From a virus, in IMG/VR virus record IMGVR_UViG_3300025652_006157, positions 1-58,046 of that record: a stretch of 58,046 nt of DNA. The stretch is one strand, 5' to 3'. Position 1 is the first letter of the stretch; each line of letters starts with the position of its first letter. The position numbers were made by a program, and so were the translations under genes. Positions 1 through 58,046 of this stretch are shown in pieces. Below the pieces are notes generated by a model that saw only the letters and a list, made by a program, of their open reading frames with translations, made no database searches and had not been told where the DNA came from.

Positions 1-1
1 T

Positions 2-682
2 GATGTAGGTATTTGGGATGAGTGGGCTGATGAAAAAGGCAATCTAGGTCCGGTATATGGAAAACAATGGAGAGCATGGGAAGCATTTCACCCACTAGCC
101 CAAGGACCAGCAACTAAAGCTACCTTGATAGAAAAAGGGTTTCCTGCGGCAGAACAAATGCTAGAAGATGATACAGAGTACTGGTCTAGGCTAGATGTAG
201 TAACTCAGATAGACCAAATCGCAGAAGTAATACAAAGAATAAGAGATAATCCAATGGATAGGCGTTTAATAGTAAATGCTTGGAATCCTGCAGATATCCC
301 TAGTATGGCTCTTCCCCCTTGTCACATGATGTTTCAGTTCTACTGCCATGTAGACGGCGGGTTAAGCTTAAAAATGTATCAAAGAAGCGCAGATTTATTT
401 CTTGGCGTTCCTTTCAATATTGCCAGCTACGCTTTACTGCTAGCAATGGTAGCCCAGGTTACGGGGCGACATGCGAAGAAGTTCATTCACACAATGGGCG
501 ATGCGCATATCTATAGTAACCACATCGATCAGGTTAAATTACAACTTAGTAGGGAAGTTAAAAACCTGCCTAAACTAAACTTAAATCCAGCGATAAAGGA
601 AATAGATGATTTTACCTTTGAAGATATTAATTTAGAGGGCTACGACCCGCATCCTGGCATTAAAGGAAAAGTAGCTATTTAA
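2..682 (+). CDS. thyA: Thymidylate synthase, 5'-truncated by window edge
   Basis: Makes dTMP from dUMP with methylene-tetrahydrofolate. The open frame runs in from the window edge at base 2, so the start lies outside; about 226 residues are visible. The segments WDEWAD and [11 protein letters not shown], the catalytic cysteine in [10 protein letters not shown], the dUMP-binding [14 protein letters not shown] and the C-terminal [15 protein letters not shown] are all diagnostic. Compared with E. coli ThyA there is an insertion of roughly 20-30 residues after QWRAW. Its stop overlaps the phoH start (TAATG), and a DHFR gene follows, so folate is recycled locally. Identity is clear. Confidence 0.97.
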
Positions 683-1407
683 TGTCGAGAAGAAGAAAAC
701 GCGAAAAGCTAGACGGGGACTTAGGTTATACGCCTGAGGAATCACATTACGCTCAAAAAGAGACTAAGCAGTATAGGGCTATTACAGCCAAAAATGCTGC
801 TCAAAAACACTATCTCATTAGTATGCAAGAACACAACATAACTTTTGGTGTAGGTCCCGCAGGCACAGGTAAAACATACTTATGCGGGGCTGTAGCAGCA
901 CAAGACTTAGTAGATAAAAAAGTTGAGAAAATTGTAATTACTAGACCTGTAGTAGAGGCGGAGGAGGCGTTAGGCTTTCTTCCAGGAAGTATAGAGGAGA
1001 AATTTGCTCCGTACTTCAGACCTTTCAGAGACGTATTAGATGAAAGACTGGGTAAAACTCATGTTGATTATTTAATAAAACTAGGGTACATTGAGATAGC
1101 TCCTCTAGCATACATGCGTGGAAGAAGCTTTAAAAACTGCTGGGTAGTGTTAGACGAAGCACAGAATACTACCCCCAATCAAATGAAACTATTCTTAACC
1201 AGACTAGGAGAAGGTTGTAAAGTAGTAGTTAATGGCGACTTAAATCAGAAAGATATACTTGGACAGTCAGGGCTAGAGGACGCAGTAAGAACTCTAGAGC
1301 ATCTAACTAAGATAGGCTTTAGTTACTTTACTAAGGCGGACATTGTTAGAAGCGGTATTGTTCAAGAAATCGTAGAAGCCTATGAAGATGCCGAATCTTT
1401 GACTTGA
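682..1407 (+). CDS. phoH: PhoH-like ATPase
   Basis: P-loop ATPase of the PhoH family, 241 aa. Walker A GPAGTGKT is at about residues 57-64 and Walker B VVLDEAQN at about 154-161; the conserved TRPVVEAEEALGFLPG lies between them. An N-terminal basic segment (SRRRKREK) precedes the ATPase domain. PhoH proteins are very common in marine phages; the bacterial name comes from phosphate starvation, but the phage role is not established and an RNA helicase or nuclease role has been proposed. Translationally coupled to thyA by TAATG. Confidence 0.93.
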   Translation: MSRRRKREKLDGDLGYTPEESHYAQKETKQYRAITAKNAAQKHYLISMQEHNITFGVGPAGTGKTYLCGAVAAQDLVDKKVEKIVITRPVVEAEEALGFLPGSIEEKFAPYFRPFRDVLDERLGKTHVDYLIKLGYIEIAPLAYMRGRSFKNCWVVLDEAQNTTPNQMKLFLTRLGEGCKVVVNGDLNQKDILGQSGLEDAVRTLEHLTKIGFSYFTKADIVRSGIVQEIVEAYEDAESLT

Positions 1408-1432
1408 TTTGGCAAGTCAAACAAAGTATAAT
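1404..1432 (+). promoter_or_regulatory. Sigma70-type promoter upstream of folA
   Basis: TTGATT at 1404-1409 and TATAAT at 1427-1432 with a 17-bp spacer. The -35 overlaps the phoH stop codon. An inverted repeat TTGACTTG / CAAGTCAA straddles the -35 and could be an operator. Confidence 0.85.
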
Positions 1433-1467
1433 AGTTACTTAATTTGATGAAAAAGGAAATAGCAATA

Positions 1468-1962
1468 ATGTCAGTAAGTTTAATAGCAGCAGTATCTTCA
1501 AATGGTGTCATCGGCAACGAGCTAAACGAAATGCCTTGGGAACCAATTTTGGAAGACCTGAAAAACTTTAGAGATATTACTACTGGCAATATTATTGTTA
1601 TGGGGGCGCGTACATTTGAGAGTATCAACTGTATGCCCCTCCCTAATAGGGTTAATGTTGTCTTTACGCGTAGAATTAAGCCAGAGTATCCACGAAAAGG
1701 AGTTGTATATTTCAACAGTGAGTCGGATTTCTTAAAAGCATATGACGTAGTTAAAGATGATATTTTCATTATTGGTGGCTCTAACATTTTCAAAATGTTT
1801 ATGCCCATAGCAGATAGCATGTACCTTACTGAAATAAAGAAAGCGTATATTGGAAACATTAGATTTCCTATTATCAATAAGAAAGATTGGAAAAAGGAAG
1901 TCCTTGCTACAAGTAAACAAGGTGATGTTGAGTTTGACTTTACAGAATATACTAGGGGGTAG
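1468..1962 (+). CDS. folA: Dihydrofolate reductase
   Basis: Reduces dihydrofolate to tetrahydrofolate with NADPH, regenerating the cofactor used by the adjacent thymidylate synthase. 164 aa, normal for DHFR. Visible landmarks: N-terminal SLIAAVSSNGVIG, MPWEPILEDLKNFRDIT (substrate loop), NIIVMGARTFESI (NADPH site), PLPNRVNVVF, and IFIIGGSNIFKMF. I chose the ATG at 1468 because AAAAGGA lies about 10 nt upstream and the protein then begins at the family N-terminus; upstream TTG/ATG codons at 1444-1449 have no such support. A strong promoter lies directly upstream. Confidence 0.95.
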   Translation: MSVSLIAAVSSNGVIGNELNEMPWEPILEDLKNFRDITTGNIIVMGARTFESINCMPLPNRVNVVFTRRIKPEYPRKGVVYFNSESDFLKAYDVVKDDIFIIGGSNIFKMFMPIADSMYLTEIKKAYIGNIRFPIINKKDWKKEVLATSKQGDVEFDFTEYTRG

Positions 1963-1964
1963 TT

Positions 1965-2210
1965 ATGATTGAGCAATTTGAGTACACAAAAGATTCTGGT
2001 GATGTTAGTCAGCGCACTGTTATTTTGCTGAATAAGCCCTCAGATAAAATACTAGCCTTAGATGTGACTGAGTTCAGTACAGCAGAGCGTGAATATTACA
2101 ATGAATCTGTCGAAGATGCTCAGGAAATTTTCAAAGAAACAATTAAAAACCTAGGACTTGGTAGCCAGTACCGATACTTCAAAAAAGCAGGAATTACTAC
2201 GTATGAATAA
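1965..2210 (+). CDS. Hypothetical small protein
   Basis: 81 aa, starting MIEQFEYTKDSGDVSQ after a good ribosome site (AGGGGG, 1953-1958 region) right behind folA. The first half looks like a small beta domain (RTVILLNKPSDKILALDV); the second half is helical and charged. No motif recognised. It sits in the folA transcription unit, and its end overlaps the next start by 8 nt. Confidence 0.7.
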   Translation: MIEQFEYTKDSGDVSQRTVILLNKPSDKILALDVTEFSTAEREYYNESVEDAQEIFKETIKNLGLGSQYRYFKKAGITTYE

Positions 2211-2529
2211 TAGGCTTATATTAACAGTAACAGAGTTAAAAACTGAGGACTGTTTAGTAGTTAGCGACTCCAAAGGCACTAGGAATGTGCAGGCAGGGGA
2301 CGAACTGTATGTAGATGATGAAATAATATCGGGAAGCCTTCTACTAGAGGTGGTTGGTCAGTACGCTAATGGTACGGCTGACTGGGAAGAAGAAATTGAA
2401 CTTACCGAGAACGATGAAGTATTAGTCGCTCTCTACTCGTACGGCATAAAAGTGCCGAAGGAATTATTAGATGGATTATTTAGTGGCAGTATACGTAATG
2501 TTAACGCTACTTCAAGCGATAGTGAGTAA
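2203..2529 (+). CDS. Hypothetical protein
   Basis: 108 aa, acidic. The ATG at 2203 overlaps the previous stop (ATGAATAA), a coupling pattern used repeatedly in this genome, so I prefer it to the upstream non-ATG start. N-terminus MNNRLILTVTELKTEDCL; a probable beta-rich middle; no motif that I recognise. Confidence 0.65.
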   Translation: MNNRLILTVTELKTEDCLVVSDSKGTRNVQAGDELYVDDEIISGSLLLEVVGQYANGTADWEEEIELTENDEVLVALYSYGIKVPKELLDGLFSGSIRNVNATSSDSE

Positions 2530-2620
2530 CTGGTGTTTTTATGTTTTTGAAACGGCTAGATTTATGCACTTTATGAAGCACTTTCATATACTATAAATTT
2601 ATAGCGTGAAAAAATAAAAC

Positions 2621-2649
2621 TTGAATAAGTAGAGCTTAAGTAGTATAAT
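2621..2649 (+). promoter_or_regulatory. Sigma70-type promoter
   Basis: TTGAAT at 2621-2626, 17-bp spacer, TATAAT at 2644-2649. Begins the unit holding the 2700 gene, tRNA-Asn and the LapG-like peptidase. Confidence 0.82.
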
Positions 2650-2699
2650 AGTTAAATAAGTTGGAATATTGGTTGTCTATAAACACTAAAGGTATGCAA

Positions 2700-2891
2700 A
2701 TGAGTGAAGAATGGAACGATGGATATATTATAGAGGGCTTAGACAGGCTGCATATTATAACCTGCAATTTAGATGAACATATCAAAGACCACCCTGCAGT
2801 AGTAAAAGCAGAGCAACGTAAAAATATAAAGAAAGCAATTAAACTGTTAATGAAAGCCTACCAAGCGGTAGGAAATTTAGATAACGAATAA
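2700..2891 (+). CDS. Hypothetical small protein
   Basis: 63 aa. I chose the ATG at 2700 because AAAGG ends 7 nt upstream; an ATG at 2694 would be only 1 nt from it. Mostly helical, with a lysine-rich C-terminal half (AEQRKNIKKAIKLLMKAY). Not recognised. Lies between a strong promoter and tRNA-Asn. Confidence 0.6.
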   Translation: MSEEWNDGYIIEGLDRLHIITCNLDEHIKDHPAVVKAEQRKNIKKAIKLLMKAYQAVGNLDNE

Positions 2892-2900
2892 AAGAATAAT

Positions 2901-2973
2901 TCCAGTTGGCGCGCAAGGTGTTGCGAGGTGACTGTTAATCACTTGTAGCTAGGGTCGATTCCTAGATCTGGAG
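2901..2973 (+). tRNA. tRNA-Asn (GTT)
   Basis: Acceptor TCCAGTT pairs with ATCTGGA (one mismatch); anticodon stem GGTGA/TCACT encloses CTGTTAA with anticodon GTT at 2934-2936; T arm CTAGG-GTCGATT-CCTAG is perfect. CCA is not encoded. Confidence 0.82.
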
Positions 2974-3047
2974 CATTCGAGCGAAAAAGGAGATATCCTC
3001 TGGAAGCCCTTGTAGCTTTCTAGCTCCAAATATAAATGAAGGTATAA

Positions 3048-3527
3048 ATGAATAATTCAACATTAGATGCTTATATTTTCATTAAGAATGCGTTACTAAC
3101 CAGTAAGCTTTCTGATGGTAGAAAACTACTGAACATAAACCAGTTCTTTAATACTCATATAAGCTACGAGAAAGACGACAAAGACTACTGGCAAACACTA
3201 AATGAAACTTTAGTTAGGGGAAGGGGAGATTGTGAAGATTTCGCAATAGCTAAATACACTCTAGCTTTAAAGGTTGGTATAAAGCCTGAAGATTTAATGC
3301 TAGTATATTGCGTTCAAGAAGCTAAACAAGCACATCTAGTATTAGTTTGGAATAGCGTAGTCTACGATAATGCTGTAGAAGACGCTATAGAATGTAAGCA
3401 CTCTAAGCTAGTGCCAGTATACGGCTTCAATATAGGCAGTAGATTTCTCATAGATAAAGAATGGAATAAAATCTCAACAAAACACTTCCCACTTAAGATG
3501 TGGGACTCTTTAAATTTAAAGGTATAA
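3048..3527 (+). CDS. LapG-like transglutaminase-type cysteine peptidase (BTLCP)
   Basis: 159 aa resembling the bacterial transglutaminase-like cysteine proteinase family (peptidase C93, which includes LapG). Seen: INQFFNTHISYEKDDKDYW near residue 30, GRGDCEDFAIAKY with the catalytic Cys near 65, QAHLVLVW with the His near 102, and VYDNAVED with the Asp near 110, so a full Cys-His-Asp triad is present. There is no signal peptide, unlike periplasmic LapG, which cuts biofilm adhesins of the LapA type. The phage version is cytoplasmic unless released by lysis. RBS AAGG lies 4 nt before the ATG. Assignment is firm at family level; the substrate is unknown. Confidence 0.85.
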   Translation: MNNSTLDAYIFIKNALLTSKLSDGRKLLNINQFFNTHISYEKDDKDYWQTLNETLVRGRGDCEDFAIAKYTLALKVGIKPEDLMLVYCVQEAKQAHLVLVWNSVVYDNAVEDAIECKHSKLVPVYGFNIGSRFLIDKEWNKISTKHFPLKMWDSLNLKV

Positions 3528-3532
3528 ACAAT

Positions 3533-3730
3533 ATGGGTATATTTACTAAGGGTGTGCAAGAAACTCCAGAGGTAAGTGATTTAGATTTACAATACCTGGC
3601 GGCAGCATCTATACTAGGTGCGCAGGCAGGAAGTGTACCGACACAAAAAGCTATTGAAATAGCTATAAATAAAGCTATGATGCTCTATGAAGCTATGTAC
3701 TTAACAGAAAAAAGTCCTCCAACAGAATAA
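3533..3730 (+). CDS. Hypothetical small protein
   Basis: 65 aa. ATG at 3533 follows AAAGG (3518-3522) by 10 nt; an upstream in-frame TTG at 3500 overlaps the peptidase gene and is less likely. Two short alanine-rich helices (LQYLAAASILGAQAG and AIEIAINKAMMLYEAMY). No known family recognised. Confidence 0.6.
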   Translation: MGIFTKGVQETPEVSDLDLQYLAAASILGAQAGSVPTQKAIEIAINKAMMLYEAMYLTEKSPPTE

Positions 3731-3735
3731 TTAAC

Positions 3736-3764
3736 TTGAATTAGTAGTCTGATTTCGGTATAAT
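3736..3764 (+). promoter_or_regulatory. Upstream one of two tandem promoters for the giant RNA region
   Basis: TTGAAT at 3736-3741, 17 bp, TATAAT at 3759-3764. No gene follows before the next promoter 55 bp further on. Confidence 0.8.
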
Positions 3765-3818
3765 AGTTTTCTGAATTGGAGAAAGCAATTTTACTGTTTA
3801 AGGTTTCAAAATTTTCAC

Positions 3819-3847
3819 TTGAAATTGTCTAACTAATCAAGTATAAT
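3819..3847 (+). promoter_or_regulatory. Downstream tandem promoter for the giant RNA region
   Basis: TTGAAA at 3819-3824, 17 bp, TATAAT at 3842-3847. Predicted transcription start near 3854. It drives more than 1.1 kb with no credible gene. Confidence 0.82.
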
Positions 3848-4464
3848 AGTTACATAAGATTGAGAAATCGGAGACGGTTTCAAAACGCAAGGCAACGGCG
3901 TTACACTTCCCACAGGTTTAGGGTGTTTTAGGTCAGACCTTGTCTATGTCTCTTTACGAAGAGAGAGCAAGAAAGATAAAAACTTAATTTCTGGTAAAAC
4001 CCTTCCCAGAAGCCGACAATTATATGGCTTGGCATGAGAACTAGACGTGAGTTTAGGGAAAGGATAGAAGCAACAACTATCCGCCGCCGCAAGGTGGTCA
4101 ACCCAAGCAAGCCCAACCCGCTTCCGCAAGGAAGTCTTCAGCAACCTCGGAAGCTGGAGAATATTAGAACGTAAAGATAAGAAAAACATACTGGGTAACT
4201 CCGAAGTATGAAACTGCTGTGAGAGGCAAGTACTTATACTCAAACTTTATCACTAAAAATGGGGAAAGGTAGGAACATTAGTCCAAGTCTAATAAACAAG
4301 GGCAGGCTCTAGTTTGATAGGAAATGGGTGGCGTGTGAAAGCGTTCAAACATTATCTTGAAAGACAGCTAAGTAACGTAATTGCGTGAAAGGCAATAGCT
4401 GAGTGTATTATACCGTAGTTCAAAAGATTACGGCATTACTGGTTGCGCACTTAGTAGTTGAAAT

Positions 4465-4530
4465 ATAAACTTTGTTTTGGTAAACAATAGACTCGTAATC
4501 TATCATACGGTTCAAATCCGTTGTATAAAT
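4465..4530 (+). other. tRNA-like domain embedded in the giant RNA
   Basis: D-like hairpin GTTT-TGGT-AAAC (4474-4485), perfect anticodon stem ATAGA/TCTAT around CTCGTAA (anticodon CGT, Thr, 4494-4496) and a T arm TACGG-TTCAAAT-CCGTT. The flanks do not pair as an acceptor stem and the D loop is very short, so it is probably a structural tRNA mimic or a decayed tRNA rather than a functional tRNA-Thr. Confidence 0.6.
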
Positions 4531-4924
4531 GCAAAGACGTAACCGCTACATATCGTAAATGGTCAAATTCTGGAAACGAAAGTTAATCCAGATCTTAGAC
4601 ACTCGCAAGGTGAATAAGTTTTATACTGAACGCAACGACCTGTCCTTTAGCGGGGATAGCCGAAACAGAAGGTGTAGAGTAGATATGTAGGACAGAGCCA
4701 GCTGCCCAGCTCTTTAATCAAAGGCGACCATGAGCATCAACTTCCGAGAGGAAGTGGACAAGCGACTAACAAATAAGGTTAGCGAATGGGTGTTTAGTTA
4801 AAGGTGTAATCTCAACCTTAACACAATATAAGTAAGTAGTTTAGAAGTCTCTTAATATAAATACTGTCTGCCAAGATGCGTTTGTTTTAAGCCGTGCTAG
4901 ACTACTTTCTTATATTAAAATAGT

Positions 4925-5000
4925 AGCAGGCTACAGTTCTTAGAAAATATTCGGTTATTCCTCCAAATACCTCTTTTCTTTGCTGTTGTCTGCTTTTTTT
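4925..5000 (+). terminator. Probable terminator of the giant RNA
   Basis: AGCAGGCTACAG (4925-4936) pairs with CTGTTGTCTGCT (4983-4994), 10 of 12 positions, followed by seven T. The 46-nt loop is long for an intrinsic terminator. Confidence 0.5.
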
Positions 5001-5023
5001 ATCTCTAAAATAAGCAGGCATAA

Positions 5024-5620
5024 ATGGCACGTATAAAAAAATTTACTTGGGACGTTGAGACTGCTGGACTAGATTCTAAAAAAGATTCAATTTTACAGTT
5101 TGCCGCTATCATTGAGGTTAATGATATAGAAGTAGAAAGACTAAACTGGTTTATAGAGCCAGAAGACTGGGCTAAGTGTGCTCCTGAAGCACTAGCAATA
5201 AATGGGATGGATAAGCATTTTGCGGAAGACCCTAGCAAGTTCATAACTCAAGCACAATTTTACAAAGATTTGATAAAAGTACTAAGTAAGTATATAAATA
5301 AGTTTGATGCACAGGACAAGTTCTATATGGTTGGGTATAACAGTCATGCCTTTGATGCACAGTTCTTAAGAACCTTATTTCTAGCCAATGGGAACAACTT
5401 CTTTGGCTCTTACTTCTGGAACCCTAACGTGGACGTAATGCTTTTAGCTATGGCGGCATGTATAGGGCAGCGACATAATCTACCGAATTTTAAGCTGGGA
5501 ACAGTTGCTAAGAGTTTGGGTATAGTAATTGATGAAGATAGACTACATGATGGTCTTTATGACGTAGAGGTTACTAGAGATATGTTTAAGATTTTAGATA
5601 AAGAACTAGGACTAACTTAA
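5024..5620 (+). CDS. DnaQ-like 3'-5' exonuclease (DEDDh)
   Basis: 198 aa exonuclease of the RNase T/DnaQ superfamily. ExoI is WDVETAGLD (Asp and Glu near 10-12), ExoII is in GYNSHAFDAQFL (near 104-115), and ExoIII is HDGLYDVEVTRD (near 175-186), which gives the DEDDh histidine. Likely trims 3' ends of DNA or RNA, possibly as an editing subunit or a tRNA-processing nuclease. The polymerase at 19885 carries its own exonuclease domain, so proofreading is not the obvious role. Starts just after the giant RNA; its stop overlaps the next ATG (TAATG). Confidence 0.88.
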   Translation: MARIKKFTWDVETAGLDSKKDSILQFAAIIEVNDIEVERLNWFIEPEDWAKCAPEALAINGMDKHFAEDPSKFITQAQFYKDLIKVLSKYINKFDAQDKFYMVGYNSHAFDAQFLRTLFLANGNNFFGSYFWNPNVDVMLLAMAACIGQRHNLPNFKLGTVAKSLGIVIDEDRLHDGLYDVEVTRDMFKILDKELGLT

Positions 5621-6312
5621 TGGCGACACTAGACGAATTAAATGCATCAATGAAAGTTCCTGAAAGATGGGATGCTCAACCTATACCTTACATTATAACA
5701 GACGAGAGTGTAGAACTGCAGGTATCTGATGAAGAGGAAGAATTAGAGGACTTAACTATAGCATTAGAAGACTTACCACCCACAGAAGCTGGGGCAACTG
5801 GTGTAGCTGGAAATGAAGGACACGCCCCTGTAGTGGTAGAATACTTAACACAGGAAGCTGAGGTTACTAGCGGGTTTGATACTACAGGTATAACACAAGA
5901 GTTTCAAGAGCGTGTAAACGAATATGCAGGGCTAGTAGAAGAAGAAGAGCGCATAGCGTTTAATACAGAAGTTAAAGAGAAGCAGGACGACGAGCCAATC
6001 ATCATTATTATAGATGATGATGTATTAGACCCTGAAGTGCCAGATATCTTAGACCCTGAAGTGCCAGATATCTTAGACCCTGAAGTGCCAGATATCTTAG
6101 ACCCTGAGGTGCCAGATATCTTAGACCCTGAGGTGCCTGAGAAGCAGTTCCAAAATAACGGCTTTGGTAATGGAGACCAAGATGCTCCAGGTAACTCAGA
6201 GTTTAACAACAAAGCAGAAAATGCAGGCGGAAATCAAGATGGAACAAGCAATGCACCCGGCAATAGTAACCACGCATTAGACATTCCGCAGCCGCACGTA
6301 GATTTGAGTTAA
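5620..6312 (+). CDS. Acidic low-complexity protein with octapeptide repeats
   Basis: 230 aa, strongly acidic. Residues about 136-172 hold a tandem octapeptide LDPEVPDI (four complete copies and a diverged fifth). The C-terminal 60 residues are Asn/Gly-rich (GFGNGDQDAPGNSEFNN, NAPGNSNHALD) and recall linker segments in large secreted adhesins of marine gammaproteobacteria; that likeness is from memory and unproven. No signal peptide or membrane segment. Coupled by TAATG to the exonuclease gene. Function unknown; a DNA-mimic or a flexible spacer are possible. Confidence 0.75.
   Translation: MATLDELNASMKVPERWDAQPIPYIITDESVELQVSDEEEELEDLTIALEDLPPTEAGATGVAGNEGHAPVVVEYLTQEAEVTSGFDTTGITQEFQERVNEYAGLVEEEERIAFNTEVKEKQDDEPIIIIIDDDVLDPEVPDILDPEVPDILDPEVPDILDPEVPDILDPEVPEKQFQNNGFGNGDQDAPGNSEFNNKAENAGGNQDGTSNAPGNSNHALDIPQPHVDLS
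6025..6138 (+). repeat. 24-bp tandem repeat inside the acidic protein gene
   Basis: Unit TTAGACCCTGAAGTGCCAGA plus TATC, at 6025, 6049, 6073 and 6097 with a partial copy at 6121. The first three copies are identical, implying recent expansion. Confidence 0.95.
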
Positions 6313-6320
6313 AAAATAAT

Positions 6321-6395
6321 GCTGGAGTGGTAGACACGCTAGATTTAGGTTCTAGTGCCTTAGGTGTGAGAGTTCGAGTCTCTCCTTCAGTACCA
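6321..6395 (+). tRNA. tRNA-Leu (TAG)
   Basis: Acceptor GCTGGAG/CTTCAGT, anticodon stem CTAGA/TCTAG with loop TTTAGGT (TAG at 6346-6348), T arm ending CTCTCC, and an encoded CCA. The variable arm is short for a class II tRNA-Leu, so charging as Leu rests on the anticodon. Confidence 0.85.
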
Positions 6396-6409
6396 AATAA
6401 AGGAAACAA

Positions 6410-6550
6410 ATGTTTTTAGAAACAGTAACACGAATGGGTTTAGCAGATGCTATTTACTCAAAAGGTAAGAGAGTTCCAAAGTGGGCTTCCGAAGACGAAA
6501 CTAAAGCTTACGAGTTAGGTTTCAGTTTTGGGAAGGCTCAGATAGTATAA
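6410..6550 (+). CDS. Hypothetical 46-aa protein
   Basis: Starts at the ATG at 6410 behind AAAGGAAAC, 15 nt after the tRNA-Leu CCA. It begins MFLETVTRMGLADAIYSKG and ends GFSFGKAQIV. Ribosome site, codon use and tight packing support it; no family recognised. Confidence 0.6.
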   Translation: MFLETVTRMGLADAIYSKGKRVPKWASEDETKAYELGFSFGKAQIV

Positions 6551-6560
6551 AAATATTGAG

Positions 6561-6589
6561 TTGATTTCCTTTATTAAATTGCGTATAAT
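6561..6589 (+). promoter_or_regulatory. Sigma70-type promoter
   Basis: TTGATT at 6561-6566, 17 bp, TATAAT at 6584-6589; 24 bp before the 6614 start. Confidence 0.83.
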
Positions 6590-6613
6590 AGTATTTTAAT
6601 TTGAGGAAAAGAT

Positions 6614-7195
6614 ATGAATATTTTTGTGCTTGATAAATCTCCCCAAAAAGCGGCTGAACAGCACTGTGACAAGCACGTAATAAAAATGATTCTAGAGTCT
6701 TGTCAGATACTAAGTACAGTACATCGTTTTTTAGATGGTAAAGAGTACACTGAGCTATCAGCAAGCAAACGCCGCTTAAAACGTTGGAGACTTGCAGATG
6801 ATAGAGAAGAGTTATTATACAAAGCTACGCATGTAAATCACCCCTGCACTGTGTGGGCTAGGGAAAACTCTGCTAACTATGCTTGGCTAGTAGAGTTAAC
6901 TAAATGTTTATCCGCTGAGTACACATACAGGTATGGTAAAGTACATAAGTGTAAGCAAATAGGCTTAATTGATAAACTACAAAGCCTGCCTACTAGTATT
7001 AAAGTCGTGAGTTATTCTGAGCCTAAAACATGGGCACAAGCACTGCCAGAAGAGTATAAAAACTTAAAAGATCCTGTAGGTGCGTACAGAAATATGTATG
7101 TGTTTGAGAAAGAGGATCTACTATACTGGAAAGTTAGAAAACCTCCAGAGTGGGTTGGAAAAGCGTTAATTAAAAGAAATGAAAAACATCAGTAA
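6614..7195 (+). CDS. Conserved phage protein of unknown function
   Basis: 193 aa with a well-formed ribosome site (GAGGAAAAGAT). The N-terminus MNIFVLDKSPQKAAEQHCDK, then HVIKMILESCQIL, THVNHPCTVWARENSANYAW and EYTYRYGKVHKC are the kind of His/Cys/Trp-rich blocks I associate with a protein widespread in large marine phages and never assigned a function with confidence. The clustered CDKH and NHPC could bind metal. Single-gene unit with its own promoter. Confidence 0.8.
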   Translation: MNIFVLDKSPQKAAEQHCDKHVIKMILESCQILSTVHRFLDGKEYTELSASKRRLKRWRLADDREELLYKATHVNHPCTVWARENSANYAWLVELTKCLSAEYTYRYGKVHKCKQIGLIDKLQSLPTSIKVVSYSEPKTWAQALPEEYKNLKDPVGAYRNMYVFEKEDLLYWKVRKPPEWVGKALIKRNEKHQ

Positions 7196-7203
7196 ATATT
7201 GAT

Positions 7204-7232
7204 TTGAATTCTTCTGTCAAAACAAGTATAAT
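7204..7232 (+). promoter_or_regulatory. Sigma70-type promoter
   Basis: TTGAAT at 7204-7209, 17 bp, TATAAT at 7227-7232, followed by the conserved leader AGTTACTTAAGATTGA and a ribosome site. Confidence 0.85.
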
Positions 7233-7264
7233 AGTTACTTAAGATTGATAAAAAGGAAAAGACA

Positions 7265-7477
7265 ATGATAGACTTCAATAGCTGGATAGCTCAGTATAAT
7301 GATACGGTTTCTGGGGGCATGCTGCGTATAGGTCAAGTATTATTTAATGCTTTATATGTAGTAAGACCTGATTTAGCAGAGGAAATAAGAGCTACAATCT
7401 TAGACCCTTTCTTTGCAGATAGCTGGGAAGATGAAAGAATTAAAAACTTCTTAGTATTTGTAGAGAATAACTGGTAA
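7265..7477 (+). CDS. Hypothetical 70-aa protein
   Basis: Begins MIDFNSWIAQYNDTVSGGM behind AAAAGGAAAAG. It appears helical, with conserved-looking aromatic residues (W, F, Y) and an acidic C-terminus ending VENNW. A monocistronic early-type unit between two promoter cassettes. No function recognised. Confidence 0.7.
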   Translation: MIDFNSWIAQYNDTVSGGMLRIGQVLFNALYVVRPDLAEEIRATILDPFFADSWEDERIKNFLVFVENNW

Positions 7478-7482
7478 TTTAC

Positions 7483-7511
7483 TTGATTTAAGTTGCTAAA
7501 CAAAGTATAAT
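7483..7511 (+). promoter_or_regulatory. Sigma70-type promoter
   Basis: TTGATT at 7483-7488, 17 bp, TATAAT at 7506-7511. The promoter and leader are almost identical to the copy at 7722. Confidence 0.87.
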
Positions 7512-7543
7512 AGTTACTTAAGATTGAGAAAAAGGAAAGAAGC

Positions 7544-7714
7544 ATGTCAAAACCTAAAAATCATATGGAAGAAAAGATAGCTGCGGCAGTGCGGGAGTTA
7601 AAAGCTGCATTAGATAAGATCCCAGAAGCAGACATGGTAAAGTTTTTAAGGGCTTTAGATAACTCAAGGCTAGCAAACCCTAACGAACCTGCCTTTCCTT
7701 TTAAGAAAGAATAA
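7544..7714 (+). CDS. Hypothetical 56-aa protein
   Basis: ATG at 7544 behind AAAGGAAAG. Sequence starts MSKPKNHMEEKIAAAVREL and is helical; the C-terminus is NEPAFPFKKE. Lies between two near-identical promoter cassettes. No family recognised. Confidence 0.65.
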   Translation: MSKPKNHMEEKIAAAVRELKAALDKIPEADMVKFLRALDNSRLANPNEPAFPFKKE

Positions 7715-7721
7715 AATTGAT

Positions 7722-7750
7722 TTGATTTAAGTTACTAAACAAAGTATAAT
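7722..7750 (+). promoter_or_regulatory. Sigma70-type promoter of the main tRNA cluster
   Basis: TTGATT at 7722-7727, 17 bp, TATAAT at 7745-7750; the first tRNA begins 31 bp downstream. Confidence 0.87.
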
Positions 7751-7780
7751 AGTTACTTAAGATTGAGAAAAAGAATATAT

Positions 7781-7857
7781 AGCGAGTATGGAGAAATGGA
7801 GTCTTGACAGTCTCATAAGCTGTACACCGGTGGGTTCGAATCCTACACTCGCTACCA
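7781..7857 (+). tRNA. tRNA with CAT anticodon, copy 1
   Basis: Acceptor AGCGAGT/ACTCGCT, anticodon stem ACAGT/GCTGT, loop CTCATAA (CAT 7814-7816), T loop TTCGAAT, encoded CCA. Could be Met, fMet or Ile2; the sequence alone does not settle which. Confidence 0.88.
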
Positions 7858-7862
7858 TTTAT

Positions 7863-8003
7863 TTGCTGGAACAAAAGCCAAAAAGTAGAGATACTCGCCT
7901 CAATGAGAGGTTTAAGAAAGAGCAGTTCTGGGAAGGTAAAGCAGGCACGACAGGTTCTGTTAAAATCCCCTACCAAGTAGGGGTATATTATATAAAGTTT
8001 TAG
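7863..8003 (+). CDS. Possible 46-aa protein with TTG start
   Basis: The frame after the first tRNA reads LLEQKPKSRDTRLNERF and continues KKEQFWEGKAGTTG to a TAG at 8001-8003. Composition is protein-like (basic, few rare codons), but there is no ATG and no clear ribosome site, and its end overlaps the 7998-8092 stem. Low confidence. Confidence 0.3.
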   Translation: MLEQKPKSRDTRLNERFKKEQFWEGKAGTTGSVKIPYQVGVYYIKF

Positions 8004-8092
8004 TATATGGGATCTCCCAAGCGTACGTACTGCAGTGCAAGAAGCTAAGAACCTGAATAACTACAGCTGGACTCGTAGTACATATACTAAAA
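7998..8092 (+). ncRNA. Small structured RNA candidate
   Basis: A perfect 12-bp stem, TTTTAGTATATG (7998-8009) with CATATACTAAAA (8081-8092), closes 71 nt that contain GGGATCTCCC and an AGCT/AGCT pairing, so a multibranched fold is likely. It is not a tRNA: no T arm or CCA. It lies between tRNA genes in one transcript. Confidence 0.5.
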
Positions 8093-8103
8093 AGTTAATT
8101 TAC

Positions 8104-8175
8104 GGGGTAGGTAGAGGGCTACACCACTCCCTTGCACGGAGAGGTTCCTGGGTTCAATTCCCAGTTACTCCACCA
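8104..8175 (+). tRNA. tRNA-Ala (TGC)
   Basis: Acceptor GGGGTAG/TTACTCC, anticodon loop CTTGCAC (TGC), T arm CTGGG-TTCAATT-CCCAG, encoded CCA. The outer anticodon-stem pair is A/A. Confidence 0.85.
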
Positions 8176-8181
8176 TATTAA

Positions 8182-8257
8182 AGTCGATTAGCTTAGTGGC
8201 AAAAGCAACTCCCTTACAAGGAGAGGATCCTCAGTTCGAGTCTGAGATTGACTACCA
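8182..8257 (+). tRNA. tRNA-Val (TAC)
   Basis: Acceptor AGTCGAT/ATTGACT, anticodon loop CTTACAA (TAC), T arm CTCAG-TTCGAGT-CTGAG, encoded CCA. Anticodon arm closely resembles that of the neighbouring tRNA-Ala, suggesting duplication. Confidence 0.88.
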
Positions 8258-8263
8258 TTTTAT

Positions 8264-8340
8264 ACGCCTCAAGCTTAAGAGGTATAAGCATTCGGCTCAT
8301 AACCGAGAGATACGGGGTTCGAATCCCTGGGGGCGTACCA
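8264..8340 (+). tRNA. tRNA with CAT anticodon, copy 2
   Basis: Acceptor ACGCCTC/GGGGCGT, anticodon stem TTCGG/CCGAG with loop CTCATAA, T loop TTCGAAT, encoded CCA. The D arm (AGCTTAAGAGG) is elongator-like. Confidence 0.88.
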
Positions 8341-8346
8341 ATTTAA

Positions 8347-8422
8347 GCGTTTATCGTTCAAGTGGATAGGACATGGGATTTCTACTCCCAGAATCAGGGT
8401 TCGAGTCCTTGTAAGCGCACCA
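8347..8422 (+). tRNA. tRNA-Arg (TCT)
   Basis: Acceptor GCGTTTA/TAAGCGC, anticodon stem TGGGA/TCCCA with loop TTTCTAC (TCT), T arm CAGGG-TTCGAGT-CCTTG, encoded CCA. Reads AGA, a codon rare in many gammaproteobacteria and common in this phage. Confidence 0.9.
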
Positions 8423-8442
8423 CATTAATAGGGTATTTGATA

Positions 8443-8589
8443 GTGATAGCATGTGTATGCTTAAAAGTTAGTTCCTTAGAACTATCTAAGTATAAGTCCT
8501 TAAAAGACTTAATAGAGAAAACAAAAGCAGGAAGTAAGTGCGGTACGTGTATGTCGTATCTAGAAGAACATTATAGAAATGTAGCTTAA
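8443..8589 (+). CDS. BFD-like [2Fe-2S] protein, 48 aa
   Basis: Begins at GTG 8443: MIACVCLKVSSLEL, then SLKDLIEKTKAGSKCGTCMS. The CxC near the start and CxxC near residue 33, with the KAG-x-x-CG-x-C spacing, match the bacterioferritin-associated ferredoxin fold, which binds a [2Fe-2S] cluster with four cysteines and in bacteria releases iron from bacterioferritin. The region between the Cys pairs is shorter than in E. coli Bfd. The frame extends upstream into tRNA-Arg, which is not meaningful. Its stop lies inside the next tRNA (15-nt overlap). The ribosome site is weak. Confidence 0.7.
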   Translation: MIACVCLKVSSLELSKYKSLKDLIEKTKAGSKCGTCMSYLEEHYRNVA

Positions 8590-8650
8590 CTGGTGGAGCG
8601 CTCGCCTCATACGCGGTAAGGACTTAGTTCGACTCTAAGCATTTCTACCA
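8575..8650 (+). tRNA. tRNA with CAT anticodon, copy 3
   Basis: Acceptor AGAAATG/CATTTCT (7 bp perfect), D stem GCTT/GAGC, anticodon loop CTCATAC (CAT), T arm CTTAG-TTCGACT-CTAAG, encoded CCA. One anticodon-stem mismatch. The 5' 15 nt double as the last codons of the BFD-like gene. Confidence 0.82.
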
Positions 8651-8698
8651 AATAATGCACAGGTGGCTGAACGGCTTAGGCGGGGGCTTGCAAACCCA

Positions 8699-8718
8699 CT
8701 TTATGCTGGTTCGAATCC
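8699..8718 (+). repeat. 20-bp direct repeat, left copy (tRNA T arm)
   Basis: CTTTATGCTGGTTCGAATCC, identical to 9178-9197. It is the T-arm region of the split tRNA-Cys and looks like an attachment or recombination core. Confidence 0.95.
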
Positions 8719-8741
8719 CTCGCCCTTTGCCAAATATTTAT

Positions 8742-8770
8742 TTGATTTACTCTACTCATTATAGTATAAT
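8742..8770 (+). promoter_or_regulatory. Sigma70-type promoter inside the tRNA-Cys insertion
   Basis: TTGATT at 8742-8747, 17 bp, TATAAT at 8765-8770, then TTAGGAGAAAAG as ribosome site. Confidence 0.85.
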
Positions 8771-8795
8771 AGTTACTTAATTAGGAGAAAAGCAA

Positions 8796-8906
8796 ATGAA
8801 GAAAGAAAAACGTAAAAAAGTAAAGCTTAAGAAGATACCTAAGAATGCTACACCTATGTTTCCGCAGGATAGCGATAGTTATATAACTTGGTCAACTTGG
8901 AGTTAA
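8796..8906 (+). CDS. Hypothetical 36-aa very basic peptide
   Basis: ATG at 8796, 7 nt after AGGAG. The first 15 residues are almost all Lys/Arg (MKKEKRKKVKLKKIPK), the rest ends in YITWSTWS. Promoter and ribosome site are strong, so it is probably expressed; a nucleic-acid- or ribosome-binding peptide is conceivable. Confidence 0.6.
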   Translation: MKKEKRKKVKLKKIPKNATPMFPQDSDSYITWSTWS

Positions 8907-8908
8907 AA

Positions 8909-9157
8909 ATGATTAACAAACTACTAGAAGTATTAGCAGGAGCAGGGTACGATATTTATGAGCCAGATGCGGTACGTGATTTAGCTAGTGAGTTGCGCTC
9001 ATATGCAGAGAACCTAGAAGAGCGTAATGAGATTGAAAGCCACATGTATGATATTGGGCTTTTAATGGATGATGCAGAAGCATCAGAAGATACTGACAGA
9101 TTCCAAGAGTTAGAAATCGAGTTAGGCGACTTAGAAAGTGAACTGGAGAACTTATAA
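8909..9157 (+). CDS. Hypothetical acidic coiled-coil protein
   Basis: 82 aa. ATG at 8909 follows GGAG of the preceding gene's last codons; an upstream TTG at 8888 is less likely. Helical with heptad-like Glu/Leu spacing at the C-terminus (RFQELEIELGDLESELENL). It follows a very basic peptide gene, so the two could pair electrostatically (speculative). The stop overlaps the next ATG. Confidence 0.65.
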   Translation: MINKLLEVLAGAGYDIYEPDAVRDLASELRSYAENLEERNEIESHMYDIGLLMDDAEASEDTDRFQELEIELGDLESELENL

Positions 9158-9264
9158 TGGAAGATGAACTAGAAGAGCTTTATGCTGGTTCGAATCCAAT
9201 CTTGTGCTCCAAACATTGCGGGTATGATCAAGGCGATCCGCCAGCCTTCCAAGCTGCGCAGTAG
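9157..9264 (+). pseudogene. Chimeric reading frame truncated by the tRNA-Cys 3' half
   Basis: Starts ATG 9157 with MEDELEEL, then reads YAGSNP straight through the tRNA T-arm repeat and on into tRNA-Gly, stopping at 9264. The first eight codons look like a real coupled start; the rest is tRNA sequence, so this is a gene cut at the repeat junction. Confidence 0.5.
9178..9197 (+). repeat. 20-bp direct repeat, right copy
   Basis: Identical to 8699-8718; followed by the true 3' end of tRNA-Cys. Confidence 0.95.
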
Positions 9265-9290
9265 GGGTTCGAATCCCCTTATCCGCTCCA
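9218..9290 (+). tRNA. tRNA-Gly (TCC)
   Basis: Acceptor GCGGGTA/TATCCGC, anticodon loop CTTCCAA (TCC), T arm GGGG-TTCGAAT-CCCC, base 73 T and encoded CCA, as expected for Gly. Confidence 0.88.
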
Positions 9291-9300
9291 TTATTTAGTA

Positions 9301-9376
9301 AGTATGTAGGTTCGTCTAATGGCTAAGACTTCCCTATCATGGGTAAATGCGGGTTCGAGTCCCATAAATACATACT
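9301..9376 (+). tRNA. tRNA-like gene, anticodon uncertain
   Basis: D stem GTCT/AGAC and a T loop TTCGAGT are clear, and the flanks AGTATGT/ACATACT pair perfectly (10 bp if extended to 9299-9308/9369-9378). The anticodon arm CCC-TATCAT-GGG does not give a standard 5-bp stem with 7-nt loop; loop CTATCAT would give ATC (Asp). No CCA. Possibly degenerate. Confidence 0.5.
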
Positions 9377-9389
9377 TATTATTTTTTAC

Positions 9390-9465
9390 AGTCCTATAGC
9401 TCAGTTGGCAGAGCAAGCGACCGATAATCGCTGTGTCCCTAGTTCGAATCTAGGTAGGACTACCA
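9390..9465 (+). tRNA. tRNA-Ile (GAT)
   Basis: Acceptor AGTCCTA/TAGGACT, anticodon stem AGCGA/TCGCT with loop CCGATAA (GAT), T arm CCTAG-TTCGAAT-CTAGG, encoded CCA. All stems perfect. Confidence 0.93.
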
Positions 9466-9511
9466 AATATTGCCTTAGCCCGCCCGCTTCCACTAAAAGT
9501 AAATTTAAGTA

Positions 9512-9585
9512 AGGTAACAGCTATGACGATAGTATGCCTGGGTGCACAGTTAATTGCTGAGGGTTCGACTCCCCTGTTGCCTTTC
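9512..9585 (+). tRNA. tRNA-like gene, degenerate anticodon arm
   Basis: Acceptor AGGTAAC pairs with GTTGCCT and there is a D hairpin CTAT/ATAG and a T loop TTCGACT. The anticodon region (GCA-CAGTTAAT-TGC) gives only a 3-bp stem and an 8-nt loop. No CCA. Probably a decayed tRNA. Confidence 0.45.
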
Positions 9586-9608
9586 CTAAATTTATTTGAG
9601 ATATAGAA

Positions 9609-9863
9609 ATGTCAAGACAACTATTAGAAGATATGCTTTATGAGGCTAAGACTAACTCACAAGGCGAAGAAGTGTCGCTAGAGTATGCGTACATATGCTT
9701 CATCGGGTTTTACGACCTAACAAAAGAAGAACGCGAATCCTTAGATACGGAAATGTTGCGCACTAACCTAATACATTACATAGAGCCTAGGGACAATATG
9801 TGCTTAGTTCTAAAGAATATGACGGTAGATACTGCGTTGCATTATTTATCTAGAATACAATAG
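9609..9863 (+). CDS. Hypothetical 84-aa protein
   Basis: ATG at 9609 (MSRQLLEDMLYEAKTNSQGE) with a modest GAG ribosome site 10 nt upstream. Helical, acidic. The TAG stop overlaps the first bases of tRNA-Lys, so gene and tRNA share one transcript. Not recognised. Confidence 0.65.
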   Translation: MSRQLLEDMLYEAKTNSQGEEVSLEYAYICFIGFYDLTKEERESLDTEMLRTNLIHYIEPRDNMCLVLKNMTVDTALHYLSRIQ

Positions 9864-9936
9864 CTTCCTAGCCCAATGTTAGAGCACCAAGCTTTTAACT
9901 CGTAGGTTTTGGGTTCAAGTCCCAAGGAAGCTACCA
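9862..9936 (+). tRNA. tRNA-Lys (TTT)
   Basis: Acceptor AGCTTCC/GGAAGCT perfect; T arm TTGGG-TTCAAGT-CCCAA perfect; loop CTTTTAA gives TTT; encoded CCA. The anticodon stem has two mismatches. Confidence 0.83.
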
Positions 9937-9941
9937 ACAAG

Positions 9942-9972
9942 GATAAGGGACAGGAACTGCTTCCTGCTTATC
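9942..9972 (+). other. Strong hairpin between tRNA-Lys and tRNA-Asp
   Basis: GATAAG + gga bulge + CAGGAA, loop CTGC, TTCCTG + CTTATC: 12 perfect pairs. No T run follows directly, so it may be a processing element, not a terminator. Confidence 0.6.
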
Positions 9973-10005
9973 GACGCCTATAAACGGCTTAGCAGACATT
10001 TTTAT

Positions 10006-10080
10006 GGCGAATTCGTATAGTGGAAATTACAGGGGATTGTCGATCCTCATAGAAGAGTTCAATTATCTTATTCGCTGCCA
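10006..10080 (+). tRNA. tRNA-Asp (GTC)
   Basis: Acceptor GGCGAAT/ATTCGCT, anticodon stem GGGGA/TCCTC with loop TTGTCGA (GTC), base 73 G (expected for Asp), encoded CCA. T stem weak. Confidence 0.87.
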
Positions 10081-10085
10081 ATTAT

Positions 10086-10161
10086 GCACTTATCGTCTAA
10101 AGGTAAGGACACGGGGTTTTCAATCCTGTAATCGTGGGTTCAAGTCCCCGTAAGTGTACCA
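10086..10161 (+). tRNA. tRNA-Glu (TTC)
   Basis: Acceptor GCACTTA/TAAGTGT, anticodon stem CGGGG/TCCTG with loop TTTTCAA (TTC), T loop TTCAAGT, encoded CCA. Confidence 0.88.
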
Positions 10162-10166
10162 TTTTT

Positions 10167-10313
10167 AGTACCCAGCCACTTAATAAAGATATATGCGGAG
10201 TCTTAGGGGATTAACGACCAAGAAGTACCGTCCTAGGAAGCGAACATCAGTCGCTCCTTTACTTTCCGCGGGTCTAGTCAGTAACTATATATTACTGATG
10301 TGGGTACTTTTTT
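10167..10313 (+). ncRNA. Multibranched structured RNA candidate
   Basis: Nested and adjacent stems: AGTACCC (10167) with GGGTACT (10302-10308); GCGGA (10195) with TCCGC (10265); TCTTAGG (10201) with CCTAGGA (10232); AGCGA/TCGCT (10239-10255); TCAGTAA/TTACTGA (10278-10298). Six T follow the closing stem, so the 3' end may be set by termination. Not a tRNA (no T arm, no CCA). No family recognised. Confidence 0.6.
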
Positions 10314-10392
10314 CCTATCTACCACGTGTAGAAAAGGTTACGATACCGTCTTAGGGCGCTATCAGCTTTATTATATCCAGTATGGAGAGTCT

Positions 10393-10629
10393 ATGGACTT
10401 ACTTGAAAAGTATATGGTAGATATTAGACAAAGCCATAGAAAAAGGGAAGCAATCGAAAATCTGATCAATGAGATAGATGATCACTTAACTCCGTTGCTA
10501 AGAGAACTAAGAGCACTAGAAGATATTGCCCTTATTCAAAGACTTGTAGACTATTTACCTAAAGGGTATCATAAACAGCTTGCAGAACATCATATAATGA
10601 AGTTAACCCTGCAAGGCTCAGAAACTTAG
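10393..10629 (+). CDS. Hypothetical 78-aa protein
   Basis: ATG at 10393 preceded by GGAGAG at 7 nt; the frame is open upstream to 10300 but that part overlaps the structured RNA. Helical, charged: MDLLEKYMVDIRQSHRKREA, then LINEIDDHLTPLLRELRAL. It ends directly before the tmRNA acceptor piece. Not recognised. Confidence 0.65.
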   Translation: MDLLEKYMVDIRQSHRKREAIENLINEIDDHLTPLLRELRALEDIALIQRLVDYLPKGYHKQLAEHHIMKLTLQGSET

Positions 10630-11036
10630 AATTGTTGTATGAAGCAGACAACAGACCTCTTGGACGGCGGTTCGACTCCGCCCTACTCCACCATATAACT
10701 TTTTACTATTAGTTATGCTTATACGGGTAATCTAATACCTTAGGAATAAAGAGTACCACCTCTAGCAGAAGCGTATTCTTCTCAAAATCTATTCGGCGTT
10801 AAAACCCGATGTACTGTTTTTAGGGGGCAGTGTCGCGGATCGTATCCGTGAAAGATATTACTGTAAAAAGTTATATGATGGGGTAGCTTGGTTTCGACAG
10901 GAGGGGGAAGGCAAGTGGACAACACGAGCGGAAATACTCGTAAAACAGAATGAACTAACTTAAACGCAAATGACAACATTTACGCTCTAGCAGCTTAGGC
11001 TCTAGATGTGGTGGGTACTACCATATAAACTAAGTG
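10630..11036 (+). ncRNA. ssrA: Circularly permuted (two-piece) tmRNA
   Basis: tmRNA rescues stalled ribosomes and adds a degradation tag. Here the 3' acceptor piece comes first: T arm GGCGG-TTCGACT-CCGCC (10666-10682) and acceptor CTACTCC-A-CCA (10683-10693). After an intervening segment of 186 nt, the 5' piece starts GGGGTAGCTTGGTTTCGACAG at 10880. GGGGTAG pairs with CTACTCC, and helix 2 forms between CAGGAGG (10898-10904) and CCTCTTG (10656-10662). The tag ANDNIYALAA is at 10966-10998. The intervening segment is closed by a perfect 14-bp extension of the acceptor helix (10693-10706 with 10863-10876). Outer ends are approximate. Confidence 0.92.
10966..10998 (+). other. tmRNA tag reading frame (ANDNIYALAA)
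   Basis: GCA resume codon at 10966, ten codons, TAG at 10996-10998. The YALAA end matches the gammaproteobacterial ClpXP degron (E. coli ANDENYALAA), so the tag should be readable by host proteases. Confidence 0.92.
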
Positions 11037-11086
11037 CCAAAATTAAAAATTCAGGAAATTACTGAGAAATTTTAAGGATTTTTCTA

Positions 11087-11115
11087 TTACAAAAATTCTT
11101 ATTTTGCTATATAAT
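11087..11115 (+). promoter_or_regulatory. Probable promoter of pqqA
   Basis: TATAAT at 11110-11115 with TTACAA 17 bp upstream (11087-11092) and a TGC just before TATATAAT (extended -10). It differs in -35 from the repeated early cassette. Confidence 0.6.
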
Positions 11116-11122
11116 ATATATA

Positions 11123-11143
11123 AGTGCTGAAAATTTTAGCACT
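11123..11143 (+). other. Leader hairpin of pqqA transcript
   Basis: AGTGCT (11123-11128) pairs with AGCACT (11138-11143) around an A/T-rich loop, at the expected 5' end of the transcript; may stabilise the mRNA. Confidence 0.6.
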
Positions 11144-11177
11144 GTATCCTAACAAAAATAATTAGAGGAAGTTTTTT

Positions 11178-11249
11178 ATGTGGACAAAACCTGAATACTC
11201 AGATATGCGCTTTGGCTTTGAAGTAACAATGTATATCTGCACACGCTAG
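11178..11249 (+). CDS. pqqA: PqqA, coenzyme PQQ precursor peptide
   Basis: 23 aa, the usual PqqA length, starting MWTKPEYSDMRFG and ending FEVTMYICTR. PqqA supplies the Glu and Tyr that PqqE/PqqD crosslink to make the redox cofactor pyrroloquinoline quinone. Both are present in the required spacing: Glu15 and Tyr19 (EVTMY), with the conserved MW-x-KP start, Asp9, Arg11, Gly13 and C-terminal Arg. A good ribosome site (AGAGGAAG) lies 7 nt upstream. The gene has its own promoter, leader hairpin and strong terminator. No pqqB-E gene is in this window, so any role must rely on host enzymes or genes elsewhere. Confidence 0.93.
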   Translation: MWTKPEYSDMRFGFEVTMYICTR

Positions 11250-11263
11250 AATTTAAACTAATG

Positions 11264-11299
11264 GCGACTTATCTATGTAATTAGATGGGTCGCTTTTTT
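11264..11299 (+). terminator. Intrinsic terminator after pqqA
   Basis: GCGACTTATCTA pairs with TAGATGGGTCGC (12 pairs, two G-U), loop TGTAAT, then six T. Confidence 0.93.
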
Positions 11300-11317
11300 G
11301 TCTCTGGAGAAAAGAAA

Positions 11318-11548
11318 ATGAACCAAAAGAAAGCAAAAAGACTTCACAGAATAGCAGAAGCAAGCACACAAGGAATTCCTGGTGTTAGTTACGAACTGGG
11401 ACAGCCTTCTAGATATGAAGCTAGACGCAACGATGCAGGTGACTTCTTGGTACCTTATATCTTTGATAAAGCAGCACGCGGGGTACCTAAAAAGCTAGGC
11501 TACTGCACTCGTTCTGTATACCAAAAAATGAAAAAGTTAAATGGATAG
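11318..11548 (+). CDS. Hypothetical basic protein
   Basis: 76 aa. ATG at 11318 is 8 nt after CTGGAG; the frame is open back to 11285 but that is the terminator stem. Very basic (MNQKKAKRLHRIAE) with YEARRNDAGDFLVPYIFD and a Lys-rich C-terminus. Not recognised. The stop overlaps the next ATG by 8 nt. Confidence 0.65.
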   Translation: MNQKKAKRLHRIAEASTQGIPGVSYELGQPSRYEARRNDAGDFLVPYIFDKAARGVPKKLGYCTRSVYQKMKKLNG

Positions 11549-11672
11549 CCTAGAGCTAGTAGAGTTACGACAGCATCTGGAAGACTACGAGCAACTTCTA
11601 CTAAAGACAGGCGATTTAGACAAAGCCAGCATAGTACTTGAATTTATAGAAGATCACCTAGAAAATGCTTGA
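11541..11672 (+). CDS. Hypothetical 43-aa protein
   Basis: ATG at 11541 overlaps the previous stop by 8 nt and its TGA overlaps the endolysin ATG by 8 nt, so it is part of a coupled trio. Helical and acidic (MDSLELVELRQHLEDYEQLL). Too short to classify. Confidence 0.6.
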   Translation: MDSLELVELRQHLEDYEQLLLKTGDLDKASIVLEFIEDHLENA

Positions 11673-12054
11673 TATAGCAATAATCTGCCTCACCGCCGCA
11701 ATTTACCACGAAGCCAGGGGCGAGCCCCTAATAGGTCAAAGAGCGGTAGCAGAGGTAATTATTAATAGAGTAGAAAGCAAGCATTGGCCTAATACTATAT
11801 GTGAAGTAGTAAAACAAAAGAACCAGTTTTCTTTCTACGATGAGAAAAAGCCTAAAAGAATACTAAACTGGGAAGCAGAAGCTGTAGCCTTTACTATCGC
11901 TAGCAACTATATAATATATGGCTCGCAAGGGATAGTATCAGGCGCTACGTGCTACACCACCTTAGAGATAAATAACAGTTGGACTCAACATTACCAGGTC
12001 TTAAAAAAGATAGGTAGCCACAAGTTCATAGACTGTCTAAGAAAGAAAAGATAA
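11665..12054 (+). CDS. Endolysin, SleB-like cell wall hydrolase
   Basis: 129 aa, nearly the whole of it a Hydrolase_2 (SleB) domain: CLTAAIYHEARGEPLIGQRA with the catalytic Glu in YHEARGE, VAEVIINRV, WPNTICEVV and NQFSFY are the family landmarks. These enzymes cut peptidoglycan glycan strands. The first ten residues are hydrophobic (MLDIAIICLT) but too short and ordinary to call a signal peptide. No holin is recognised next to it. Coupled to two small genes upstream. Confidence 0.88.
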   Translation: MLDIAIICLTAAIYHEARGEPLIGQRAVAEVIINRVESKHWPNTICEVVKQKNQFSFYDEKKPKRILNWEAEAVAFTIASNYIIYGSQGIVSGATCYTTLEINNSWTQHYQVLKKIGSHKFIDCLRKKR

Positions 12055-12062
12055 ATATTCAC

Positions 12063-12091
12063 TTGCTTTGTTATGCTTAATTCGGTATAAT
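12063..12091 (+). promoter_or_regulatory. Sigma70-type promoter
   Basis: TTGCTT at 12063-12068, 17 bp, TATAAT at 12086-12091. Confidence 0.8.
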
Positions 12092-12121
12092 AGTTACATA
12101 ATCTGAGGGAAAGGGAAAGAA

Positions 12122-12280
12122 ATGAAATTTAGCAAAGAAGATAACAAAGCAATAAAAGCAACATACCTAGAAAATAACCAAGAGCAAACAGAAAAAACCT
12201 CTAAAGAGGCAGTATATGGGCTTGCAGAGATGTATGGTTGTGAGTACGGTGATATTGTTAAAGAGCTGCTAGTCGTATAA
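12122..12280 (+). CDS. Hypothetical 52-aa protein
   Basis: ATG at 12122 behind GAGGGAAAGGGAAAG. MKFSKEDNKAIKATYLENNQ, then SKEAVYGLAEMYGCEYGDI: the pattern suggests a small helix-turn-helix like the neighbouring 12373 protein, but this is not certain. Own promoter. Confidence 0.62.
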   Translation: MKFSKEDNKAIKATYLENNQEQTEKTSKEAVYGLAEMYGCEYGDIVKELLVV

Positions 12281-12300
12281 CCTATTAGAAATTTATTTAC

Positions 12301-12329
12301 TTGATTTACCAAGTTAAACAAAGTATAAT
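12301..12329 (+). promoter_or_regulatory. Sigma70-type promoter
   Basis: TTGATT at 12301-12306, 17 bp, TATAAT at 12324-12329; leader identical to those at 7204, 7483 and 7722. Confidence 0.87.
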
Positions 12330-12372
12330 AGTTACTTAAGATTGATAAACAAACCAACAAAGAGGAATAAAA

Positions 12373-12729
12373 ATGAGCACAGCGTGGACAGATGAATTAA
12401 AAGCAGAAGTAGTTCAAACTTACCAAGATCGTAACCCTACTCCTGAAAACTCAATGGATATCGTTAAAGAATTAGCAGAAGAATACGAAAAGACTGCAAA
12501 CGGCATCCGTATGATTTTAACATCAGCAGATGTATATGTGAAAAAAGCAGCAGCAACTCCTGCCGCTAAGAAAGAAGGTGCAGCTCCTCGTGTTAATAAA
12601 GCAGAATGTATTGCAGCATTAAGTGCCGCTATTACAGAAGCTGGTGGCGAGATTGACGATGAAATCCTGAGCAAGTTAACAGGTAAAGCGGCAGTTTACT
12701 TTACAGCGGTATTAGCTGCTTCAAAGTAA
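12373..12729 (+). CDS. Myb/SANT-like DNA-binding protein (predicted)
   Basis: 118 aa. N-terminal half has the tryptophan-led three-helix pattern of a Myb/SANT-type domain: AWTDELKAEVVQTYQ, IVKELAEEYEKT, ANGIRMILTSADVYVKK. An Ala/Lys linker (AAATPAAKKEG) leads to a second small helical domain. The 16079 protein uses the same scheme with more repeats, so they may be related regulators or abundant DNA-coating proteins. Strong promoter and AGAGG ribosome site imply high expression. Confidence 0.6.
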   Translation: MSTAWTDELKAEVVQTYQDRNPTPENSMDIVKELAEEYEKTANGIRMILTSADVYVKKAAATPAAKKEGAAPRVNKAECIAALSAAITEAGGEIDDEILSKLTGKAAVYFTAVLAASK

Positions 12730-12756
12730 TTTATTGGGTATAAGGAGTGCTAGAAG

Positions 12757-13374
12757 ATGGCTAGAGTTAAAGTTAAAGACCATGAAAATTTAACAGATGC
12801 TAACATATCTAAAGTGATTGAGCTGTTAGGCTCTAGCACTCCTATAACTAAGAAAGCGGCGTGTGAGGTACTAAACATATCTTATAATACTACTAGACTA
12901 GCTAAGATATTGGAAGATTGGCAAGACCAGAAAGTATATGCTAAAAAACGAAGGGCAGAGTTAAGGGCTAAGCCTGTAACTATAGAAGATGTTAAGTACA
13001 TTATCTCTGAGTATTTAGATGGTGTTGCAGTACAGGAAATATCTGAGCGCACTTTTAGAAGTGCTTCGGTACTAAAGAAAGTACTAGAAAAGTATAAAGT
13101 ACCTTTGCGTGAAGTAGGTAGCAGTTACTTTAATCCTGTAGTTCTACCAGATGATGGCTACTCTAAAGAGTATGCTGTTGGGGATTTAGTCTTCAGTGCT
13201 AGATATAATGTTCCAGCACGGATAGAGGCTTTTAGGTCTAAAGATAAAACGCATGGTAACGTATACCAGATATATTTACTTGGTAACGAAAAACAGAAAG
13301 CGTATCAGCCTGCGTATGAGTTGGGCGACTTAAGGTTCTTGGAAGAAGATTTAGGTATAAAACTTGCTAAATAG
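12757..13374 (+). CDS. Helix-turn-helix repeat protein (predicted regulator)
   Basis: 205 aa. Two HTH-like stretches: about 15-50 (NISKVIELL, then KKAACEVLNISYNTTRLAKI) and about 80-115 (TIEDVKYIISEYLDGVAV, QEISERTFRSASVLKKVL). The C-terminal 80 residues form a beta-rich domain (YAVGDLVFSARYNVPARI). Such a layout is typical of phage transcription factors, but the target is unknown. ATG at 12757 has TAAGGAG upstream. Confidence 0.6.
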   Translation: MARVKVKDHENLTDANISKVIELLGSSTPITKKAACEVLNISYNTTRLAKILEDWQDQKVYAKKRRAELRAKPVTIEDVKYIISEYLDGVAVQEISERTFRSASVLKKVLEKYKVPLREVGSSYFNPVVLPDDGYSKEYAVGDLVFSARYNVPARIEAFRSKDKTHGNVYQIYLLGNEKQKAYQPAYELGDLRFLEEDLGIKLAK

Positions 13375-13382
13375 GGGGAAGT

Positions 13383-13625
13383 ATGAAAGATAAAGAACTG
13401 CGACAAGCTTTGAAAGATGCTGGTATATTTTATGACTTAGAATACGGGCACGTGGCTACGCGAGAACTAGTATATACATTAGGTGCTGGGGTTGATAGTT
13501 TCGTTATTAAAAGTATGACAGATAATATTAAAAGACTACAGGAACAGGTAGAAATGCTATTAAACTACCTTAATGTTAGAGAAGTAGAAGCCCACAAATC
13601 GTTAGTAGATAAGGAAGAAGAATGA
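13383..13625 (+). CDS. Hypothetical 80-aa protein
   Basis: Starts MKDKELRQALKDAGIFYD behind AGGGGGAAG. The C-terminal half is a probable coiled coil (IKRLQEQVEMLLNYL). The stop overlaps the next ATG by 4 nt. Possible oligomerising partner of the flanking DNA-binding proteins; not recognised. Confidence 0.62.
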   Translation: MKDKELRQALKDAGIFYDLEYGHVATRELVYTLGAGVDSFVIKSMTDNIKRLQEQVEMLLNYLNVREVEAHKSLVDKEEE

Positions 13626-13984
13626 GCAAATTAAAGATCTCAGCAAATCGTAAAGCGCAGTCAAACACATACAAGCTAGAAGGGCGTTTTGACAAAAATA
13701 AGAAACGTAAGCTAGAACGGCACTTGAAGAAGTTCCCAAATGATGCACAAGCAAGTAAAGCCTTGAAAGGCGATAACTTTACCTTTCGTAAAGCTCCTCG
13801 GTCAGTAGTGCACAAGTTTATTACTATTACTAAGAAAACTGCCAAAGGTAAAACCTTCCAGGTTAAAGAAGTTGCTCGTCCACGTAAACTTAAAGCATCT
13901 GGTTATGTTAACGGAATTGCGGTTATTGTGGACAATACAGGCAAGAATGCGTTTCAGTTGGCTTTAGAATCAGCAAAAGGGTAG
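13622..13984 (+). CDS. Hypothetical basic protein
   Basis: 120 aa, Lys/Arg-rich (DKNKKRKLERHLKKFPNDA) in the first half and beta-like at the C-terminus (KASGYVNGIAVIVDN). Nucleic-acid binding is likely from charge. Coupled to the preceding gene; followed closely by the ligase gene. Confidence 0.62.
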   Translation: MSKLKISANRKAQSNTYKLEGRFDKNKKRKLERHLKKFPNDAQASKALKGDNFTFRKAPRSVVHKFITITKKTAKGKTFQVKEVARPRKLKASGYVNGIAVIVDNTGKNAFQLALESAKG

Positions 13985-13987
13985 AAA

Positions 13988-14962
13988 ATGACAACAGCAG
14001 TAGAGAGACTTTTAGATAGGGCTTGTTCCGCATACTACAAAGGAGAGCCTCTAATGACAGATGCTCAATTTGATAGCTTAGCAGATAAGTACAACTATCA
14101 GAAAATTGGGTCTACTGTGTTAGAGCCTTGGAGTCCTACAGTAACACACGTATTCAAGATGTATTCCTTAAGTAAGGTATATGATGATGAAGAATACAAT
14201 ATATATTACCCTGAAGATCATTGGGTTAAAACCCCTAAGCTGGATGGTGCGGCTGTAGAAGTAACCTATATTGATGGGCATTTAGCTGTGGCTGCTACTC
14301 GTGGCGATGGCGTAAAGGGTCAGGATATTACAGAGAAGATGTTATTGTTAGTACCTGACTTGATACCTGTAGAGGGAAATACCCAGATAGTTGGAGAAGT
14401 AGTAGTTGTAGATAAAAACATTGAGAACTCTAGAAACTATGCCTCTGGTGCTTTGAACCTTAAAGATATCGAAGAGTTCAAAACTAGAATACCAAACCTA
14501 GTATTTATTGCGTACAACTACCAAAATACAAAAGAAACAGATAGAGTCACATACATTGATAGTATGGATTGGATATTTTCATTCGGATTTAATGTAGCAA
14601 CTAAAGTGCTAAAAGGGCACACATACCCTACTGATGGAGAAGTGTTTCGCTTAGACTCTAATGAAGAGTTTTATAAACTAGGATTCACCTCTAAGTTCCC
14701 AAGAGGAGCATATGCAAGAAAGCAATCAAACGCTGTGGAGATTGAAGAAACTGAATTACTAGAGGTAATTTGGCAAGTAGGTCCAAGTGGTAAAGTTACT
14801 CCTGTTGCTATATTTGAGGAAGTAGTTATAGATGATGCTAAGATTACCCGTGCAAGCCTTCATAATCCTGGCTTTATCGAGGATATGGATTTAGATGTTG
14901 GAGATACAATATTGGTCACTAGGGCTGGTGGCGTAATACCAAGAATATTGGGGAAAGTATAG
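13988..14962 (+). CDS. ligA: NAD+-dependent DNA ligase, adenylation/OB subunit
   Basis: 324 aa corresponding to the N-terminal half of LigA. Seen: MTDAQFDSLADKY (domain Ia-like), KLDGAAVEVTY with the adenylated Lys (motif KxDG, near residue 84), TRGDGVKGQDIT, IVGEVVVV, and a C-terminal OB fold with GPSGKVTPVAIFEEV and VTRAGGVIPRI. It ends there, without zinc finger, HhH or BRCT, which are encoded at 15332. T5 has the same division into LigA and LigB. Seals nicks during phage replication. Confidence 0.93.
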   Translation: MTTAVERLLDRACSAYYKGEPLMTDAQFDSLADKYNYQKIGSTVLEPWSPTVTHVFKMYSLSKVYDDEEYNIYYPEDHWVKTPKLDGAAVEVTYIDGHLAVAATRGDGVKGQDITEKMLLLVPDLIPVEGNTQIVGEVVVVDKNIENSRNYASGALNLKDIEEFKTRIPNLVFIAYNYQNTKETDRVTYIDSMDWIFSFGFNVATKVLKGHTYPTDGEVFRLDSNEEFYKLGFTSKFPRGAYARKQSNAVEIEETELLEVIWQVGPSGKVTPVAIFEEVVIDDAKITRASLHNPGFIEDMDLDVGDTILVTRAGGVIPRILGKV

Positions 14963-15228
14963 TGACAGACGAAGAAATAAACAAACTTACTATAGCCGAG
15001 TGTATAGAAGCAATAAAAGAAGTAAAAAACAAAGAAGCAAATAGAAAGGTAAAAATAGCAAGTCTGAGGAAGGATATAGGGCTTCTAAATAATAAACTAG
15101 AGGCTCTGGAAGGGAGGGACATGTGGTGCAGTCCAGGAGATATCTTCTACCTAGAAAAAAGGCTGATAGACTTAGTACTTCAGGAGAATAATTTTACCCC
15201 CGCGCCGACTACCAAGATTTTAGACTGA
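14962..15228 (+). CDS. Hypothetical protein between the two ligase genes
   Basis: 88 aa, GTG start at 14962 overlapping the ligA stop (TAGTG), ribosome site GGGGAAAG. Predicted coiled coil (EVKNKEANRKVKIASLRKD, then NKLEALEGRD). Not homologous to any ligase part I can see, and not a homing nuclease. Its position suggests that the ligase was split by gene insertion or that it belongs to the ligase complex. Confidence 0.65.
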   Translation: MTDEEINKLTIAECIEAIKEVKNKEANRKVKIASLRKDIGLLNNKLEALEGRDMWCSPGDIFYLEKRLIDLVLQENNFTPAPTTKILD

Positions 15229-15265
15229 CTTTTTAAGTATTACTTACGGGTGTTAATAAATTCGC

Positions 15266-15294
15266 TTGATTTTATCAGCCGATCAAAGTATAAT
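15266..15294 (+). promoter_or_regulatory. Sigma70-type promoter of ligB
   Basis: TTGATT at 15266-15271, 17 bp, TATAAT at 15289-15294, 38 bp before ligB. Confidence 0.85.
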
Positions 15295-15331
15295 ATACAT
15301 AATGAAAAAATAAAATAGCGAGGGTAACAAA

Positions 15332-16075
15332 ATGTTAAGCATTCCAACTCACTGCCCTTGTTGCGAAAGTTTACTTGAAAGGGTAACAGACCAGCTATTT
15401 TGTAGAAACGCAAGCTGTGAAGCTCAGAACTCGAAGCGTGTAGCTAGCTTTACAAACAAAGCTAAAATTAAAGGCTTCGGAGATAAAACTTTAGAAAAGC
15501 TAGGAGTAACTAGCATCCCTGATTTATATGAAGTTACACTAAGTAATCTAGTAGAAGTTATGGGATTAAAAATGGGCGAAAAACTCTTTACAGAGTTGGA
15601 AACCTCTAAAACAATGACATTAGCTACTTTCTTATCTGCACTAAGTATACCGCTGATCGGGAGATCCGCATCAGATAAGTTAGTTACTGTCATTTCCTCT
15701 ATTGAGGATATTAACCAAGAATCCTGTAAAGAAGCAGGCTTGGGAGAAAAAGCAACAGCAAGTCTCGTTAATTGGATAATAAGCGAGTACCCTAACTATA
15801 GTGAGATTCCTTTTAGTTTTACGGTAGAAAAACCGAGCACTAGTATTAAACTAGATGCAAACATTACTGTTTGTTGTACTGGTAAGATAGAAGGGCACAC
15901 TCGTAACTCTTTAGCAGAGTTACTAAATAGCTTAGGCGTGAAAGTTGGAAGCTCTGTCACAGGAAGTACAGCGTACTTGATATGTGAGGAGTTAAAAGGT
16001 TCTAGTAAAGAGAAGAAAGCAGAAGCTCTTGGAATCGAAATTATATCATTAACTAATTTTTTAAATAGGAAATAA
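15332..16075 (+). CDS. ligB: NAD+-dependent DNA ligase, Zn-finger/HhH/BRCT subunit
   Basis: 247 aa forming the C-terminal half of a bacterial LigA. CPCCESLL and CRNASC form the Cys4 zinc finger (residues about 8-33); helix-hairpin-helix repeats follow (GFGDKTLEKLGV, IPLIGRSASDKL, EAGLGEKATASL); a BRCT domain fills about 165-245 (TVCCTGKIEGHTRNSLAELL, GIEIISLTNFL). It should bind DNA and dock with the 13988 product. It has its own promoter and a GAGGG ribosome site. Confidence 0.92.
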   Translation: MLSIPTHCPCCESLLERVTDQLFCRNASCEAQNSKRVASFTNKAKIKGFGDKTLEKLGVTSIPDLYEVTLSNLVEVMGLKMGEKLFTELETSKTMTLATFLSALSIPLIGRSASDKLVTVISSIEDINQESCKEAGLGEKATASLVNWIISEYPNYSEIPFSFTVEKPSTSIKLDANITVCCTGKIEGHTRNSLAELLNSLGVKVGSSVTGSTAYLICEELKGSSKEKKAEALGIEIISLTNFLNRK

Positions 16076-16078
16076 AAC

Positions 16079-16819
16079 ATGTCAACATTACCAAAATGGG
16101 ATGAAGCTCGCGAAGCAACTTTAGTAGGTCTAGTAGGCGGAGTATCTGCAACAGAGATCCTAACGTCAGCAGTAGAGTCAGCGGCAACAGTATTAGAAAC
16201 ATCAACTCGTTCAGTAGCCTCTAAGCTACGTCGTATGGGTTATACAGTAGAATCATCTGTTAAAGAGCGCGTAAAAAGCTTTACAGATGCAGAAGAAGCA
16301 GAATTAGCGGCTTTCGTTGAAGACAATAGTGGTTCATTCACATATGCAGAAATTGCAGCTTCAGCGTTGGGCGGAAGTCACACAGCTAAGTCAATTCAAG
16401 GTAAGCTTTTAAGCATGGAATTAACTTCTCATGTTAAAGCTACTCCGAAGCAAGAAATTGCTAAAAAATATTCTGAAGCAGAAGAAGCTAAGTTTATTGC
16501 TATGGCTAAAGACGGCGCTTTCATTGAAGGTATTGCAGAAGCTTTAGGTAAATCAATCCAGTCTGTTCGTGGTAAAGCTCTTAGCTTAAACCGCCAACAT
16601 GGTTTAGATATCCCTAAACAGCGTGAATCAACAGCTAAAGCTGTAGTAGATCCTTTAGCCGCTCTAACTAATATCGCTGATATGACTGTAGAAGAAATAG
16701 CAGATAGCATTGATAAATCAGAACGTGGCGTTAAAACAATGCTTACACATCGTGGTTTGACTGCTAAAAATTATGATGGTGCTAAAAAAGCAGCAAAAAT
16801 CGCAGAACGTAAAGACTAG
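16079..16819 (+). CDS. Multi-repeat Myb/SANT-like DNA-binding protein (predicted)
   Basis: 246 aa with three or four repeats of about 55-60 residues, each an acidic helix, a second helix and a recognition-like helix ending in a (K/R)xxxM or L motif: KWDEAREATLVGLV with TRSVASKLRRMGY; FTDAEEAELAAFV with AKSIQGKLLSM; YSEAEEAKFIAMA with IQSVRGKALSL; and a shorter MTVEEIADSI with ERGVKTMLTHRG. The pattern suits a DNA-coating or transcription factor; T5 makes an abundant DNA-binding protein (D5) of similar size, an analogy only. A terminator follows. Confidence 0.65.
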   Translation: MSTLPKWDEAREATLVGLVGGVSATEILTSAVESAATVLETSTRSVASKLRRMGYTVESSVKERVKSFTDAEEAELAAFVEDNSGSFTYAEIAASALGGSHTAKSIQGKLLSMELTSHVKATPKQEIAKKYSEAEEAKFIAMAKDGAFIEGIAEALGKSIQSVRGKALSLNRQHGLDIPKQRESTAKAVVDPLAALTNIADMTVEEIADSIDKSERGVKTMLTHRGLTAKNYDGAKKAAKIAERKD

Positions 16820-16863
16820 TAATAGTACTTAACCGATGCTGTTTTTTAAATAGCTAATTAACT

Positions 16864-16913
16864 AAGCGGAGGTAGGACTTAATTTATATTAAAAATCCTA
16901 CTTCCGCTTTTTT
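16864..16913 (+). terminator. Intrinsic terminator
   Basis: AAGCGGAGGTAGGA pairs with TCCTACTTCCGCTT (14 pairs, one G-U) and is followed by a T run to 16913. Confidence 0.93.
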
Positions 16914-16926
16914 GTCTGAGAAATAT

Positions 16927-17325
16927 ATGAAATTTAACCCAAACAAGCCCTTTGAGTTAAAGGGCGGATTGTTATATACAATCCACACAATGGATAACGG
17001 GAAAGACCTTGGCTATCCTATAGTAGGAGAGGTTCAGCTAACCCCAAATAACTGGGTAGTTACAAAGTGGAAAACTGATGGTACTTGTTACCTAGCAGAT
17101 AAGCAGTTAAACTTATATAATCCAAAACCTGTTGTTAAAGCCTTAGTAGCATTACTACAAGATACTAGAACTAAAGAAGTATACGCACTAGGCGCGTTTG
17201 CTAACCTAGCCGACTTAGAAGAATATATACACTTTAACCATAGAGAATCTGCTATTATAGGAACATCTATGGTTAGTTTAACAGAAGGAGAATTCATTAA
17301 CAATGCAGGTAACTCTAGTATTTGA
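16927..17325 (+). CDS. Hypothetical protein
   Basis: 132 aa, ATG at 16927 chosen over the TTG at 16912, which lies in the terminator T run. Beta-rich (FELKGGLLYTIHTMDNG, then NWVVTKWKTDGTCYLA). No domain recognised. It overlaps the next gene by 23 nt and leads the replication block. Confidence 0.65.
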   Translation: MKFNPNKPFELKGGLLYTIHTMDNGKDLGYPIVGEVQLTPNNWVVTKWKTDGTCYLADKQLNLYNPKPVVKALVALLQDTRTKEVYALGAFANLADLEEYIHFNHRESAIIGTSMVSLTEGEFINNAGNSSI

Positions 17326-17611
17326 AGATCGTGAGTCCCTTACTGCAAAAGAGATAACTCAAAACTTAAAACACCTTTACGGAAGTAATGCTGATGTTAG
17401 TGTTACTCCGTCTGGTAATAGTCCTGAAAGCCATATTTATTTCGGACTTCAGGAACTGCTTACAACAACACAGGTTCACTCCTTCTTTGAGGATGGTCCA
17501 AATCTATATCAGGAAAGATTAGCAGTAACACGTAGAGAGATTCTAAATAAAGTAGAGGGAATTTTAAACCAACTCATTGTAGATAATGAGTCTAAACTAG
17601 TAGAAGAGTAA
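17303..17611 (+). CDS. Hypothetical protein upstream of the helicase
   Basis: 102 aa, MQVTLVFEDRESLTAKEITQ, with an AGAAGGAGAA ribosome site. Helical C-terminus (ILNKVEGILNQLIV). Position right before the DnaB-like helicase suggests a loader or accessory role, but no such domain is visible. Confidence 0.65.
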   Translation: MQVTLVFEDRESLTAKEITQNLKHLYGSNADVSVTPSGNSPESHIYFGLQELLTTTQVHSFFEDGPNLYQERLAVTRREILNKVEGILNQLIVDNESKLVEE

Positions 17612-17615
17612 CTAT

Positions 17616-19031
17616 ATGGCAACAGACATTTCAGGAGTAGTGCTGCATAAGTTACTTTCTAGCCCAGAGGAAGCGCTGGAAGTATTTCCAAAGCTTAAAC
17701 CTTCTTTCTTTGGTGCTGGGTATATAAACATTTATACAGCTATAACCAAGTTTTACACAAAAAGAAATGCTCTACCCTCTTTCTACGATTTATTACTAGT
17801 TAGCAGGGACGGGCTAACAAAAAATAGTATAAATTCTTTACAGGAATTAGAAGTCCCAGAAGATATAGATTGGCTCCTTTTACTAGAGGCGTTAATCGAC
17901 CAGTACACCCAAGATGAAACACTAACAAAACTAGATACGTTTCTTGATAACATAACATCTATGGATACTCAAGAGATAAAACAAAAGCTAACTGATATTG
18001 TATTCTATCTAGAAGAGAAAACGCACGTAGCAGAAGAAGTATATACTGCGGCAGATTTAACGCTGGCAGAAGATGAAGAGTTAGGTACTAGAGTACCTTT
18101 AGGTATTAATAATACCTTCGATGCTCTAACAGGCGGCATAGCCTTATCTGAGTTAATATTTATAGGCGGGGAGCGAGGCTCTGGTAAGTCTATTGTTGCT
18201 GTAAACATAGTAAACAATCAGTATTTACAGGGTAATGTTTCTGCACTATTTAGTATAGAAATGAGAGCGCAAGAAGTTTACTGGCGCATGTTGTCTTCTA
18301 TGGCAGGGGTAAGATTCTCAGCCATTAGGAAAAATACATTAACAGATGTAGAAGTAGGAAGAGTAGCTAAAGTTGTTAGTGAAATGTATGTTGATAGTTC
18401 AGAACTGTATGAGAAATTCGTTTCTAATAGAGACTATAAGGAATTAGAGAAAGGCTTATCAACAACTAAAAGACTAAAACCAGAAAACCAGTTAGTGATT
18501 ATTGATAATCAGCAATTAACATTGGCTGATATTGATATGAACATTCAAAAGTTAAAGTCGCAAGCTGGCGATAAGCTAAAAGTAGTGGTTGTCGATTATG
18601 TTAATCAGATTGAAATTGAAGACATATATAACTGGCAGTCTCAGATTACGTTATCTAAGGGATTAAAGAACTTAGCTAGAAAGCACAATATTGTTATAGT
18701 TGCTCCATACCAGATAGATAAAACTGGTGAGGCTAGGTTCGCCAAAGGACTGCTTGACGCAGTAGATATGGCGATTACGTTAAAAGCTGGGAAGGATTAC
18801 ATTGCTTTTGAAACTACGAAAGTTCGTAACATACCTGCAACTAAGTTCGCTAGTGGGATAGATTGGGAAACCTTGAACATATCTCCACAGGATGCGGTTA
18901 TTTCTACCGATGATGCAGTTGAGCCTTCTGAAGACGAAGAGAAATCTAAGTTCAAGAAGAAACCTAAGAAAGATGCAAAAGGCTACATAGTTAAAGCTGG
19001 AGAGCAGAAACCAGACGATTTACCATTCTAA
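17616..19031 (+). CDS. DnaB-like replicative helicase
   Basis: 471 aa, SF4/RecA-type helicase that unwinds the fork. The N-terminal 120 residues resemble the DnaB primase-interacting domain. Walker A is GGERGSGKS (about 184-192); FSIEMRAQEVYWRM is the DnaB H1a/H2 region; KLKVVVVDYVNQIE is Walker B; the following IVIVAPYQIDKTGEARF is the arginine/Gln sensor region. The tail is Lys-rich and ends DDLPF. The primase gene follows 9 nt later, so helicase and primase are likely co-made. Confidence 0.92.
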   Translation: MATDISGVVLHKLLSSPEEALEVFPKLKPSFFGAGYINIYTAITKFYTKRNALPSFYDLLLVSRDGLTKNSINSLQELEVPEDIDWLLLLEALIDQYTQDETLTKLDTFLDNITSMDTQEIKQKLTDIVFYLEEKTHVAEEVYTAADLTLAEDEELGTRVPLGINNTFDALTGGIALSELIFIGGERGSGKSIVAVNIVNNQYLQGNVSALFSIEMRAQEVYWRMLSSMAGVRFSAIRKNTLTDVEVGRVAKVVSEMYVDSSELYEKFVSNRDYKELEKGLSTTKRLKPENQLVIIDNQQLTLADIDMNIQKLKSQAGDKLKVVVVDYVNQIEIEDIYNWQSQITLSKGLKNLARKHNIVIVAPYQIDKTGEARFAKGLLDAVDMAITLKAGKDYIAFETTKVRNIPATKFASGIDWETLNISPQDAVISTDDAVEPSEDEEKSKFKKKPKKDAKGYIVKAGEQKPDDLPF

Positions 19032-19040
19032 GAGGTACTA

Positions 19041-19898
19041 ATGAACGTAGAAGAGTTACTAAATAAAAAAGATTTAAAGTTTAGACCAAGTGGTAACGAC
19101 TACTTGATTGAGTGCTTGAATCCAGACCACGATGATGGTAACCCTTCTATGCGTGTTGATAAGATTACAGGAGTATTCCACTGCTTAGCGTGTAGTTTTG
19201 CTGGTAGTATATATAAACATTTCAATATCAATGTATCTATGTTGGATAATAGAGTTTTATTCCTAAAGAGTAAGATACGTGCTATGTATGTGGATAACTT
19301 TATAATGCCTAAGGGTGCTGAGCCTTTTGTAACTCCTTTCAGAGACATATCTGTAAAAACTTTGAATCACTTCCAAGCCTTTACACACTCTGACTACGAG
19401 GATAGAATAGTATTCCCCATCAGGAATGATTCTGGAAATATCGCAGGATTTAACGCAAGGCACATGTACTCAGACGTTAATCCTAAGTATATATTCGATC
19501 CACCAGGAATGTCACTGTCTCTGTATCCTTTTGACGCAAAGCCTATCATGGATTCTATAATCCTAGTTGAAGGTTTGTTTGATATGTTAAACCTTCACGA
19601 TAAGGGATTTACCAATGCGGTTTGTACTTTTGGTACTGCCTTTGGTGCTACTAAGAAGAAAGAAACTCAAAAGGCAAATATCAACAAGTTGTTAAATTTT
19701 AAGTTGCGCGGCGTGTCAAAAATCTATATAATGTATGATGGAGATTTAGCTGGAAGGAACGCAACTAAAAATTTACTTGAATATTTGAGTGATGACTTCA
19801 TCGTTGAGCCTATAGACTTAGAAGATGATGTAGACCCTGGAAATTTAACACACGAAGATGTAAAATCATTAAAGGAAATGCTATATGACAATGCCTAA
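19041..19898 (+). CDS. DnaG-like primase (zinc finger plus TOPRIM)
   Basis: 285 aa, short for DnaG. The zinc-binding module is at about residues 24-55 (CLNPDHDDGNPSMR, FHCLACSFAG; Cys-His-Cys-Cys). The TOPRIM core is IILVEGLFDMLNL (Glu near 178) and IYIMYDGDLAGRNA (DxD near 235), giving the metal-binding residues for RNA primer synthesis. It lacks a DnaB-binding C-terminal domain. Overlaps the polymerase gene by 14 nt. Confidence 0.9.
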   Translation: MNVEELLNKKDLKFRPSGNDYLIECLNPDHDDGNPSMRVDKITGVFHCLACSFAGSIYKHFNINVSMLDNRVLFLKSKIRAMYVDNFIMPKGAEPFVTPFRDISVKTLNHFQAFTHSDYEDRIVFPIRNDSGNIAGFNARHMYSDVNPKYIFDPPGMSLSLYPFDAKPIMDSIILVEGLFDMLNLHDKGFTNAVCTFGTAFGATKKKETQKANINKLLNFKLRGVSKIYIMYDGDLAGRNATKNLLEYLSDDFIVEPIDLEDDVDPGNLTHEDVKSLKEMLYDNA

Positions 19899-22161
19899 AG
19901 TGGCTATTATAGACAAGTACCCAAACAATACAAGATACAATCAGTTCTTTGATTTTGACTTTGACTTGTTACACTTATCTGATGTACGAAAAGATAAAAT
20001 ACTAAAGAAAGATATAACTTTAGACATAACCTTACAAGAAGGCTATGACTTCGTTATCCTAGTAGGCGCTGAGCCAGCCAAACATGTGGCTAAAATTACT
20101 GGTATAACTACTTCTCAAGGATTTTTAATTGAAGAAAGGTTTCTTCCTTTAACCAACCCTGCTATGGCTAAGATTAAGCCAGAGAGTTTGCCTGCTTTTA
20201 ATAAAGCGGTAGACAGTATAAATGCTTATATCAAAGGCGAACATGCTGAGATAGCTAAAGTAGAAACGTATTTCATTCAAGATGAAAATGTTGCTATTAA
20301 GTATATAACTAAGCTACTAGCTTCTGACTTTAAGTACTTATCTGTAGATACTGAGACAACCTCTTTATACGCTAGAGACGGTTATGTGTTAGGTATCTCT
20401 TTATCTCACAAAGAGAAGTTTGGTGTATACATTGACTCAGATTATATCTCTGACACAGTACAAAACCTACTTCAAAAGCTGTTCTTAGCTAAGACTTGCG
20501 TATTTCATAATGCAAAGTTTGATATTAAGATGCTAGAGTACCATTTCGATTTTGTATTTGATAAAGTCGAAGATACTATGATGATTCATTACTTACTAGA
20601 TGAAAGCCCAGGCACACACGGACTTAAGCCTTTAAGTATTAAGTACACAGACTTAGGCGACTATGATAAAGAGTTAGACGAGTTCAGAAATAACTACTGT
20701 AAAAACCATAAGATTAAGCGAGCAGACTTTACATATGATTTAATACCTGCCCCAATACTTTCAACTTATGCCGCTATAGATACTGCGGCAACTCTTGAAT
20801 TATTTAATAAGTTTTTCCCTTCTATTGAAGGCAGTGAAGGACTAACAAACGTATACAGAAATATCATGGTTCCAGCTATGAAGTTTCTTTGTGAAATGGA
20901 AGAAAATGGTGTACCTTTTAGCAGAGAACGTCTAAGAGAGGCTCAGGTTATCTTTGCGGCTAGATTGCATGACTTAAAGTCTTCTTTCTACTCATTTGAT
21001 GTAGTAAAGCAGTTTGAAGCTGCAACTAATAAAATATTCAACCCTAACTCAGTAATACACTTACGCACTATATTCTTTGATATGCTAAGATTACCTACAC
21101 CAGACAAGAGAACTGATACTGGTGCTATATCTACGGATAAAGAAGTTCTAGAAGAGCTTGGTAAGATTCATGCGCTTCCAAAGGCTATATCTGAATATAA
21201 GAAGATGTACAAGATCAAGTCTACTTATTTAGACAAGATTTTAATTGGGCTAGACAGTGATAATAGATTGCGCACAGGCTTTAACCTGACGACTACGACC
21301 TCCGGTCGACTTTCGTCTAGTGGTAAACTGAACATGCAACAGCTTCCTCGTGACGATAAGACTGTGAAACGCTGTATTAAGGCAAGAGAAGGATATGAGA
21401 TAGTCTCTCAAGATTTAAAAACCGCTGAAATGTATATTGCCGCAGTTCTATCTGGCGATGAGAAGCTGCGTTCTGTATTTATTGAAGGCGGAGATTTCCA
21501 TAGTTCAATGGCTAAGATTGCTTTCAATATTAATTGTCCTGTTGAAGAAATAGCTGAGAAGTATAAAGAACTACGCCAAGCGGCTAAAGCTGTAACCTTC
21601 GGTATTTTGTTCGGTTCTGGTGCGGCTAAAGTTGGTGAGTCTATTGGCAAGTCTACAGAAGAAGCTCAAGAGATTATCAATGAATACTTTGGTAACTTCC
21701 CTAAACTTAAGAAATGGCTTGATTTACAGAAACAGTTAATTAAACAGCATGGTGAGTTATATTCTGCCTTCGGTAGAAAACGTAGACTTAAAAATGCTTT
21801 TTCTAGTGATAGACAAGTATCTGGTCATGCTATACGTTCGGGTGTTAACTTCCAAATCCAATCAGTAAGTTCTGATTTGAACTTAATTGCGGCGTTCAAT
21901 ACACAGCTTCGTATTAAGCAAGAAAACCTAGATGTTAAAATATTCGCACTAGTACATGATAGTATTATTGCAGAAGTTAAGATAGAAGATAAAGCTAGAT
22001 ACCTACAAATAATGGCAGAAGAAACACAGAAAGATATGGGTGTTAGTATCCCTGGTTCTCCTGTTGGTCTTGATGTTGAAATAGGTGAAGATTACTCGTT
22101 TGTTAAAGCAGCTGCTCCTGAGATGGACGCAGAGAATGAATTTGCTTTATTAGATGAATAA
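19885..22161 (+). CDS. Family A DNA polymerase with 3'-5' exonuclease
   Basis: 758 aa. The exonuclease domain shows SVDTETTSLYARDG, VFHNAKFDIKML and YAAIDTAATLELF. The polymerase domain shows TTTSGRLSSSGKLNMQQLPR, motif A VSQDLKTAEMYIAA, motif B RQAAKAVTFGILFGSG and motif C LVHDSIIAEV. Against bacterial Pol I, the conserved Tyr of motif B (FGxxYG) is Phe and the Glu after HD in motif C is Ser. There is no 5' nuclease domain; that activity is the separate protein at 28507. Start ATG at 19885 sits 8 nt after AAAGGA. Main phage replicase. Confidence 0.94.
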   Translation: MTMPKVAIIDKYPNNTRYNQFFDFDFDLLHLSDVRKDKILKKDITLDITLQEGYDFVILVGAEPAKHVAKITGITTSQGFLIEERFLPLTNPAMAKIKPESLPAFNKAVDSINAYIKGEHAEIAKVETYFIQDENVAIKYITKLLASDFKYLSVDTETTSLYARDGYVLGISLSHKEKFGVYIDSDYISDTVQNLLQKLFLAKTCVFHNAKFDIKMLEYHFDFVFDKVEDTMMIHYLLDESPGTHGLKPLSIKYTDLGDYDKELDEFRNNYCKNHKIKRADFTYDLIPAPILSTYAAIDTAATLELFNKFFPSIEGSEGLTNVYRNIMVPAMKFLCEMEENGVPFSRERLREAQVIFAARLHDLKSSFYSFDVVKQFEAATNKIFNPNSVIHLRTIFFDMLRLPTPDKRTDTGAISTDKEVLEELGKIHALPKAISEYKKMYKIKSTYLDKILIGLDSDNRLRTGFNLTTTTSGRLSSSGKLNMQQLPRDDKTVKRCIKAREGYEIVSQDLKTAEMYIAAVLSGDEKLRSVFIEGGDFHSSMAKIAFNINCPVEEIAEKYKELRQAAKAVTFGILFGSGAAKVGESIGKSTEEAQEIINEYFGNFPKLKKWLDLQKQLIKQHGELYSAFGRKRRLKNAFSSDRQVSGHAIRSGVNFQIQSVSSDLNLIAAFNTQLRIKQENLDVKIFALVHDSIIAEVKIEDKARYLQIMAEETQKDMGVSIPGSPVGLDVEIGEDYSFVKAAAPEMDAENEFALLDE

Positions 22162-22663
22162 CCTAACATTAGATAAGATAGTATTCCCCGTATTTAAGTT
22201 AAGAAGCTATGACAAGATAGAAACCATAGACGGAATAACTACAGTATATACTTACTGGGGAGTATATATCTTGGATAATAAGAATCTAGCGGGAGATACT
22301 ATAGGGGCTAGACGTGTTAAGATAACAACGGATAATGTCTACAAGCTACAGAAAGTTATAAAGTCTCCTAGGGCTTTAATAGTAGGGGCTACAAGTAAGG
22401 ATACATACATAGACAATGCTGGCAGGATATTCTCCTATAAGAAGATGAAAAACTGCCTAGTAAGGTGCTATGAAATCAAAAGTACAGTGCGGGCTAACTC
22501 GAGAATAATAATTCACTTATATGACCACCCTATTCCCGTTGTTGTACCTATTGCGGCTTATGATAGTGAATATAAGTATGTAACTATTGTAAGATACGGG
22601 GAGTATTATTTAATGTACAGCTTAGAAAGAGAGTATGTAAAAGAATTTAAGAAGAAGCTATGA
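22154..22663 (+). CDS. Hypothetical protein between polymerase and helicase
   Basis: 169 aa, basic and beta-rich (IVFPVFKLRSYDKIETID, VYTYWGVYILDN, VTIVRYGEYYLMYSL). Overlaps the polymerase stop by 8 nt and the helicase start by 4 nt, so it is embedded in the replication operon. No domain recognised; a beta-barrel nucleic-acid binder is possible. Confidence 0.68.
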   Translation: MNNLTLDKIVFPVFKLRSYDKIETIDGITTVYTYWGVYILDNKNLAGDTIGARRVKITTDNVYKLQKVIKSPRALIVGATSKDTYIDNAGRIFSYKKMKNCLVRCYEIKSTVRANSRIIIHLYDHPIPVVVPIAAYDSEYKYVTIVRYGEYYLMYSLEREYVKEFKKKL

Positions 22664-23949
22664 AGGCAGTAATAAGTAATAGAATATATTTAAACTACGA
22701 TGCAGACTTACTAGAGAAGCTGAAAGGTGTATTAACATACTCCTTTCAGCCTAGTAATCCTGAAGCAATGCCGGAGATAATATGTAACGCTACCTCTATA
22801 GGTACTAGAGCGATAACTATACCTTCTGGCAGGGTAGACTTAATCCCTAAAGGTTGGGAGATAGTTGATAAACGAGTTTATCCTGAATATAAGTTCCCCG
22901 AAATGGCGGCTAGTATTAAACTGAGACCAGACCAGCAAGAGATATATGATAATATAGAAGGTGACTGCATAATCAATGCACAACCTGGTTGGGGCAAGAC
23001 CTTTACAGGTTTAGCTATAGCCGCAAAGTTTGGTCTCAAGACTTTGATAGTGGTCCACAATGTCGCTTTGCGACAACAGTGGGAAGATGAATACTTTAAG
23101 ATGTTCGGTGAGCGTGCTGGTGTCATTGGTAGTGGTAGAAAGGATATTAATAGTCCTGTAGTTATTGCTAATGTACAAACCTTGTCTAAGATAGCGGGTG
23201 ATGTTGCGGATAAGTTCGGACTTATCATAATGGATGAAGTACATCATTGTCCTGCTTCTACCTTTAAGAATATTATAGATAAATCTAAGGCTAGTATTAA
23301 AGTGGGACTGTCTGCAACATTAGTACGAAGAGATAAGAAACATATCCTACTGTATGACTTCTTTGGTAAGAAGTTATTTAAACCTGAAGAGCAGAACAGG
23401 ATGAAACCTACGGTTACTATGGTATATACTGAGACTGAACTATCTAGTAATAGGATAATACCTTGGGCAACTAAAGTTAACTCTATAGCTAATAATATGC
23501 GACACAGGCACTTGATAATAGACCTAGCAAATAGTGCTATTGAGGGCGGGCATAAAACTTTAGTATTAGGAGATAGGGTAGAGTTTCTAGATTATTGCGC
23601 TTCACTAACTAAAAGTGCGGTTGCTATAACTGGGCAAACAGAAGATAGAAAGGCACTACTTAAAAGAGTCTTTACAGATATAGGGGCTATATACGGTACT
23701 ACCTCTATCTTCAAAGAAGGTATATCAGTGGATATTCTAAGCTGTGTGATTTTAGCCTTCCCTGTTAGTCACTTAAATCTAGGTATGTTAGAGCAAATAA
23801 TCGGTCGTATTACTAGAGAGTACGAAGGTAAGATGAATCCTCATATTATAGATGTATGCTACAAAGGGGCTACAGGTAAAAGGCAGGCAGCCGGAAGATT
23901 AAACTATTATATAAATATGGGGTATTCAGTTAAAGAAGTACGAATATGA
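22660..23949 (+). CDS. SF2 DNA helicase (T5 D10 / UvsW-like)
   Basis: 429 aa. SF2 motifs in order: Q/I region LRPDQQEIYDNIEG, Walker A AQPGWGKTFTGL (about 107-118), Ia TLIVVHNVALRQQW, II LIIMDEVHHCPAS (DEVH), III VGLSATLVRRD, IV-V ALVLG-like KTLVLGDRVEF and GTTSIFKEGISVDIL, VI EQIIGRITRE. Likely a branch-migration or recombination helicase. Overlaps both neighbours by 4 nt. T5 has a comparable helicase (D10) in the same gene order. Confidence 0.9.
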   Translation: MKAVISNRIYLNYDADLLEKLKGVLTYSFQPSNPEAMPEIICNATSIGTRAITIPSGRVDLIPKGWEIVDKRVYPEYKFPEMAASIKLRPDQQEIYDNIEGDCIINAQPGWGKTFTGLAIAAKFGLKTLIVVHNVALRQQWEDEYFKMFGERAGVIGSGRKDINSPVVIANVQTLSKIAGDVADKFGLIIMDEVHHCPASTFKNIIDKSKASIKVGLSATLVRRDKKHILLYDFFGKKLFKPEEQNRMKPTVTMVYTETELSSNRIIPWATKVNSIANNMRHRHLIIDLANSAIEGGHKTLVLGDRVEFLDYCASLTKSAVAITGQTEDRKALLKRVFTDIGAIYGTTSIFKEGISVDILSCVILAFPVSHLNLGMLEQIIGRITREYEGKMNPHIIDVCYKGATGKRQAAGRLNYYINMGYSVKEVRI

Positions 23950-24365
23950 TACTAAGGTACAACCTATTAAACTTACTTAAAACTATGAGTAAGTCAGAGA
24001 TATTATTTCATTTAGAAAGACGACTAACAGGCAGAATGATAACCGGAAAGGATATAATCGCATCCGCCGAACCCCTCCCCTCATTTTTACTTGAAAGCGA
24101 AAGCTATATTTGTTATAATAATACACTAAATGAGAATTTTAGAAATCGCGCTACTATCGAGGAGCGCATAGTATATCTTTACTTGGCAGGGAAGAGAGAC
24201 TTCCTAGAGTATAAAATGCGAGGAATTACTACTATCCCAGTAGAGTTTTCTGACCTCCCTGTAGAGAAGTTAAGGCTCAACAATCTCTTAGACATAAGAG
24301 ACAATTTAATTCACTTTAAAAACGTACCCACGACGTTGGGGAAATTCGGAGAAACAAAATGGTAG
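23946..24365 (+). CDS. Hypothetical protein
   Basis: 139 aa, start coupled to the helicase stop. Helical and basic (LLNLLKTMSKSEILFHLERR), with NFRNRATIEERIVYLYLAG in the middle. No family recognised. A promoter-like sequence lies inside it and its end overlaps the SSB gene by 7 nt. Confidence 0.65.
   Translation: MILRYNLLNLLKTMSKSEILFHLERRLTGRMITGKDIIASAEPLPSFLLESESYICYNNTLNENFRNRATIEERIVYLYLAGKRDFLEYKMRGITTIPVEFSDLPVEKLRLNNLLDIRDNLIHFKNVPTTLGKFGETKW
24091..24119 (+). promoter_or_regulatory. Intragenic sigma70-type promoter upstream of SSB
   Basis: TTGAAA at 24091-24096, 17 bp, TATAAT at 24114-24119. Within the 23946 gene, 240 bp before the SSB gene; it could boost SSB. Confidence 0.55.
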
Positions 24366-25021
24366 CATTTGCAAAAGTTAATGGTTCAGCTAAAAAAGGC
24401 GAACTAGAGTATTTCAAATTCAAAGACGGAACTAACGTATTTCGTATGTTCGGTGGTATTCTAGCCCGTTATGTATACTGGGTTCCTACTAGAGATGGAA
24501 GCGGCTCAGTTCCTATCGAATGTTTATCATTCGATAGAGAAGAAGAACGCTTTACTAATCTAGAGCGAGACGTAGTATCAGAACACTTCCCAGACATTAA
24601 CTGTGGTTGGGCGTATATGGCGTTATGTCTTGACCCTGTAGACGGCAAAGTAAAAGCTTTAGGGCTTAAGAAAAAAATGTTCGAACAAATCATATTAGCT
24701 TCAGAGGATTTAGGCGACCCAACAGACCTTACAGATGGTTGGGCGGTAGCAGTTAATCGTAAGAAAACTGGACCAAAAGCGTTTAACGTTGAGTACACCG
24801 TAGAGGTTCTTAAATGCCAAAAGAATAAAGTACCTCTAACAGCAGAAGAAATAGTGATAGTTGAAGCATCTAAAACTATTGACGAGTACTTTCCTAGACA
24901 GACAGTAGAAGACCAGTTAGCGTTCTTAAAACGTTCTATTCTTCCAGAAGAAGAAGAAGGAAACGTAGACGAAGAAGCCGCCGCTGAGTTAGCCGCTTTA
25001 GACGATGATATCCCTATGTAA
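24359..25021 (+). CDS. Single-stranded DNA-binding protein (predicted)
   Basis: 220 aa. The N-terminal half begins FAKVNGSAKKGELEYFKFKD with GTNVFRMFGG, a pattern seen in phage SSBs where the Lys-rich start precedes an OB fold. The C-terminus is very acidic and ends AALDDDIPM, the classic SSB tail used to recruit partners. It sits between a recombination helicase and SbcCD. A strong terminator follows, so SSB ends this operon. Family assignment is by pattern, not by a catalytic motif. Confidence 0.75.
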   Translation: MVAFAKVNGSAKKGELEYFKFKDGTNVFRMFGGILARYVYWVPTRDGSGSVPIECLSFDREEERFTNLERDVVSEHFPDINCGWAYMALCLDPVDGKVKALGLKKKMFEQIILASEDLGDPTDLTDGWAVAVNRKKTGPKAFNVEYTVEVLKCQKNKVPLTAEEIVIVEASKTIDEYFPRQTVEDQLAFLKRSILPEEEEGNVDEEAAAELAALDDDIPM

Positions 25022-25042
25022 TCTATAAGATTTAAGCAAACT

Positions 25043-25071
25043 AAAAAGCCCCGCACGTTGTGGGGCTTTTT
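25043..25071 (+). terminator. Intrinsic terminator after SSB
   Basis: AAAAAGCCCCGCA-CGT-TGTGGGGCTTTTT; symmetrical, so it could work in both directions. Confidence 0.95.
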
Positions 25072-25085
25072 ACTCTTGGAGAAAT

Positions 25086-26057
25086 ATGAAAATACTATAC
25101 ACAGCTGACCTTCATATTAAACTGGGTCAGAAAAACGTACCAAAAGAGTGGCAGAAAAACCGCTTCAAAAAATTCTTCGAAGAGTTTTGTATCCTTGCTG
25201 AAGATGCTGACTTAGTAATCCTTGGAGGTGATATATTCGATCGCGCGCCCAACTTAGAAGAACTTGAACTATATTTTCAATTAGTTACGCGCTTACCTAC
25301 TAAGACGTATATTTATGATGGAAACCATGAGGCAACCAGAAAAGGACATACCTTCTTCGAAGCGTTAAAGCCTGTTACTGAGGCTCTTAATAAGAATGTA
25401 ACAATACTTTTAGGTGCACAACAAATTGAGGAGGGCGGTCAGAAGATTGACTTTATACCTTACACAGACTTGTATAAGTTAAAAACCGACCAGTTTTCTG
25501 ACTTAACATCTGATTTATTATGTACACATGTTAGAGGGGATATTCCTCCCCACGTGACAGCAGAAGTTGACCTAACACTATTTAATAAATGGAAAACTGT
25601 ACTAGCTGGCGATTTACATAGCTACAGCAATAGTCAGCGGAATATACTATATCCGGGCAGTCCTCTTACTACTTCCTTCCATAGAAAAGAAGTAAAGACA
25701 GGAGTTATACTGTTCGACACGGACGACCACTCACATATATGGATTGAGTTAAAACTTCCGCAACTTATACGTAAGACGGTAGATAATATGCAGGATGCTA
25801 TAGCTACAGGATTTCATCATACAGTTTACGAGATTGAAGGCTCAAGCTTAGAGTTAGCAGACATAGACACTAAGAATGACCTTATAGATAAAAAACTAGT
25901 TAAGCGAGAGTATTCATCTACGCTAGACTTAAGCAACAAAACCTTGAGAGAAGAAGTAATTATATACTTACAAGATATACAACATCTATCAGGTACGGAA
26001 ATTTCTACAGTTATGGGAGTATTTGATGATATATATACAAAAACTGCAGTGGAGTAA
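25086..26057 (+). CDS. sbcD: SbcD/Mre11-like nuclease subunit
   Basis: 323 aa metallophosphoesterase. Motifs in order: KILYTADLHIKLG (DxH), LVILGGDIFDR (GD), IYDGNHEATRKG (GNHE), LLCTHVRGD (H) and VLAGDLHSYS (GDxH), i.e. the complete two-metal site. With the overlapping SbcC it forms the nuclease that opens hairpins and blocked ends; T5 carries the pair as D13/D12. RBS TTGGAGAAAT. Transcription restarts here after the SSB terminator, but I see no clear promoter. Confidence 0.93.
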   Translation: MKILYTADLHIKLGQKNVPKEWQKNRFKKFFEEFCILAEDADLVILGGDIFDRAPNLEELELYFQLVTRLPTKTYIYDGNHEATRKGHTFFEALKPVTEALNKNVTILLGAQQIEEGGQKIDFIPYTDLYKLKTDQFSDLTSDLLCTHVRGDIPPHVTAEVDLTLFNKWKTVLAGDLHSYSNSQRNILYPGSPLTTSFHRKEVKTGVILFDTDDHSHIWIELKLPQLIRKTVDNMQDAIATGFHHTVYEIEGSSLELADIDTKNDLIDKKLVKREYSSTLDLSNKTLREEVIIYLQDIQHLSGTEISTVMGVFDDIYTKTAVE

Positions 26058-27849
26058 TTGGTTTAGTTATGGCGCTAGCAATGAGTTAGAGTTTACCAAC
26101 ACTTCCTTACTGCAGATTTGTGGTGCTAACGGCACAGGTAAAAGCTCCATACCAATTATACTAGAAGAAACTTTATTTGGTAAAAATAGCAAGGGTATTA
26201 AAAAGGCGGATATACCAAACAGAGCCATAGACTCAGCCGCTGTAGATAGTGTAGTCTACTTTTTAGCAGAGGATATTCAGTATGAAGTGCATCTACACAG
26301 AAAAGGGGCAAGTACTAAACTGACGTTAATTCAGGATAAAGAAGATATTTCAAGCCATACAGCTACTGGAACATACACCCAAATAGCTAATATTCTAGGT
26401 TTAGACTATAAACTATACTCTCAGCTAACATACCAAAGCAGTACAAGCAGCTTACAGTTCTTGAAGGCTACAGATACTGAGCGGAAGAAATTTCTAATCT
26501 CTCTATTTAACCTCGATGATTACCTTGCCTTACATGAGCAGTTCAAGAACGAGCATAAAGTAGTAAGTAGTAAAACGACATATATTTCAGGTCAGGCGGA
26601 TAGTTCTAGTAAGTGGCTGGCTAGTCACAAGGATATGGACTTAACTGAAAAACCCTTTCAAGAACTACCTATAGTCGAATCTAGTGATATAGATGAATTA
26701 TCTGCTCTTTCTAACTCATTGACCAATATTAAGTCTAATAACGTAAAGATTAATAAAAATAATGCGTATAAGGTCAAGCTAGAGGAGATTGATAAAGACC
26801 TTCTAATTTATAAAGAAGATGCCCCTGCAGAATCTGCCCTCTCTAATATAGAGGGCGATATTAAAGTAGAGGCGGCCAATCTTGCTAGAGTTAACAGAGA
26901 GCTAAAACTGCTAGAAGCTAAAAGTATAGATAAGACATGCAGTTCCTGCGGACAAACCATACATGCAGAAAATGTAGCAGATATGGTTGAAAAATTGAAG
27001 AAGGAGGCGTCTACTAGTAAGTACAAAACCGATGGGTTTTCAGAAACACTAGTTGTTGTAAAAGCATCTGTTGCAGCATATAAGAAGCACAGGTCTGCGG
27101 TTGATGAGTTTGAGAAGCTATCTAATTATATAGATGACTCCCTTCCAGAGGAGATAGACTCAGAAGAAGACCTAGAAGTAAGCATTACAGCTATTAAAGC
27201 TAAGATTAGAGATAGAGAGTCAGAGGTTAAGAAAGTATCTTTAAAAAATGCAGAAGCCACAGCACATAATGCTAAGATAGAAATACTTTCCGAAGAGTTG
27301 AAAACACATACTGAAAAATTGAGTAGTCTGTTTTCTGAGCAGACTAGTCTACAAAATAAGATGGCTGTTTTAGCCACGCTTAAAGACGCTTTTGGAACAA
27401 CAGGACTATTAACCTATAAACTAGAGTTTGTTGTGAAAGCATTAGAAGAGGAGATAAATAATTATCTTGTCGAGCTTTCCTCGGGACGCTTCCAGATATT
27501 GTTTGTCCTTGTAAAAGATAAATTAAATATCGAGATTATAGATAATGGAACTAATATTTCTATTAATGCTTTGTCTACTGGCGAACTTGCAAGAGTTAAT
27601 ACAAGTACTGTATTGGCTATCCGCAAGCTTATGTCAAATATCAGCAAGACTAAACTCAACTTACTCTTTCTTGATGAGATCATGGGTGTGTTGGATGAAG
27701 AAGGGAAAGATACCCTAATTGCATTACTGATTAAAGAGAACCTTAATACCCTTATTGTTAGCCATGAATTCCAACACCCACTGGTTCCACAAGTACTAGT
27801 CTCTAAAAATGAGCAAGACATTGCAAGTATTGAGAAAGTTAATGGATAG
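26026..27849 (+). CDS. sbcC: SbcC/Rad50-like ATPase subunit
   Basis: 607 aa. Walker A GANGTGKSS (about 33-41), Q-loop SQLTYQSSTSS, a long coiled coil interrupted by the zinc hook CSSCGQ (about 305-310), signature LSTGELARVN and Walker B LLFLDEIMGVLDEEG near the C-terminus, with the H-loop IVSHEF. Short for SbcC but comparable to phage versions. ATG at 26026 chosen (GGGAG upstream); it overlaps sbcD by 32 nt, which implies strict coupling. Confidence 0.93.
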   Translation: MIYIQKLQWSNWFSYGASNELEFTNTSLLQICGANGTGKSSIPIILEETLFGKNSKGIKKADIPNRAIDSAAVDSVVYFLAEDIQYEVHLHRKGASTKLTLIQDKEDISSHTATGTYTQIANILGLDYKLYSQLTYQSSTSSLQFLKATDTERKKFLISLFNLDDYLALHEQFKNEHKVVSSKTTYISGQADSSSKWLASHKDMDLTEKPFQELPIVESSDIDELSALSNSLTNIKSNNVKINKNNAYKVKLEEIDKDLLIYKEDAPAESALSNIEGDIKVEAANLARVNRELKLLEAKSIDKTCSSCGQTIHAENVADMVEKLKKEASTSKYKTDGFSETLVVVKASVAAYKKHRSAVDEFEKLSNYIDDSLPEEIDSEEDLEVSITAIKAKIRDRESEVKKVSLKNAEATAHNAKIEILSEELKTHTEKLSSLFSEQTSLQNKMAVLATLKDAFGTTGLLTYKLEFVVKALEEEINNYLVELSSGRFQILFVLVKDKLNIEIIDNGTNISINALSTGELARVNTSTVLAIRKLMSNISKTKLNLLFLDEIMGVLDEEGKDTLIALLIKENLNTLIVSHEFQHPLVPQVLVSKNEQDIASIEKVNG

Positions 27850-28048
27850 TATGTTAGGGCTAAAAGCCTTAATAAAAAACCACTACCCAGAACTAGAACC
27901 TAACGGAAGTAGGTCTCTGTTTGAGGCTGTATGTGATATAGCAGACAAAGTAGGATATATCAGACCAAATAGTTATGACCTTATAGAACCCTATCCCGGT
28001 AACTTAGTAGATTTCATAATAGATAAGTATAAAAAAGGGCTTGACTGA
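27842..28048 (+). CDS. Hypothetical 68-aa protein
   Basis: ATG at 27842 overlaps the sbcC stop by 8 nt, preferred to a start 33 nt further inside sbcC. MDSMLGLKALIKNHYPELEP, then FEAVCDIADKVGYIR. The stop overlaps the next ATG. No function recognised. Confidence 0.62.
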   Translation: MDSMLGLKALIKNHYPELEPNGSRSLFEAVCDIADKVGYIRPNSYDLIEPYPGNLVDFIIDKYKKGLD

Positions 28049-28503
28049 TGGTAGCTAAAGTAGATTCAAGAGCCAAAGGCGCTAGGATAGAGGCTCAAAT
28101 AAAGAAAGTGCTTAAAGAGAGAACAGGCTTAAACTGGGAAAGGATTCCCTCCTCTGGAGCACTAGATGCCAAACACGGGTTGAAAGGAGATTTGTACGTT
28201 CCTGGAGAAGGTAATCTATTCTGTGTAGAGGTTAAAGGCTATAAAGACGATCATATTAATAGTGGACTACTTACCCATAAAACACCTCAGATAGAGGAGT
28301 GGGTAATACAGGCTAGAAGACAGGGCGTGCAGGTAGATAAGAAATGGCTATTAATATTTAAGTTCGATAGAAGTAAAATATTTGTATGCTTCGAAGATGA
28401 ACCAATAGAAGAGTATAGGTATATATACTATTCACACTTGAACGTATATATGGCGCTTTTAGATGATTGGCTAGAAGACAACCCAAAATTTATAAAGGTA
28501 TAA
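28048..28503 (+). CDS. PD-(D/E)XK nuclease, probable Holliday junction resolvase
   Basis: 151 aa. N-terminal KGARIEAQIKKVLKERTG contains the resolvase-type Glu; ERIPSSGALDAKHGLKGDLY provides the Ser-Gly and metal-binding Asp; FCVEVKGYKD is the ExK motif, together the archaeal Hjc-like active site. Expected to cut four-way junctions left by recombination or replication. Neighbours are SbcCD and the flap nuclease, as in T5. Confidence 0.82.
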   Translation: MVAKVDSRAKGARIEAQIKKVLKERTGLNWERIPSSGALDAKHGLKGDLYVPGEGNLFCVEVKGYKDDHINSGLLTHKTPQIEEWVIQARRQGVQVDKKWLLIFKFDRSKIFVCFEDEPIEEYRYIYYSHLNVYMALLDDWLEDNPKFIKV

Positions 28504-28506
28504 TTA

Positions 28507-29337
28507 ATGGCTACATCATTTGCAAAAATGGGAGATAAATCTAGTTTTAATAATCTACTAGTATTAGATAGTCTTAACTTAGCATTTAGGTATAAACATG
28601 CTAAAACTAGGAACTATGCGGCTAAGTATTTAGAGACTGTTAGGTCTTTAGCTAACTCATACGAGTGTCGTGATATAATCATAACTGCTGATTTTAAGGG
28701 CTCAAGCTACAGGAGAGGTATAGACCCTGAGTACAAGGCTAACAGGAAAGTATTAAAAGAGAAACAATCACCAGAAGAAAGAGAAGAGTTTGAAGAGTTC
28801 TTCGAGGATTACCTTAAAACTCTAGAGATACTAGAGTTAGCAGGTTTTCCAATATTAAAGTATGAGGGCGTAGAGGCGGATGATATTGCCGCGTATATCT
28901 CTAAGTACTACAGTAAGAACTATGAACATACTTGGTTAATAAGTTCGGATCGAGATTGGGACTTATTAGTAAATAAAAAAGTTTCTAGGTTTTCATATGT
29001 AACAAGAAAGGAGATTACTTTAGATAATTGGGAACAGCATTACGACTGCACGCAAGAGCAGTACATATCTTTAAAAGTTCTCCAAGGAGATTCGGGAGAT
29101 AACGTTCCAGGGGTTGCAGGTATTGGACCTAAACGTGCGGCTTCTTTACTAAGAGAGTACGGTAGTGCTTTAGATATTTACGACATGCTACCAATAGACC
29201 AGAAGTATAAGCATATACAAAACTTAAATGAGTTCGGGGACCGCATACTGGTTAACTATGAACTAATGGACCTACTCACCTTCTGCGAGGCAGCAATCGG
29301 AGAAGACAATATCAAAGACATAGAAGGAAAACTATGA
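28507..29337 (+). CDS. 5'-3' flap endonuclease/exonuclease (T5 D15-like)
   Basis: 276 aa, the usual size for phage FEN. LVLDSLNLAFRYKHA (first Asp), IIITADFKGSSYRRG, GVEADDIAAYIS and LISSDRDWDLLV give the acidic metal cluster; GDSGDNVPGVAGIGPKRAAS is the helix-3-turn / HhH DNA-binding motif. It removes RNA primers and flaps and supplies the 5' nuclease absent from the polymerase. Confidence 0.94.
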   Translation: MATSFAKMGDKSSFNNLLVLDSLNLAFRYKHAKTRNYAAKYLETVRSLANSYECRDIIITADFKGSSYRRGIDPEYKANRKVLKEKQSPEEREEFEEFFEDYLKTLEILELAGFPILKYEGVEADDIAAYISKYYSKNYEHTWLISSDRDWDLLVNKKVSRFSYVTRKEITLDNWEQHYDCTQEQYISLKVLQGDSGDNVPGVAGIGPKRAASLLREYGSALDIYDMLPIDQKYKHIQNLNEFGDRILVNYELMDLLTFCEAAIGEDNIKDIEGKL

Positions 29338-29936
29338 GCCAACACAATCATGACGATTTAAAGTATTTATACCTTACAGAGGTAATATATACCTGCACAC
29401 ATCATACTATTTACCTATCAGACGGGATTGAGCAAAATAGAGAGTTTGACCAAATGATTGCGGCTTTAAGAACCTCAGGGGGGGACGATTTACTAGAGGT
29501 TAGGATTAACTCTGGAGGAGGAGAAGTTTCAGTAGGACAGAAGTTTATAGCTCTAATGGCTGAAATATTCCCTGCTAGATCTATTACAGTAATGGAGGCA
29601 GAAGCAAGCTCTATGGCAGCTATGATATTCCTAGCAGGAGATAAACGCGTAGTATATGAGCACAGCATGTGTATGCTTCACAACTACAGCGTAGGAATGT
29701 ACGGTAAGGGTGGAGAGGTTGGAGATAGATACGCTGCAACTAACGGCTCTATGATCTCTTACCTTAAGCTAGCTATAGACCCTTATGTTAGAAAGGGAGA
29801 GTTCAAAAGAATTTTAGATGGAAAGGATTTATACTTAGATGCCTACCAATTATGTAAACGTGGAGCTGCTACCCACATCATTGTAGCCGGTACAGAAATA
29901 GAAGCTGCGGAGTACGTTAAAAATGTTAAAAATTGA
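29334..29936 (+). CDS. ClpP-like serine protease
   Basis: 200 aa of the ClpP/crotonase fold. INSGGGEVSVGQKF is the oxyanion glycine stretch; EAEASSMAAMIFLAGDKR holds the nucleophilic Ser (SSMAA); CMLHNYSVGM holds the His; the catalytic Asp would lie near AIDPYVRKG. Phage S14 proteases usually process capsids and lie with head genes; this one is in the nucleotide-metabolism operon on the opposite strand, so it may act on host or replication proteins, or feed on a host Clp ATPase. Overlaps the neighbours by 4 and 14 nt. Confidence 0.87.
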   Translation: MSQHNHDDLKYLYLTEVIYTCTHHTIYLSDGIEQNREFDQMIAALRTSGGDDLLEVRINSGGGEVSVGQKFIALMAEIFPARSITVMEAEASSMAAMIFLAGDKRVVYEHSMCMLHNYSVGMYGKGGEVGDRYAATNGSMISYLKLAIDPYVRKGEFKRILDGKDLYLDAYQLCKRGAATHIIVAGTEIEAAEYVKNVKN

Positions 29937-30351
29937 TATGGTTTTTGAGAAAGGCTGTTACCCAGAAAAAGCACACCCAACGGATGCGGGATTTGACCTA
30001 AAAAGTAATGAAGAATCCTTTACTTTAGAGCCAGGAACTAAAAGAAAGGTTAGTTCTGGCGTTAAGTTAGATATTCCTTCTGGTTACGTTGGAGTAGCTG
30101 CTCCTAGAAGTGGATTAGGAACAAAGTTCGAGGTTGTCCTCGCCAATACTTTAGGTATTATTGATGCTCACTACACTGGAGAGGTTTCGCTTACCCTAAC
30201 CAACAAAGGTAAAGTACCTATAGATATTGCGCAGTTTGACAGAGTTGCTCAACTATTAATTCTACCAGTACCAGAAGTTCAGTTCTTATCCGTACAAACA
30301 CTAAAAGATTCTCCAAGAGGAAATAAAGGACATGGGTCAACAGGTAAATGA
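29923..30351 (+). CDS. dut: dUTPase
   Basis: 142 aa trimeric dUTPase. All five motifs are visible: DAGFDL, PRSGLG, GIIDAHYTGEV, RVAQLLI and the P-loop-like GNKGHGSTGK. Hydrolyses dUTP to dUMP, feeding ThyA and keeping uracil out of DNA. Overlaps both the protease gene and nrdA. Confidence 0.97.
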   Translation: MLKIDMVFEKGCYPEKAHPTDAGFDLKSNEESFTLEPGTKRKVSSGVKLDIPSGYVGVAAPRSGLGTKFEVVLANTLGIIDAHYTGEVSLTLTNKGKVPIDIAQFDRVAQLLILPVPEVQFLSVQTLKDSPRGNKGHGSTGK

Positions 30352-32231
30352 TTAAATTAAAAACAATAGACTATCAAAGGGATTTATTCCTTACAGACTT
30401 CGCTATAGCTATCTTACAGGATAGGTATTTGAAGCCTGACGAGAGTTCTCCGCAAGATGCTCTAGCTAGGGCAGCGGTAGCTTTCTCAGATGATGAAGCA
30501 CACGCTTCTCGTATTTATAATTATGCTTCGCGCCAGTGGTTCATGTACGCTACTCCAGTTCTAAGTAATGCCCCAACTAGAAGCTCTTGGGGAGATACTT
30601 GGGCTGATAACTTCTTGCCTAAGCACTTTGATGATAAGATTATCGGTATGCCTATATCTTGCTTCCTTAATCATGTACCAGATAGCCGTGGAGGTTTAGG
30701 AGACCATTATGTTGAGAACATTTGGTTGGCCTCTATGGGTGGCGGCATTGGTGGTTACTGGGGTAATATACGCAGTGATGGCGCTACTACTTCTAATGGT
30801 AGTAGGTCTACTGGCTCTATTCCGTTTATGCACGTCGTTGATAGTCAGATGCTGGCTTTCAATCAAGGAACGTCTAGGCGGGGTTCTTACGCGGCTTGGC
30901 AAGGTCTTTCGCACCCAGAAATTTTAGAGTTTATAGACCTAAGAAACCCTACGGGCGGTGATGCTAACCGTAAGTGTTTGAATTTACACCACGGAGTAGT
31001 TATTCCCGATAGCTTTATGGAGTTACTAGACCGGTTAGAAGTCGACCCTGAGTTAGACCCTATGTGGGGTTTAATAGACCCAAATACCGACACAGTAGTA
31101 GATAAGATAGATGCTAGAGCTTTAGTACAAAAGATTTTGGAAACTAGGGCTAAATCTGGCGAACCTTACGTTATGTTTGGGGATACAGTTAATAATGCTC
31201 TTCCAGACCCTCAGAAACTTCTAGGTCTTAAGGTTCATCACTCTAACCTCTGCTCAGAGATTACACTAGCCACAAGCGATGATAGAACCGCTGTATGCTG
31301 TTTATCTTCAGTAAACTTAGATAAGTTTGACGAGTCTTCGCAAGACCCAATGTTTATTCCTGACTTAATCCGCTTCTTAGATAATGTTCTAGAGTTCTTT
31401 ATTTTAAATGCTCCTGAGTCTATGTTTAGGGCTGTCTACTCTGCTTCGCAAGAGCGTAGTATAGGTCTTGGTGCTATGGGATTCCACTCTTACTTACAAA
31501 GTAAAAATGTACCTATTGAGTCGGCTTTAGCTATCTCCCACAACAAGAGAATTTTTGACTTCATAGCAGATAGAGCAGACACAGCAACTATGGAGCTTGC
31601 CAAAGAACGGGGCGAAGCCCCAGATATGGTCGGTACTGGTGTGCGTAATGCTCACCGCTTAGCTATTGCTCCTAATGCTTCATCTGGTATCATTGCTGGA
31701 GTTTCTCCTAGTTGTGAAATGGCAGCTGCTAATGCGTTTACACAGAAAACAATGTCTGGTAGCTTCTTAGTTAAGAACAAATACCTACAGAAGGTCTTAG
31801 AAAAAGCTTATCATGAACTGGCTGACCATGCACATGACTTAGGTTTTGAATACCTTGATGCTAGTGATTGGATGGACGACGTTTGGAAGCACATTATAAC
31901 TAATGAAGGCTCTGTGGCAGGGTTAGACTTCTTAACCACATGGGAAAAGGAAGTTTATAAAACAGCGCCAGAAGCTAAACAGACTTGGATAGTAGATTTA
32001 GCAGCAGATAGGCAGAAACGTATATGCCAAGCACAATCTTTAAACCTCTTTTATGCCGCAGATGTAAGTGTAGAAGAGTTATACTACGATTTTAAACGTG
32101 CTTGGAAGAAAGGCGTTAAAACTTTATATTACCAAAGGTCTGCGGCAATTCGTAGAGCTGAAGTAGTTTCCCAGTCCGTTGCTAGAATTAAACTAGACGA
32201 AGACGATGAATGTTTAGCGTGTGAGGGCTAA
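30348..32231 (+). CDS. nrdA: Ribonucleotide reductase class I, large subunit
   Basis: 627 aa, shorter than E. coli NrdA because the N-terminal ATP-cone is missing. Active-site residues are in place: PISCFLNHV (redox Cys), HHSNLCSEITL (Asn, thiyl-radical Cys, Glu), TAVCCLSSVNL (second redox Cys) and TLYYQRSAA (the radical-transfer Tyr pair). The C-terminal tail CLACEG is the thioredoxin-reduced CxxC. Without the ATP-cone, overall activity would not be shut off by dATP in the usual way. nrdB follows 6 nt later. Confidence 0.95.
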   Translation: MIKLKTIDYQRDLFLTDFAIAILQDRYLKPDESSPQDALARAAVAFSDDEAHASRIYNYASRQWFMYATPVLSNAPTRSSWGDTWADNFLPKHFDDKIIGMPISCFLNHVPDSRGGLGDHYVENIWLASMGGGIGGYWGNIRSDGATTSNGSRSTGSIPFMHVVDSQMLAFNQGTSRRGSYAAWQGLSHPEILEFIDLRNPTGGDANRKCLNLHHGVVIPDSFMELLDRLEVDPELDPMWGLIDPNTDTVVDKIDARALVQKILETRAKSGEPYVMFGDTVNNALPDPQKLLGLKVHHSNLCSEITLATSDDRTAVCCLSSVNLDKFDESSQDPMFIPDLIRFLDNVLEFFILNAPESMFRAVYSASQERSIGLGAMGFHSYLQSKNVPIESALAISHNKRIFDFIADRADTATMELAKERGEAPDMVGTGVRNAHRLAIAPNASSGIIAGVSPSCEMAAANAFTQKTMSGSFLVKNKYLQKVLEKAYHELADHAHDLGFEYLDASDWMDDVWKHIITNEGSVAGLDFLTTWEKEVYKTAPEAKQTWIVDLAADRQKRICQAQSLNLFYAADVSVEELYYDFKRAWKKGVKTLYYQRSAAIRRAEVVSQSVARIKLDEDDECLACEG

Positions 32232-32237
32232 TAGAAT

Positions 32238-33224
32238 ATGGAAGATGTAAAACCACTTTGTAAAATGTTAACAGGTAGAGACTACTACAAGCCTTTTGAT
32301 TATCCTTGGGCTTTTGAGTACTACAACCTACAGCAACAAATGCATTGGCACCCTGAGGAGGTGCCTTTGCATCAAGATGTAAAAGATTGGAACCAAAAGC
32401 TATCTCAGGCTGAGAAAAACCAATTAACTCAGATTTTTAGGTTCTTTACTCAAGGCGATGCTGACGTATCTAATGGTTATTTTGACGAGTACATTCCTAA
32501 GTTTAAAAAACCAGAACTAAGAATGATGTTGGGTGCATTTGCTAACATGGAAGGCATTCATCAACATGCTTACTCTTTGTTACTAGATACTGTTGGTATG
32601 CCTGAAACAGAGTATAAAGCATTCTATGAGTATGAGGAAATGGCTAAAAAGCATGACTTCGTATTGAAGTTTAAAGGCTCTGAAAGCACTTACGATATAG
32701 CTAAAGCCTTAGCTGTTTACTCTGGATTTACCGAAGGTTTACAGTTGTTTAGCTCTTTCGTAATTCTATTAAACTTCTCTAGGTTTAACAAGATGAAAGG
32801 CATGTCCCAGATCGTAACTTGGTCTATTCGTGATGAATCTTTACATGTTGAAGGTATGACCAGCCTGTTCCGAGAGTTCGTAAAAGAAAACATAGAAATA
32901 TGGACAGACGAGTTTAAGCAAGAAATCTACACAATCTGTAGGCATATGGTTAAACTAGAGGATGCTTTCATAGACCTTGCATTTGAACAGGGCGGTATTG
33001 AGGGCTTAGCTGCTTCGGAAGTTAAACAGTATGTTAGATATATTGCTGACAGAAGACTTCTTCAGTTAGGTTTAAAAACCAACTACGACATTAGAGAAAA
33101 CCCCCTTCCTTGGCTAGATTGGATACTTAATGGTGTTGAGCATACCAACTTCTTCGAGAACCGAGCAACCGAGTACGCGAAAGGAGCTTTGACAGGTTCA
33201 TGGGGCAACATCTGGGCTAAGTAG
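32238..33224 (+). CDS. nrdB: Ribonucleotide reductase class I, small subunit
   Basis: 328 aa ferritin-like R2. Metal ligands appear as Asp/Glu in TQGDADV, MEGIHQH (Glu, His), FTEGLQLF (Glu) and RDESLHVEG (Glu, His). The radical Tyr is present seven residues after the EGIH Glu (HQHAYSLLL). Supplies the tyrosyl radical to NrdA. Last gene of the + strand block; terminators follow. Confidence 0.95.
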   Translation: MEDVKPLCKMLTGRDYYKPFDYPWAFEYYNLQQQMHWHPEEVPLHQDVKDWNQKLSQAEKNQLTQIFRFFTQGDADVSNGYFDEYIPKFKKPELRMMLGAFANMEGIHQHAYSLLLDTVGMPETEYKAFYEYEEMAKKHDFVLKFKGSESTYDIAKALAVYSGFTEGLQLFSSFVILLNFSRFNKMKGMSQIVTWSIRDESLHVEGMTSLFREFVKENIEIWTDEFKQEIYTICRHMVKLEDAFIDLAFEQGGIEGLAASEVKQYVRYIADRRLLQLGLKTNYDIRENPLPWLDWILNGVEHTNFFENRATEYAKGALTGSWGNIWAK

Positions 33225-33247
33225 TAAACCGACGGGTTTTACTTTTT
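33225..33247 (+). terminator. Terminator hairpin 1 after nrdB
   Basis: TAAACC-GACG-GGTTTTA followed by a T run; starts directly after the nrdB stop. Confidence 0.7.
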
Positions 33248-33282
33248 CCAAAAACAAAAAATAAAATTTCAAAAACTTTACG

Positions 33283-33316
33283 GGAACGCAATGATTTATT
33301 CATTGTGTTCCTTTTT
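33283..33316 (+). terminator. Terminator hairpin 2
   Basis: GGAACGCAATGA pairs with TCATTGTGTTCC around TTTAT, then five T. Confidence 0.88.
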
Positions 33317-33369
33317 GCGTTTTAAGACCTGAATTAAATATGAAAAGCTATTATTTTTGATAATTTGGA

Positions 33370-33401
33370 AGTAAGAGCTATCATTATGGCTCTTACTTTT
33401 T
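33370..33401 (+). terminator. Terminator hairpin 3
   Basis: AGTAAGAGC pairs with GCTCTTACT, then a T run. Confidence 0.87.
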
Positions 33402-33420
33402 CAAAATAAATAACAGACAT

Positions 33421-33458
33421 AAAAAAGCCCCTTCAACGCAAGTTGTTGGGGCTTTTTT
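33421..33458. terminator. Bidirectional terminator at the convergence point
   Basis: AAAAAAGCCCC TT CAAC-GCAA-GTTG TT GGGGCTTTTTT: symmetrical with A and T runs, so it can end both the + strand and the - strand (late) transcripts. Confidence 0.93.
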
Positions 33459-33469
33459 GTACATCAAAT

Positions 33470-33742
33470 TTAAGGGGCTAGAGGTATTCTGCTAACTAAA
33501 GAATCTATAGCTTTAAATGCAGAGTTTCCTACTCCTTTACCACTATCTAAGCTAGTAGTTAAGCTACAGTCTTTATCTATAGAAATAGAGCCATCTGTTA
33601 TATCTCTAGAAGATGATATTTCTAGTGTACAGCCTGTTTCAGTTCTTGCATACTTATACGCTGCGCCTCCTCCTGAGGTACCAGGAGATAGCGCACATGC
33701 AGTAAGCATAAAGCAAGTTAAAAGTATAATTATATACTTCAT
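33470..33742 (-). CDS. Small lipoprotein
   Basis: 90 aa. A signal peptide MKYIIILLTCFMLTAC with lipobox LTAC predicts cleavage before Cys16 and lipid attachment. The mature part starts ALSPGTSGGGAAYKYARTE and is hydrophilic with conserved-looking beta strands. Last gene of the late operon. Possibilities: superinfection exclusion (T5 Llp-like position-independent analogy), an outer spanin, or an envelope modifier. No proline-rich spanin pattern is evident. Confidence 0.8.
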   Translation of the reverse strand: MKYIIILLTCFMLTACALSPGTSGGGAAYKYARTETGCTLEISSSRDITDGSISIDKDCSLTTSLDSGKGVGNSAFKAIDSLVSRIPLAP

Positions 33743-34590
33743 TTAATTAAAAACTCCAGGGTAGCCTTCCAACCACTTTGAATTAAAGCATCTTTATCTT
33801 TAGTTTTTAGTTTGAAATCCATAGCTGATATACTTCCACAATCTACGATAATTGTTTTAGCCCAATCTCTTTTAGATATGTGCTTAGTTTGTAGGTTATC
33901 ATAGATTATATTAAATATATTTATAGAATACTGTAAAACATTATTATGGTTATAAACATGTCCACCCTTAATTTCCTCAGAAGTCTCAAGTTTAATACCT
34001 ATAGTATCTCCACCTTTTCTATCAAAGAAATTAATTGGGTAGTTGTTTAAGACTCCGCCATCAATATATAAATGCCCCTCTAGCTCTACAGGGACAAAAA
34101 CGAAAGGAATTGACATGCTAGCCCTACAGGCTGTAACTATGGACATACTAGGGTGTGTTTCTTTTGAGAAAACTACCTGAGTTCCTAAGTCTAAACACGT
34201 AGCTGCTATATAAAGGTTCTTACTGTTTTCAGTGTTTGCAAGTTCTGCAAATGTACACTGCCTATTCCCAGTATAAGCTTCTACTATATCTGCTAGCCAA
34301 TGTTCAAAGAAATCACCTTTATGCTTTCCATACTTGGAAACAAAGCGGTAAGTATCCCTAAACGCACCAAAGCTATCATCTTTAAACTCTGTGTAATCTA
34401 TAGACCTTAGAGCCCCTTCTATTTCACCGGCAGTCATTCCTAAGGCTAGGAACACAGCAGCGATTGCTCCGGCTGATACTCCTAGAACGTTTTCTATCTG
34501 AGTGAGCTGCTTCTGGCTCGATAAGGCAGAGAATACTCCAGCATATGCTATGCCTTTTACTCCTCCGCCCTCTAGTACTAAGTTTTTCAT
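33739..34590 (-). CDS. Patatin-like phospholipase
   Basis: 283 aa. The oxyanion loop LEGGGVKGIAYAGV, nucleophile elbow LGVSAGAIAA (GxSxG, Ser near 40) and the catalytic Asp in YIDGGVLNNYP (DGG, near 170) are all present, so the enzyme should be active as a lipid acyl hydrolase. No signal peptide, so it acts on the inner face or after lysis. It overlaps the lipoprotein gene by 4 nt and lies after the tail-fibre genes in the late operon. Confidence 0.92.
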   Translation of the reverse strand: MKNLVLEGGGVKGIAYAGVFSALSSQKQLTQIENVLGVSAGAIAAVFLALGMTAGEIEGALRSIDYTEFKDDSFGAFRDTYRFVSKYGKHKGDFFEHWLADIVEAYTGNRQCTFAELANTENSKNLYIAATCLDLGTQVVFSKETHPSMSIVTACRASMSIPFVFVPVELEGHLYIDGGVLNNYPINFFDRKGGDTIGIKLETSEEIKGGHVYNHNNVLQYSINIFNIIYDNLQTKHISKRDWAKTIIVDCGSISAMDFKLKTKDKDALIQSGWKATLEFLIK

Positions 34591-34604
34591 TTATTATCCT
34601 ATTA

Positions 34605-35084
34605 CTAAGAAGGTATCCAGAGAGCTGTCTGTGCCTCACCCGCCAAACGTAACGCTTCTTTCAATTCTTCGTGGGTAACAAGGGTGGGCGTATTATCTGC
34701 CAGCACCCAATAAGTCGTGTCGCCCGCATCACTAGCCGCAACAGCGCGAGCCATGCGGTTCTGTGATATTTCGTCACCATCGAATGACTTGCCCGAAGCC
34801 GTTGTTACTACAATTTGAGAAACCGCCAACTCACGAGAAGCTTTGAAGTCAGCCATAGCCTTAGCATCAATCTCAGCTTGTGACGGCACATAAGGTACGT
34901 GAGCCGCTATCAAATTAGCGTTATCAACTAGCCATTGTTTAATCTGAATCATGTGAGGTTCTTGGTCATCATCCAATGGGTTAACTGATGTGGGTATCCA
35001 GCCAAACTCGTCCGTTAAAATTTCTAAATAAATTGATGAATCATTAGTATATTGTGCGTTTCTATAATTAGTTATTGTTGTCAT
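34605..35084 (-). CDS. Tail fibre assembly-like protein (DUF4376)
   Basis: 159 aa from the ATG at 35084 (overlaps the upstream stop as TAATG). The C-terminal part VTTASGKSFDGDEISQNRMA followed by ADNTPTLVTHEELKEALRLA is the DUF4376 pattern often found in tail fibre assembly or fibre-tip proteins. Directly follows the fibre gene. Confidence 0.78.
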   Translation of the reverse strand: MTTITNYRNAQYTNDSSIYLEILTDEFGWIPTSVNPLDDDQEPHMIQIKQWLVDNANLIAAHVPYVPSQAEIDAKAMADFKASRELAVSQIVVTTASGKSFDGDEISQNRMARAVAASDAGDTTYWVLADNTPTLVTHEELKEALRLAGEAQTALWIPS

Positions 35085-36040
35085 TATGAAATCCTCAAGC
35101 AAACGGTAGGCCCTGTTACAGGGCCTATAGTGCCAGCCCTATATAGATAACCCATTACGCGCCACGTTCCGGCTGGTACTGGGGATGTATCGTACTGGTC
35201 GCTCGCGCTTGAAAAGTAATAAGTTGCGCTACCAGCTACGGTTGTTCCAGCACCATAAGTTGCGTTCGCCCTCAGTCCAAGAAATGCATAGCTACCGACA
35301 GAGCCTAGCGCCGCCGCCGCCATAGCCGCACCAACATCAGTCGAAGGCGCATAAGCCGCAATAGCCGCTCGCGTAAAAGCAGTAGAAGCTATCCGCGTGT
35401 TATTAGAGGCTGTTCCCGCTGTTGGTGCGGTTGGAGTGCCTGTTAGGTTTGGTGATTCTAGTGGGGCTTTCTCCGCCAAAGCAGTATCAAGCCCTGTTAC
35501 GTTAGCTGTTGTATGTGTATGTGATGTAAGAGCATAAGTACTATGTGTGTGGCTATCATTAACTACTGTAGCTACTATATCTACTGCAGCTGTACCATCA
35601 AAGTTAACTGTACCTGTAACGTCCCCTGAAAGGGATATAGCTCTAGTAGTTAATAACTTAGTAGCAGATACTGCATTTGCTCCTGCGGCTAAAGCCCCGA
35701 TATCACCCGTTGTCAAAACCCTAGTAGTCATTGCTGAAATATGCCCTTCAGCAGTAGTGGTAATACTATCAATGATAGTAGCACCAGTAGTATCTATATT
35801 TGTAGTAGCATATGAAGGATGTGTGTACCCAGGAACTAAGTCTTCCCAAGCCGAAATACCATCATATATATATAGCTTATTTAGGTCTGTTCTCCAGCAC
35901 GGAGTTCCATCATATAGAAGAGTAGCTGGAAACGTTGTTCCAGCATTAAGAGACCTAAAGGACTTATAATTATCTATCATTTTTGTGTGAGACGCATTAA
36001 GCGTGTCTGTGTTTGGAAATTCTGTATAATTTTGTGACAT
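35084..36040 (-). CDS. Tail fibre protein
   Basis: 318 aa. N-terminal region (residues 1-75) ends in YIYDGISAWEDLVPG; the middle is a fibre-like beta region with SLSGDVTGTVNFDGTA and HTHSTYALTSHTHTT; then the phage fibre repeat SPNLTGTPTAPTA; an Ala-rich segment; and a C-terminal globular tip (SATYYFSSASDQYDTSPVPA). Likely host-recognition fibre. Confidence 0.82.
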   Translation of the reverse strand: MSQNYTEFPNTDTLNASHTKMIDNYKSFRSLNAGTTFPATLLYDGTPCWRTDLNKLYIYDGISAWEDLVPGYTHPSYATTNIDTTGATIIDSITTTAEGHISAMTTRVLTTGDIGALAAGANAVSATKLLTTRAISLSGDVTGTVNFDGTAAVDIVATVVNDSHTHSTYALTSHTHTTANVTGLDTALAEKAPLESPNLTGTPTAPTAGTASNNTRIASTAFTRAAIAAYAPSTDVGAAMAAAALGSVGSYAFLGLRANATYGAGTTVAGSATYYFSSASDQYDTSPVPAGTWRVMGYLYRAGTIGPVTGPTVCLRIS

Positions 36041-36044
36041 TTAT

Positions 36045-36911
36045 TTAATACCCGTCTGATGCCCAAGTGACGGAACCTGTTACATAGGTTCCCGTATTGT
36101 CTATTAGTTTAACAGTAAATCCTGTTAAACTTTCACTGCTTATTTCTGGAGTAGCTACTCCACCTATCCCACCCTTAAAAGCTAATATAACATTTGGGTT
36201 GCCTGCATTGTAAGGTCTGTCAAATGTTACAGCTATACCAGAGGCAGCAGATATAATTACTGCAGTACCTTTATTATGAATATCTGCCACATCCACGATA
36301 ACCTTAAGATTATCTAGAACAGGAGTATCATTCGATAGCGTAGTAAGAATAGCCTTAACCTTTGCATACCTATACGCATAGTCCCCCGGCAGAAACTTTT
36401 TAAACTGCTCAAAACCCGCAGGACTTCCAGAATCTACTAAATCTTGGAATTGTGTTAAGGTTAATGGCGTATTAAATATTGATATATCTGAAAAAGTTGC
36501 GGAAGGTAGCCTGCTAATAAACTCTATAAACGCAAAGGCTTCTTCTATAGGAATAATTATATTCTTAGATGTATCTTCTGTAAATACTAAAGACTCATTG
36601 AATGCCTTAACTATGTTATAAACTCTATCAAATACTTCAGAGAAGCTAAGTGATACTGCTTGCTGCATTATATACTGCTTTGTTATATGCTCAGTAAAAG
36701 TTAAAGACTCATTAAAAGAGCCTTTAACTATACTTTTAGTTGGTGCAGGGGTTTCTGCAATACCTAACAAGACCGAAACTCCTGTAGTCCAACTAAACGG
36801 GGCTGCACTTTCCCAACTATCTACCACAGGAGCGCTTAACCAAGTTTCAGTATACGTATTCCAAGTATATACAGTATTAGCTATCTTGCTTATATTTACT
36901 GTATCTGCCAT
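36045..36911 (-). CDS. Tail-associated protein with short beta repeats
   Basis: 288 aa. Residues about 65-150 contain four imperfect repeats of about 20-24 residues with the core (S/A)LxFTE: SLTFTEHITK, SLSFSEVFDR, SLVFTEDTSK, AFAFIEFISR. The C-terminal 60 residues have a receptor-binding-like beta pattern (SLTGFTVKLIDNTGTYVTG). It lies between J and the fibre. Function unknown. Confidence 0.65.
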   Translation of the reverse strand: MADTVNISKIANTVYTWNTYTETWLSAPVVDSWESAAPFSWTTGVSVLLGIAETPAPTKSIVKGSFNESLTFTEHITKQYIMQQAVSLSFSEVFDRVYNIVKAFNESLVFTEDTSKNIIIPIEEAFAFIEFISRLPSATFSDISIFNTPLTLTQFQDLVDSGSPAGFEQFKKFLPGDYAYRYAKVKAILTTLSNDTPVLDNLKVIVDVADIHNKGTAVIISAASGIAVTFDRPYNAGNPNVILAFKGGIGGVATPEISSESLTGFTVKLIDNTGTYVTGSVTWASDGY

Positions 36912-36920
36912 AATTTAATA

Positions 36921-37379
36921 CTAAGCTAACGTAAAGGTAAATGTAATACCTAAAGTGTCGCTTGCTCCTTTATTTATAACAGGAAATACTACCCTATCTA
37001 ACATAGTTCCAGCAGAAGCAGCATTAAATACTCCGGCCTCTGTAAGCGCCCCAGTACCAACACCCGTACCAAAAGTACAAGACATTGTGAAAATCTTAGT
37101 ACTAAGGGTATGAGCGTACGCTGCAGCTATTCTACTTAACTCGGTTTGAAGGCCTGTATTTCCAGCAACTGCCGCTGTTGCTCCAGTGCCTACAGCTATA
37201 TGACTTAGAAGTGCAGGCCTAGAGCCGTTACCCAAAGAAGCACATATAAGGTCAAAGCCTGCATTTACTATTAAGTTATCTCTGTTATATACTATGACAG
37301 AAGAATCTGCTTTAGTTAGTGTTGCTCTCATACTGCCCTTGAAGGACAGCATTTGGTTTTCTTTATTATCTTCTACCAT
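36921..37379 (-). CDS. Conserved tail protein
   Basis: 152 aa, starting MVEDNKENQMLSFKGSMRAT, with LIVNAGFDLICASLGNG, IAVGTGATAAVAGNTGLQ and TEAGVFNAASAGTMLDRVVF. The VGTG-T and EAG-x-F blocks recur in phage baseplate and tail-tip proteins. Position immediately after J supports a tip role. Confidence 0.68.
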   Translation of the reverse strand: MVEDNKENQMLSFKGSMRATLTKADSSVIVYNRDNLIVNAGFDLICASLGNGSRPALLSHIAVGTGATAAVAGNTGLQTELSRIAAAYAHTLSTKIFTMSCTFGTGVGTGALTEAGVFNAASAGTMLDRVVFPVINKGASDTLGITFTFTLA

Positions 37380-37380
37380 T

Positions 37381-40300
37381 TTAGTAAAGTCTCAGTGAGT
37401 TAAAAGTCCCCGAAGGGGTAATAGGTTGAATGCTTGTGGTAGCATTATCAGAATCATATATATTAGATACCATCAGTTTTCTCTCTGTGATGCTTTGAGA
37501 GACTGCTAAGGCAAATAACTTATCTGAGGCTAGAGCATATATTAATGTTTGTGTGTTTCCTAACTCATCTACCATTAGCAGCTCTCCATCTTTATAAGTG
37601 ACCTTAAGAAAAGAGCTAGTAGCTGTATTATATAAAGTAAATAGGAAGTATTCAAACCCAACAGTAAATGCTTCTTCCGGATTTACCCACACTAGTATTG
37701 AAAATACTTCTGGGATCGTAATATCCCAGGAAGCTACAGTATTAGGAAGCCTATTTAACCCATCTCCTGTTCTACCAGAAGTTATAAATGTAGTAGCATG
37801 AATACTTTCAGCTAAAGCTGTTCCTAAATATGTGCTACTAGTTCCGTCTAGTCTAATAGCATCTACAAGCCCGGCTTTTAAAGACCCAGGATCTGTAGCT
37901 ATTTCTAAGGTTGTATATACTGTAGAAATATCTACGTCTTGTAAAGGCAGCCAAGCTCTTAGTCCTGCCGTAGAAGAGTTCCACGCAAAAGTTGAAGCGG
38001 TCCAAGATAGCGTATCTATTTCAGCAACAGAAGAAGTATAAAACCCAGTAGACTGTGCTTCTGTAAAATACCCTAAGTCAATATCAAATATAAACTCTCC
38101 TTGCTGATCAGCAACTGTGGTTAGTTGTACACTATCGGCAACATTTTGAGTATTTATATACCTACCAGCATAGCTGTCTAGTTCTTTATCTACAGTAACG
38201 ACTACGTTTCTGTAAGGTATTTCAGCTATAGCAGTAGTAGTACTAGAGGCCAGATAGCTGTAAAGCCCATTAGAGCTTATAGCTTTAAGTAGAAAAGTTC
38301 TATCGCCTTGAGCAAATCCAGCGGCTAGATTTAAATAAGTAGTGTTAGTTCTTGTTACAAAAGTAGAAGTGCTCCAAGAATTGCCCTCTCTTACTTCATA
38401 TAAAGCAGCCCCAACTAAAGGAGCCCAATCTAACTGTATATTATTAGCTGTTTGTGTTGCTATAAATCTTCTTACAGAGGCAGGAGCCTCTAGTGTCAAA
38501 GTGGTAGAAGTTATTAAAGCAGATAGGTTGCCTGAAGTATCCTCAGCCCTTATTAAGTAGAAGTTGTCCCCTTCAATGGCTGAGGTATGCTCAAAGGTAG
38601 TGCTGTTTATAAGCTCTGCTAATACCTCTGCCGTTTCCCATGACACCCCATATTTAATAGTATAACCTTTTAAATCTAGGTCAGGTACAGGATTCCAGCT
38701 TAAGTTAACACCTGTTGAAGATGTTAAAGCTGTAAAACCTGTAACATCTGCTGGAGGTGCTGTTTTACCTAAAGCTATGAAGTTTTCCAAAAGTGCAGGT
38801 TCACTAGACCTTTTACCTAAAGAATCTATGCTGTACACTTGGAAAGAATACAATCCTACTTGTGTATTATATATTGTTACATTTGCTACTGTTACATTAT
38901 TTCCATAAGGTACCCAGTTTCCTGAATCTAACTTATACTCTATATAGTATGAAGTACTGTTAGATATAAAATCCCAAGAGAGATCAATTCTGTTTAATAC
39001 TGTACCAGATGCTGAGATATATAAAATTTCGGAAGCTTCTAAGTTAGTAGGAGCTGCTGGGTTAAATGACAGCACAGATATAGAATCTGTTTGAAGCTGC
39101 TCGTCTTTGTCTATAAAATCAAACTTAGAAGGGTTGAACTCTACAGCAGTAATCTGGTATATATTAGGCGACTCTTCTGTTATGCCTAAAACTCTAAACT
39201 GCTGAGCCTCTACTTCCTGCTCTGAAAGCATCCACATGGCGTTTGCTTCCGGTGTCATAGAAAGTGGAGTAGCTAGTACTATCTCGGAAGAAGTGCCGTA
39301 GTTTATAAAATCATAGGTCTCTATAGCTCCTAAATTAGACTCTCCATACTCTCCGTTTGGTAATAACTTTTTAGCATTGTAGGGCATGACTACAGAAACT
39401 GTATAGTTTTTATCTGGAGAAAAAACAACATCACTGTCTAATATTAGTTTATTAGCTTGTGAGCCTTTTAATAACCTTCCAGAATATCTGATACCTGCTC
39501 GGCTAACATCTGCTATCTGTATTATTTCTCCCGGCTTTATAACTGAACCGTCTAAGCCTGCGGCAAATACTACTGTTTCTGTCTCTAGTTTTTCAGAGTA
39601 TAAAAGCCACTTACCTAATCTATTAGCTTGCCCTCTAGAGGTGCAGCCAACGGCTACTACTTCTGCCTCTCTAACGCCGTACCTTAGTACTGAATCCTTA
39701 TCCTCTACATACTCCACTTTAGGCTTATATAGGTTTCCTGGATCGTTCCACGTAACTAAGGCTATACTATGTCTCGCCTTAATCGAGGTACCTGAGTAGG
39801 TAAACTGCCCACCAATAACATTAGCTTTAGAGAAAATAGCTACAGGGTCGGAAGGGGAGTCTTGAACAGTGCTTAAGCTACCGCCTGCCCAATATGTCAT
39901 TCCTCTAAATACAGATACTAAGCTCTGTAGCACTTTTATAGCATCTTCTCTAGTTTGCATATAAATATTAAGTGTAAACCTGCTTTCTTGCCCCCCGAAA
40001 CCATCAGGAACAAGCTCATCACAATACTTACCTATATTATATAAGTCCCATTTATCTATTTGAGACTCTTTAATGTAAGAACCAAGCCCATATCTAGTAT
40101 TAGTTACTAGGTCATAAAAGCACCAAGCGGGGTTATCAGTCCAAGCTACCTTAAATGTACCGTCCCAAAGACCCGTATATATTTTTGTATTAGGGTCGTA
40201 GTTTGTGGGTATTTTAACTTTAAGAAGTCTTACATGATAAGATCTGTCAGGAATTCTATCAAACTGCTCCGAATCCACAGATATAAAAACATAGGCGCTG

Positions 40301-41589
40301 TTTGGGTATGAAAGCTTTTCATCTATAATAGAAGTATATGAATCCCAGTATAAGTTGTTAACAAGAGCCGAGGATGCAGAATCCGCAGTTATTCTAGTAA
40401 TTTTAACATCCCACGGGGCGCTACCTGTTAGCGGTATTGTTATACTTCTTTGATATTTACTATTAGTTTTACCTGTGATTCTAGCAGTACCAACCTGATA
40501 GTCTCTAGTTAGAAGTATTCTAGTAGAGGTTGTAGGTATGCCTAAACTTTCCCCTATAAAACCGCCAAAGATACTAGTACCCCCATAATAAGAATCTGAG
40601 TCTGCATATGTTGTAGTAGTTAACACACCAGAAGGCACATGAACAGTCCCACTGCCAGATACCTTGGTTACTCTGAAGCTATAGTTTGCACCTGTTAGAT
40701 TATTAATTTCAAGAGGTAAAGATGCTGAGGCCGTTGTTGTGCTTGTTGGGTTTGAGAATGTAGGTGTTGATAGTACAACCCACCCTCCCCCTACATTATC
40801 ATTATACTCTATACTAACGTTAGGGGGTGTTCCCCCATATAGATTAATAGTTTTATACTCATATTGGGCCCACCAGCCAGAGAAAGTGGTAGTGGTAATT
40901 CCGAAAATATTAGTGGTAGTAGTAGTCTCTTTTTCTATACGTACTTGTTTAGAGCCTACCACGGGTCTTTCCCAGACCATACTACCATGTAGTCCAGTAG
41001 TCTCAGCCCCCGTACTTATAGTTATACTAGCAGCATTAGACGTAATAGAATCAGGAGAGGCCGATACGGTTCCATCTGTGACCGTAGAAATAGGAAGGTC
41101 TTTAAAACCACCCCCATTACTTTGCACAGAGATACTAAAAGCTATAGAAGAGCCAGAAATATCGCCATTAGTAGTGTTCTGGGAAGTGAGCCTAGGCACC
41201 CCCAGAGTTAAGCGGAGTCTATCTACGTCTGGGTCTGAGATTGTTTTAGTAACGGGCAGGGATTGGGTTATCTCTATACCAACCCCGCTTTCCACCTCTG
41301 TACCTTTAAAATCAGAAACAGGAGTTTGCTCTTGTGACCCGTTTCTAAACTCTAATGTAACGCCTGAGAAATTAGTACTACCATCTCCATTTTGTATTGG
41401 TGTGTCATTTAATAATACAGACTTTAACCCAGAGATTAAACCCTCTATTTCCCCTTCTCCTAGAAGGTCTAATACTTTAGCAAACTGCCTTGACTTAAGG
41501 CTATCAGGAGCTTCTACGGCTACTCGAGCTGCTCCGCCGCCGCCGCCTTTTCCTCCGCCCCCTGCACCCGATATGTATGTTTCTGACAT
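37381..41589 (-). CDS. J: Tail tip / host specificity protein (lambda gpJ-like)
   Basis: 1402 aa. The glycine-rich start GGGGKGGGGGAARVAVEA and SLKSRQFAKVLDLLGEGEIE with VLLNDTPIQNGDGSTNFSG are typical of the gpJ N-terminus. The middle holds hub-like domains (DGTFKVAWTDNPAWCFYDLV, LYSEKLETETVVF). From about 855 onward are at least three fibronectin-III-like domains (PTNLEASEIL; PADVTGFTAL; PASVRRFIAT). The C-terminal 250 residues include a lectin-like beta domain. Central tip protein of the tail, contacting the host receptor. Confidence 0.92.
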   Translation of the reverse strand: MSETYISGAGGGGKGGGGGAARVAVEAPDSLKSRQFAKVLDLLGEGEIEGLISGLKSVLLNDTPIQNGDGSTNFSGVTLEFRNGSQEQTPVSDFKGTEVESGVGIEITQSLPVTKTISDPDVDRLRLTLGVPRLTSQNTTNGDISGSSIAFSISVQSNGGGFKDLPISTVTDGTVSASPDSITSNAASITISTGAETTGLHGSMVWERPVVGSKQVRIEKETTTTTNIFGITTTTFSGWWAQYEYKTINLYGGTPPNVSIEYNDNVGGGWVVLSTPTFSNPTSTTTASASLPLEINNLTGANYSFRVTKVSGSGTVHVPSGVLTTTTYADSDSYYGGTSIFGGFIGESLGIPTTSTRILLTRDYQVGTARITGKTNSKYQRSITIPLTGSAPWDVKITRITADSASSALVNNLYWDSYTSIIDEKLSYPNSAYVFISVDSEQFDRIPDRSYHVRLLKVKIPTNYDPNTKIYTGLWDGTFKVAWTDNPAWCFYDLVTNTRYGLGSYIKESQIDKWDLYNIGKYCDELVPDGFGGQESRFTLNIYMQTREDAIKVLQSLVSVFRGMTYWAGGSLSTVQDSPSDPVAIFSKANVIGGQFTYSGTSIKARHSIALVTWNDPGNLYKPKVEYVEDKDSVLRYGVREAEVVAVGCTSRGQANRLGKWLLYSEKLETETVVFAAGLDGSVIKPGEIIQIADVSRAGIRYSGRLLKGSQANKLILDSDVVFSPDKNYTVSVVMPYNAKKLLPNGEYGESNLGAIETYDFINYGTSSEIVLATPLSMTPEANAMWMLSEQEVEAQQFRVLGITEESPNIYQITAVEFNPSKFDFIDKDEQLQTDSISVLSFNPAAPTNLEASEILYISASGTVLNRIDLSWDFISNSTSYYIEYKLDSGNWVPYGNNVTVANVTIYNTQVGLYSFQVYSIDSLGKRSSEPALLENFIALGKTAPPADVTGFTALTSSTGVNLSWNPVPDLDLKGYTIKYGVSWETAEVLAELINSTTFEHTSAIEGDNFYLIRAEDTSGNLSALITSTTLTLEAPASVRRFIATQTANNIQLDWAPLVGAALYEVREGNSWSTSTFVTRTNTTYLNLAAGFAQGDRTFLLKAISSNGLYSYLASSTTTAIAEIPYRNVVVTVDKELDSYAGRYINTQNVADSVQLTTVADQQGEFIFDIDLGYFTEAQSTGFYTSSVAEIDTLSWTASTFAWNSSTAGLRAWLPLQDVDISTVYTTLEIATDPGSLKAGLVDAIRLDGTSSTYLGTALAESIHATTFITSGRTGDGLNRLPNTVASWDITIPEVFSILVWVNPEEAFTVGFEYFLFTLYNTATSSFLKVTYKDGELLMVDELGNTQTLIYALASDKLFALAVSQSITERKLMVSNIYDSDNATTSIQPITPSGTFNSLRLY

Positions 41590-42213
41590 TTAAATATTTA
41601 CCGTAGTTAAGCCAGCACCTATTACAGCACTACCTATTAATAATTCTCCGTAACCTACTGCAACAGGATGTCCTTGTGCAGTAGTATTTACAGCACCTCT
41701 AAAGTAAAAAGAAGGTGTGTTTTCTGGTGATTCTGATGGCTTCGGTGTATCTGGCTGGGACATAAACAAGGAAGATACACCGCCTAATAACAAAGACATA
41801 CCTATAGCACCAAGTACTGTACTTACGCCTGCTAAGAAGGTTCCTGCAGTTGCTCCAGCTAATGCCCCGATGCCGCCGAAACCTGCCCCAAAAGAGGCTA
41901 AACCTCCGGTAGCCCAAATAAGCGCAACACCTAAAACTACCTTAAACACACCGCCTGCTCCATCTATGACAGGCACTATTCTTATTATTTGTCTTTTAGA
42001 GTACGGATTAAATAGTTCAGACTCTTCTATGTCAGAGTCACCAATTAGTATAGAGTACTTACTATCTGGTTTATCAAATTCTTTTTTTAATTCAGGAAAG
42101 TTACATACTAAAGCCTTTATGACTTCCGCTATGGACTTTACCTCTAGTTTTAATTCTCTAAGCTCGCATATTTCTGCAACGCTACCATATAACCTTACTG
42201 TTGTAAGTTCCAT
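41590..42213 (-). CDS. I: Tail assembly protein (lambda gpI-like)
   Basis: 207 aa. An N-terminal ubiquitin-like domain (TTVRLYGSVAEICELRELKL, then IRIVPVIDGAGG) is followed by a glycine/alanine-rich hydrophobic stretch (VLGVALIWATGGLASFGAG). This is the hallmark of gpI, which acts in tail tip assembly and is not in mature virions. Adjacent to J, as in lambda. Confidence 0.88.
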   Translation of the reverse strand: MELTTVRLYGSVAEICELRELKLEVKSIAEVIKALVCNFPELKKEFDKPDSKYSILIGDSDIEESELFNPYSKRQIIRIVPVIDGAGGVFKVVLGVALIWATGGLASFGAGFGGIGALAGATAGTFLAGVSTVLGAIGMSLLLGGVSSLFMSQPDTPKPSESPENTPSFYFRGAVNTTAQGHPVAVGYGELLIGSAVIGAGLTTVNI

Positions 42214-42216
42214 AAT

Positions 42217-42627
42217 CTACACCTTGTATCTTGCTATAATACTAATATTCTTTAACCAGAAGCCTGTTAACGGCACTATACTAGATAGTCTGCCTGTTAC
42301 ATGGTGTAAAATATTGCCGTCTCCTAAATATATAGCTGCGTGGTTTGGGACAGAGGACATCAACTTTATAAGTATAACATCATATATTTGAATGTCTACA
42401 ACCTCCTCAAAGCCTGAAGCTGCTATATTATCAACATATAAGTTCTCACCCTCTTCCCACCAACCCTCTACATTATGTACTTTAGGTATTACAATCCCTA
42501 ACTCTTTCTCATAGAACTCTATGAGAAGAGAGCAGCAATCGGAAGTGCCATACTTAAAAGGCCTACCTATATATTTTCTTGGTTCAATGTTCTGTGCCTC
42601 AAAAATGCCCAAGTGTTTTTCTCCCAA
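42217..42627 (-). CDS. Second NlpC/P60 peptidase domain, separate gene
   Basis: 136 aa, nearly all one NlpC/P60 domain: KYGTSDCCSLLIEFYEKELG (catalytic Cys), SVPNHAAIYLGDG (His), ILHHVTGR. It is clearly paralogous to the C-terminal domain of the overlapping upstream gene (shared SxVPNHxAIYLG and ILHH). The ATG at 42627 overlaps gpK by 61 nt in another frame; the first 18 residues are thus dual-coded. Either a duplicated stand-alone tip peptidase or the frameshifted end of gpK. Confidence 0.82.
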   Translation of the reverse strand: MGEKHLGIFEAQNIEPRKYIGRPFKYGTSDCCSLLIEFYEKELGIVIPKVHNVEGWWEEGENLYVDNIAASGFEEVVDIQIYDVILIKLMSSVPNHAAIYLGDGNILHHVTGRLSSIVPLTGFWLKNISIIARYKV

Positions 42628-43289
42628 TACCCACCATACACTGCCTTACAGGAATTCCTGTTAGCTAAATGGTGTAAAATTATATTGTTCCCTAAATATA
42701 TAGCCCCATGGTTTGGCACAGGGGAACCAACTTGCATAACAATTACATCATGGACTTTTGGTTTTCCAGAGGTTATTATATCAAAATTAGCATCATCTGC
42801 CAAGTCTAAATACATGTTTAGCCCTTTATCCCACCAATTGTCTTGTCTATAGTAGTTATCTATATGTATACCTAGCTCACTAGAGTAGTAATCCCTTACT
42901 AGACTAAGACAATCTATTACCCCATGAAAGAAAGTTCTACCTTCCAGAGGTAGAACTTTATCGTTTGGTACTACTAAGGTTTCTGAGCGTTCGGGCAGGG
43001 AAAGTATTAACCAAGGCACTTTTCCTTGATTACAAGACACCTTGTCTGCTTCCGAAGGGGCACTGTTAGACCAAGAGTGACTGTGTATAATATACACAAT
43101 ATCCCCCGAGTCTTCTGCCTTAACATAGTCTCTGGGGGATATTGTAAAAGTATTTTCTGCGTTGCTTGATATATTTTGGCAGGGCATATATTCTAATATG
43201 CCCGCCTTTGAAACTACTATACCACAAGACTCCAAGGGGAAAACTCTTTCCGCCTCTAAGTATGCAGCCTCTACTACGTGTTTAAACAT
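42567..43289 (-). CDS. K: Tail tip JAB + NlpC/P60 protein (lambda gpK-like)
   Basis: 240 aa from the ATG at 43289 (8-nt overlap with L). The N-terminal JAB/MPN domain has PLESCGIVV (Glu) and IIHSHSWSNSAPSEADK (HxH...S..D). The C-terminal NlpC/P60 domain has VIDCLSLVRDYY (Cys), VPNHGAIYLGN (His) and ILHHLANR. In lambda, gpK is needed for tail tip assembly and may cut peptidoglycan during entry. Confidence 0.92.
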   Translation of the reverse strand: MFKHVVEAAYLEAERVFPLESCGIVVSKAGILEYMPCQNISSNAENTFTISPRDYVKAEDSGDIVYIIHSHSWSNSAPSEADKVSCNQGKVPWLILSLPERSETLVVPNDKVLPLEGRTFFHGVIDCLSLVRDYYSSELGIHIDNYYRQDNWWDKGLNMYLDLADDANFDIITSGKPKVHDVIVMQVGSPVPNHGAIYLGNNIILHHLANRNSCKAVYGGYWEKNTWAFLRHRTLNQENI

Positions 43290-45342
43290 TAAATAGCCCC
43301 GCCCCTGGAAAACCACCGAAGGGTAAAACACCGTTTTGCCCGAAGCGTAAAGTACAAGCATGCAGTGATTTACTGCATGAATCCTCTGAAATCTCCACTG
43401 TTGGGTTATCTGCTGCATCTGCTACAGCCCCTCCAGCATATGAGCACTCAGAGCTCCTATAAGACCAAGGACAGATGTTCTGTATTATTTGTCTTTTAGG
43501 TACTTTAAGCCCTTCAACGTCCCAATTAGAAGATAACTCAAACTCTATAAGCGAGGCATTTTCAGATACTTTCCTATCTATATAGAATACATCATCATCA
43601 AAGAATACATTCGGGTCTGCCAGCCTATTCCCATCCGCAAAGTTAACTGCATCCAAATACTTCATGAATGTTCTTTTGCGATTAACTTTAGCGCCAACTA
43701 AATCATCTAAGGTTCTAGTTAAAGTGCCTATAGTCCCAAGTATATTAGATACTGTTATTGTAGGTCTTGGAATTTCTCCGTTACTACTAACATCGAAACC
43801 TCTAGCCTCTATAGGAAAAGGTAAGTACTCAATACCTTGCCAAACTACACTAGTATGTAACTCATTGGTCCCAGCATGGAAATAATATATAGAATCTCCA
43901 AGCTCTGTTAAATCTAACGAGTATAGAACTACTAAAGAGCCTGCCGATAGTTCTTGAATATCTCTAGCAATATAAGGTGTTTCTTTATAGAAAACCTCAG
44001 TTACTCTTTCTACTATATTTATAACCGCAGGAGGTATTGTTAGTATTTGCGTTGCCGCAAAGACCACAGTATCGAAGCTGGTTACAACTATATTTTCTAC
44101 TGCTGTAACAACCCTAATAATAGGCTTAAGCACTACAGAGGTATCCCTAGGCGTAACCACTAAGAAATCTTGAGTTGTTACTATATCTACATTTTGTACA
44201 ACAGTAGTTGCAAACTCGGTAACTACTAGACTATCTGTGCTAGCATCTAACGCTCTACTTATTGATAAGGCAGTGGGGTACTCTATAAATAGTAAACTAC
44301 CGGTTAAGGCAGGCACATCGTACAATATGCTAATACTAGTGTCTAGTCCGGTTACTGTTAAACTAGGAGTATTCGGAACTACTAATTCTCTATTATAAAA
44401 AACGCTAGTAGTATTTTCAGTTACACTTAGAGACGCAGTTGATATATCTAATTGATTATTAAATTGAATATCTGAAGCATTTGTGGATACAGCTAGCGTT
44501 TCAGTGTTTAAAGTGGTAAGGTTCTGGCTTACTTTAATATCTGATTCATTGGTAGTAACTGCCAAAGCTTGCGTGTTTGCAGTTAGTAAATCTCTGCTTG
44601 CATTAACATCTGCTACACTTTCTACTACTGTTAATGATATTGCGGCACTAGTATCTACACTCTGACTATCTTTAACATCAGATACATTTTCAGACAGTAG
44701 TAGACTAACAGTATTAGGTACTACTATATTTATCTCACCTTCGTCTATAGTAGCTGAAAACGTAGTTACTGTAAAGCTGGGTGTATTAAGTGTTGGCACG
44801 CCTAAAGCGTCATTAACATCGGATACTTGTTCTGCTACTACTGATCCTGGAGTGTTTAATGTAGTAAGTGCTAAATCTAAATCATCTGGCTTATTTACCC
44901 AGTCTATAAACTGGAACTCACCTGTAGTTCTAGAAGTAGGACTGCCGCCTGTAGCTGCGGCTACAATTTCAACCTCAACTAGCGAGCCGTTTGCTGTTCC
45001 AAGAAGTGAAGCGTTCCAAGTAATAGAACGAGATGCTTCCGTAATACTAGAATGTGTCCAAGTATCAATAGCGGTTCCGCCGTTGATTCTTGTCCCATTT
45101 TCTCTAAGATAAGCGTTAAAAGTAGTGCTGCTTACGTTTGCTGTTACTCTATACTTAACTGTAAAGCTTTGTAAGCCTGCTCCTGCTATAGGTGGGTTTA
45201 AAGGAGTAGGAAAACTGACAGCAACTACGCTGTCAGTATTATTGTCTGCCGCCGTTAACCACAGACCATCATCAGTTTGTATATCAACTAATGCACCGGT
45301 TAGGTTAGATTGTAGGAGTAATCCATCAACTGTTAAAGGCAT
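43282..45342 (-). CDS. L: Minor tail protein L with long repeat-bearing N-terminal extension
   Basis: 686 aa; lambda gpL is 232. The C-terminal 230 residues are gpL: EYLPFPIEARGFDVSSNGEI, NIRR-like PWSYRSSECSYAGG and DSCSKSLHACTLRFG, with the four Cys that in gpL bind an Fe-S cluster. Residues 1-150 form a beta-sandwich-like domain. Between them (about 155-450) are about 12 imperfect repeats of 22-24 residues with the core LxVTExxTxVxxNxxL, e.g. LAVTTNESDIKVSQNL and LSVTENTTSVFYNREL. The extension may decorate the tail tip. Confidence 0.88.
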   Translation of the reverse strand: MPLTVDGLLLQSNLTGALVDIQTDDGLWLTAADNNTDSVVAVSFPTPLNPPIAGAGLQSFTVKYRVTANVSSTTFNAYLRENGTRINGGTAIDTWTHSSITEASRSITWNASLLGTANGSLVEVEIVAAATGGSPTSRTTGEFQFIDWVNKPDDLDLALTTLNTPGSVVAEQVSDVNDALGVPTLNTPSFTVTTFSATIDEGEINIVVPNTVSLLLSENVSDVKDSQSVDTSAAISLTVVESVADVNASRDLLTANTQALAVTTNESDIKVSQNLTTLNTETLAVSTNASDIQFNNQLDISTASLSVTENTTSVFYNRELVVPNTPSLTVTGLDTSISILYDVPALTGSLLFIEYPTALSISRALDASTDSLVVTEFATTVVQNVDIVTTQDFLVVTPRDTSVVLKPIIRVVTAVENIVVTSFDTVVFAATQILTIPPAVINIVERVTEVFYKETPYIARDIQELSAGSLVVLYSLDLTELGDSIYYFHAGTNELHTSVVWQGIEYLPFPIEARGFDVSSNGEIPRPTITVSNILGTIGTLTRTLDDLVGAKVNRKRTFMKYLDAVNFADGNRLADPNVFFDDDVFYIDRKVSENASLIEFELSSNWDVEGLKVPKRQIIQNICPWSYRSSECSYAGGAVADAADNPTVEISEDSCSKSLHACTLRFGQNGVLPFGGFPGAGLFNV

Positions 45343-45357
45343 TATTTACTCCTTATT

Positions 45358-45801
45358 TTATGCTAGGGTAAATAGTCCTGAACCGTTAAAAGTTATAGAA
45401 ATATCACCTGTTTGAAGGCTAATAGGCGTGGAGCCTGCGTCTGTTGTCATATCAATAAAGGCTAAAGCATCGCCAAGCCCTGCACCGGCTACAGTACTAT
45501 AAACTATAGCAGCTACAATGTTTGTAGGCCCTGAAACATCCTTAACCCATGTAGGTACTGTAACACTGCCACAGGTCACTGTTCCACCCGATTCTAACCA
45601 TGTTAGTGCAACAGTTATACCGCCAGCAACATAAGATGTGCCACCTGTAACTTCTGTAAAGTCGTCAGTATCGGGGCTTACCGTACCAACTGCAGGAAGA
45701 GTAGTAACTAGCATAACTTTAAAAGTATCTGCCTGTAGGTCTACTAAACCTGATATATTTTTCTTAGCTTCGTTAAATACTGTTAAAGTACCTTGTGCCA
45801 T
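45358..45801 (-). CDS. Conserved tail protein
   Basis: 147 aa: MAQGTLTVFNEAKKNISGLV, FKVMLVTTLPAVGT, FTEVTGGTSYVAGG and GLGDALAFIDMTTDAG. This set of blocks recurs in phage tail-tip or capsid-decorating proteins of unknown role. It lies between M and L. Confidence 0.7.
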   Translation of the reverse strand: MAQGTLTVFNEAKKNISGLVDLQADTFKVMLVTTLPAVGTVSPDTDDFTEVTGGTSYVAGGITVALTWLESGGTVTCGSVTVPTWVKDVSGPTNIVAAIVYSTVAGAGLGDALAFIDMTTDAGSTPISLQTGDISITFNGSGLFTLA

Positions 45802-45816
45802 TTTATTTTCCTATTT

Positions 45817-46155
45817 TTAAGATTCGTAGACTATATCGAAAGTAACTGATATAGTTCTAGTTATTGGGGATGAATAAACCTCTTTCCATGAGGAAGCTAC
45901 AACCTGTATTGCTGTTGCCTCTCCTGGAGGTGTCCAAGTAAAAGACTCCACACCTTTTCTAGCTTGAAAAAACCCTACAATTCCTGCAGAATCTTCTAAG
46001 CTTCTATTGTTGAAGCTTATGCTCCACTTTTTGCTGATAGTATTAATACCATCAGCCAGTCTTTGAGAATACCCATCCCCAAACTGAGCAGACAGCACCC
46101 TTGGGGAGCTGTCTGAAGAGAATGAAGTAGAAGGTATATATGTAAATGTTGCCAT
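45817..46155 (-). CDS. M: Minor tail protein M (lambda gpM-like)
   Basis: 112 aa. SPRVLSAQFGDGYSQRLADG, then ISFNNRSLEDSAGIVGFFQA, and ESFTWTPPG match the gpM family. It bridges the tape measure and the tail tip. Its start overlaps the tape-measure stop by one base. Confidence 0.9.
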   Translation of the reverse strand: MATFTYIPSTSFSSDSSPRVLSAQFGDGYSQRLADGINTISKKWSISFNNRSLEDSAGIVGFFQARKGVESFTWTPPGEATAIQVVASSWKEVYSSPITRTISVTFDIVYES

Positions 46156-49100
46156 TATGCTAATAAGCCTCCTGGGCGTTTTTGTGTCATTATTTCAGCT
46201 TTAACCGTGTTAGAAATCATTTTAGCCAACTGTCTAGCTTCTTCATAGTTGGCCCCATCTCCTGTTGCGCTAGTAGTATCTCCGCCGCTAGCATCTATAT
46301 TAATGTTAACTACAACACTACCGCCTGAGCCAGTCATATTAACTGGAATAGTTCTACCATCTGGTAGAGGTACAACAGCTTCGTTCATGCTTCCTTCACC
46401 TGCAATAGATGGTTTAGTTGCTATACCACCTTTTGCGAACATAGGAACTTCTATAGCTGCAGCTTCTACACCTAACCCATAACTAGTTGCTCCAGATGCC
46501 GAAGTAATACCACCTGCTAAGGCACCACTAACTCCTCCTGTGAATACACCTATGGCTGCGCTTACTGCAGTACCTAATAAGCCCCCAATACCCCCACCAC
46601 TTGATGAAGACCCAAACAGTCCAGAGATATACTTGAAGGCGCTACCTAAGTTATCCCATAAACCTGAAAATAAGTCTTTCAACCATATTCCTACATCCAT
46701 GAAAGCATCTTTTACTTTTTGAGTAACTTGGGTAAATAAGCTAGCTGACTTAGAAGCATTATCTGCCGCTAATTTGCTAGGGTCTTCACTGCCAGACGCC
46801 CCTCCATTTCTTGTATTTGACGCTATCTCTGCTAAATAAGTAACTTTCTTTTCTTCAATAGTGCTAAAGTCTTTATTAAACAAACTACTGGCTATTTGAC
46901 GCATGCCTAAACTAATATCTTCTTTTAGGAAGCCTGCAAGCGTATCACGTAATGTTTCAGAGCCTGCTATAAACGCATCTTTTATAGACTGCATAACAGT
47001 AGAATCGCCTGAGAAACCATCAACTAAAGCGTCTGTGAAAGCATCACTAGTTTTAGTGAAAGTTTGAACCATTCTATCAATATCATTAGTCATAGAATCT
47101 GTGAAGTTTTTAAGCTCTTTCTTCAATGCTTGACCAAACACACCAATAGCAGCTTTATTATCATCAAGGCTCCCAAACACACGGAAACTCTGAGTCTTTT
47201 TAAGTGCTTCGAACTCTCTTTCTTGTAAGGCTAAAGATTCGTTTTCGTTTATGATTTTAAGCTTTTGGTAGCTTAAAGTATCTTGTTGAAGCTGCGCTTG
47301 TTGTTGTAGTAAAATTGTTGAGTATGCGGTAATTTCCCCAGACTCTTTCTTTTTATTTTGTTTTATTATTTCTAAATCTATTAACCTTTGTTGCTGTATA
47401 AGGTCAAGGGAAGCAGCCATCTCTTTCTGCTTATTTAAGCCTTCAGTAGAGGTAACTATGTCGCTAATATTCTGTAGCTGCTCTTCATAATTAGCAGTAC
47501 CGTAACTTAATTGCTTATTCATAGCTTCAAGCGTAGAAACGTTCAAACTTAATATTTCTGCTTCATTTTCAGAGTTTTGCTGCCCAGACTTACGGGTAGC
47601 TGTAGCTCTTTCAATAGCTAAATCTATTCCCAATAGTTCACTTTTCTCTTTTTCAAGAAGTTTTATAGATTCAGACTGCGCAGCTACTTTAGCTTTTTGT
47701 GCGTTTATTTTATTAACATCATCACCTAAAGCGTTTACTAATCTAGCTTGGTAATCTCTCTCACTAGTAGCCACATCTATCTTAGTAGCAAGAATATCTC
47801 GCTCGATAGTTCTTCTAGCATCAATTAAGTCTAAGTTTGTAGCTTCGAACTCTGATAGTTTTTTAGAGGCTGTAAGCTGTAAACCTAGTGCGGTTAGTTT
47901 GTCTTTATTTACAATATCTGATGTTTCTTTTATCTGTAATCGTCTTTGCTCTGCTCTGACTTTAGCTATATCGCTTTCTACAGAAAATTCATCTAACTTA
48001 ACACCTAAGTATCTTTGTGTATTTGTGCTTAAAGAAGCTAAAAATGATATTTTTGCCTTGTCTCTTGTAAGACTACTAGTTCCTGATATTTCATCAAGTA
48101 CTGGAATACTATCTAATGCTGCTAAACCAATATCAAACTCTCTTAGTGTTTTAGACGCAGAAGAAATGTTAGATGCTGCTAAGGCTGCTTGAGATATATT
48201 AGAACTTATACCTTTTGAAGACTCCTCCATAGCACGGAAGTTACCCTGTAACATTCTAAGAGGTTTTGAAGCCTCTTCCATTGTACTTTTTAAGATTAAT
48301 ACCTGCTTAACTAGTGCTGTATAAATTTCTTCATTTACTTTTGCTTCAGCTTCTACTCTAGTTTGATCAAATCCCTGCCTCTTACTTCCAAACGTTAACT
48401 CGCCGGCATCACGTCTAGCCCCGAAAGTTTTAAAGCTTCCAGTACCTTCTTGTGCTGCTTTTATATTTGCGTCTAGCTCTGGGTTCAGCACTCTCACATC
48501 TATATTAGTTACAGCTTTAGTCTGTGCTATTAACTTTTCTACCATCTCTAGCTGATTAGTTATAAGCGAACTACCGCCTGTGACAGAGCTTAAAAACCTG
48601 TCAAAGAACGTCATTTCTTTCATAGCCCCAGCTGCTTCTATTAGCTTATCCGCTGCTGTTTCCAACGTGCTAAAGGTATTTACCAAAGCATCTATAAACT
48701 TTATTTGACTAGTTAAGTCATCTGGTGTATTATCTAACCCTCTAGCTAATATTAGACTTTTCTGTATGCCTTCTTGCTCTTCTAAAAGCTTAGAGCTTTC
48801 TTTAATTGCAGTATTAAACTTATCATATGCTGGAGTTAATAAACCTACTGTTGTAGCTAGAAATTTAAAGCCCTCAAAAGCTATAGTAAGCCCCGCCGCT
48901 ATAGGCAGCAGCTTGCTAAAAGCGCTAAATGCCGCCTTACCTGCATAAGCTACAGAGCCTAAACCTACCGCTAACTTAGAGGTTAAAGTGCCTGAGGATA
49001 GTACAGCAGACATATTTGCTCTAAAAGCTGTAAAGGATACTGCAGCTAACCCACCCTGTATTCCTCGACTAAGCTCCTGTCCCATACCTATTGCTGCAGC

Positions 49101-50501
49101 TTTGAATCTTGTAGTAAATATAGAGATATTAGTTGCCGCCGCACTAAGTCCTGTTTTTACACTTTCCTTTATTAGTGCCTGCCCTCTAACAGTTCCTGTC
49201 TCATAGCCTTTTACTAACTCTCTGGCAAGATCAGTACTTATGTTTTTTCCTCTAAACTCTACCGTATCTACACCATTCTCTATAGCAAATTTAGTTTTAT
49301 TTCTTAAACTAGCTATGTAAGGTTTCAAAGACTTATTAACTGCGGCTAAGAACTCTGAGCCACCAAGACCGTCTTTTACGGCTTTAGCTATAGCAGAAGA
49401 CCCAGTTCTAGAAAATTTAAGTATTTCTGGGTTACCTGCTAGTCTTGATTTAATGGCGCTACCTGACTTAGCCTTCTCCCCCTCTATAGAGGTGCCGAGA
49501 GAATTTTTTAAGTCTATAGCTTTCTTTTTAAGGATATCTATTTGTGCTGCTGAGTTGCTTATACTTGTAGCAAGTTTATCTTGAAAAGCATCGCCTAAGC
49601 TAGCTATGGCAGGTATGGCTAGATTTAATAATGCAGAAGATAAACTGATAATAGCTATAGTAATTAAAGTACTGTTGTCTGCCAAAAATCCTACTATACC
49701 CGTAATTGGTCCAGATATGAAAGATAATATCTTTTGTCCTATATCTAGAAATTCTGCCGATAGTTTTTGGTAGGGTTTAGCAACAGCACCAATGTTAGCG
49801 TACTTATCTTCACCTTGTTCTAATACTTGATTAAGGATAGCCTGTGATTTTTCAAAGGTTGATAAGTCTTTAGCGGCTTTACCAATACTTTCACCATACT
49901 TCTCAGAAGCATCTGTAAGTCTTAGTATAATACCGAACTCATCTACTAACTCTGGCTCACCCTTAACAACAGCTTGTACTAATCTATTTACAGCGTCAGG
50001 AACGTTTCTACCTAAAACAGTAGCCGCCTTAACACCTATAGTAGTTAATCTCTCTAAACCGCTCTGAGAAATCCCAGCAGCAGTTGAAAGGTTAGCTATA
50101 CGCATAGATTCAGCAAAGGTTAGGGCGCCATCACTTATTTCTTTTAAACTTCTAGCAACGCCAGCATAGTTTATACCAGTAGTTGCGGCTAATTGTCTAG
50201 CTGACTCTTCCATTGCAGATAAATCAGCACTAACTTTTAATATATGAAAGGCAGCGGTAAGAGCAAACACATGTGCAGCAACGGTAGCATACGCTCTAAC
50301 TATGCCCCCCATTCCCTGTGCCTGCTTAGAAAAGTTCTTGGTATTGTTGGCTAGGCCAGCAGTACCTTTATTCATTCTATCTATTTCACCGCTAGTATCT
50401 TTAGCCGATCTTTTTACTTTATCTAATCCGCCAGCTAGTTGTAAAACACCATCTGCGCGTACTTCAACTTTAAGCGTTTTAATTACTGTGCTACTTGCCA
50501 T
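46155..50501 (-). CDS. Tape measure protein
   Basis: 1448 aa, the longest gene here. N-terminal MASSTVIKTLKVEVRADGVL and repeated AKDTSGEIDRMNKG resemble lambda-type tape measures. Long helical/coiled-coil regions (about 700-1150, e.g. KLSEFEATNLDLIDARRTIE), hydrophobic Gly/Ala segments (LGTAVSAAIGVFTGGVSGAL) near the C-terminus and a MAKG-like GGIATKPSIAGEGSMNEA end. Length scales with the tail; at the usual 1.5 angstrom per residue this implies a tail of roughly 215 nm. Confidence 0.93.
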   Translation of the reverse strand: MASSTVIKTLKVEVRADGVLQLAGGLDKVKRSAKDTSGEIDRMNKGTAGLANNTKNFSKQAQGMGGIVRAYATVAAHVFALTAAFHILKVSADLSAMEESARQLAATTGINYAGVARSLKEISDGALTFAESMRIANLSTAAGISQSGLERLTTIGVKAATVLGRNVPDAVNRLVQAVVKGEPELVDEFGIILRLTDASEKYGESIGKAAKDLSTFEKSQAILNQVLEQGEDKYANIGAVAKPYQKLSAEFLDIGQKILSFISGPITGIVGFLADNSTLITIAIISLSSALLNLAIPAIASLGDAFQDKLATSISNSAAQIDILKKKAIDLKNSLGTSIEGEKAKSGSAIKSRLAGNPEILKFSRTGSSAIAKAVKDGLGGSEFLAAVNKSLKPYIASLRNKTKFAIENGVDTVEFRGKNISTDLARELVKGYETGTVRGQALIKESVKTGLSAAATNISIFTTRFKAAAIGMGQELSRGIQGGLAAVSFTAFRANMSAVLSSGTLTSKLAVGLGSVAYAGKAAFSAFSKLLPIAAGLTIAFEGFKFLATTVGLLTPAYDKFNTAIKESSKLLEEQEGIQKSLILARGLDNTPDDLTSQIKFIDALVNTFSTLETAADKLIEAAGAMKEMTFFDRFLSSVTGGSSLITNQLEMVEKLIAQTKAVTNIDVRVLNPELDANIKAAQEGTGSFKTFGARRDAGELTFGSKRQGFDQTRVEAEAKVNEEIYTALVKQVLILKSTMEEASKPLRMLQGNFRAMEESSKGISSNISQAALAASNISSASKTLREFDIGLAALDSIPVLDEISGTSSLTRDKAKISFLASLSTNTQRYLGVKLDEFSVESDIAKVRAEQRRLQIKETSDIVNKDKLTALGLQLTASKKLSEFEATNLDLIDARRTIERDILATKIDVATSERDYQARLVNALGDDVNKINAQKAKVAAQSESIKLLEKEKSELLGIDLAIERATATRKSGQQNSENEAEILSLNVSTLEAMNKQLSYGTANYEEQLQNISDIVTSTEGLNKQKEMAASLDLIQQQRLIDLEIIKQNKKKESGEITAYSTILLQQQAQLQQDTLSYQKLKIINENESLALQEREFEALKKTQSFRVFGSLDDNKAAIGVFGQALKKELKNFTDSMTNDIDRMVQTFTKTSDAFTDALVDGFSGDSTVMQSIKDAFIAGSETLRDTLAGFLKEDISLGMRQIASSLFNKDFSTIEEKKVTYLAEIASNTRNGGASGSEDPSKLAADNASKSASLFTQVTQKVKDAFMDVGIWLKDLFSGLWDNLGSAFKYISGLFGSSSSGGGIGGLLGTAVSAAIGVFTGGVSGALAGGITSASGATSYGLGVEAAAIEVPMFAKGGIATKPSIAGEGSMNEAVVPLPDGRTIPVNMTGSGGSVVVNINIDASGGDTTSATGDGANYEEARQLAKMISNTVKAEIMTQKRPGGLLA

Positions 50502-50876
50502 TTGTTTTATTCGCCTTTTTCTTAGCGTAATACGCTATGTTATCCTCGTCTATTAGCATTATATAGCCTAAATACACTGCTTGTAGATCTTGTGGTACTT
50601 CATGTAGTTTAAATAAATACTCAATCAAGGATAGATCTTTTCCCGTATAGAGACCAGAGAAACCATCTACAGTAGACTTTAGCAGTTTATATACTTGAAG
50701 AACCTGTAGAATATCAAAGGTTAGCTCTGAGTCCTCTACAGGCATTTCTTCTTCTATAGGCTCTGACCCTGTTATCTCACAGGATTCTAAATATCTAGCT
50801 TTAGTTAGCCCTTCTCTAGAGGCTGCGACAAATCTTGTTAATAAAGATATGTCTAATTCTATACGGTCTTGTTGAA
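50491..50876 (-). CDS. T extension of the tail assembly chaperone (reached by -1 frameshift)
   Basis: 127 codons open in the -1 frame relative to gpG, beginning FQQDRIELDISLLTRFVAAS at about 50874 and ending at the 50491 stop, 10 nt inside the tape-measure start. It has no ribosome site of its own; the internal ATG at 50745 would start an 84-aa product. The likely slip is CTT-TTC-AAC (50871-50879), where tRNA-Phe on TTC can re-pair with TTT. G plus extension would be about 261 aa. Confidence 0.78.
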
Positions 50877-51275
50877 AAGCGAAACATCATTGATAACAGC
50901 CATTAGCCAGTTATCAAAAGCTGTTGAGTTTTTTACAAGTGTAGTAGCCGCTTCTGCAGAGAAAGGAAACTCAGCTTCTGTGTCTGTAACACTAGATAAG
51001 TCTACAGGCATTAGTTCTGCTAAGTATTTGATTTTTAAACCTGACCAACCTTTTAAAGCCTCACCAACATATAACTTATAAAATAAGTCATCATCAATTG
51101 CTTCTTCTGGTTGTCTTGTTGTTTTATTAAAGCCAATAGTTGTGGCTTGTTTTCTTAGTTTTTGTAGTAAATCTCTAGACATGTATTGCAGATTAACCTC
51201 AAACCCTTTAAGGTCTGGATCTGGGTATGCAAGTGTTATCAAAGAGCTTGCTGATAAAAGTGATTTTAATTCCAC
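50859..51275 (-). CDS. Tail assembly chaperone G
   Basis: 138 aa, MELKSLLSASSLITLAYPDP, helical with an acidic middle, ending SLFNKTV. Position just before the tape measure and the overlapping -1 frame identify it as the gpG equivalent, which coats the tape measure during assembly. Lambda makes G and GT in fixed ratio by frameshifting. Confidence 0.8.
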   Translation of the reverse strand: MELKSLLSASSLITLAYPDPDLKGFEVNLQYMSRDLLQKLRKQATTIGFNKTTRQPEEAIDDDLFYKLYVGEALKGWSGLKIKYLAELMPVDLSSVTDTEAEFPFSAEAATTLVKNSTAFDNWLMAVINDVSLFNKTV

Positions 51276-51328
51276 GAATTTAATTCCATTATATATAAAG
51301 ACCCTACCTCTATATACATTATATAACT

Positions 51329-51361
51329 AAAAAAGCTAGCCGGGAGAGTAGGGCTCCCGGC
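51329..51361 (-). terminator. Terminator/attenuator after the major tail protein
   Basis: On the - strand GCCGGGAG (to 51361) pairs with CTCCCGGC, followed by TAGC and six T (51334-51329). It would reduce read-through from the highly expressed tail tube gene into G/GT. Confidence 0.8.
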
Positions 51362-51402
51362 AATACATGTCAACACGTACTTTCGCTCAAACTATCTTGC
51401 TA

Positions 51403-52812
51403 CTATACAGTAGCGTAATATCTAACAAGTAATTCATCTGTAGTATCAATATCCTGACCTAGAGCTGAGAAAGTAATATCTAACCCAAGAACGTCAGCAG
51501 TAGATACTGCAGGAATTACCAAATGTGTATGTTTCATATCAAACTCTACACGAGGAGTAGCGTTTCCGCCAATTTTTAACAATAGCTCAAACTCTTGAGT
51601 AACTGTAGAAGTATCTGAAACTAAGTCAGATAATAAACCACCAGAGTTATTAGCGCCAGTGTTTAAGTAACAAGTTACACTACCTGATACACTACGTGCG
51701 CCAGTGAATGAACCAATAGGTGTATTAACAACACCAAGTTCTTCAGGAGTTAAGAATGTAACACCATTATCAATAGTTAAAGAACCACCAGTGATAGCAA
51801 CGTTATAAGCTTTAAGTGCGCCTGTACCACCAGTTTGAGCACCAAGACCAACAAAAGCTGCCGTTTGCAGTGTTGTAAATAGGTCATCAACGCCAGGTTC
51901 TGTTACACTAACAGATGATGTAGTACCAGAAGTTATTGAAGTAACAACTAAGTCGCCGTCAACTAAAGCTAAGTAAGCGTTATCTAGTTGTTGGTTTATT
52001 TCATTGATTACTTGAGATACTGTTCCGCCTGTAAGTACTGGAGAAGTTGCTGCAGGATCAATAGTAATAACTTGAGCTGCTGCACCATCTACTGCTATCT
52101 CTGCTGTATAGCTTGTAGCATCTACAAGAGTATGTAGATCAGTAGATAAAAGAGCAGTTCCAAAGTCTACTGTCCAGCTTGCTGATGTAGTGCCTGTAGC
52201 CTTGCTTAAAGACATAACAGATAGTTTATTAGTAATAAACTCAGCTGCTGTATCAATTGCTAGGAATTCTCCAGTTGTAGGATATGTTCCTACAGCTTTT
52301 TCAGTTACTGCAGAACCTTGACCAGACCATGCAACCATTGCAATACCGTCAATAGAGAAATCTACTTCAGCAGTATTAATAATTACGTCTTCTACATGGT
52401 ATGTAGTATTTTCTAAAACAAAGTAGAATTGTAACTTCAGTAACTCATGAACGTTTGAATTTTCAAAGTCAGCTTCGAAGTATGACGCGCCCGATTTAGT
52501 ATTTACATTCAAAGGACCAGCACCAACTAAAGCTTCCCAAAGCACACGCTCTACAGCGTTGTGAGTAACATTGAAAAAAGGTCTAGCGTACGTACTTACG
52601 GAAACAGCTGCTGGGTTCAATGCTGTGTTAAAGATTTTCTTACCACGAGTAGGTGATTCACCTGCTTCTGATACTGTAACTTCCTGCGTTGCTGCATCTT
52701 GTGAGAATGAGTATCCGTCTAATACAGGGATCTCAAACGTGTCGGCTGAAGTCCAGCCAGTTTTAACAGTAGAAACATATAGTTTAGTACTGCGGGATAG
52801 GTTTAAAGACAT
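51403..52812 (-). CDS. Major tail tube protein (T5 pb6-like)
   Basis: 469 aa, same length class as T5 pb6. MSLNLSRSTKLYVSTVKTGW, FEIPVLDGYSFSQDAATQE, TVSEAGESPTRGKK; middle with DFSIDGIAMVAWSG; a duplicated tube fold is plausible because two tube-like halves are visible, split by a segment at about 215-330 (DLHTLVDATSYTAEIAVDGA) that reads like a smaller inserted beta domain. Followed by a terminator, fitting a high-copy structural protein. Confidence 0.85.
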   Translation of the reverse strand: MSLNLSRSTKLYVSTVKTGWTSADTFEIPVLDGYSFSQDAATQEVTVSEAGESPTRGKKIFNTALNPAAVSVSTYARPFFNVTHNAVERVLWEALVGAGPLNVNTKSGASYFEADFENSNVHELLKLQFYFVLENTTYHVEDVIINTAEVDFSIDGIAMVAWSGQGSAVTEKAVGTYPTTGEFLAIDTAAEFITNKLSVMSLSKATGTTSASWTVDFGTALLSTDLHTLVDATSYTAEIAVDGAAAQVITIDPAATSPVLTGGTVSQVINEINQQLDNAYLALVDGDLVVTSITSGTTSSVSVTEPGVDDLFTTLQTAAFVGLGAQTGGTGALKAYNVAITGGSLTIDNGVTFLTPEELGVVNTPIGSFTGARSVSGSVTCYLNTGANNSGGLLSDLVSDTSTVTQEFELLLKIGGNATPRVEFDMKHTHLVIPAVSTADVLGLDITFSALGQDIDTTDELLVRYYATV

Positions 52813-52881
52813 TTAGATCTCCAATTTTTTAATTTAAACATATTAGTAGTTATCCGATAATTATCTTTATACGACTAATAC

Positions 52882-53322
52882 TTATTTAACTTGATATTGA
52901 ACTATCAAGTCTACTTCTGCTACGCCAAACGGGGCTAGAAGCCCCTGATCTGTTGTAATAGATCCTATTCGTAAATCTTCTATTTTATCACTTGTATCTG
53001 TATCAAAGATAAAGTGTATATTGGAATCTACTACGTACTCTATATCTTGTAGAATACTTTCTAATTCAACTAGCGGGTTTTCGTCTGAATTAACATATAT
53101 CTTTATAGATACAGCTAGGTAGCCCCACTTGAAGCTTGCCGGTAAATACTCGCGCTGCTCGCTTCCTGGTATTACACATAAGTGTGGGAAGTCATTTACT
53201 TCGTCCCAGAATATAAGCTTATTAGTAATATTATTATAAAGATTAGATGTATAAGGCGCGCTGCCGTCTATTTCTTTTAATAGAGATATTAATTTCTCTG
53301 TAATTTTAGACCTTGCTGACAT
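52882..53322 (-). CDS. Tail terminator/completion protein (predicted)
   Basis: 146 aa: MSARSKITEKLISLLKEIDG, KLIFWDEVNDFPHLCVIPG, GYLAVSIKIYVNSDENPLVE. Size, fold pattern and position between the neck gene and the tail tube match the gpU-type terminator that ends tail polymerisation. Confidence 0.75.
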   Translation of the reverse strand: MSARSKITEKLISLLKEIDGSAPYTSNLYNNITNKLIFWDEVNDFPHLCVIPGSEQREYLPASFKWGYLAVSIKIYVNSDENPLVELESILQDIEYVVDSNIHFIFDTDTSDKIEDLRIGSITTDQGLLAPFGVAEVDLIVQYQVK

Positions 53323-54500
53323 TATAGTATATTCTCTCTAGTTCTAATTTGTTTTTTATCCATGACACCTTTAGCTATTTCTTGGTTTAGCAGGTCTCTA
53401 ATAGCCCTGCCCGCAAGAAGACCTGGGTCTCTGCCTCTAGACCTCCAAGGGTCTTTACCTCGTCCACCTTGAGATACATCCTCAAAAACCTGATAAGGGC
53501 TTTCTTGAAAGTTATAGTATGCAGTGATACTTTTAGCACTTAGAGAAAGTCCGGTAACCACCACACTGTTTGCAAATCTTCCGCTTTGAAACCTTAAGTA
53601 TCTACTACTTGAGGGCTCCGATGAGTGGTGCATTCTGTTGGCTACGGCGTCAGATATATTATCGTTTAAGGCAGCTAATATAATACCTAAACTAGCAGCA
53701 CCTTCTTTCATCTCTCTAGGCTTAAACTCTCCTGACTTAGCTAGTTTTCTAGAAACATGTGTATCAGACACTGTTGGGAATGTTTTAGAAATACTCTTAG
53801 CAGACTTAGAAGTAGCGTTAGGGTATTTCTCAGACATAAAGTTTAACATATTGGCTAAGTCTTTAGCAATGGTGGCGATAGGACTGCCTGCCTTACTTGA
53901 CGACAATTTCTTCGTTAGGTTTGTTTCTAATGTTTTAAAGCCTGTCTTATAGCTGTTGTTATTAGGTATAACTACAGATACGTTAGTTGAAAACATAGAA
54001 AGTTGCTTAGTTAAAGCCAGAACATACCCAGTTGTTATCTGATACTTAGAAACTACATCAACCGAAACCTTTCCAGAGTCTACAACAGTATGTGGCTTAA
54101 CATCTTTAGCAGGTCTTCCGGGTTTACTAACTGCCTTAGCTTGTAAACTGTCCAATACCTTAGATAATCTCAAAGTGGCCTTATCTTTGCTGGTTGTTAC
54201 AATAACTATATCATCTCCGCGTTTATGGTACAGATGTTCACCAGGGCCTATACTACCAAGTACTTCAGCATTTATTCTCTGAATAGAGCCTAAAGGTCTA
54301 CCTTTAGAGCCCCCTAAGTTTTTTAAAACTACATCGCTATGGAGCTTTCTAAATATTATGCTTCCAGCAGCCTCTCCTAGGCTATGTATTAAATCCTTTT
54401 TAGACAGGGAAAGGACATATAGCCCTTTTACTGTCTCTCCGGCGCTTAAGTCTAGTGCCTTCCCTACATCTTCTTCTATAGTACCAATGAACTTACTCAT
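53322..54500 (-). CDS. Neck/tail-completion protein (predicted)
   Basis: 392 aa, basic. No single clear domain. The C-terminal 80 residues (NFQESPYQVFEDVSQGGRG, GLLAGRAIRDLLNQEI) look like the closing part of HK97 gp10-type neck proteins; the larger N-terminal part (IVIVTTSKDKATLRLSKVL) is unfamiliar. Position between connector and tail terminator supports a neck role. It overlaps both neighbours by one base. Confidence 0.6.
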   Translation of the reverse strand: MSKFIGTIEEDVGKALDLSAGETVKGLYVLSLSKKDLIHSLGEAAGSIIFRKLHSDVVLKNLGGSKGRPLGSIQRINAEVLGSIGPGEHLYHKRGDDIVIVTTSKDKATLRLSKVLDSLQAKAVSKPGRPAKDVKPHTVVDSGKVSVDVVSKYQITTGYVLALTKQLSMFSTNVSVVIPNNNSYKTGFKTLETNLTKKLSSSKAGSPIATIAKDLANMLNFMSEKYPNATSKSAKSISKTFPTVSDTHVSRKLAKSGEFKPREMKEGAASLGIILAALNDNISDAVANRMHHSSEPSSSRYLRFQSGRFANSVVVTGLSLSAKSITAYYNFQESPYQVFEDVSQGGRGKDPWRSRGRDPGLLAGRAIRDLLNQEIAKGVMDKKQIRTRENIL

Positions 54501-55069
54501 TAGTATATAATTCTATATAAGTCCATTACCCTCTTAATATGTGGGGGCAATGTTTTAGCTGTTGAACTTACTACCTCACCAACCATTCTTAGAGACTTTT
54601 TAGCGGTGTAGTCTTCATTCTTATAATAGTCTACCAAATCTAGGCAGGCTATTTTTAAATCTTCTGGGGCTACTTCATAGCCTCCGGCATATACTACCTT
54701 TAAACTATGATGTGCATAGCCTGTAGAAAAGAATGAGCCTGTTACTGTCTGAACAGTGCCTTCCTCTAAATCTACAAAGTAATCTGTATTTTCTACTAAA
54801 GCAGTCTCTGTTACTCCTCCGTCGGAAGATACAGATACAGAAGCTATAGTTATTATAGGTATTTCATCTAGGTACACTAAATCAGTACTAGTGCCGTCGA
54901 AGTATACTGTTAAATCTGCTCCAGAGTAGTGGTCTACAAAGGATCTATTACAGTAGTTTTTTACTAAAGAATTTACAGCAGACACTATATATCTTATTTG
55001 GTCATCTTTATCTGGATTGGTTATTCCTTTATAAGTCTTATACTCATCTAGGGTTACTAATTCTGCCAT
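54500..55069 (-). CDS. Head-tail connector (HK97 gp6-like)
   Basis: 189 aa: VTLDEYKTYKGITNPDKDDQ, SLVKNYCNRSFVDHYSG, VYLDEIPIITIASVSVSSDG and LKVVYAGGYEVAPEDLKIAC. The helical start, beta middle and VPxDLKxAC-type end are typical of the gp6/gp15 adaptor under the portal. Confidence 0.85.
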   Translation of the reverse strand: MAELVTLDEYKTYKGITNPDKDDQIRYIVSAVNSLVKNYCNRSFVDHYSGADLTVYFDGTSTDLVYLDEIPIITIASVSVSSDGGVTETALVENTDYFVDLEEGTVQTVTGSFFSTGYAHHSLKVVYAGGYEVAPEDLKIACLDLVDYYKNEDYTAKKSLRMVGEVVSSTAKTLPPHIKRVMDLYRIIY

Positions 55070-55089
55070 TCTTTTTATTCCTCACATAC

Positions 55090-55113
55090 AAAAATGGGGG
55101 CTTTCGCCCCCAT
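55090..55113 (-). terminator. Intrinsic terminator after the capsid gene
   Basis: On the - strand ATGGGGGC-GAAA-GCCCCCAT followed by TTTTT; limits read-through from the capsid gene. Confidence 0.93.
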
Positions 55114-55129
55114 CTTAATAGTATTTTAA

Positions 55130-57064
55130 CTACGCTGCGTAATTAAGTACTGAAGCACCAACTGAACCGATGATTGGGATGAACCCCATACGTCTAGAAG
55201 CAACTAATACGTTGCGTTGAAATTCAATATTTTTATCACGTTCCATCATTAAGCCACGTAATTCACCTTTGATGAAGTTAGCAGTATTAACTGCTACTGC
55301 TGCTGCATTGCCTGCTGAGATAGCATCGAACTCACCAGAAACAATAACTGGAGAACCGTTGATTGAACCAACTTGACCAGTTAATAGAGTAGCATAAGGC
55401 ATACCAACTTTATCTACAGTACGGAAATCCGCATCTTCGAGTAAGTCGTAGTATACTTCAGAACTAACAACATACATAACGTCTGAAGGATTAAGACCAC
55501 GAATACCTAAACCACGACGAACTGTTTGCATGATTGCTGCAGTTGCTTTATCAGCACCACCAATTGATAGTGTAGTAACAGCATCACCACCAGCATCTAA
55601 TGCTAGTTTACAGATACCTTTGATTGGATCTGATGCGCCTGAACCTAAACCACGAAGAATCGCTTGGTCAGATGATTTAGCCATTCTGCGAGTAACAGCA
55701 TCTTGGATAATAGGAAGTAAAGGAATGATTGAATCTTCTTCTTCTTCATAACCTAAGTACTCTTTAGCAGCTAGTTTATAAGCTGTTAATGTAGTATCAG
55801 TGATGTCATGTTCAGCAGCAGTACCAGTAGAAGCAGCAGTTTCATTATAAGCTGCTGAACCAATCCATTGACCGTAGCCAGCTTCAGGGTTAATTGGTAA
55901 ATGCATTTTGTTTGATGTCATTGCAATATTGCGGAACAAAGGCTCAACAACTAACTGTCTACGGATATCCGCTAACAATGTTGTAGAGAATTGTTGTTCC
56001 CAATCTTGGGTTAATGCTGAGTGATGGTCTGAAGGTGCTTTTTCTAAAAGTCTACCAGCATATGTTGTAGCCATTGCAGATTTACCTAGAATTTTAGCTA
56101 GTAAAACAGCGCTATTAGCGTCAACACGTGCAATTTCTACACTTGATTTTTCTTCAAACTGCATTTTGCTTTTTTGCATAGCAGTAACTTCGTCTGATTT
56201 TTCTTTTAACTCAGCACGTAAACCATCTAGGTTTTCGCCTAAGCTCTTTTCATTATCTTCGAAGCGCTTTGTTAGTTCAGCAACTAACTTCTCTACGCCT
56301 GAATTTCCAACAACAATTGATGCTGCTGCTTTGTCTGCTGCTGCTTTTTCTGTAACTTCTAAAGCTTTAGCCGCGGTATTAGCATCTGCAATGCCTTTTG
56401 CGATTGCTGCTTGAATTTCTTCTGGTGTCATTTGTATCTCCAATATTTCTGTTTTAGTGGGCTTAGCGTCGTCTGCTTTAGATGCAATTGTATCTTTCTC
56501 AGTGTTCGCTTCTTCCGATTTATTTTTGTCTTCTAACTGTTCTTCCAAAGAGAACCCTTTTTTGAAGTCGCTGCATTCATCCACCGACTCAAACTGTTTT
56601 GCAACACTAAAAGTACTGTGTTGGTTAGCAGGTACGCTTACCACAGAGACTTCCATTAGTTCCAAATCTTTAATTACGAAAATATCAGTCATACTATCGT
56701 AATCAGCGTCTTTAACCATAAAGCCTACACTGAAGCTTTTTAAGACACCTTCTTTAATCAGGTTATACATATTTCCAGCAGCTTTACTAATTTCAGCTGT
56801 AATAAATAGCCCTTTAGCACTAACTGTATGATTAACCATTTTACCAATAGGATTATCATGTTTATGATAACCTAATATAATAGGGTTATTCAAGTAGTCT
56901 GAAAGTCCGCCCTTAGACCAGGCTTCTTCCAGGATCACATCGCCACTTCTATCTTTATCTGTAGTATTAGCCCAACCGGAGATAGTTAATGTTTCGTTAT
57001 CGTCTCCTGCGGCTTTTTCAGTAATGGCGAAGTTAGACGTCAGCCTTAATAGCTTTTTAGTCAT
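55130..57064 (-). CDS. Prohead protease fused to HK97-fold major capsid protein
   Basis: 644 aa. Residues 1-165 are an S78-type prohead protease: SGWANTTDKDRSGDVILEEA, ILGYHKHDNPIGK (His) and VLKSFSVGFMV (Ser). Residues about 170-310 form a charged, coiled-coil linker (delta/scaffold-like: LTKRFEDNEKSLGENLDGL). From about 330 the HK97 capsid fold begins (LLADIRRQLVVEPLFRNIA) and ends in VLVASRRMGFIPIIGS. Self-cleavage would release capsid subunits. Normally protease and capsid are separate genes. Confidence 0.9.
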   Translation of the reverse strand: MTKKLLRLTSNFAITEKAAGDDNETLTISGWANTTDKDRSGDVILEEAWSKGGLSDYLNNPIILGYHKHDNPIGKMVNHTVSAKGLFITAEISKAAGNMYNLIKEGVLKSFSVGFMVKDADYDSMTDIFVIKDLELMEVSVVSVPANQHSTFSVAKQFESVDECSDFKKGFSLEEQLEDKNKSEEANTEKDTIASKADDAKPTKTEILEIQMTPEEIQAAIAKGIADANTAAKALEVTEKAAADKAAASIVVGNSGVEKLVAELTKRFEDNEKSLGENLDGLRAELKEKSDEVTAMQKSKMQFEEKSSVEIARVDANSAVLLAKILGKSAMATTYAGRLLEKAPSDHHSALTQDWEQQFSTTLLADIRRQLVVEPLFRNIAMTSNKMHLPINPEAGYGQWIGSAAYNETAASTGTAAEHDITDTTLTAYKLAAKEYLGYEEEEDSIIPLLPIIQDAVTRRMAKSSDQAILRGLGSGASDPIKGICKLALDAGGDAVTTLSIGGADKATAAIMQTVRRGLGIRGLNPSDVMYVVSSEVYYDLLEDADFRTVDKVGMPYATLLTGQVGSINGSPVIVSGEFDAISAGNAAAVAVNTANFIKGELRGLMMERDKNIEFQRNVLVASRRMGFIPIIGSVGASVLNYAA

Positions 57065-57067
57065 ATT

Positions 57068-58046
57068 TTAATTCTCCGGTTCATGTGTTGGCGCTCCTCC
57101 TTGTGTAGGGTCTACTGCACTTCCGGCTATATTAGCTGGCAGTACTAGTTCGTCCGCAAAAGGTTGATCGCTTGCTTCTAGTCTTAGCCTTTCTCTGGCT
57201 TCGTTTCTTGTGATAACTCCAGCATTTACTAAAGATGTATAGTAAGCTGATTCATCACGAAGGTCAGGTCTTAGCGCTAGAATATTCTGGTATACAGGTT
57301 TTAAGTCGTAGCCGAAGAAACTTTCTAATGCCTGTGTTAGCTTTATTACTAAAGGTATAACAGTGTTTGTGTAGAATAGTTTTTGGTTTGGGCTTATGTT
57401 AGCATTATTACCAGCATCTAAAAGAATTGGCGGAACGCCTATAGCTTTTAAAATCTTTCGCTCTTGTGTATCTATCGAGTCCTGAAAGTCTAACTCTTGG
57501 AAATTAGTAGTACCCAAGTTTTGTATATCAAACTCACCATCTAGTATAATAGGTCTACGTCCACCACTAGTTGGATTATATAGTCTTGACCAATCTGCTC
57601 TGACTCTGTCTTTTATTTTCTTTGATAAAACATTGGGAGTTTTAAGTACTAAACCTGGCACTGTTCCGTTCTTGAAAAAGTTTTCTTGAAAGGTGCTCAT
57701 GTTTTGAAGAATTCTCAAACTAGAGTTAGCTGATATTAGTCTCGATGTTCCTCTATATATAGAGGTAGAACTATTATCTCTTATGTGTATTATTTCATTT
57801 GCGTTATATGTAACGCTTCCAAACCTATAACCTTTTATAAAGTTTATCTTATCTGTTAAGATTTCCATCTTATTAGCTGATATATTATAAAGGTGCGCCC
57901 CGTCCCAATAAATAAAGGCATTACCTTCAAGTAAGATATCTATGTAGATATTGCGCTTGAATACGTCTGCATTTGTATAGGGATTAGGTTTAAAGTTTAA
58001 TAATTTTTCTAGTTTAGCAGGTCTTACATTACTATCTGTAGTAGCT
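57068..58046 (-). CDS. Portal protein (HK97 family), 5'-truncated by window edge
   Basis: The - strand frame is open from the right edge to 57068 (about 325 residues). The stretch before the first internal ATG reads NPYTNADVFKRNIYIDILLE then GNAFIYWDG, which is portal-type, so the real start is outside. Further landmarks: EIIHIRDNSSTSIYRGTS, SRLISANSSLRILQN, LDFQDSIDTQERKILKAIGV and PPILLDAGN. Forms the dodecameric DNA gate at one capsid vertex. The terminase is not in the window. Confidence 0.92.
   Translation of the reverse strand, partial: ATTDSNVRPAKLEKLLNFKPNPYTNADVFKRNIYIDILLEGNAFIYWDGAHLYNISANKMEILTDKINFIKGYRFGSVTYNANEIIHIRDNSSTSIYRGTSRLISANSSLRILQNMSTFQENFFKNGTVPGLVLKTPNVLSKKIKDRVRADWSRLYNPTSGGRRPIILDGEFDIQNLGTTNFQELDFQDSIDTQERKILKAIGVPPILLDAGNNANISPNQKLFYTNTVIPLVIKLTQALESFFGYDLKPVYQNILALRPDLRDESAYYTSLVNAGVITRNEARERLRLEASDQPFADELVLPANIAGSAVDPTQGGAPTHEPEN

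Follow-up and report, generated by a model that had tools for sequence, protein, structure and literature searches.

The window, i.e., the whole stretch of DNA analyzed here, is a virus record of 58,046 bases that encodes families for DNA polymerase, a DnaB-like helicase, an SbcC-like protein, ribonucleotide reductase, a major head/protease protein, and tail proteins. These replication, capsid, and tail families identify it as a true phage genome, as is expected of the carrier of an auxiliary metabolic gene (AMG). Its polymerase shares 44-45% identity with its nearest counterparts, which are encoded by Enterobacteriaceae and Vibrio phages of 110-128 kb; we take these phages to be the T5-like group. 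By polymerase identity, two related viral contigs are G001 (96%; 91.6 kb) and G002 (76%), with DNA identities to the window of ~83-95% and ~64-72%, respectively, over aligned stretches. The RNA genes of the window comprise 13 tRNAs, a permuted tmRNA, and a GOLLD RNA. The two-piece tmRNA (10633-10998, plus strand; Rfam RF04321, 112 bits) has the tag ANDNIYALAA, and a two-piece tmRNA was also reported for methylophage Melnitz (PMC9004378). GOLLD RNA of the T5-like group was observed in a tRNA-rich region of the window (4398-4818, 174 bits) and of contig L287 (7708-8134, 171 bits). In addition, a dispersed repeat of ~55-70 bp recurs near the window tRNAs (7191-7268, 7475-7534, 7711-7777, 8736-8799, 12295-12349) and is also present in G001.

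The pqqA gene and its flanking elements

Directly past the tmRNA lies pqqA (11178-11249, plus strand), consisting of 23 codons (11178-11246) and a TAG stop (11247-11249), with the product MWTKPEYSDMRFGFEVTMYICTR. PqqA is the precursor peptide of PQQ, a redox cofactor of bacteria. An earlier note on this DNA had recognized PqqA from the sequence alone, and the alignment to PqqA profiles that it proposed as a check supports this identity. The peptide scored 44.3 bits against PF08042 (E 1.5e-11, all 19 profile positions covered; curated cut-off 21.1 bits) and 49.3 bits against the NCBIfam equivalog TIGR02107 (cut-off 20 bits), both far over the cut-offs, and PF08042 gave zero matches in 14 control genomes. 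Of the landmarks named in the note, the 23-codon reading frame has Glu15, Tyr19, and a C-terminal Arg, and Glu15 and Tyr19 have the E-x3-Y spacing for cross-linking by PqqE. The ribosome-binding site it described is likewise found as GAGGA (11165-11169, plus strand) 8 nt ahead of the ATG. As the note also stated, no other pqq gene accompanies pqqA in the window; PqqE, PqqB, and PqqD were not found, and the same result for PqqC comes from a search without a positive control.

The note further described pqqA as a self-contained expression cassette with a promoter-like sequence, a leader hairpin, and a 12-pair terminator, which holds only in part. An intrinsic terminator (11263-11299, plus strand) is clearly present, with a stem of 13 rather than 12 pairs (11263-11294; -18.8 kcal/mol, z -7.48) and a subsequent T run. 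In G001 the stem is retained and base changes on both of its sides keep the pairing, and G002 has a different terminator stem at the same place after pqqA. A sigma-70-like promoter, ATTACA-18-TATAAT (11086-11115, plus strand), matches the consensus at 10 of 12 positions, but four such sites were observed in the 1.1-kb A+T-rich region against a chance expectation of 2.8, and taken alone the site is weak evidence. The leader hairpin is also real (11123-11143, plus strand; 9 bp, -9.8 kcal/mol, z -4.76) and would lie at the predicted 5' end of the mRNA. Both upstream elements are, however, absent from G001. In this closest relative pqqA starts ~75 nt past the tmRNA and the extra promoter/hairpin stretch of the window is missing; the promoter is thus not a fixed part of the pqqA unit. 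The upstream region in G002 resembles that of G001, but this contig stops soon after. Both relatives have pqqA at the position it has in the window, ahead of a shared MNQKK... gene, and the order from tmRNA to pqqA is common to the window and G001. The terminator is therefore the part of the cassette that is fixed in relatives, whereas a private promoter is not. In G002 (L289), pqqA (~18608, reverse strand) has ATA for the expected ATG near the contig end, possibly through an error or because the gene uses an unusual start codon.

Distribution and conservation of viral pqqA

The earlier note knew of no described phage PQQ gene. Comparison with sequence records and literature shows phage pqqA to be neither undescribed nor rare: PqqA of a Lake Baikal methylophage was published in 2020 (Coutinho et al., PMC7678222), viral pqqA/D/E were reported in 2026 (PMC13188868), and a degenerate DNA pattern for PqqA with variable gaps matched at least 120 IMG/VR contigs. 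Phage PqqA as a kind is thus already known. All pattern-matched viral copies examined have exact PqqA spacing, and they encode 45 distinct peptides. A second pattern, which overlaps the first scan and leaves positions 15 and 19 free, returned Glu15 and Tyr19 in 124 of 124 viral peptides, with Ile at position 16 in some; nearly all viral peptides retain a C-terminal Arg or Lys. Among the large proteins encoded near viral pqqA are members of the portal, terminase, baseplate, and DNA polymerase families. When two shared open reading frames (ORFs) are required, 8 clusters with several members each and 13 singletons result, while most loci are joined together if one shared ORF suffices; these counts come from related contigs and are non-independent.

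In a whole-record search of 49 viral records (the window, four relatives, and 44 pattern matches), exactly one PqqA was encoded in 47; the remaining two were partial relatives. PqqE did not exceed its cut-off in any of the 49 records, none encoded a PQQ alcohol/methanol dehydrogenase, PqqB and PqqD were not found in 14 records, and PqqC was not found either, a weaker result as its search had no positive control. A complete viral PQQ operon, with pqqB-E beside pqqA, was accordingly not seen in these records, several of which are fragments, so that the absence applies to their sequenced DNA. A PqqA is also encoded in a viral record of 356,312 bp (L293, IMGVR_UViG_3300023174_000036), possibly a jumbo phage or bacterial. 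Two matches labeled 'Acinetobacter phage MD-2021a' (CAKLQF020000010.1, L128; CAKLQH020000055.1) were discarded as bacterial; in L128, the one examined, pqqA lies within a pqqABCDE operon adjoining ppk, which looks like misassigned bacterial DNA.

PqqA is also encoded by six cultured methylophage species, i.e., Melnitz (four strains), Venkman, MEP301, MEP401, MEP402, and P19250A; the OM43 phages MEP431-434 were outside this set. Like the window, these phages carry a short stand-alone PqqA with Glu15 and Tyr19, but they have Methylophilaceae-type peptides and belong to different phage lineages. In none of these six species, nor in the at least 120 IMG/VR contigs, is the gene annotated as pqqA. 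At its site Melnitz has an antisense hypothetical protein and the other five species have no annotation. PHROGs contains no PqqA family, and a gene of 23 codons has a size that gene callers miss. The unannotated pqqA of P19250A was located at 3001-3069 of L122, corresponding to 28085-28153 of KX815270.1. Its product, MWTTPAATEMRFGFEVTMYVMNK, is identical to the commonest Methylophilaceae peptide. This gene contradicts the statement that P19250A lacks all auxiliary genes reported for the Lake Baikal phages, PqqA included (PMC7678222). The literature is to be corrected: pqqA is carried by P19250A as well as by the five OM43 phage species in culture that were checked. A phage pqq gene goes unmentioned in the publications on Venkman, Melnitz, MEP301, and MEP401/402, and in the Melnitz paper PQQ appears solely as a component of the growth medium. 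Judged on the open-access literature, the breadth of viral pqqA, its presence in cultured methylophages, and the evidence for selection appear to be new, as does a T5-like phage with pqqA and a probable Methylophagaceae host.

As expected of an AMG, pqqA is under purifying selection in phages, with a dN/dS of ~0.05. Between the window and G001, dN was 0.045 and dS 1.25, and ~50 disjoint viral pairs had a dN/dS of ~0.065. In codons that the search pattern left free, changes in viral pqqA were synonymous in 109 and non-synonymous in 40 cases. Strong terminator hairpins directly 3' of the gene occur in 50 of 117 viral cases, as compared to 14 of 452 after other viral ORFs and 0 of 542 at random positions, counts again drawn from related and hence non-independent contigs. 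Host pqqA shows the same enrichment (125/151 versus 53/586 in the host control), and the phage gene therefore looks like the stand-alone pqqA units of hosts. Hairpins on both flanks could also suggest that a regulatory RNA is the conserved unit, or one might propose another role for the peptide or PQQ, such as antioxidant protection. However, the predominance of synonymous substitutions indicates that the peptide is what is conserved, and G001 does not share the RNA structure upstream of the gene; we regard such explanations as very unlikely.

Relationship to probable methylotrophic hosts

Bacterial genomes with the codon pattern for MRFGFEVTMY are mostly those of Methylophilaceae and Methylophaga, with a few methanotrophs and others. 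The peptide of the window differs from Methylophaga PqqA at residue 22 only, where Thr replaces Asn; host PqqA has Asn at this position, whereas the phage group of the window has Thr or Ser. At the DNA level, up to 61 of 69 nucleotides of pqqA are identical to Methylophaga. A 20-kb piece of the window had matches in all 57 Methylophagaceae genomes with which it was compared. Among the matches listed, some concerned a tRNA-Leu gene and the others pqqA, at up to 94% identity and in many genomes extending over its ribosome site, and none was a clear CRISPR spacer. Judging from pqqA itself and the weak tRNA similarity, Methylophaga or a close relative is the probable host of the phage. The DNA matches support this assignment as well as a host origin of pqqA, but they are not an independent proof of the host.

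An AMG should have a homologue and a pathway in its host, and the inferred hosts provide both in the form of Methylophaga and Methylophilaceae pqqA, PqqE, and PQQ dehydrogenases. The earlier note had made its proposal dependent on these host functions. PqqE exceeded the cut-off in 25 and PQQ dehydrogenase in 26 of 27 likely-host genomes, with several dehydrogenases per Methylophaga genome, and pqqA is present in 1-9 copies per genome. In several Methylophaga genomes (G069, G116, G128-G130), no more than ~0.7 kb separates a pqqA copy from a PQQ dehydrogenase gene. The stand-alone pqqA genes of Methylophaga and Methylophilaceae resemble the phage gene in a peptide that is within one residue, a similar ribosome site, and an adjoining hairpin terminator, but are chromosomal and often present in several copies.

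This similarity also bears on the suggestion of the earlier note that the phage titrates PqqD/PqqE. Such a decoy peptide would occupy these proteins, prevent PQQ from being made, and slow the respiration of the host, and without an accompanying pqq gene, host PqqD/PqqE are indeed the sole visible partners of the phage peptide. Yet the catalytic residues are dispensable for a decoy, whereas Glu15 and Tyr19 are invariant, the C-terminal Arg/Lys is nearly always retained, and phage peptides equal host peptides exactly or within one residue. Moreover, phages of methylotrophs rely on host methanol oxidation for energy. As all residues needed for conversion are kept under strong purifying selection, titration is disfavored and we consider it very improbable. 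Least likely of all is that pqqA is a passenger, a reading against which the evidence for selection already speaks strongly, i.e., a piece of host DNA gained by recombination and awaiting loss: the gene is short and many host-genome copies are available for recombination, but it is retained in the window, G001, and G002 at the low dN/dS given above and is found across many phage clusters.

A proposed role in PQQ supply

From the observed identity, conservation, and architecture of the gene and the gene complement of likely hosts, we infer, with a probability of roughly three in four, that pqqA is a functional, host-derived AMG by which a T5-like phage, probably of Methylophaga or a close relative, supplies the precursor of PQQ. 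One PqqA is consumed per PQQ made, while PqqB-E can be used repeatedly. As the one pathway component that is consumed stoichiometrically, the precursor could be carried alone by the phage, and pqqA by itself would be an economical route to raise or keep PQQ synthesis. Briefly, host transcription would fall during infection, and a short phage transcript, which would begin in the tmRNA-pqqA gap or ahead of it and stop at the dedicated terminator, might replace or supplement host pqqA mRNA. Host PqqD/PqqE would then cross-link Glu15 to Tyr19 of the phage peptide. The resulting PQQ, whose synthesis would be kept up or raised, could load many host methanol/alcohol dehydrogenases and thereby sustain electron flow and C1 supply. 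The conservation of viral pqqA is consistent with a raised precursor supply. In a methylotroph that has pqqA in five copies, of which three are stand-alone, expression of pqqA1 and pqqA3 rises with PQQ synthesis (PMC9851590). Against a role in precursor supply stand the several pqqA copies that likely hosts already carry and the absence of methanol dehydrogenase from all 49 viral records.

The Lake Baikal phage VP_266 resembles the window in its PqqA, for which a boost of methanol oxidation in the methylotroph host was proposed (PMC7678222). VP_266 also has a methanol dehydrogenase and was assigned to Methylophilaceae, whereas the window is that of a T5-like phage without the dehydrogenase and with signs of a Methylophagaceae host. 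Given the absence of methanol dehydrogenase from the 49 records, the viral enzyme that accompanies PqqA in Lake Baikal is not a typical feature.

AMGs of the psbA type in cyanophages replace a component of the host that has a high turnover and drives its energy metabolism. Phage pqqA would do likewise, although the psbA product is a subunit of an energy-converting complex and PqqA a precursor peptide that is consumed. On balance, we lean slightly towards the wider proposal that PqqA is a near-universal but overlooked trait of phages of PQQ-dependent methylotrophs (Methylophilaceae, Methylophagaceae), kept functional in unrelated lineages, and a counterpart of psbA for methanol oxidation. Methanol accounts for a major flux of oceanic carbon and is handled largely by OM43, Methylopumilus, and Methylophaga. 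Cultured phage-host pairs exist, such as Venkman/H5P1 and MEP301, and make the role of pqqA testable now. If phages of methylotrophs routinely carry pqqA, infection may sustain or even raise methanol oxidation.
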